From: a virus
DNA: 24,423 nt
Direction: 5' to 3' (one strand)
IMG/VR virus record: IMGVR_UViG_3300028025_001197
Location: 1-24,423 of that record
Shown here: in pieces, positions 1-24,423 of the stretch
How the letters are laid out: every line of letters begins with the position of its first letter
How positions within the stretch are numbered: position 1 is the first letter of the stretch
Program-made: the position numbers and the translations under genes
Notes under the pieces: model-generated
Seen by the model: the letters and a program-made list of their open reading frames with translations, nothing else
Told to the model about the DNA's origin: nothing
Database searches by the model: none

Positions 1-186
1 TCTATGTACTAAATATCTTTTATTTTTGCCATTTTTAGATAATGTAACTCTTTTATAACCTTTTGATATTTCTGGTTTTAAAATAATATCATTTTTCCAA
101 CTTTTAATGTCACCATTAAAATTAATAGAATATAAACCGACATAATCTTCTATGTCAAACCAAATATTAATTGTAGCAGTTAACAT
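1..186 (-). CDS. NUMOD4-type HNH homing endonuclease, N-terminal part
   Basis: This reading frame starts at ATG 186..184 and stays open to the left edge, giving 62 visible residues. They match the NUMOD4 DNA-binding motif found at the N-terminus of phage HNH homing endonucleases: a W-x-DIE-x-YVGLYSIN-x-NGDIKSW block at residues 8-28, then GYKRVTL (41-47) and a basic segment ending in LVHR (59-62). The HNH nuclease domain would lie outside the window and is not seen, so nuclease activity is inferred. The start overlaps the end of the preceding tiny ORF by 7 bases, so it is read from the same transcript. Such genes are usually selfish free-standing elements in phages. Confidence 0.8.
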   Translation of the reverse strand, partial: MLTATINIWFDIEDYVGLYSINFNGDIKSWKNDIILKPEISKGYKRVTLSKNGKNKRYLVHR

Positions 187-278
187 TGCGTAAAGAATTT
201 AATGATGCCATACAAAAAGAAAAACCAAAATACAAAACAAGCCAATAGGATAATTATCCAAGCGATTATTCTATTCAT
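180..278 (-). CDS. Tiny single-span membrane protein, 32 aa
   Basis: A 32-codon ORF starts at ATG 278..276 and ends in TAA 182..180. The product is nearly all hydrophobic, with one predicted membrane segment (IIAWIIILLACFVFWFFFLY, residues 4-23) and a short cationic/aromatic C-terminus ending FFTQC. It overlaps the ORF before it by 8 bases and the NUMOD4 gene after it by 7 bases, the tight packing expected of translationally coupled phage genes. No family is recognised. Being so short it could be a chance ORF, but a continuous membrane span inside an overlapping gene chain argues for a real gene. Confidence 0.45.
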   Translation of the reverse strand: MNRIIAWIIILLACFVFWFFFLYGIIKFFTQC

Positions 279-414
279 ACTTCTTATCATTTATAATTTT
301 AAGAGCATCTAATAAACCTTTGATATAATACAAATCATTAATGTTTGTACTATTCATTTTCTCATCTATCATTTTGATGATGGTATCGTAGGCTTCTTTT
401 AGATTGTTGTTCAT
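271..414 (-). CDS. Small hypothetical protein, 47 aa
   Basis: This 47-codon ORF runs from ATG 414..412 to TAG 273..271. Its start overlaps the stop of the MazG-like gene in an ATGA arrangement, which favours a real, coupled gene. The product starts MNNNLKEAYDTIIKMIDEKM and continues as a charged, probably all-helical chain (two helices, the second around YYIKGLLDALKIINDKKYE). No cysteine pairs, signal peptide or catalytic motif is visible and no function is assigned. Small helical proteins like this are common in phage early regions. Confidence 0.5.
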   Translation of the reverse strand: MNNNLKEAYDTIIKMIDEKMNSTNINDLYYIKGLLDALKIINDKKYE

Positions 415-617
415 TTCAATTCATCTTTAAGTTTCATTAAATACAATGCGTGATCGAGCGACTCCTCTATTGCGTGGTCAATCCACTCTTTTACCTCAAG
501 GTCAGTTCTATCCATTGTTGTGCCATACTTTCGTATGCCACGCTCCGACCTGGCTCTAAGTAATTGTGCGATTTTAAACACAATAGTGTCTTTATTATCG
601 ATGGTTATGAAATCCAT
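411..617 (-). CDS. MazG-like small phage protein
   Basis: The 68-residue product has the pattern of short phage proteins related to MazG/dNTP pyrophosphohydrolases. It shows RG-x-x-KYG (residues 26-32), a D-R-T-D-L segment (36-40), then EWIDHAIEESLDHALYL (44-60), where E51, E52 and D55 sit in the E-E-x-x-D arrangement used by all-alpha NTP pyrophosphatases to bind magnesium. A complete MazG domain is longer, so activity as a nucleotide pyrophosphohydrolase is inferred, not shown. Its ATG overlaps the stop of the upstream exonuclease gene by one base (TAATG), and its own stop overlaps the next ATG, so it belongs to one coupled early-type operon. Degradation of non-canonical or excess nucleotides would fit that neighbourhood. 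Confidence 0.65.
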   Translation of the reverse strand: MDFITIDNKDTIVFKIAQLLRARSERGIRKYGTTMDRTDLEVKEWIDHAIEESLDHALYLMKLKDELK

Positions 618-1369
618 TATTTCTTATGTTTTAAAGTGTAAGATAATTGTCTCGGTTTGGTTGTCTCGTTCATATATAGCCAAAGCTGGTGTGTTGCTTG
701 AAATAGTGTCCAATAGCTTAACACCTCACTAATTGGCTTAGTAATTAGCTGCCAACCTACTCCTTGTATAGCACCGCCTTTACCAGTTGTACGGGTCTTG
801 GCATTGAGCCACAATATACCTACCTCATCAATGCTTTTCACATCAGTTGCAATCTCACTAAGCAATTCGTAATAAGCAGACAACTGCAACCAATAGCTAT
901 CTTGCACCGAGTTGGATGTCTTAATATCCAATAATATCCTCTTGCCATTTAGACTTATTACCCTATCCAAAGTCCCAGCAAAGCCTAACTTCTCACTCAC
1001 AAAATGTGCCTCCATCATTTCAATACTTGGCTTGTGGGTAGTGCAGAAATCGACATATCTTTCAAACATCGCCCATTCCAGGTTCTTATATGTTGGGTAT
1101 CCATTAGCATCAAGATAGCTAACCTCTTCACCTTGATCATAACGCTCAGTCAATTCGTGGACTGTTGAGCCTCTACGACCAGCTTCATCACGAATGGTGT
1201 CGGCATCGCCACCCATTTCTTTCAGCCATTTGTAAAACTCTGCACCCTTTGGGAAGCATTCTAAGATTGTGGTAACTGAAGGGACATAGCCACCAGATGG
1301 TGTGGCATAAAAACGTGAGTCTAAAAACTCAATTCTGTTTTTGTTCAAGTCGATAGTATAATTGTTCAT
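617..1369 (-). CDS. PD-(D/E)XK (RecB-like) exonuclease
   Basis: The 250-residue protein carries the ordered motifs of the RecB/Cas4-like PD-(D/E)XK nuclease family. They are a GSTVHELTE segment with His71, an acidic residue near 120, GTLDRV with Asp135, LLDIKTS with Asp148 and Lys150 (the D-x-K core), and the QLSAYYELL helix with Gln162. In this family these residues bind magnesium and hydrolyse DNA, commonly as a 5'-3' exonuclease in phage recombination or replication. No cysteine cluster for an iron-sulfur site is seen, unlike Cas4. The start at ATG 1369 follows a noncoding leader with hairpins and lies behind two terminators, so the gene probably has its own promoter, though no convincing one is visible. 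It is the first gene of the leftmost operon. Confidence 0.85.
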   Translation of the reverse strand: MNNYTIDLNKNRIEFLDSRFYATPSGGYVPSVTTILECFPKGAEFYKWLKEMGGDADTIRDEAGRRGSTVHELTERYDQGEEVSYLDANGYPTYKNLEWAMFERYVDFCTTHKPSIEMMEAHFVSEKLGFAGTLDRVISLNGKRILLDIKTSNSVQDSYWLQLSAYYELLSEIATDVKSIDEVGILWLNAKTRTTGKGGAIQGVGWQLITKPISEVLSYWTLFQATHQLWLYMNETTKPRQLSYTLKHKK

Positions 1370-1386
1370 AGTTAAAAGTTTATAAT

Positions 1387-1426
1387 TGCTTGTCTTTCCA
1401 AGCAGTCATCACTTAGCTTGCAGTGA
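1387..1426 (-). other. Two adjacent hairpins in the exonuclease leader
   Basis: The region 1370..1494 between a terminator and the exonuclease start has no ORF. On the minus strand it holds two neighbouring hairpins. The first is TCACT/AGTGA (1409..1426, eight-base loop). The second is TGCTTG/CAAGCA (1387..1404, six-base loop), whose end is 18 bases before the ATG. The loop of the first hairpin contains GCAAGC, which could pair with the 5' arm of the second, so two exclusive folds are possible. This may be a regulatory leader or chance. No known riboswitch is recognised, and no promoter matching TAnnTTTG was found here. Confidence 0.35.
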
Positions 1427-1494
1427 GCCGTGTTCCCTTTTCTTCAGAGACCAATAGCACCCATTTAAACTCTAGGTACACCGAGCAAGATTTT

Positions 1495-1525
1495 AAAAAA
1501 GACCCCAATGTGGACACATTAGGTC
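1495..1525 (-). terminator. Intrinsic terminator before the exonuclease leader
   Basis: On the minus strand a GACCTAATGT / ACATTGGGGTC stem with one bulged G and a GTCC loop (1501..1525) is followed directly by six Ts (1495..1500). This is a good rho-independent terminator. It lies about 110 bases past the stop of the ssDNA-binding protein gene and separates it from the exonuclease operon. Confidence 0.75.
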
Positions 1526-1574
1526 GTATGCTACACTAATGAAACACATTTTCTAAATCTTATTTAGGAATAGT

Positions 1575-1599
1575 AAAAAATGGGGTGGGATACCCTCCC
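1575..1599 (-). terminator. GC-rich hairpin with T-tract after the SSB-like gene
   Basis: On the minus strand GGGAGGG-TAT-CCCACCC (1583..1599) can fold into two three-pair G-C blocks around one A-A mismatch, followed by CATTTTTT. It sits 40 bases after the stop of the SSB-like gene and is probably its first terminator, backed up by a second one about 50 bases on. Confidence 0.55.
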
Positions 1600-1603
1600 T
1601 AAA

Positions 1604-1617
1604 TGCGAACCTTCGCA
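1604..1617 (-). repeat. Perfect 6-bp inverted repeat TGCGAA-CC-TTCGCA
   Basis: A perfect palindrome of two six-base arms around two bases lies between the SSB-like stop codon and the first terminator. It could be a small mRNA 3' stem-loop or a protein-binding half-site pair. Nothing in the sequence decides between these. Confidence 0.5.
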
Positions 1618-1638
1618 ACCCCCGAATACAACCCAACA

Positions 1639-2223
1639 CTAAAATGGTGTATCTTCTCCCTCGATTACATCTGAGAGGGTAGGTTTAATCTTTGGTAAGA
1701 TAGATAATTTTACAAAATCTTCCAAATATTCCATTCTTTCTGAGTCATCCCACTCTTCTATACCTTTTCTTTTAATCTTGACCATTGGGGGCAGATCACG
1801 TGGATTGTCCTTGGTCCAGTAATGCTTGAGTCCTTTGCCATTTTGCGAAATGAAAAGTACTGACTGCTTTTTGTCGCCATCTACCATCAGCTTAGGTGAT
1901 AAGGTAATTACTTCTGATACGTCAGCATTTGGCAATGCCTTTAGAAATGATGTGGCATAGCCACTAGCATACTTCATCTCAAGATTGAAGTAGCTATTCT
2001 CATCTTTAAGGGTAATCACCCAAAACTTCCCGTACTCACTCTGCTTGGTTTTGATGTCTGTGAGCCATCCACTAAGAGAGTCATAAAACTCTTCGTGTAC
2101 CTCACGACCCATCTTGTTAACTCTGCTAACTGACTTGTCTGTTGGTGCAGAAAACTGGCGCACAAGTTTACCATTTGTAATTGATAAAAACACTCCTTTG
2201 CTTTGACTTTGATTTAGTCCCAT
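1639..2223 (-). CDS. Probable phage single-stranded DNA-binding protein
   Basis: The 194-residue product has a central beta-rich region (about 50-135; YGKFWVITLKDENSYFNLEM and KQSVLFISQNGKGLKHYW are typical stretches) consistent with an OB-type fold. It ends in an acidic tail, VIEGEDTPF, closely resembling the C-terminal tip DDIPF that bacterial and phage SSB proteins use to recruit partners. Similar proteins are common in phages of Bacteroidota near recombination genes; the ssDNA-binding role is inferred from fold pattern, tail and neighbours. It is the last gene of the operon started by the XRE-type regulator, with two terminators behind it and an exonuclease just downstream. It would protect ssDNA in replication or recombination. 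Confidence 0.65.
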   Translation of the reverse strand: MGLNQSQSKGVFLSITNGKLVRQFSAPTDKSVSRVNKMGREVHEEFYDSLSGWLTDIKTKQSEYGKFWVITLKDENSYFNLEMKYASGYATSFLKALPNADVSEVITLSPKLMVDGDKKQSVLFISQNGKGLKHYWTKDNPRDLPPMVKIKRKGIEEWDDSERMEYLEDFVKLSILPKIKPTLSDVIEGEDTPF

Positions 2224-2257
2224 TTTACTTTGTTTTTTTGTTTATGAAAAAAGTTTA

Positions 2258-2497
2258 TTAAATAGCTTCAAATTCTATATTAAGTTCAAATAATTTAGCT
2301 TCTAGTTTTTCAGAAATTTCTTTCATTATACTTTTATACATTATTTGATCGTAAAAAAATATTCTTTCTAATATACTATGATATTGCTGTGGTTCACCCA
2401 ATCTTTCTAAATAAATATCAGTCATTTCTTTTGCGTGTTTTAAACTAGCAACTTCACTATGTATGTCGTGAGCTTTCCAAAAAGTTTTGTAGTTCAT
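2258..2497 (-). CDS. Hypothetical helical protein, 79 aa
   Basis: The product is a charged, probably all-helical protein without cysteines, signal peptide or membrane segment (MNYKTFWKAHDIHSEVASLK at the start, acidic helix EISEKLEAKLFELNIEFEAI at the end). Its ATG overlaps the stop of the upstream membrane-protein gene (ATGA), so translation is likely coupled. It stands between the small membrane protein and the SSB-like gene. No family is recognised and no function is assigned. Confidence 0.6.
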   Translation of the reverse strand: MNYKTFWKAHDIHSEVASLKHAKEMTDIYLERLGEPQQYHSILERIFFYDQIMYKSIMKEISEKLEAKLFELNIEFEAI

Positions 2498-2829
2498 AAG
2501 TTTGTTTTTTTGTTATGAAAATAATTAATCTTTGCGTTATATTTCTCTATCAAGTTAGTCATTCTTTCATCGTAGGTATAGTTCATATAATGCGCTCTAT
2601 ACCTTTCGTTTAACTCTGTTAGTCTAAAGAACACCACCTTTGCACTACCCTCATTCATATCATTAATTGCTTGTAACATATCATTGTAGTCTGACCAAAA
2701 CTCTGCTGGTATAATATACTTTGCATTGGTGTGTTTGCGTTTTGTTTTGATAGGTGTGTCCCATTGGTTAGGAACAAAAATTACACTAAATGTAATTAAC
2801 AGAATCACCAGTATTGCTATGTACTCCAT
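2494..2829 (-). CDS. Small protein with N-terminal membrane anchor, 111 aa
   Basis: The N-terminus MEYIAILVILLITFSVIFV is one hydrophobic segment, either an anchor or an uncleaved signal. It is followed by a basic stretch (TKRKHT, about 29-34) and a helical soluble part of about 75 residues rich in tyrosine and asparagine. By the positive-inside rule the soluble part would face the cytoplasm. The start overlaps the end of the XRE-type regulator gene by 44 bases, longer than usual, but the next in-frame ATG would remove the membrane segment and much of the protein. No family is recognised. The position in a regulator-led early operon suggests a host-interaction or exclusion role, which is only a guess. 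Confidence 0.6.
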   Translation of the reverse strand: MEYIAILVILLITFSVIFVPNQWDTPIKTKRKHTNAKYIIPAEFWSDYNDMLQAINDMNEGSAKVVFFRLTELNERYRAHYMNYTYDERMTNLIEKYNAKINYFHNKKTNL

Positions 2830-3004
2830 AGGATTGTAAAGTATTAATGATTTTTAGATAGTTGTTAAGGTTAATGTTACCACCCGTCTCTGCTCTAAAA
2901 ATAGTCTGCATTGTTACATTAGCCATCTTTGATAATGTTTCACGAGATAATCCCTTCGATTCTCGTAATGCTCTTAGTTTTTCTTTAATTAAAATTTCAG
3001 TCAT
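2786..3004 (-). CDS. XRE/Cro-type helix-turn-helix regulator
   Basis: The 72-residue protein is essentially one HTH_3/XRE domain: KLRALRESKGLSRETLSKMA (9-28) gives helices 1-2, VTMQTIFRAETG (30-41) the recognition helix, and INLNNYLKIINTLQ (44-57) the closing helices. There is no dimerisation or peptidase domain, so it resembles Cro-like or small regulator proteins. It is the first gene after the promoter at 3028..3058, with a leader of about 17 bases, and probably regulates this operon, perhaps its own promoter. No clear operator repeat is visible at the promoter. The C-terminal dozen residues overlap the next gene. Confidence 0.8.
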   Translation of the reverse strand: MTEILIKEKLRALRESKGLSRETLSKMANVTMQTIFRAETGGNINLNNYLKIINTLQSYGVHSNTGDSVNYI

Positions 3005-3027
3005 AGTATGTTTATTTGTTATGACAT

Positions 3028-3058
3028 CAAAGTTATATGATTATTTTTAAACCACAAA
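3028..3058 (-). promoter_or_regulatory. Bacteroidota-type promoter for the XRE-regulator operon
   Basis: On the minus strand TTTG (3055..3058) is followed after exactly 19 bases by TAACTTTG (3028..3035). This fits the primary-sigma promoter of Bacteroidota (-33 TTTG or TTG, -7 TAnnTTTG) at the preferred spacing. Transcription would start near 3021, leaving a short leader before the ATG at 3004..3002. It lies between a terminator and the regulator gene, exactly where a new promoter is needed. Confidence 0.7.
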
Positions 3059-3108
3059 ATATATGTGTTAAAATATTCATAATGCTTCGCAGTTTGTTCT
3101 CTTCTATC

Positions 3109-3140
3109 ACAAACGAAAGCCCCTGGTAGAAACCAAGGGC
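3109..3140 (-). terminator. Intrinsic terminator closing the late/lysis transcript
   Basis: On the minus strand GCCCTTGG-TTTCTA-CCAGGGGC (3119..3140) forms an eight-pair stem with one G-T pair, followed by TTTCGTTTGT. It lies 53 bases after the stop of the HExxH gene and before the promoter of the next operon. The T-tract is interrupted, so the efficiency is uncertain. Confidence 0.65.
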
Positions 3141-3193
3141 GTAATTTGACCATACCGTATTTAAGAACAATTATTTATAATTCACGAAGTGTA

Positions 3194-3466
3194 TCATTGT
3201 TCACCATTCTGCAATGGTATATCTTCCGTATTATCTATTCTTCTGTAACCCTCGTGCCATAAGGTTTTGGTGAGAATTACACTCTTTCTTATGACTTCCT
3301 CCTCATCATCCTCTGGAGCCAATATGTGACAAATTTCGTGTATCAATATCTCCATTGCCTTGCGACCTTTGAGCCGAATGTCTATCTCAATCAGCTCATC
3401 CGAATGAGCCAATCCCCAAGCCTTTTGCTTACCAAGTTTGCTATATTGTACTTTTATCCGCTTCAC
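3194..3466 (-). CDS. Small HExxH metallopeptidase-like protein
   Basis: The 90-residue protein has the zinc-metallopeptidase signature in LIHEICHILAP (about 41-51), with two His ligands and the catalytic Glu. An acidic run follows (EDDEEE, about 52-57) that could provide a third ligand. The helix before the motif (KGRKAMEILIHEICH) and the DELIEID strand fit the minimal core of ImmA/IrrE- or SprT-like peptidases, but the protein is shorter than those families, and the substrate is unknown. Its ATG overlaps the stop of the DEDDy exonuclease gene (ATGA), so the two are co-translated. It is the last gene before a terminator. Confidence 0.65.
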   Translation of the reverse strand: MKRIKVQYSKLGKQKAWGLAHSDELIEIDIRLKGRKAMEILIHEICHILAPEDDEEEVIRKSVILTKTLWHEGYRRIDNTEDIPLQNGEQ

Positions 3467-4482
3467 TTTGCAGTAGGGATTAGTAAGTGTCGCTTTTGTT
3501 TTATTGTGGCTGCTCCTAGCCTCTTCCTTGATACACTATTGCAGTTATCACATCTAAATAGTTCGTAAATATTAGCACTGGTGTTATAACATTTGCCTTG
3601 ATCCTTCAGTTCACTACTACCGCAACTTGGACACCTATGCTCGGTCTCATCTAATATAAATAGCCCCATATTTGGGTGTGGCTTTATCCAAGGTCTAATT
3701 TGTAAGTATGTTTCCTCTAATATTCTCACGTCTTGTACGTTGTAATCCTCCATCTCTTTTAGTGCCTTGCGGTCACCCTTCATACAATTATCCCAAAGCT
3801 CAAATGATGTCTCTTTTTTGCGCTCTAGGTTAAGCAATTTGTTGACGTAATCTAACTTATTACTGGTAAAACCAAACTGCCTTCTAATGTGCCGTAATGT
3901 GTCTATAACTTGATAAGGGAGTGGTGGGTTGAGACCATTTAAGATAAACCTTGAGTTAAGACGAGGGATGTCAAACTTCTCAGCATTATGCGCAATCACA
4001 ATATCCGCCTCATTGACCAACCTCCAAATCCCTTGCATTATTCTCTTATCATCTTGCTTGGCTACTTCCTCAGGCTTTAGTTTGGCTGAATATACCTTGT
4101 CCTCAAATAGCCACTTGGCTGCCCAAGTTAGGCAGAACCAATCACTTTTAATTTGTGGCAAGTGTATGTTCTGATTCCATATCCCCCAAACGTAAGCTGA
4201 GATAGGAGCAGTCTCGATGTCAAGAATAAGGACCTTTGCGGATGTTTGGATTTTCTCCATCTTGGTATTTGAAGTGTCGTAAGTAAGTGGTTGCTGGTGA
4301 GTTCTATCTTTAAGTTTCCTTCGATTTTTTTCACCTTGTGAACCACGATAATAATTTATCGCACATCTAACGTTGTGTAATTTCAAATCGCTATGATCTT
4401 TACAAATAATTGCAGCAAGAGTGTAGCTTTTCATCTTTGGATATAGGTCCAAATATGGCTTTATCAACTCTCCTATTCTCAT
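3463..4482 (-). CDS. DEDDy 3'-5' exonuclease with C-terminal zinc ribbon
   Basis: The 339-residue protein contains a DnaQ/RNase H-like exonuclease domain of the YprB/RNase_H_2 type. Exo I is LILDIETAP with Asp88 and Glu90, Exo II is IVIAHNAEKFDIPRL with Asp171, and Exo III is YNVQDVRILEETY with Tyr247 and Asp251, the Y-x3-D spacing of DEDDy enzymes. A C-terminal zinc ribbon follows (Cys284, Cys287, Cys311, Cys314). The first 60 residues look like a helix-turn-helix-type region and may bind nucleic acid. No polymerase domain is present, so it is a stand-alone nuclease, possibly for DNA processing or host DNA degradation. It overlaps the spanin-like gene upstream and the HExxH gene downstream by four bases each. 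Confidence 0.85.
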   Translation of the reverse strand: MRIGELIKPYLDLYPKMKSYTLAAIICKDHSDLKLHNVRCAINYYRGSQGEKNRRKLKDRTHQQPLTYDTSNTKMEKIQTSAKVLILDIETAPISAYVWGIWNQNIHLPQIKSDWFCLTWAAKWLFEDKVYSAKLKPEEVAKQDDKRIMQGIWRLVNEADIVIAHNAEKFDIPRLNSRFILNGLNPPLPYQVIDTLRHIRRQFGFTSNKLDYVNKLLNLERKKETSFELWDNCMKGDRKALKEMEDYNVQDVRILEETYLQIRPWIKPHPNMGLFILDETEHRCPSCGSSELKDQGKCYNTSANIYELFRCDNCNSVSRKRLGAATIKQKRHLLIPTAK

Positions 4483-4928
4483 CTGCGCTTAATGATGTAA
4501 ATAACACCAGCGATTAATAGTATCCAACCCCAAGTGATTAATGCACCTTTCTGCCACCATCTATACATCTTCTCGGTTGCAGCTGCATCTTTCTTAGCCA
4601 GTTCATACATCTTCTTGTATCGGTCCACAAAAATCTTCTTGTCGACTACAACAATGGAGTCCTTGCAAGGCTTTAATACCTCTTTAATCCTCCATTTCGT
4701 TATTTGCTTGTCAACAAACTTATACTCTGTAAACCAATTATACAAGGTGTCGGTTATTTTATTAATAACCAGACTATCCCTTGTAATAATTGCGGTGTCG
4801 TGAACATCTTGGAAGATAAACACCTTCTCAATAGCTTCAGGATGCTTTTGGAAGTACCTATCAATTTTCTTCTGCGTGATGCAAGAACTAAACAAGATAA
4901 TGCAAACTAATAAAGTTTGGTTTTTCAT
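4479..4928 (-). CDS. Probable unimolecular spanin (lipoprotein with C-terminal TM)
   Basis: The 149-residue protein starts with a short signal peptide and a lipobox-like site (ILFSSC, Cys16), so it should be lipidated and sent to the outer membrane. It ends with a hydrophobic span (GALITWGWILLIAGVIYIIK, 128-147) and KRR, which would stay in the inner membrane. The middle 110 residues are charged, with a likely helix around 97-126. An outer-membrane lipid anchor plus a C-terminal inner-membrane anchor in one chain is the topology of u-spanins such as T1 gp11 (134 aa), which fuse the two membranes in the last step of lysis. The endolysin gene is close upstream. The function is inferred from topology and position; the lipobox has Phe at -3, which is acceptable but not ideal. 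Confidence 0.6.
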   Translation of the reverse strand: MKNQTLLVCIILFSSCITQKKIDRYFQKHPEAIEKVFIFQDVHDTAIITRDSLVINKITDTLYNWFTEYKFVDKQITKWRIKEVLKPCKDSIVVVDKKIFVDRYKKMYELAKKDAAATEKMYRWWQKGALITWGWILLIAGVIYIIKRR

Positions 4929-4939
4929 AAGTTTGGATT

Positions 4940-5062
4940 CTATTCGGCTTCCTTCTGCATCGCCTCAGCGATTTTCTGATTGATTTCTGCTAATTGCTTT
5001 TGCAAGTATTCGATCTGAGCTAAACAGTCATAAGCACTTGCTTTTAATTCTTTGATATCCAT
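4940..5062 (-). CDS. Small coiled-coil protein, 40 aa
   Basis: A 40-codon ORF runs from ATG 5062..5060 to TAG 4942..4940, between the endolysin and spanin-like genes. The product begins MDIKELKASAYDCLAQIEYL and continues as one amphipathic helix with heptad-like Leu/Ile/Ala spacing and an acidic end. It fills most of an otherwise empty 155-base gap. Short coiled-coil proteins of this type occur near lysis genes in Bacteroidota phages. The function is unknown; a lysis accessory role is only suggested by position. Confidence 0.55.
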   Translation of the reverse strand: MDIKELKASAYDCLAQIEYLQKQLAEINQKIAEAMQKEAE

Positions 5063-5083
5063 AGTTTTAAAATTTTAATAAAG

Positions 5084-5734
5084 TTACAAAGATTTCAACA
5101 TATCTATCATCTTTGGGTGTGGATAAATATCTATTTTATCCATTCTTACCGAATTATGGGTATAAACCCCCTTTTCTCCAGCGAGTGCACGTGGGCAAAT
5201 ATCCCAAATGTCCTCATTATACTTAAGAGGTATGCCATACCTTTCCTTCCAAAGCAGTAATAACTGCCTCACCGACTCTATCTGCGCATCGGTATAATTA
5301 TGGAAGTATTGCTTACCCTTATATTTTTTGGCAAGTTTAATAACTTGCGATTCTGGCACTACACCCCCAACATAGTTATAGTACTTGCCGTCTTTTTTGG
5401 TTAAGTAACCCCAATTACATATCTCAATGCCGATGCTGATGCGGTCTAGTGACTTGTATTTAACACCAAACTTTTGGAAGGTTGCTTCTTGTAAGCCGAG
5501 GTGGAATGCCCAATACTTGGATGAGAATCCTTGCACTATCTCTCCGTCAGTGCAGCCTCTACCTATGCCCGATATTGTGACACAAGTAGCCACTCTAACG
5601 GGTGTTCCCTCCCAGTGCTTGTACACAAGCTCCCCGTTGTGGTTACCAGCAGTGTGATGGAGGTAGATCTGCTTCTTAGGATGCTCTTCCTTGATGTATT
5701 GAGACTCCTTAAAAGGCACTTGTCTAATATTCAT
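5084..5734 (-). CDS. Endolysin, N-acetylmuramoyl-L-alanine amidase (Amidase_2)
   Basis: The 216-residue protein has the T7-lysozyme/PGRP amidase fold: IYLHHTAG with His26/His27 (first zinc ligand), the core ISIGIEICNWG with Glu104, and the end THNSVRMDKIDIYP with His193, Lys200 and Asp202 in the place of the second His and the third metal ligand. It cuts the bond between N-acetylmuramic acid and L-alanine in peptidoglycan. No signal peptide and no cell-wall-binding domain are seen, so it should need a holin for release. Holin-like and spanin-like genes are in the same transcript on either side. The gene starts 23 bases after the second fibre gene. Confidence 0.9.
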   Translation of the reverse strand: MNIRQVPFKESQYIKEEHPKKQIYLHHTAGNHNGELVYKHWEGTPVRVATCVTISGIGRGCTDGEIVQGFSSKYWAFHLGLQEATFQKFGVKYKSLDRISIGIEICNWGYLTKKDGKYYNYVGGVVPESQVIKLAKKYKGKQYFHNYTDAQIESVRQLLLLWKERYGIPLKYNEDIWDICPRALAGEKGVYTHNSVRMDKIDIYPHPKMIDMLKSL

Positions 5735-5757
5735 TATAAATAATACAAATTTATTTA

Positions 5758-7608
5758 TTAATTAAATCTAAATTCAGCATAAATATTACCAAATACTGGA
5801 TCAGCGGTTGTATCTCCGTCAATACCCATTAAGGCTACCCAAACATCACTCTTAGCTCCACTTGCCAAATCTATCCAAGATGTTGTAATAATTGTGTTAG
5901 TTGTATCAATCGCTACGCTTACCTCACTTGTGCCTATTGCTAAGTATGAAGATTCAGTAAATGGTGAGCCAGTTGTGGCTTGATATCTTACAAGTAATTT
6001 ACTACCCGTTGCTCCAGCAGTACCTTGCTTGTTAACGATTAGTCTGACTTGATTGTAAGCAGTCAAATCTATTTGAGTAACATAAGCACTTGATGAATCA
6101 AAGAACTGCAAGGTATTAGGCATATTAGACCAAGTGTTTGGCACTTCTGCACTAAATGCTAATCTTGTACTTCTTCCACTTGATGGATTAGATGTGATAA
6201 TATTACCAGTACTATCACAAGCAAGATAGGCAGTAGGAGTGCCAGTGAAACTTGATGCACTTGTATAAGCGTTTAATTGCATTTGACCAGTGCCACCTAT
6301 TTGAAACCTTTGAGCAGACCTTGTATAAATAGCAACTCTATCTGGAAGCAATGTTGCACCTCTACCAGTAATAACTAAACCACTAACATAACCATTTGTA
6401 CTACCACAACTTATTTCATAAGTATTTGCATCTAAAACTGTATGTATGCAATTAGCCGTTCCGCTTTGATATGTTTCTAATCTACCATTTGTTAAATCAG
6501 CGGATACCATAAATCCACTACCGCTTGTAGCTAGAGTACCACCATTAACTTGAAATTTAGAATTGGATATAGTACCACCAACAATAACACTACCCTCAAA
6601 GGCTACATTACCAGCGACTTCTGTTAGCCATCTAATAGCAGATCCGTTATAAAAAGATGTTCTACCAGTTGATGGGTGAGTTATGTATAAAGTGCTATTT
6701 ACAGAGTCTGTTAAGTAAAGAGATGTCCCAGTAGTAGCAGCTAAAACGTGTAGCTTCCCACTTAAGCCAGTTGCAGTTCCTATACCTACATTTGTACCAT
6801 TATCAAATATTAAACTATTTCCAACTGCACTTGATGAAGTAAATTTAGCAACGTAGTTAGTTGTTCCGCTACCAGCTATTCCACTAATTGCCTCCCATAC
6901 TGGTGCAGCACCATTAGTGCCATCGCCAGTCATTGACAAATATTTCTTGGTAGTTGTGGTGTTTGGTGCAAGTGATAATGGCGCACCAGCTGAATTAGAG
7001 TATATCATTTGCCCTAAAGCAGCCGAGAATGGGTTAGACATTCCACCTAAACCAACTAAGGTATAAGTAGGTACATTTAATGTATTACCAATTAATGTAG
7101 AAGAACCACTTGATCCCGTTGTAGTTAAATTGGTAATTCTATTGCTATATGCAACATCCCAATTTGATTGTGATGCAGTTGTTGGTATCGAATAACCAGC
7201 AGTAAAAGTAATAGCTAAAGTACCACTTGTAGTAATTGGACTACCAGTTACAGTAAGTCCAGTTGGTACTGATAATGCTACACTTGTTACAGTGCCAGTA
7301 TTCAAATCAGTCCAAGATGCCGTAAGTGTTGAGCCATCTTGCTCAGTTAATGTTAGAGTCTTTGTAGTTGTACCGCTTACGCCAATAGAAGTAAGACTCC
7401 TATTATAAGCCGTGTCCCACTGACCTTGCTTAGTTGTTGTTGGTAAAGCATACCCACTCGCAAAAGTAATAGCAAGAGTGCCACTACTTGTAATTGGTGA
7501 GCCACTAACTACAAAGCCAGTGGGAGCAGTAAGTGCCACAGACGTCACCGTACCGCTACCACTACCACTTGAAGGTATATAAGTTATGAGTGATTTATTT
7601 ATTCTCAC
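5758..7608 (-). CDS. Phage tail fibre protein (fibre 2, GTG start)
   Basis: The 616-residue protein is rich in Thr, Ser, Gly and Ala and almost free of Cys, as in extended beta-structured fibres. After a short N-terminus and a Ser-Gly linker it has two copies of a 50-residue unit (GTVTSVAL..., residues 19-68 and 105-154), each ending in a W-D-x-AY block, then a GIGT-type fibre repeat and a C-terminal beta-sandwich-like domain of about 130 residues starting near RSTRLAF, likely the receptor-binding part. The start is a GTG that abuts the stop of the preceding gene, and the residues after it fit. No S74-type chaperone is found at the C-terminus. It is probably the host-recognition fibre or a partner of the larger one. 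Confidence 0.8.
   Translation of the reverse strand: MRINKSLITYIPSSGSGSGTVTSVALTAPTGFVVSGSPITSSGTLAITFASGYALPTTTKQGQWDTAYNRSLTSIGVSGTTTKTLTLTEQDGSTLTASWTDLNTGTVTSVALSVPTGLTVTGSPITTSGTLAITFTAGYSIPTTASQSNWDVAYSNRITNLTTTGSSGSSTLIGNTLNVPTYTLVGLGGMSNPFSAALGQMIYSNSAGAPLSLAPNTTTTKKYLSMTGDGTNGAAPVWEAISGIAGSGTTNYVAKFTSSSAVGNSLIFDNGTNVGIGTATGLSGKLHVLAATTGTSLYLTDSVNSTLYITHPSTGRTSFYNGSAIRWLTEVAGNVAFEGSVIVGGTISNSKFQVNGGTLATSGSGFMVSADLTNGRLETYQSGTANCIHTVLDANTYEISCGSTNGYVSGLVITGRGATLLPDRVAIYTRSAQRFQIGGTGQMQLNAYTSASSFTGTPTAYLACDSTGNIITSNPSSGRSTRLAFSAEVPNTWSNMPNTLQFFDSSSAYVTQIDLTAYNQVRLIVNKQGTAGATGSKLLVRYQATTGSPFTESSYLAIGTSEVSVAIDTTNTIITTSWIDLASGAKSDVWVALMGIDGDTTADPVFGNIYAEFRFN
7147..7296 (-). repeat. Copy 2 of a 150-bp fibre-coding repeat
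   Basis: Residues 105-154 of fibre 2 repeat residues 19-68 (copy 1 at 7405..7554) with about three quarters of positions the same. Conserved blocks are GTVTSVAL, SGSPIT or TGSPIT, SGTLAITF and W-D-x-AY. The copies are separated by 108 bases coding for a different beta-rich stretch. Confidence 0.75.
7405..7554 (-). repeat. Copy 1 of a 150-bp fibre-coding repeat
   Basis: It encodes the first GTVTSVAL-to-WDTAY unit of fibre 2. The repeat unit is a widespread shaft module in fibres of Bacteroidota phages and gives a site for recombination between fibre genes. Confidence 0.75.
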
Positions 7609-7875
7609 TTAGATTATTGTAAGATTTAATTTAGATGCAATATAAACGTAAGCTTGTTCGTTAGAATTATCCCAGTCTATGTAATCTTGCCCATTCATAG
7701 TAACATTACCATTTGACAATGTAGCAACACTAACTCCATCAACTACTTCTTTAAGTTCGTAGAAGAATTGTGCAGTTGTAGCTAAATCATCAAAGATAAT
7801 TCTTGCATCAAGTTCACTTGCTTGTTTGCTTTGTCCGTTGTACCAGATAGATACTGGTTGAATTTGTACTCCCAT
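7609..7875 (-). CDS. Hypothetical protein between two fibre genes, 88 aa
   Basis: The 88-residue acidic product (MGVQIQPVSIWYNGQSKQAS at the N-terminus) appears to be a small alpha/beta protein with a Trp-Tyr-Asn-Gly element, a FFYELKEV helix and a C-terminal hydrophobic strand (YVYIASKLNLTII). No catalytic motif, signal peptide or membrane span is seen. It starts 12 bases after the large fibre gene and its TAA touches the GTG of the second fibre gene, so all three are certainly co-transcribed. A role as a fibre-attachment or baseplate part is likely from position only. Confidence 0.65.
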   Translation of the reverse strand: MGVQIQPVSIWYNGQSKQASELDARIIFDDLATTAQFFYELKEVVDGVSVATLSNGNVTMNGQDYIDWDNSNEQAYVYIASKLNLTII

Positions 7876-7887
7876 TTTTATTTGTTT

Positions 7888-10623
7888 TTAATATTCTACT
7901 TCAATTTGTCCTGATAAAATAACGTTTGATGGATTTGTTACCATTGCTGGTATTGCCAGTGATAATTCATAAACATCATTAGCACTTACTGAAATATTCA
8001 ACCCAGTCAAATTAACAGTAATTCTTGAACCAGTAAAAGCAAAAGTTGTTGTAGCTACACTTGTAAAACTACCAGCAGCACCAGTTGACTTAAATAGTGT
8101 TAAAGTGATAGGTTCAGATGTTGGTGATGAAAGAGAACGTAAAAATAAATATATACTTCGTATAGTTCCATTTCTACTAAATACACCAGAAACCAAACCT
8201 TGTGTTGTTGCTGCCGCAGATATACCAGCACCAAAATAATATGTTGTACTGTCAGCATACGTTGTACTACTATGCTGCACTACATAATTTTCATAATTAC
8301 TTGAACCACCATTAACCCAAGCAGAGCCATTATAGAATGACATTAAATTTAAGGTACTATCATATACCTGCAATCCCGTTGCTGGCGAAGTTATTGCTAA
8401 CTTTTGCGAGGTTGTCATTCTTGGAGGAAGAAAACCTTGTGTAGTAGCATCAACTTGTAATTTAGCTGAAGTGTTTGGTGTTATAGTTCCAATCCCTACA
8501 TTACCAGCTTGTGTAATAACTAAGTTTGTATTCCATGATGTTGCTATTCCTCCAGCTTCAGTAGCGGTAGACTGAAAAGCTATATAGTTTGCGTTATTTG
8601 TTAATCCACCTCCAGAACCAAATGGTGCAATTCTCCAAGATTCTAAAGAACCAGCTGTGTCGTATGCAGAACGTAATATTATTGCACCTGACCTACCTGC
8701 TGCACCTGTTGTGAAATTAATTACTAATGATTTTGCTTGAGCACTTGCATCACCAGTAACAGTTAATGTGCTTCCAATACTTGTTGCCCCCGTTATCTTC
8801 GCAGTGCCAGTGACTTGGAGACGTTCTCCGCTATCGGCAGCAGCAGCACCTACTCTAAAGTTTCCATTAGCGTAAAATTTAGCTACTTCTGTTGCGTTTG
8901 TTGTAATGATTAAAGGAATATTTGTCCTTGTACCGAAATATGTTTCGGTAGATGTATTGTTCCAAGAAGCAACACGAGTACCAGCAGTCATTAAATCAAT
9001 ATTACTACCATTTGTAGCATTGTTAACTGCAAGTGTTGTATATCCTGAAATAACAGTAGGCGTGTATGTACCAAAGCCAATATTACCAGAGGTATCAATA
9101 ATCATTCTTATTGCTCCACCAGCAGTTGTATCGCCTATAAAAAATCTATTTGAATCATTCCCAGTTGTAGAACCTCCAATACCTAACGTCATTTCCCTAC
9201 CACTTGCTCCAGTATTCTTAAAAATCATATAAGAATACCCAGCCGTTGAAGTACTTACAATTTGATGGTTCATTAAACCAGCACCAGTCAAAGTTGTATT
9301 ACCACCAAATGCAGTCGCACCAGTTACTCTTGCAGTACCAGTTACATCTAGGGTATTTGCTGGTGTATTTGTACCTATCCCTAATCTCGCATTCGTTGTA
9401 TCCCAAAAAAGGTTGTTATTCCCCCCTTGTGTAGTCGCACCAGTGAAGTAAGCAACTTGACCACTTGTTCCCGTTCCCGTTATTGGGTTGGTTAATGCGT
9501 TTTGTTTGCTATTGAATGTTGTCCAATCTGCACTGCTCAATAACCCTCTGTTCGTTCCACTCGCAGTAGGGATATTGAACGTATGTGTACTTGTAGCTGA
9601 ACTGATATTGAAATCAGTTCCACTTGAACCCGTTGCGAAGGTTTGGGTTGTTGCGTTTAGTCCGTTTAGACTTGTAATACCCACATCACTGCTCGGTGTC
9701 CAAATAGTGCCGTTATATTTAAGCACCTGACCATTAGTAGCACCAGTTGTATCTACATCGTGCAATTCGCCTAACTCCCATCCGTTCATCACCTTAACAT
9801 ACAACTTACCATTGTTTGCGTGAGCATATTCAACGTAACCAATAATAATAATATGGTTAGGAGCAACAGGTTTGATGTTAGTCAAAACACCAGCCGTAGT
9901 AGGACTCAAATATATCACATCACCATCTGCCCAAGTTTCGCCTTGTAACGAACCCGTAGTATTAATATTTTCTAACTGACCAACAGTGATAATAAATCCT
10001 TCTTGGTTGGTTGCTATTGTCTCTGTAACAAGTCCTATCGTATCTGCACTATTATTATCATTGTTCGCTTGTGCTAAAGCTATCGCTAATCTTTGACCTT
10101 GTGCGCCACTAACCCTAACCGCTTGATAGGCTGCCTTAGTTAGTGTTTGGTTAGGACTAACCTTATTAACCACCCTTGCTACCAAGTCCACACCATTCTT
10201 CAAAATAACACTACCACCTTTAAGGGTTGTCTCGCTACTACCTATCGTATCGTTCCATCTTGTTGTACCAACCGCTGCCGTTCCAGTAGGAGATGTGTCT
10301 AATGTCATCTGTCCAGCCTTCAACTCATACTCACCTAAGTCAACATTTGTAGTAGCACCCGTGTAAGGTACATAACCAGTTAAAGAAGGAAATGTAGCTA
10401 AACTGCCATCACCTCTAAGATATTGTGAGGTTGTTCCCGTTGGGTCATCAAACTTAGCGTTTAATGCGTTCTGCAAATCAGTCTGGTTGCTTAAAGTACC
10501 AGTAATACTACCCCATTCTCCTCCACCACTATTAGGTGCTTCGTATGAAATATTTATATAAGTAGCCGATATGGTTTCGCTTACGTAAACATCCGTTACG
10601 TTATATGTTACTTTTATTGTCAT
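7888..10623 (-). CDS. Large phage tail fibre protein (fibre 1)
   Basis: The 911-residue protein is the largest in the window. A short N-terminal beta region (1-30) and Gly-rich linker lead to trimeric-fibre motifs (LSNQTDLQNALNAKFDD, 44-60; QYLRGDGSLATF, 68-79). An extended domain with regular beta strands follows (about 130-285), then ATSTHTFNIPTASGTNRGLL (343-362) with the W-T-T-F-NSKQNAL block. Four GIGT-type modules come next (415-430, 514-520, 588-606, 709-724), each with LDVTG or LQV. A C-terminal jelly-roll-like domain (about 777-911) is the likely receptor-binding head. No S74 autochaperone is present. Such modular fibres determine host range. It begins after a one-base gap from the BppU-like gene. 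Confidence 0.85.
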   Translation of the reverse strand: MTIKVTYNVTDVYVSETISATYINISYEAPNSGGGEWGSITGTLSNQTDLQNALNAKFDDPTGTTSQYLRGDGSLATFPSLTGYVPYTGATTNVDLGEYELKAGQMTLDTSPTGTAAVGTTRWNDTIGSSETTLKGGSVILKNGVDLVARVVNKVSPNQTLTKAAYQAVRVSGAQGQRLAIALAQANNDNNSADTIGLVTETIATNQEGFIITVGQLENINTTGSLQGETWADGDVIYLSPTTAGVLTNIKPVAPNHIIIIGYVEYAHANNGKLYVKVMNGWELGELHDVDTTGATNGQVLKYNGTIWTPSSDVGITSLNGLNATTQTFATGSSGTDFNISSATSTHTFNIPTASGTNRGLLSSADWTTFNSKQNALTNPITGTGTSGQVAYFTGATTQGGNNNLFWDTTNARLGIGTNTPANTLDVTGTARVTGATAFGGNTTLTGAGLMNHQIVSTSTAGYSYMIFKNTGASGREMTLGIGGSTTGNDSNRFFIGDTTAGGAIRMIIDTSGNIGFGTYTPTVISGYTTLAVNNATNGSNIDLMTAGTRVASWNNTSTETYFGTRTNIPLIITTNATEVAKFYANGNFRVGAAAADSGERLQVTGTAKITGATSIGSTLTVTGDASAQAKSLVINFTTGAAGRSGAIILRSAYDTAGSLESWRIAPFGSGGGLTNNANYIAFQSTATEAGGIATSWNTNLVITQAGNVGIGTITPNTSAKLQVDATTQGFLPPRMTTSQKLAITSPATGLQVYDSTLNLMSFYNGSAWVNGGSSNYENYVVQHSSTTYADSTTYYFGAGISAAATTQGLVSGVFSRNGTIRSIYLFLRSLSSPTSEPITLTLFKSTGAAGSFTSVATTTFAFTGSRITVNLTGLNISVSANDVYELSLAIPAMVTNPSNVILSGQIEVEY

Positions 10624-10624
10624 T

Positions 10625-10960
10625 TTATGATGTTATTTGGTCTAACACTTGAACGTATCCATTCATATAAGTAAACGTGCCAGATGGATTAGTAACTTGC
10701 AAGTCATAAGCGAACTCGCCAACACTATAAGTAGCCGTAGTAACACTTGACAAGGTAACACTTCTCTCATTCGTAGCACCTACTACAAAGTCGGCATTAT
10801 TCCAAGTGAACTGAGTAGCACCAGCACTATTCTTAGCCATTAACTTAAATGTCCAGGTACTTACATTTATAGCAGTGGTCTCACACTCATCACTATAAAA
10901 CTTCAAGTTCATATTGTAAGTGTCACCTCTTCTAATAGCTTTTAAATTATGTTCGCTCAT
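10625..10960 (-). CDS. BppU N-terminal-like baseplate/fibre attachment protein
   Basis: The 111-residue protein has an RGDTYNMNLKFYSDE start (11-25), a TWTFKLMAK strand (35-43) and a TATYSVGEFAYDLQV segment (75-89). This is the pattern of the Ig-like N-terminal domain of lactococcal baseplate protein BppU and related small phage proteins, which attach fibres to the tail tip. The rest of BppU is missing, so this is a stand-alone domain. It lies just before the large fibre gene, which supports an adaptor role. Its ATG overlaps the end of the coiled-coil membrane protein gene by four bases. The family assignment is from pattern only. Confidence 0.6.
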   Translation of the reverse strand: MSEHNLKAIRRGDTYNMNLKFYSDECETTAINVSTWTFKLMAKNSAGATQFTWNNADFVVGATNERSVTLSSVTTATYSVGEFAYDLQVTNPSGTFTYMNGYVQVLDQITS

Positions 10961-11178
10961 TGTCTATCTGCTTTATCTTTTAATTTTAATTGTATGTCTT
11001 GCAAAGCATCAAAAATCTTCCCTAACTTCTCACCAATCTCATCCTCCTTCTTCTCTAGGGTGCGGACACGAAGATCAAGTTCTCTCAACTTAATCTTCAT
11101 ATCCGTAAACATCTTCGACAATGCCATTGCAAATGCAATAGTCTGAATAATAATTGTCACAATCACCCCTTGCTCCAT
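10957..11178 (-). CDS. Membrane-anchored coiled-coil protein, possible holin partner
   Basis: The 73-residue protein has an N-terminal membrane segment (GVIVTIIIQTIAFAMALSKM, 4-23) followed by one long charged coiled coil (LRELDLRVRTLEKKEDEIGE and on, 32-70). The sizes resemble XhlA-type lysis accessory proteins, but with the membrane segment at the opposite end. It follows the holin-like gene, and both lie upstream of the fibre genes. A lysis role is plausible; a structural anchor is an alternative. Confidence 0.5.
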   Translation of the reverse strand: MEQGVIVTIIIQTIAFAMALSKMFTDMKIKLRELDLRVRTLEKKEDEIGEKLGKIFDALQDIQLKLKDKADRQ

Positions 11179-11183
11179 CTCAA

Positions 11184-11342
11184 TTACTTTTTAGCATCTT
11201 GAGCAAAAATGCCAACTAATAGCATTCCTATACCAGCTAAGACCATTTTCCAATCTTGAGCCAAAGCACCTTCCCAAATCATTGGCAATCCAGCTACTGC
11301 TCCAAAAAGGCTTGTCTTTACGTTTTCCATCATTTGTTTCAT
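11184..11342 (-). CDS. Small holin-like membrane protein, 52 aa
   Basis: A 52-codon ORF runs from ATG 11342..11340 to TAA 11186..11184 and fills the only sizeable gap in the tail region. After a short polar start the product has two hydrophobic segments, SLFGAVAGLPMIWEGALA (11-28) and MVLAGIGMLLVGIFA (33-47), and ends in the charged tail QDAKK. Two segments in a very short chain fit a class II-like holin, and the genome needs one because the endolysin has no signal peptide. Very similar short proteins are found in Bacteroidota phages near tail genes. The second segment is the only strongly membrane-spanning one, so the topology is uncertain. Confidence 0.55.
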   Translation of the reverse strand: MKQMMENVKTSLFGAVAGLPMIWEGALAQDWKMVLAGIGMLLVGIFAQDAKK

Positions 11343-11353
11343 AATTATTAAAT

Positions 11354-11965
11354 TTATATTGTTATATATGCCGCCACGACACTTGTGCCGTTGAGCGATG
11401 AACCTAAATTGATTACTGGACCAGCACTAACAGTATAATTATAATACCATTTACCACCATAACCAACCGCAACAAGTTTGTGAGTAGATGTGCTACGAGC
11501 CGTAATAGTTCCACCAGAAACAGTGTAAGTATCAACAGTAGTTATTTCAGTAAAAGGTCCAGTACCTTGTAGAGTATAAGAGTATTGACCAAAGTTACCA
11601 ACATTTGAGTCAAGTGACAAACTTGTTATTACACAATTAAATTTAAAGATTTTATAGTTATTCTGAGCATCAATTATGTCTAAATAGCCAATATATGTAG
11701 TATCAGTTGATTCTATAAATGGCTCGAAAAATGTGATAGGATGCAAATTGCTTTCTACCAATTTTACCAACCCACTACCACTAATAGTATAGGTCTTTCT
11801 GCCCTTAATATATTGCCTATAAGCACTATTAACTTTTGGAGCTAATTCTATTGTCTCAGCACTTATTGTTAAATTAGCATCTTTAGCACAAGCAAAAGGG
11901 TAAACTCCACCACTTTCATTTGTGAGTGCTAATATTAAACCTTCTGCTTTTACTGCGTCTGCCAT
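11354..11965 (-). CDS. Second tail-tube-like protein with C-terminal extension
   Basis: The first 140 residues look like a TP901-1-type major tail protein: PFACAKDANLTISAETIELA (23-42), YIKGRKTYTISGSGLVKLVE (52-71), and a final strand pair with GQYSYTLQGTGPF (about 125-137). This fits the SAETID-x-T and G-x-x-W-x-IS-x-x-GL pattern of the family. The last 65 residues form a separate Thr/Ser-rich beta domain. The main tail tube is probably the protein at 16835..17275, encoded in the standard place; this one follows the tail-hub gene. It may be a distal-tail or tube-end component with a tube fold. Its ATG shares a base with the stop of the tail-hub gene. Confidence 0.6.
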   Translation of the reverse strand: MADAVKAEGLILALTNESGGVYPFACAKDANLTISAETIELAPKVNSAYRQYIKGRKTYTISGSGLVKLVESNLHPITFFEPFIESTDTTYIGYLDIIDAQNNYKIFKFNCVITSLSLDSNVGNFGQYSYTLQGTGPFTEITTVDTYTVSGGTITARSTSTHKLVAVGYGGKWYYNYTVSAGPVINLGSSLNGTSVVAAYITI

Positions 11966-14457
11966 TATTTATATATATATTTATCTGTATAAGTGTCGTA
12001 ATTTAAAGCATTTGGAACAGAATAATTATTAACTTGGAAACTTCCTGAAGTAAATTGAATACTATCTAATGTCTTTCCAACTTGTGTTGCACTAAAAGTT
12101 ATTTCAAAAATATCATTAGGGTTTATAGTAATTGTTCCAGATGGTGACAAGTTAAATGTAAATGCTTGTGGATTAACATTGACTGGATAAGTTTGAGTCT
12201 TTATTGTTGTGCCATTTTGCTTCACTAAGAAACTTGTGGCAACTGGTAAAGTACCAGTAGTTTGTATAATATTACCACTAAGCGAAATGGTTATTGCATT
12301 GGTAATTGTCTGCGCTCCACTATAAATAATTTTGTTATCACCAGTAACTATAAAGTCGGTATTTGATCCAGTTAAAAAAGGAACAGATTGACTGCCCGTA
12401 TATGTTCCAGTTTTTACCAATGCACTAAATGACCTAGTTACTGCTGCGCTCCCATCTCTATCATTATCCCAAACTTCTTCAAGCGTTGCAGTCCAAGTTG
12501 CTGATGCAAAGTCTATCTCTTTAAGATTGGCTATATAATATATTTTATTAGGGTCATCATCCATAAATCTAATTGTATTTATTAGACCTATTGGCACCCT
12601 CAAAGTATCTTCCCAAGTCAAACCATAAAAGTTCGCATCAATCTTATTTCTATTGTACCTATTGTGTGACCAGTGTGTGATTGCATTTTGCTTCCTAAAT
12701 GCTTGTCTTTCTCCAATATATCTCAACCTAAACCAATTATTATCTGTTGGTGTTATTGGTGATTTTAATTGAACATTTCCACTAACTATCTCCGATTCAA
12801 ATATACATCCTCTATACGCTTGAGTTAATTGGTCATCAAAGTATATTTGCCTACGAGCTTTCTCTAGTGCAGTGTTATTTTTAGTAAATGTTGCTTCTAC
12901 TTTCTCTAATCCAAGCTCAAATTGGTCAAATCTATTGTAAACAGAAAAATCAAAGTTTTTAATTTTTATTACTTGCCCACTTACCCAAGTTGTTAATGTA
13001 ACATCACAAACAAAATAAAAATATAATTGTCCGTTATTTGGTAATGGGTATGATTCAACTTCAAGCGTATTCCATTCGGTTTCAATAATATTCTCTGCGC
13101 TTCCGAAATTAACTAGCATAGCTTGAGCAAGTGGCGAACCGCTCCATTGTCCATCGCTTACTAGAAAGAAATTTCCAGTATCTGTAACTAATTTAGCATA
13201 AGCTACCCTTGTAGGATATATCGTTGCCGAACCTGGGAAAGCATCACTAAATTGCATCTCAAATGATAGCCTTAATCTTTCGCCAGCATACACATTAATT
13301 GGCTCTGATTCAATCATATAATCCTCTGGTGCCACATTATTTAAGTCTTGTGGAATGATAACATAATTGTCAATGATAGGACCAGTTATTGATGTATATT
13401 CTTCATTACGATAAAAGTTAACCGCAGTAACTGGTGTATTAGATACTGGATCTCCTTTTACAAATGTCCAATTATCAACCTCGTACTGCTTGAGTGTTGG
13501 TTGCTCTAGTATTAATGCACCTCTTACAAATGAGCTATTATTAATTACCTCAACAAACCTATCATAATTAAATTCAACAATATCTTGATTAGTTAACCTC
13601 TTAATAAATCTTAGCATTTGCGGTGAGATTGGCTTTATGTCATATCCAACACCAACTTGCAAATCAAATCTTTTATTATATGTAATAGGTAAATTTGGAG
13701 GAGTGTCAACAAATAATACTTTTAAATTAGATGTTGATGGAGCATATAATTCTTCAATCCTCATAATATTCCAAAAACCACGATACATAAATATATTTTG
13801 GTTAAATGAAATATTAATTTTTTCTAACACATCATACGAGCTTTCATATATACTTGGCTCAGTCTCAAACGTCTTAGGGTCAATGTATGCTTGATTAAGT
13901 GATATATTAGGATAAGTTGTACTCATACTATCGTGGTACAAATTATTTATTACTTGATACTTGTCCCATCCTAAAGCAGTCCCACCAGTGGTATATTGAA
14001 TCATATCAATAACCTTCTGCTTAGAAGTTACTTCTACACCACTATTGCTAAATAAAATGTCTTTTAACTTTCCAAATCCATCAGTTGCCGTAATGGTGAT
14101 GAGATGGTTTTGATCTTGCCACTCTTCACGATAATCAGACTGCATAACATACCCAGTCCAATAAACTTCTGATAAATTATAATAATAAAAATATATTTGA
14201 ATATCCGTATCACTTGTAGCCAAAAAATCTTCAAGTTTACTTCCAGTAGCACTAGCTAATATTTCTATCTCTGCTAATTGCGCTCTAATTGGCTTATATA
14301 TATCTTCCTCAGTATTAAACTCTTTTAAGACAAATGGTCTTGCGCCAGCAGTTAATGTTGTAACTGAACCAGTGTATCCTTCATAATATAAAGATACCCT
14401 AGCTTGATAGCCTTCAAGACTATAAAAATCTATTCTATATTTCTCTTGTTTAGCCAA
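11965..14457 (-). CDS. Large tail-hub / tail-tip protein
   Basis: The 830-residue protein follows the tape measure gene, the place of distal tail and tail-associated proteins in siphoviruses. Its N-terminal 150 residues (KYRIDFYSLEGYQARVSLYY at the start, then ITATDGFGKLKDILF near 120) resemble tail-hub domains of the gp27/Tal type. The middle part is alpha/beta with many aromatic residues, and the last 150 residues are a Thr/Ser-rich beta domain that may bind carbohydrate. No lytic or peptidase motif was recognised. The gene overlaps the tape measure gene by 8 bases. The hub role is inferred from position and pattern. Confidence 0.65.
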   Translation of the reverse strand: MAKQEKYRIDFYSLEGYQARVSLYYEGYTGSVTTLTAGARPFVLKEFNTEEDIYKPIRAQLAEIEILASATGSKLEDFLATSDTDIQIYFYYYNLSEVYWTGYVMQSDYREEWQDQNHLITITATDGFGKLKDILFSNSGVEVTSKQKVIDMIQYTTGGTALGWDKYQVINNLYHDSMSTTYPNISLNQAYIDPKTFETEPSIYESSYDVLEKINISFNQNIFMYRGFWNIMRIEELYAPSTSNLKVLFVDTPPNLPITYNKRFDLQVGVGYDIKPISPQMLRFIKRLTNQDIVEFNYDRFVEVINNSSFVRGALILEQPTLKQYEVDNWTFVKGDPVSNTPVTAVNFYRNEEYTSITGPIIDNYVIIPQDLNNVAPEDYMIESEPINVYAGERLRLSFEMQFSDAFPGSATIYPTRVAYAKLVTDTGNFFLVSDGQWSGSPLAQAMLVNFGSAENIIETEWNTLEVESYPLPNNGQLYFYFVCDVTLTTWVSGQVIKIKNFDFSVYNRFDQFELGLEKVEATFTKNNTALEKARRQIYFDDQLTQAYRGCIFESEIVSGNVQLKSPITPTDNNWFRLRYIGERQAFRKQNAITHWSHNRYNRNKIDANFYGLTWEDTLRVPIGLINTIRFMDDDPNKIYYIANLKEIDFASATWTATLEEVWDNDRDGSAAVTRSFSALVKTGTYTGSQSVPFLTGSNTDFIVTGDNKIIYSGAQTITNAITISLSGNIIQTTGTLPVATSFLVKQNGTTIKTQTYPVNVNPQAFTFNLSPSGTITINPNDIFEITFSATQVGKTLDSIQFTSGSFQVNNYSVPNALNYDTYTDKYIYK

Positions 14458-16183
14458 CTCTATTGATTGTTCCGTTTGTTCTATTTAATACACCTACCAA
14501 ATCACTTCCTCTCTGTACAAATACTACTTGTCCGCTCATCTGAACTCCACCTGGATTAATGTTTGCAATATTTGGTGCAGCTATCCTTGCTGGTCCTCCA
14601 AAACCTAATGATGAGGTAATTAATCCCAAAACTGTTTTAAACCCACCGACTGCACCCCCTTTTGCAGCACCGAAACCTCCGCTAAATATAGTAAATAAAA
14701 GGGATATTATACCAGTTGCAATAATTCTAGAAACAATTTGATTTATAGCTTTTAATACTGCTTGTGCAAATTCTTTAAATGCAAACTTGCCAGTATTTAA
14801 AAAGTTTTCAAACAAATCACTTATCGGATTGAAAAATGTTGATTCTGCTAAATTGTATGCTGCTTCTAAATTTGCTTCTTCTTTAATAATTCTTAATGCC
14901 TCTGTGGCTATTTGTGCATTTTCCTTTAGTTTTTCAGTATTTATTGGTATTACTGGTACAGTTGGTAATTGTTTTGGAGTTATAATACCAGCTTCTCTCT
15001 CAATCTTTCTTCTTTCTTTTATACTCCTAAGTAAATTCTTATTATCTTCTTTATTTAAAAAATCTTGTCTGTCAATCCTTTCTTTTGTCAACCTAAGTAA
15101 ATCCAATCTCTCTTTCTCTTCTTTATTTCTTGTGCTTTTTTTAGATTTTTTAGCCTTTGGTTCTTTTTTATCTTCTTTTTCTAAATCAAAAAATTTACTT
15201 GCTTCTTTAAATGCAGCTTCTGATTGTTTTTTTAACTCTTCGTAACTTTTTGCAGTAGTTTTTACTCTTTGATTTATAGTAGATAACTGATTGCTTAATT
15301 GTAAGTATTTTTGTATTTCTTCTGTTGCTGCATAACCAGTTCCTCCTTGTGATACAATTCTTTCTTGAGTAGCAATATATTTTTGTGCTTCTTTTACAAC
15401 ATTTGGATATGCTTCTTTCAGTTGATTTATTGAATTTGCTACATCACTAGCTAATTGATTTTGTTTTAAAAATTCTGTAAATACTGAAGCAGCTTCTGAT
15501 GCAAGACCTTGTGCAACCGCGTTTTTTATTAAAGATTCTGAATATGCGGCAACTGATTTATTTAATGCATCTAAATCTATTTTTTGCTTATCTAAATTTC
15601 CAAAATACTCATCATTTGTTCTTTTTAATTCAGCTAATGCTCTTTTTTTATTATCATCAGATGTGGTTGAGTCTTGTATAACACTAGCTAATGTTTGTAC
15701 TTTTATAATTTCATCTTGTACCTTACCTAATGCAATAGATCTAATATCGTTGGTACTTTTTGCGCTTTTGTTATATTCTTCAAGTGATTTTTTTGCATCT
15801 AAAATTGCTACACTAAATTCATTTGATTTTTGTGTTAATTGATTAAATGCCTCCTCTAAACTTCCATATTTTTGTATTGCAAATGTTACTCCAGCAGTTA
15901 TAGCACTAAATGCTAAAAATAACCCCGCTGGTCCAATCAATGCGGTTTTCAACGCTAGTAAAGCTCCTGACAAACCCCCACTAGATGCAGTCAATGCTCC
16001 GAATGAAGATATTACACCTGGTAAATTATTTTGAATACCTATAAAGCCAAATGGCAAATCTTGCAATACTAGGCTTACATTAGTTAATGCAATTTTTGAT
16101 TTTTTAGAAAAATCTTCTATTTGCCTTGTAGCTTGTTGAGTATCAACTCGTACACCTATTTCTATTGGTCCGTTTTCTGCCAT
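14450..16183 (-). CDS. Tail tape measure protein
   Basis: The 577-residue protein has the make-up of a tape measure protein. It has an N-terminal region with VRVDTQQATRQIEDFSKK, a hydrophobic stretch around 50-110 (SGALLALKTALIGPAGLFLA), a long helical, charged middle with a Lys/Glu-rich segment (about 330-390), and a C-terminal hydrophobic Gly-rich part (IIATGIISLLFTIFSGGFG). It spans the tail tube, sets tail length and is ejected with DNA. Its place directly after the frameshifted chaperone is diagnostic. It is short for the family; at about 0.15 nm per residue it predicts a tail near 85 nm. Its start overlaps the end of the T-like frame by 22 bases. Confidence 0.85.
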   Translation of the reverse strand: MAENGPIEIGVRVDTQQATRQIEDFSKKSKIALTNVSLVLQDLPFGFIGIQNNLPGVISSFGALTASSGGLSGALLALKTALIGPAGLFLAFSAITAGVTFAIQKYGSLEEAFNQLTQKSNEFSVAILDAKKSLEEYNKSAKSTNDIRSIALGKVQDEIIKVQTLASVIQDSTTSDDNKKRALAELKRTNDEYFGNLDKQKIDLDALNKSVAAYSESLIKNAVAQGLASEAASVFTEFLKQNQLASDVANSINQLKEAYPNVVKEAQKYIATQERIVSQGGTGYAATEEIQKYLQLSNQLSTINQRVKTTAKSYEELKKQSEAAFKEASKFFDLEKEDKKEPKAKKSKKSTRNKEEKERLDLLRLTKERIDRQDFLNKEDNKNLLRSIKERRKIEREAGIITPKQLPTVPVIPINTEKLKENAQIATEALRIIKEEANLEAAYNLAESTFFNPISDLFENFLNTGKFAFKEFAQAVLKAINQIVSRIIATGIISLLFTIFSGGFGAAKGGAVGGFKTVLGLITSSLGFGGPARIAAPNIANINPGGVQMSGQVVFVQRGSDLVGVLNRTNGTINRVG

Positions 16184-16473
16184 TTTGTTAATCTATTAAA
16201 TACTTCTCTATACTCTTCATCAGTAGGCTTACTCATTATATCACCAGGTAATTCCCATAATGCCTCTGGAGTCTTTGGTGCACTCTTAGGGTCTCCCATT
16301 AGACGCACCATTGTAAACATTAATAGTCTTGTCTGCTTATAAGAATCTACTTTTTTCTCGTTATATCCTTTGAGCATAAGAGAAAAATGCCTTGGACTCA
16401 TATCAAAGAAATCACGTGGAAGAAGCTGCAACTCACCAAATGCGTAAGCCTCTATTTCCTCCCACGTGAAGTC
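16162..16473 (-). CDS. T-like part of the tail assembly chaperone, made by -1 frameshift
   Basis: This frame, read after a -1 shift at the A-run, adds 103 residues to the G-like chaperone, giving a G-T fusion of about 221 residues. It starts DFTWEEIEAYAFGELQLLPR and goes on with DFFDMSPRHFSLMLKGY, the classic pattern of the T-domain of phage tail chaperones (W-x-E-I...AFG-x-L-x-L-x-P-x-DF...M-x-P). The best-conserved block lies before any usable start codon; the only internal candidate is a TTG at 16431. Independent initiation would therefore lose it, and frameshifting explains it. In lambda the G-T product binds tape measure protein and recruits tail tube subunits. Confidence 0.85.
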   Translation of the reverse strand, partial: DFTWEEIEAYAFGELQLLPRDFFDMSPRHFSLMLKGYNEKKVDSYKQTRLLMFTMVRLMGDPKSAPKTPEALWELPGDIMSKPTDEEYREVFNRLTKWQKTDQ

Positions 16474-16826
16474 TTTTTTTTTGTTTTATCTTGGACCTCT
16501 TCAATTGCTTGTACACTACTTTTAATCATATCACTATCACCCCAAACACTTATAACCTTTTTGAGTTCTTCTAAAAACTCATTCTTCATAATATTTGCCT
16601 CAATGTAGTCTAGTAAGTTTTCAAAAGTAATCTCTGGCAAAACGCCTTTTACAAGGCAGTTGTTATAGTACCCACTATAAACTAAATGCGCTATCCCAAT
16701 CTCATTTAATTCGCCATCATTAAAAGAAATGCCATCTTTAAAATTATCTGATAAGTATCTAAAAGATGCCATCCCAAATTTAAGTCCGACCTTTTGGTCG
16801 TTAATAGTAATAGTAGTATAGTTCAT
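16452..16826 (-). CDS. Tail assembly chaperone, G-like product
   Basis: The 124-residue protein is helical and acidic, with MNYTTITINDQKVGLKFGMA at the N-terminus and a basic end (TKKKTSRGRK). It has the size and place (between tail tube and tape measure genes) of lambda gpG-type chaperones, which coat the tape measure protein during tail assembly and do not enter the virion. Near its end lies a slippery heptamer that lets a share of ribosomes enter the T-like frame. It starts 8 bases after the tail tube gene. Confidence 0.8.
   Translation of the reverse strand: MNYTTITINDQKVGLKFGMASFRYLSDNFKDGISFNDGELNEIGIAHLVYSGYYNNCLVKGVLPEITFENLLDYIEANIMKNEFLEELKKVISVWGDSDMIKSSVQAIEEVQDKTKKKTSRGRK
16473..16479 (-). 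promoter_or_regulatory. Programmed -1 frameshift site (A-AAA-AAG)
   Basis: On the minus strand a run of nine As followed by G (16473..16482) contains A-AAA-AAG in the correct phase for the G-like frame: ACA AAA AAA AAG ACT. Slipping back one base makes GAC the next codon and opens the T-like frame. The G-like stop TAG at 16452..16454 is 18 bases further on. A GC-containing stretch follows, but no strong stimulatory hairpin was found by eye. Confidence 0.85.
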
Positions 16827-16834
16827 AAGTTAAA

Positions 16835-17275
16835 TTAAGCTGGGTCAACATCCAAAGAACCAGTAGATTGGATTGTTCCAGAGAAGTTTATAAATTCAGT
16901 AGTAGATTGGTTCCAAGTTAAATCAGTAATGTAGCCGCTAAATCTGTGATAGTAAGCAGCGCCTTCACTTGAACCAGTTACAGTTGGATTTTGAACTCTA
17001 ACCATAACGATTGTCTTGTTCTTTACACAAGTCAATAAATCTTCGTAAGAGATTTGTGATGCAGATGGAGAAACTTCGCAAATTGCATCGAAATCTAAGC
17101 TCATAAGTGGTTCTGCAACACTTGTTAATACTCCGCAGTTAGTCTGCTCGGTTGTTGCATCCATTGTTGTGTTTACTGAAGATGTCCTTAAGCAAACGAG
17201 GTTTTTAAAACCAGTTGTACCAACATTTGTGATATCAATCTCAATGTTTTGTAAACTACCTAATACTTGTGCCAT
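16835..17275 (-). CDS. Major tail tube protein
   Basis: The 146-residue protein is beta-rich with low charge: VLGSLQNIEIDITNVGTTGF at the start, SSVNTTMDATTEQTNCGVL (32-50) and FINFSGTIQSTGSLDV near the end. The pattern fits the lambda gpV / TP901-1 tail tube fold, where subunits stack as hexameric rings around the tape measure protein. Its place between the tail terminator and the chaperone is standard. Two Cys residues (28 and 47) are probably not significant. A second tail-tube-like protein lies further on in the cluster. Confidence 0.75.
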   Translation of the reverse strand: MAQVLGSLQNIEIDITNVGTTGFKNLVCLRTSSVNTTMDATTEQTNCGVLTSVAEPLMSLDFDAICEVSPSASQISYEDLLTCVKNKTIVMVRVQNPTVTGSSEGAAYYHRFSGYITDLTWNQSTTEFINFSGTIQSTGSLDVDPA

Positions 17276-17281
17276 TGTTTT

Positions 17282-17713
17282 CTATTTTTGATTTACTAAA
17301 TTGTTTATTGTTATAATTTTTCTTGCTACATAATTATCGCCATCTTGTAATGGTAAGTATCTTGAACTTGATCTACCTATTGGGAATACCTCAAAATAAG
17401 TATCATCAAATCCATCTACCTGAGTGTCAGGTATAAGTATATTTAAAATTTGTGATGCAATATTATCAACTACCCCTAAATCATTTACTCTATATTGCTC
17501 ACTAAAAATATCAACCACTACTTCTACATTGTTGCCAAATGAATGATTAGTGTTATCACTGACCTCATTTATATTTCCTATAACAACATAGTTTTGTGGT
17601 GTAGTATCAAATGGAGTTTGACCGTAAACTGGCACGTCTTTGCCATTGTAGGACAAGTTACCGTTTAAGGCATTGACATAAATAACTCTAACATTATTTG
17701 CGCAATCAATCAT
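17282..17713 (-). CDS. Tail terminator / tail completion protein
   Basis: The 143-residue protein has the alpha/beta pattern of the DUF3168 / SPP1 gp17 / lambda gpU family. It has PVYGQTPFDTTPQNYVVIGN (28-47), VEVVVDIFSEQ (about 63-73), then a helix with VVDNIASQILNIL (about 81-93) and a YVARKIITI end strand. It forms a ring on top of the tail tube that stops its growth and joins tail to head. It overlaps the gp10-like gene by four bases and lies just before the tail tube gene, which fits the usual order. Confidence 0.7.
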   Translation of the reverse strand: MIDCANNVRVIYVNALNGNLSYNGKDVPVYGQTPFDTTPQNYVVIGNINEVSDNTNHSFGNNVEVVVDIFSEQYRVNDLGVVDNIASQILNILIPDTQVDGFDDTYFEVFPIGRSSSRYLPLQDGDNYVARKIITINNLVNQK

Positions 17714-18147
17714 CCTCTCTTAATTACTTGTTTAATGTTAGATACCAATGATACAATTCCACTTTTAAATGCTGGATATAAATATGGATGAGGTCTTGTT
17801 ACACCTTTTCCATTTTTATAATAATTTCGAGCTAAATCTTGCCATTCTTTTTCCTTTCCAGGATATAAGTTAAAATATCTACCAGTTCCAAATTCAATAT
17901 ATGCTGCAAGAGGACTATTACCTTCTCCAGCAATTAAACTATAATCTAAGAAATTATTTTTGTTTGCTCTTATAGAATTTCTAATTTCTGGCAAATCTAA
18001 TTCAAAAGCAGCTTTAGCATTGGTTACCATTAACTCAACCGATGCATTCATCTCGTGGTCAATTTCTGTTATGATTCTATCATAATTTGCTTTGACATTA
18101 GATAATGCTTTATTAACTCCAGTTATAGATGTAGTCATTGTTGCCAT
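17710..18147 (-). CDS. HK97 gp10-like head-tail joining protein
   Basis: The 145-residue protein has an N-terminal helical half with many Asn and Ala, followed by LAAYIEFGTGRYFN (79-92) and GVTRPHPYLYPAF (114-126). The Y-x-E-F-GT and P-x-P-(F/Y)-LYPA-F elements are the hallmark of the HK97 gp10 family of neck/tail-completion proteins. Its ATG overlaps the stop of the connector gene by one base (TAATG). It acts at the head-tail interface with the connector and the terminator protein. Confidence 0.8.
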   Translation of the reverse strand: MATMTTSITGVNKALSNVKANYDRIITEIDHEMNASVELMVTNAKAAFELDLPEIRNSIRANKNNFLDYSLIAGEGNSPLAAYIEFGTGRYFNLYPGKEKEWQDLARNYYKNGKGVTRPHPYLYPAFKSGIVSLVSNIKQVIKRG

Positions 18148-18707
18148 TATATAACTACTTTTTTATACTGATGATAATTTAAACCATTCCAGAATGGATA
18201 TTCTGCAATTATTCCTTTAGGATCAGCATTCATCCTCTTGCCTCTGTTCTCATACATCCAAGCCACAAGGGTTAAGATGTCGTTCTCCAAATCATCTGGG
18301 ATGCTACCATATCCAGCTTGATAAGTAATCTCATAAGTGCCAGCCATATAGAACCACAACTTATTGCCTATCTTCTCATAGTCCTCGTTCACATCTAATG
18401 TGTCCCACAAATTGATGCCACTCTTATATCTAACCAAGTCAACGCAACCAAGTGGTCCATATGGCAAATCTACCATCCAAACTGCTGGCACTTCACCAGT
18501 TAGTTCTACATAACTCTTAATTGTCTTGTTGACAAGTGATAAGCCAGTTAGTTTCTCCAAATGCTTTCTTGAACTTGTGATAAGCTCGTCAATCAAAGTA
18601 TCGTCAGTATTATAGGTAATTCTCATCCAATCTTTGGCTTGTGTGCGGCTCACTGGCTCTACACTTGCGTCAGCGGTAACTATGATACTATCTATATAAA
18701 TCGCCAT
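18147..18707 (-). CDS. gp6-like head-tail connector protein
   Basis: The 186-residue protein has the pattern of HK97 gp6-type connectors. It starts EPVSRTQAKDWMRITYNTDD (17-36), has a first helix LIDELITSSRKHLEKLTGL (38-56), and contains the YEITYQAGYGSIPDDLENDI segment (123-142) and a LTLVAWMYENRG helix. These proteins form the ring between portal and tail. The gene begins two bases after the glycosyltransferase gene. The usual position for this gene is directly after the capsid gene; here two modification genes are placed between. Confidence 0.8.
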   Translation of the reverse strand: MAIYIDSIIVTADASVEPVSRTQAKDWMRITYNTDDTLIDELITSSRKHLEKLTGLSLVNKTIKSYVELTGEVPAVWMVDLPYGPLGCVDLVRYKSGINLWDTLDVNEDYEKIGNKLWFYMAGTYEITYQAGYGSIPDDLENDILTLVAWMYENRGKRMNADPKGIIAEYPFWNGLNYHQYKKVVI

Positions 18708-18709
18708 AC

Positions 18710-19684
18710 TTATCCGTTGTATTTATTAACTTCTTCTCTGAGCCACTGCTCAAACTCATCAAGTGCTTTTCTTGGGTCGTGTTCTCTTGCTCTTCCTTTT
18801 GCTTTTTTAGATGCTGCTGCATAGGCTTTGGCATCGTCAAGTTTCGTAATTTCTTTAACCCAGCTTTCAATATCATTTCTATCCTTTATAAATATTCCAG
18901 CCTTTCCACAATTCTCTTTCAATCCTTCTGCCTGACTGCTTATAACTGGTATCCCACTACTCATTGCTTCTGTTGCAGTCATTCCCCAACTCTCATAAGC
19001 ACTCGGCATTAATAGTATCCTTGTTTGCTTATAAACGGAAAGTATATCAGTAGTTTTGTTAATATAAGTAATGTTTGGTAAGTTTGAAACCTCTTGGTCA
19101 CCATAAGAACCTTTTACACCTAAAAACTTTTTATTAGGCATTGCCTTTGCTATCTCTTCAAATATCTTTACACCTTTATTCTCGTTCAAGTTTATAAGTG
19201 TAATGTATTGATTATCAATCGTTTCTACATTAGTATCATAATCACGATAATCAACTGGTGGTGTGAGTATAAAGTTACTCCATTTATAACCCAATTTCTG
19301 TTTTGCCCATAAAGAGTTATACACTATATGTTGAGAAGTATCTGCATTCTCAATCTCAGGATATAAATGAGTATTATGGATAAGATGAAACAAAGGCTTT
19401 CTAAACATAGCAGCCATTCCTATTGTCCATCTTGTGTAGTCTAAGTGCGTAAAAACGCAGTGACTCCACGAAAATAAGTTCTGAATTACGTTTTGATTAG
19501 GCGGAAATACATCCACACCATCGTAAGTATAAGTATTAGTAATCTTATAATGATTAGCTTGATGCAATAACACTCTTACGTGGTGTCCTTTGCTTTGTAA
19601 ATGCTTTATAATCCTATGAGCCATCATCTCTGCACCACAAAGATGCTGAGGAGGATATAAGTGTATGCTAAAAAGTATGTTCAT
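18710..19684 (-). CDS. GT4-type glycosyltransferase (GT-B fold)
   Basis: The 324-residue protein has a GT-B arrangement. The N-terminal Rossmann half contains MNILFSIHLYPPQHLCGAEM (1-20, with the GAE motif of acceptor-side loops) and HLIHNTHLYPE (100-110). The C-terminal half has the retaining E-x7-E motif PSAYESWGMTATEAMSSGIP (227-246; Glu231, Glu239), where the nucleotide sugar binds. It would transfer an activated sugar to an unknown acceptor. The place between the methyltransferase and the connector gene, within the structural module, suggests virion protein modification, but DNA or host envelope glycans are alternatives. It overlaps the methyltransferase gene by 17 bases, so the two form a unit. 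Confidence 0.85.
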   Translation of the reverse strand: MNILFSIHLYPPQHLCGAEMMAHRIIKHLQSKGHHVRVLLHQANHYKITNTYTYDGVDVFPPNQNVIQNLFSWSHCVFTHLDYTRWTIGMAAMFRKPLFHLIHNTHLYPEIENADTSQHIVYNSLWAKQKLGYKWSNFILTPPVDYRDYDTNVETIDNQYITLINLNENKGVKIFEEIAKAMPNKKFLGVKGSYGDQEVSNLPNITYINKTTDILSVYKQTRILLMPSAYESWGMTATEAMSSGIPVISSQAEGLKENCGKAGIFIKDRNDIESWVKEITKLDDAKAYAAASKKAKGRAREHDPRKALDEFEQWLREEVNKYNG

Positions 19685-20186
19685 AGTTATAGTTTACATA
19701 ATATCCGTAATGCTCATTATTGAAAAGTAATTGCATCATTGGATATCTTTCGATAAATATTTCGTGTGTTAAATCATCTTGACGATGCCTTTCATATTCA
19801 TTACCTCCAACATCACCTTGTGGCATTTTGTATGGAACTGCTACCATACAATAAATATTATTATCATTTATCTTTTTAAGTAATGAAGTTGCATTGTCTA
19901 TTGGCAAATGCTCAATTACATCACCCATAATTAAATAATCATACAAAAATAAATTTAATTCTTGCACATCGCCAATGTAAACGCATCTATAAATATCATC
20001 TAATTTAAACTGCTTACGATATGGCTCAAATATCTCTATTGCATCAATTTTTGTAAAATCTTCTTTTAGTAAATTACCATAAGTACCGCAACCAGCACCA
20101 ACATCAAGTATGTCAATGCCAATCCTAAAATTATTAAATAAATGCTCCCTAAATTCTTTCTTAAAATAATCGTAACTAAATGGCAT
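19668..20186 (-). CDS. SAM-dependent class I methyltransferase
   Basis: The 172-residue protein (from ATG 20186) has SAM motif I LDVGAGCGTYG (27-37), an acidic motif II end with AIEIFEP (49-55), a motif similar to motif IV, GDVIEHLP (88-95), and VAVPYKMPQGD (115-125) with ERHRQDDLT (132-140). This pattern is found in sugar- or small-molecule methyltransferases such as those in glycan synthesis loci. An earlier in-frame start would run back through the capsid terminator and into the capsid gene, so ATG 20186 is preferred. It is very AT-rich (16 G/C in the 60 bases 19861..19920). It overlaps the glycosyltransferase gene; the two probably build or cap one glycan. Confidence 0.8.
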   Translation of the reverse strand: MPFSYDYFKKEFREHLFNNFRIGIDILDVGAGCGTYGNLLKEDFTKIDAIEIFEPYRKQFKLDDIYRCVYIGDVQELNLFLYDYLIMGDVIEHLPIDNATSLLKKINDNNIYCMVAVPYKMPQGDVGGNEYERHRQDDLTHEIFIERYPMMQLLFNNEHYGYYVNYNYEHTF

Positions 20187-20192
20187 ATAAGT

Positions 20193-20222
20193 AAAAATAA
20201 GGGGAGAGATTTCTCCCTCCCC
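20193..20222 (-). terminator. Strong intrinsic terminator after the capsid gene
   Basis: On the minus strand a nine-pair stem with one G-T pair and a GAAA loop (20201..20222) is followed by TTATTTTT (20193..20200). It lies 14 bases after the capsid stop and just before the methyltransferase start. It should end most transcripts there and leave partial readthrough for tail genes, or require antitermination or another promoter. Confidence 0.85.
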
Positions 20223-20236
20223 AATTATTATAAACC

Positions 20237-21406
20237 TTAGATTGCTCCGTAGATAGCAGCTGAAGGTTGGAACTGAAGAAGTTCGCAACGAGCTTCTGCT
20301 CTGAAAGTGATAAGGTTCTTGATGAAATCATCTTGGTCGAACTCTGTTGAACGAACTGCAAGACCGCTTTGCTGAGCAATAGCGAACTTAGTAGTGTCCA
20401 TAACGTAGATCTTAGAAGCAGTAACCAAAGAGTGAGGAATAACTGGTACACCTACGATTCTTACGTTACCATTGTTGTCGATAACCATTCCACCAGGAAT
20501 TGAGTAGTCAGCTGGTTTGGTTTTCAACAAGTTTGCCCAACCAGCGTGAGTGGTCAAAGCAAGGTTTGGAGTCCAGTTCAATGCACCAAGTTGTGCAACG
20601 TAATCAATGAACTTCTCAGCGGTGTTAGCACCAGAAGAAGAACCAGCAGTTGCAGAAGATGCGATAGCGTTAAGATAATAAGTATCTTCAGCCTTCTGGA
20701 AATCTTCAATCAATGACTGCTGCAAATATGCTTGTAAGAATGGCAAATCATCAATCATCTGACGAGATACTTTAGCGTAACCAGCGATGAAAGACAATGC
20801 AGTGTTTACAACTGTTACATCGTAATCAACTTGTGGCTTAGCAGAACCTTCAGTTTGCTTACCGAAAGAACCTTCACCTACTGGAGTGTTACCTCTTGGG
20901 AAAGATACAGAACCAGTTGATACTGGGATGATGTTGAACACACTTCTAAGGTGTGGGTTAACGAAAGAACGCAATGCTGGGTTATCTACATAAGATGTGT
21001 AAACAGAACCAGTCAAGTTGTTAGCAATGGTCATAACTCCAACCGCTTTCAAATCGATGTCAGCAGCGAAGCCCTTGCCATTGTTTCTTGCAGCAGCTTT
21101 GATTTCGTTCCAACCTTTCTCGATTGCAGAACCAATCTCAGCCTTGATGTTGTTAACGTGATCAGCATAAGAAGTAGCAACTTTCTTCTCTGCGTTTGCG
21201 CTCAACTTACCGAAAGCAGCCTTAGCTTCTTTCACTTCATTAAGTGCCTCAGCAAGAGTCTTGTTAGATTTCTCCATTTGCTCGTTGATTTGCTCTACTT
21301 TAGAGTCAAATTGCTTTGCAGCCTTCTCGGTTACACTTGCAACCTCAGCCTTTTGTTCTGCCAATTTTGATTCGAGGGCAGTCTCGAATGCTTTTAAATC
21401 GCTCAT
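20237..21406 (-). CDS. HK97-type major capsid protein with delta domain
   Basis: The 389-residue protein has an N-terminal coiled-coil region of about 105-125 residues rich in Lys/Glu/Ala (AEQKAEVASVTEKAAKQFDS and on), typical of the HK97 delta domain that scaffolds the prohead and is cut off by the protease. The mature HK97-fold part follows: VYTSYVDNPALRSFVNPHLR (135-154), SVSFPRG (166-172), the helix YAKVSRQMIDDLPFLQAYLQ (210-229) and the end LITFRAEARCEL near 365-377. There is no separate scaffold gene, which fits. It is richer in G/C than the neighbours (27 of 60 bases at 20581..20640), as expected for a highly expressed gene. A terminator follows directly. Confidence 0.9.
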   Translation of the reverse strand: MSDLKAFETALESKLAEQKAEVASVTEKAAKQFDSKVEQINEQMEKSNKTLAEALNEVKEAKAAFGKLSANAEKKVATSYADHVNNIKAEIGSAIEKGWNEIKAAARNNGKGFAADIDLKAVGVMTIANNLTGSVYTSYVDNPALRSFVNPHLRSVFNIIPVSTGSVSFPRGNTPVGEGSFGKQTEGSAKPQVDYDVTVVNTALSFIAGYAKVSRQMIDDLPFLQAYLQQSLIEDFQKAEDTYYLNAIASSATAGSSSGANTAEKFIDYVAQLGALNWTPNLALTTHAGWANLLKTKPADYSIPGGMVIDNNGNVRIVGVPVIPHSLVTASKIYVMDTTKFAIAQQSGLAVRSTEFDQDDFIKNLITFRAEARCELLQFQPSAAIYGAI

Positions 21407-21410
21407 TTTG

Positions 21411-22547
21411 TTAAATTTTATTGATTATTGATATAAATGAACCCACTGGCAATTCTTCTGCTTTTTGCTGCGGCTCTGTCGCAATGACTGGAGCAGTGCT
21501 ACTCATCATCTCGATTGCTTGTGCGAGTTGTTTTACTTTAATTAAGCACAGGTCGATTGTCTCATCAGTGACATCGCTATCACGAATAAACTTCTCGAAT
21601 GCTTTGATTTGATCCTTAACTTGTTCTACGTTACCCATATTTTTTAATCCTAATAATGGTGTGTTCTCATTTGCACCCCAAGCAGTTAAACTTGAGCCTT
21701 CAAACAACATAACCTCGTGTATCTCATTAGCCTCACCACTCTTTTGCTCTCTTAGTGTTCTAAAGCCAATAGAATGCTCACCAATGAGTCCACTCTCTAC
21801 CATCTTAATAAAGTCCTTACCAAGTTGGTGAGTGCCTATTTTTGACTCGTAATATAGTCCATAGCTATCTTCCTTTAGATTCATCAATTTACCCAAAGGT
21901 TTAGATGGGTCGTGGTTTAGTAAGTGCTTAATCCTTTGCTTACCATCTACACCCCAATCTTGGATAGAACGCTTAAAGGCTCCTGGCATCATAATATCAC
22001 CATCGCTATCCACCATACCAAATGCAGAGAAGTAACCACTTACTACCCCACTTTTCGCATCAACATCTTTGACCTCAAGACCAAAAGACTTGTAATTGTA
22101 TATCATATTTTTTTTATTATCGATTTGATCCAATTTATTTATTGCCCAATTAATTCCAGCATCACCACCCCAAGCATCCCACATTATACCACCACAACCT
22201 TCGTTATATGGGACATCTTTGTGCTGTTGATGTCTCTTAAATGAAGCCATCCTTGCGATAGTATCACGTGACAATCTCTCACGGTTTGCAAGTTGCCTTG
22301 CTCTTGTCCATCCCACATCAGTCCCACAAGTGCTGCCATTCTCCTCTTTATACTTTAGCGCCCTCTTAGCATTATTAGTCGCTGCCTCTGGATAGTCGTT
22401 GTAAGTGTCCGCCTTTTCCTCTTTTCCATTCTCTCCCTCCTCTGCCAAATAAGCCCTATAAGCCTCGTTGGCATTATCCCTTGTAGTATAGATACATTCA
22501 CCATCTCCTATTCTATATTTTCCGTTTGAACATTCGTAAACTGGCAT
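21411..22547 (-). CDS. Prohead protease fused to a conserved N-terminal domain
   Basis: The C-terminal part (about 150-300) is an HK97-type prohead protease (U35): MVDSDGDIMMPGAFKRSI (178-195), IKHLLNHDPSKPLGKL (206-221) with catalytic His212, and GLIGEHSIGFR (253-263) with nucleophile Ser259, then the SLTAWGANENTPL end. It cuts the delta domain of the capsid protein. The N-terminal 145 residues are different: a small Cys-containing segment (ECSNGKYRIGDGECIYTT, 5-22) and a helical domain with NGSTCGTDVGWTRARQLANR (70-89), RLSRDTIARMASFKRH (91-106) and GGIMWDAWGGDAGINWA (119-135). That domain occurs in other phage head proteins but I know no function. The total length (378) is about twice a simple protease. 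Confidence 0.85.
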   Translation of the reverse strand: MPVYECSNGKYRIGDGECIYTTRDNANEAYRAYLAEEGENGKEEKADTYNDYPEAATNNAKRALKYKEENGSTCGTDVGWTRARQLANRERLSRDTIARMASFKRHQQHKDVPYNEGCGGIMWDAWGGDAGINWAINKLDQIDNKKNMIYNYKSFGLEVKDVDAKSGVVSGYFSAFGMVDSDGDIMMPGAFKRSIQDWGVDGKQRIKHLLNHDPSKPLGKLMNLKEDSYGLYYESKIGTHQLGKDFIKMVESGLIGEHSIGFRTLREQKSGEANEIHEVMLFEGSSLTAWGANENTPLLGLKNMGNVEQVKDQIKAFEKFIRDSDVTDETIDLCLIKVKQLAQAIEMMSSTAPVIATEPQQKAEELPVGSFISIINKI

Positions 22548-22548
22548 A

Positions 22549-23376
22549 TTATTTTCTTATTAGTTGTCCGTTTGCATCTCGCTTAGGAATAAATCCTACC
22601 GCGCATCTGCAATTAATTGTAAATCCTTTTGGTGCTGTTGGGTCTCCTGGTGCATCCACCACGATAGGTCTCCCAACCTTATCCGCACTTATGAATGGCT
22701 CGTTGTATGCTACAATCTGCCCATCCATATTCCAATGGTCAAAGAAGTCTTTAGGTATGCGTCTTGTTCTAGCATCTCTTGTGCTTATCCAAATCTTATC
22801 AACTTGGAATGGCAACTTCTCTGCACCTTTTAATGCTGCATAGTTACTTGCTCTCATCACCTCAGTTCTTGCTATCATCACGCTCCTATACCTTGCATAT
22901 TGTATCTGTGGGTCACTCAGCACCAACTTTGCTATTTCCTCATTGCTCAATCCTTGTGCCATCGCATCGTTCACTATTACTATCAACCTATCTTTGGTTG
23001 TCTTAGTCATTAGTGATGCAAGTAAAAACCCCCACTGAATTAGAAATGATGTTATCTCATCAAGCAACTCATCATTTATACCAAATGGGTTAGCAGCCTT
23101 CTTGCTATCGACACTCACTGCCCTAAATGTTGCGTTGCCGAATATTGTAGCCACCTCTCTGTACATCTGCCTCATAATAGGCATTATCCTATCATCCCAA
23201 GCAACCGCACCAAGCCCACTCACCGCAGCACTCGCACCATCTCTTCTCACACTTCTTGCAAAGTTCTCTAACTCACTTTTTAATACACCAAAAAACAAAG
23301 AACTATATTTCTTATCAAGAGTCCTTCGCAGCCTCTCCACCTTTAGCCAATATGTCCCTCGCTGCGTTGCGTTCAT
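22549..23376 (-). CDS. SPP1 gp7 / MuF-like head morphogenesis protein
   Basis: The 275-residue protein has the MuF domain in its C-terminal half. Its elements are MIARTEVMRASNYAALKGAE (167-186), KIWISTRDARTR (194-205) with H-x-NMDGQ (214-220), and DAPGDPTAPKG plus NCRCAVGF (241-262), where the Asp, His and Cys pair are conserved. The N-terminal half is helical with a possible membrane-like stretch (FLIQWGFLLASLM, 111-123). MuF proteins sit near the portal inside the head and are injected or help DNA exit. The catalytic toxin domains sometimes fused to MuF are absent. Its place between portal and protease genes is standard. Confidence 0.85.
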   Translation of the reverse strand: MNATQRGTYWLKVERLRRTLDKKYSSLFFGVLKSELENFARSVRRDGASAAVSGLGAVAWDDRIMPIMRQMYREVATIFGNATFRAVSVDSKKAANPFGINDELLDEITSFLIQWGFLLASLMTKTTKDRLIVIVNDAMAQGLSNEEIAKLVLSDPQIQYARYRSVMIARTEVMRASNYAALKGAEKLPFQVDKIWISTRDARTRRIPKDFFDHWNMDGQIVAYNEPFISADKVGRPIVVDAPGDPTAPKGFTINCRCAVGFIPKRDANGQLIRK

Positions 23377-23390
23377 TGATAAGTTTTATT

Positions 23391-24423
23391 TTATACGACA
23401 TCCTCACTTGCATCCTCATCGTCCTCTCTGTCAGGCACGTCATTTCCGTAGGGATCTTCGGAAATCTCTTCATCACGATCGCCCATATCTCTTTGTCTGT
23501 TGTCGTTGCTATTATCATCTGCTATGCTTAGGTCCATCATTACTTGAGTGATTGGCACAAGCCCCTGATTGATATAACTCATATCCCACGCACCCTCTTT
23601 CTTAGAATAGTTCATAGCTACTCTCTTCTCATCCATCGTTAGCCAGTTCGCATCACGAAGAGAACGAACCATCCTCTCCATATCTTGCTGCATCTCTGGT
23701 AGTGCAGTTATATCAAAGTCAATGAACACATCCTCTCCAAATCTTGGCACCAACCATTTGTTCAACTCATCTCTAAGTGAGCAGCACATCGGCATAATAG
23801 TGTTGGTAATTAGGTCACGCATTGCATTTTGGTAGTTATTGTATGATGACGTATCAACATCGAATAACACCGCTGGCATACCGAATACTCTACACCACTG
23901 ATGAAGGCTCATCTGCATTGTTTTCACTAGCTCCATATCCACAGAGGATAGACCAAAGTTTAAATAGTCCCAAGGTGTTTGTAGCACTGCAACCTTGCCT
24001 TTATTGTCCACAGTGTTGATGTCCTCATTCACTGCTCTTTTAATAATGTTTGCTTGCTCTATTGTAAATGATGGCACTACTGTACCAAGTGGCTTCGGAG
24101 TAATTGCTCCCTTCGCTCCACCATTCGCAGCCATCATTGCACTCGCATCAGCAGCATTGTTGCTCATACGAAGTGTTTTGTATGCTGCATGTAATGGTGA
24201 CAACCCACGCAAATGCGTTCTTGTAGTTGCATCAAAGTCTGGGTTCCAAGTTTTCCATTGGCAAACTTGTTCTTTAGGAATATCTATTCCTCTGTCCACC
24301 ATAAGTCTATAACCAACGAGTCCGTAGAGGTCGTTAGGGTCGGGGTAGATGTCCAAGAAATGGGTTGGAAGTACGTTAAGTTCAGCGAACTTTCCCCCCA
24401 TCTTTCCATCATTGCCGTAAATA
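23391..24423 (-). CDS. HK97-type portal protein, C-terminal part
   Basis: The frame is open to the right edge (ATG at 24401 is internal), so the N-terminus is outside. The visible 343 residues include FLDIYPDPNDLYG, WNPDFDATTRTHLRGLSPLH, an Ala-rich helix with ANGGAKGAI, then the crown-type part NYQNAMRDLITNTIMPMCCS and the long helix region with DFDITALPEMQQDMERMVR. These are the usual elements of HK97-family portals (phage_portal): L-x-G-x-SPL, N-x-x-x-P-G-x-x near GVI, and a Y-NN-x-x-x-A block. The last 45 residues are very acidic. The portal forms the dodecameric DNA channel at one capsid vertex. The terminase genes probably lie further upstream, outside the window. Confidence 0.85.
   Translation of the reverse strand, partial: IYGNDGKMGGKFAELNVLPTHFLDIYPDPNDLYGLVGYRLMVDRGIDIPKEQVCQWKTWNPDFDATTRTHLRGLSPLHAAYKTLRMSNNAADASAMMAANGGAKGAITPKPLGTVVPSFTIEQANIIKRAVNEDINTVDNKGKVAVLQTPWDYLNFGLSSVDMELVKTMQMSLHQWCRVFGMPAVLFDVDTSSYNNYQNAMRDLITNTIMPMCCSLRDELNKWLVPRFGEDVFIDFDITALPEMQQDMERMVRSLRDANWLTMDEKRVAMNYSKKEGAWDMSYINQGLVPITQVMMDLSIADDNSNDNRQRDMGDRDEEISEDPYGNDVPDREDDEDASEDVV

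Follow-up and report, generated by a model that had tools for sequence, protein, structure and literature searches.

A putative unimolecular spanin family with an invariant periplasmic cysteine beside exchangeable endolysin genes in Bacteroidota phages

Unimolecular spanins (u-spanins) of Bacteroidota phages have been recognized before. A 2018 table already includes those of Cellulophaga and Flavobacterium phages (PMC6139136, Table 5), others were predicted in 2021 in the isolates Ingeline and Nekkels (PMC8776804), and a 2025 survey has Bacteroidetes phages using 'exclusively' u-spanins (PMC12596118). The initial annotation of the locus described below, which called the spanins of Bacteroidota phages poorly studied, was in this one point worded too strongly. 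A case that bears on exclusive use is B40-8, which we take to be a Bacteroides phage. PMC6139136 lists it under two-component spanins, and for this reason the statement of PMC12596118 seems too broad. In the u-spanin model outlined in PMC6139136, the protein forms a bridge that draws the membranes together once the wall is cut, and the layout of the candidate reported here fits that model. What is new is not the kind of protein but the sequence family, the exchange of endolysins beside its gene and an invariant periplasmic cysteine, Cys88; no description of the family was found in the open-access literature.

The window, i.e. the whole stretch of DNA that was analyzed, is a virus record of 24,423 bases that carries no completeness estimate and may be a fragment. 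We put the probability that its 149-aa protein (Table 1) is a u-spanin at roughly 0.82, judging from the ORF, its motifs, its conservation and the gene neighbourhood. The initial annotation had proposed the same function, which is supported by the topology, by the adjacency of an endolysin gene in 18/18 family records and by purifying selection. The ORF at the annotated location is real, although its strand had been left out: it lies on the minus strand, and the plus-strand frame read there has stops. As first described, residues 13-16 of the minus-strand ORF read FSSC, a lipobox by rule with Cys16 at its end, and a C-terminal membrane segment, GALITWGWILLIAGVIYII (residues 128-146, hydropathy 2.17), is followed by KRR. 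This is a single C-terminal transmembrane (TM) segment, and it is located in the same chain as the lipobox. Two AlphaFold models of the candidate were both poor (pLDDT 46.6 and 48.9); the C-terminal helix (residues 105-148) is present in both, while periplasmic residues 29-104 have pLDDT below 50 in both, and the corresponding domain of T1 gp11 is predicted to be beta-rich.

Table 1. Positions of the candidate u-spanin, its predicted parts and other features in the window
Feature	Position	Strand	Basis or remark
DNA-polymerase exonuclease-type gene (PHROG 403), 3' of candidate; not a lysis gene	3463..4482	-	ATGA overlap with candidate stop
Candidate u-spanin gene, 149 aa, stop included	4479..4928	-	ORF reading and conservation
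Basic tail KRR, predicted cytoplasmic	4482..4490	-	Sequence
Predicted C-terminal transmembrane segment, residues 128-146, after Trp124-Trp125	4491..4547	-	Hydropathy, alignment, models
Predicted periplasmic part, residues 17-127 (~111 residues), mature +2 to +6 = ITQKK	4548..4880	-	
Periplasmic Cys88 within L-x-P-C-x-D-S-I, invariant 18/18	4665..4667	-	Family alignment
Lipobox Cys16, predicted lipidation site, invariant 18/18	4881..4883	-	Family alignment
Predicted signal peptide, residues 1-15	4884..4928	-	Sequence and rule-based lipobox
40-aa ORF between amidase and candidate	4940..5062	-	Recurs before GH19 in relatives
Endolysin, N-acetylmuramoyl-L-alanine amidase (Amidase_2)	5084..5734	-	Pfam E 5.2e-10
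73-aa ORF, N-terminal TM, charged, probably helical tail	10957-11178	-	Weak PHROG 7686 'Rz-like spanin' E 0.0043
52-aa hydrophobic ORF, candidate holin	11184..11342	-	Look-alikes in related phages; role inferred

In viral_contigs, five scans that started from the protein, its amidase, protein alignments or the exonuclease yielded 17 further family records with proteins 42-96% identical to that of the window (alignment A4), and the 18 members comprise 17 distinct proteins. None of the 18 members lacks the lipobox cysteine or the C-terminal membrane segment, and 28 columns are invariant across the 18 records; Cys16, Cys88 and, near the start of the membrane segment, Trp125, Trp133 and Trp135 are the same in every member. 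Scanning the candidate against Pfam, PHROGs and NCBIfam gave no significant match, tblastn with the candidate, and likewise with three look-alikes from other loci, found nothing at E<=1 among 50,697 phage records, and the family alignment retrieved no relative from genome_contigs. The prediction that a sequence search would give no link to known spanins was thus borne out, both by the profile and BLAST searches and by the comparison with T1 gp11. On sequence grounds, the candidate family is a new sequence family of a known protein kind. Homology to the L043 group was considered but not shown, the hhalign value of 61.6% covering 19 columns at the signal peptide; in shuffles restricted to the periplasmic part, the Z values of the window family were 2.6 against the L043 group, 3.5 against L161, 2.8 against L141 and 5.5 against L155. 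Better-looking pairwise BLAST values were set aside because they came from a 13-sequence database without composition correction.

The gene had been described as lying near an endolysin gene, and the Amidase_2 gene was indeed found 155 bp upstream, with the 40-aa ORF in between. An endolysin gene is upstream of the candidate homologue in 18/18 family records, i.e. the homologue occupies a lysis-cassette position, and the holin is not adjacent in the window. The upstream endolysin is an amidase in three records (the window, L001 and L002) and an unrelated GH19-type enzyme in 15/18, the latter identified by PHROG 181 'endolysin' (E 4.9e-62), with Pfam GH19 just below the cut-off. One of the 15 GH19 records, L007, has both enzymes in the order amidase, 40-aa-type ORF, GH19, spanin. 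Both precede the spanin gene there in one cassette (L007:8001-9826), whereas the window and the other relatives have just one of the two close to it, so that the amidase may be what remained in the window lineage after a loss of GH19, and the reverse may have happened elsewhere. In L166 about 0.7 kb lies between the GH19 and spanin genes, and a 237-aa ORF is located there according to L095 (same contig). The small ORF of the 40-aa type precedes GH19 in 14/15 GH19 records, contig L167 ending before it, and is conserved in the lysis region of 17/18 family records with L167 as the one cut off. The gene 3' of the spanin is the exonuclease in 16/18 records and, in L171 and L172, an ORF that we labelled phosphoesterase-like by reading the sequence by eye; the endolysin-spanin pair is retained while the downstream partner changes. 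The exchange of unlike endolysin enzymes in one slot, with the spanin retained, supports a role in lysis.

The 52-aa ORF of the window is likely a holin gene, to judge by sequence, since look-alikes of 51 aa in related phages extend into the 5' end of an M15-type endolysin gene (e.g. L102:3350-3505); it lies ~5.5 kb from the window amidase. A 90-aa ORF at 3194-3466 (minus strand) has a HEICH motif and matches a SprT-like Pfam family very weakly (E 0.33), and its look-alikes follow the exonuclease or the phosphoesterase-like gene in L003, L171 and L172. Glycosyltransferase-like and methyltransferase-like ORFs (by eye) are found at 18710-20288 (minus strand) among the head genes, directly after a probable capsid gene.

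A wider pattern emerged with a topology rule, our own and crude, that asks for a lipobox within 45 residues and a hydrophobic segment near the C-terminus. Across the exonuclease- and amidase-keyed loci, 20/34 distinct cases of lipobox + C-terminal-TM ORFs are situated no more than 250 bp from a same-strand endolysin gene, compared to 98/1080 other ORFs of 90-260 aa (odds ratio 14.3; Fisher p 2.7e-12, which is too small because related sequences are not independent). For this count each set of identical proteins entered once and shadow ORFs were left out, and related sequences were kept. Endolysins were recognized by tblastn with ten queries from the same loci, seven of which were Pfam-scanned (two Amidase_2, GH19 just under the cut-off, M15_4, Phage_lysozyme, CHAP and M15_3; all but L135, L153 and L157). 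Proteins of the same layout also adjoin other endolysins, namely M15 (L161), phage lysozyme (L132), CHAP (L152) and Amidase_2 (L043 group).

Other counts weigh against the u-spanin reading. From a total of 75 exonuclease-keyed loci, 12 with less than 700 bp upstream were dropped and 63 examined; the rule detects a spanin-like ORF within 1.5 kb in 26 of these and none within that distance in 37, of which 23 have an M15 endolysin and one, L097, is a true family member that the rule missed. Only 10/80 amidase-keyed loci have a spanin-like ORF within 1 kb. That no spanin-like ORF stood next to the M15 endolysin looked at first like counter-evidence, but when nine M15 records, chosen by us among the 23 M15 loci, were searched whole with A4, a spanin-like gene was found elsewhere in four (the whole-record search also took L007, L003, L165, L141 and L161, and 7/14 matched overall). 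Among the four M15-lineage matches, the one in L171 clearly belongs to the family and has a GH19 gene next to it, and L193-L195 encode a protein of 163-164 aa with a lipobox, periplasmic cysteines and a C-terminal TM, the gene in L194 directly following an ORF of 46 aa similar to the 40-aa one.

Some antisense ORFs pass the lipobox + C-terminal-TM rule too, and one could ask whether the candidate is non-functional as a protein or combines the two motifs by chance. This is extremely improbable, given that the rule is passed by 141/100,000 composition-preserving shuffles of the 149-aa protein, that 28 columns are invariant over 18 records and that dN is far below dS in the Nei-Gojobori comparisons with L001 (0.017/0.214) and L003 (0.118/0.845), silent sites being saturated in many of the more distant family pairs; the gene is therefore under protein-level (purifying) selection. 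Among the minus-strand ORFs listed as probable window genes, 1/31 passes the rule. A two-component spanin, in which the 73-aa ORF would be the i-spanin and the 149-aa lipoprotein a modified o-spanin or a protein unrelated to lysis, is very unlikely. The 73-aa ORF is found in L007 as well and both copies match PHROG 7686 (E 0.0035 in the L007 relative), but these scores are weak and on par with those of unnamed PHROGs for the 73-aa ORF, its gene is ~6 kb from the candidate, a C-terminal TM would be superfluous for an o-spanin, and the window has no separate small sense lipoprotein. The initial annotation had seen no separate i-spanin/o-spanin pair, and we agree as far as this possibly fragmentary record extends, which holds no other credible sense lipoprotein and, in the 73-aa ORF, a protein only weakly Rz-like.

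Phages do encode lipoproteins of the exclusion or masking type. The candidate might accordingly act on the envelope in a different way, for instance in superinfection exclusion or receptor masking, and adjoin the endolysin gene through chance operon structure, a possibility with which the 70/80 amidase-keyed loci that lack such a gene within 1 kb would agree. We regard it as unlikely, because the inner-membrane C-terminal anchor is kept in 18/18 members and a surface or outer-membrane-only protein needs none, because the surface-export motif is absent, and because the gene stays by the endolysin despite swaps of endolysin type and downstream gene. The surface-export signal of Bacteroidota lipoproteins is K-(D/E)2 or acidic (PMC5080379). 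The mature N-termini in the family (+2 to +6: ITQKK, VTQKK, VTTKR and others) are without the acidic signal; the candidate should thus face the periplasm, as a u-spanin anchor requires.

If it is a u-spanin, Sec would export the candidate, which, once lipidated at Cys16, would be delivered to the periplasmic face of the outer membrane, while its C-terminal helix would remain anchored in the inner membrane and KRR would lie on the cytoplasmic side, such that one chain would extend across the periplasm, with a periplasmic span of ~97-113 residues. After the candidate holin has opened the inner membrane and the amidase the wall, the spanin would be freed and may cluster or collapse, whereby the outer membrane would be fused or ruptured against the inner one. 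Lipidation, topology, timing and membrane fusion are here all modelled on general knowledge of spanins.

None of the 58 u-spanins in the 2018 survey has a periplasmic cysteine, according to that paper, which concludes that no covalent dimer is needed (PMC6139136). The window family departs from this cysteine-free description, Cys88 being present in 18/18 members. At least one periplasmic Cys occurs in 19/20 endolysin-adjacent spanin-like proteins (family members included), and Ingeline_6 gp12, Nekkels_1 gp70 and phi10:1 gp004 have one each; there is none in T1 gp11 or in the Flavobacterium phage proteins 11b gp49 and FCL-2 gp19, the latter two being entries of PMC6139136 as assigned by us. Phage phi10:1 is named in the u-spanin table of PMC6139136, and gp004 may be the protein meant there. 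The spanin-like proteins of phi10:1 (L207:758-1231) and Nekkels_1 (L202:40598-41071) are 92% identical, and the single periplasmic cysteine of each fits poorly with the no-cysteine statement of PMC6139136. Cys88 probably cross-links two candidate chains, through a hypothetical disulphide modelled on what is known of spanins. A broader and more tentative proposal, to which we give somewhat less than even odds, is that disulphide-clamped u-spanins are widespread in Bacteroidota phages, with Cys88 and the periplasmic cysteines of other spanin-like families linking two chains as needed for outer-membrane disruption. If true, the disulphide rule of two-component spanins would extend to these one-chain spanins, contrary to the published conclusion. 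The invariant Cys88 makes the published claim that u-spanins need no covalent dimer directly testable.

The Bacteroidota host suggested at first is supported by the amidase, whose 14 relatives in genome_contigs are all in MAGs named Flavobacteriia, Flavobacteriales, Lishizhenia, Chitinophaga or Sphingobacteriaceae; the best matches of the window amidase among isolated phages are Tenacibaculum phages. The lysis proteins thereby gain a sequence family that escapes standard libraries, and its context (the endolysin slot, a lipobox, a C-terminal TM and a Trp preceding it) provides rules that may help to find more of them in uncultured Bacteroidota phages.

Compared to the prototype u-spanin, T1 gp11 (L175:3582-3980, annotated 'Rz-like spanin'), the candidate is alike in its N-terminal lipobox, C-terminal TM, basic C-terminus and size (~130-150 aa), and the T1 gene directly follows the endolysin gene. 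The sequences differ, BLASTP giving no match at E<=100 and hhalign 14.9% over the N-terminal 27 columns, and T1 gp11 belongs to PHROG 1804 whereas the candidate does not. Flavobacterium phage 11b, which stands among the u-spanins of PMC6139136 Table 5, has in gp49 (the protein meant, by our assignment) a 154-aa protein with a lipobox and C-terminal TM, encoded directly after a GH19 endolysin gene in the order seen in 15/18 family records; homology to the candidate is not detectable beyond the signal region (hhalign 28.8% over 11 columns; periplasmic shuffle Z -0.7). Cellulophaga phage proteins Nekkels_1 gp70 and phi10:1 gp004, which we assign as spanins and whose records carry no spanin label, resemble the candidate in size (157 aa) and in having a lipobox, a C-terminal TM and one periplasmic Cys, which in them stands in a C-D-S-V context, but their periplasmic parts are not significantly similar to it (Z 1.3 and 1.2, respectively), and the Nekkels_1 gp70 gene is ~1.7 kb from its GH19-like gene. 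Lambda Rz/Rz1, which depends on a periplasmic disulphide (PMC6139136), joins the inner and outer membranes, as proposed for the candidate, with two chains where the candidate would use one.
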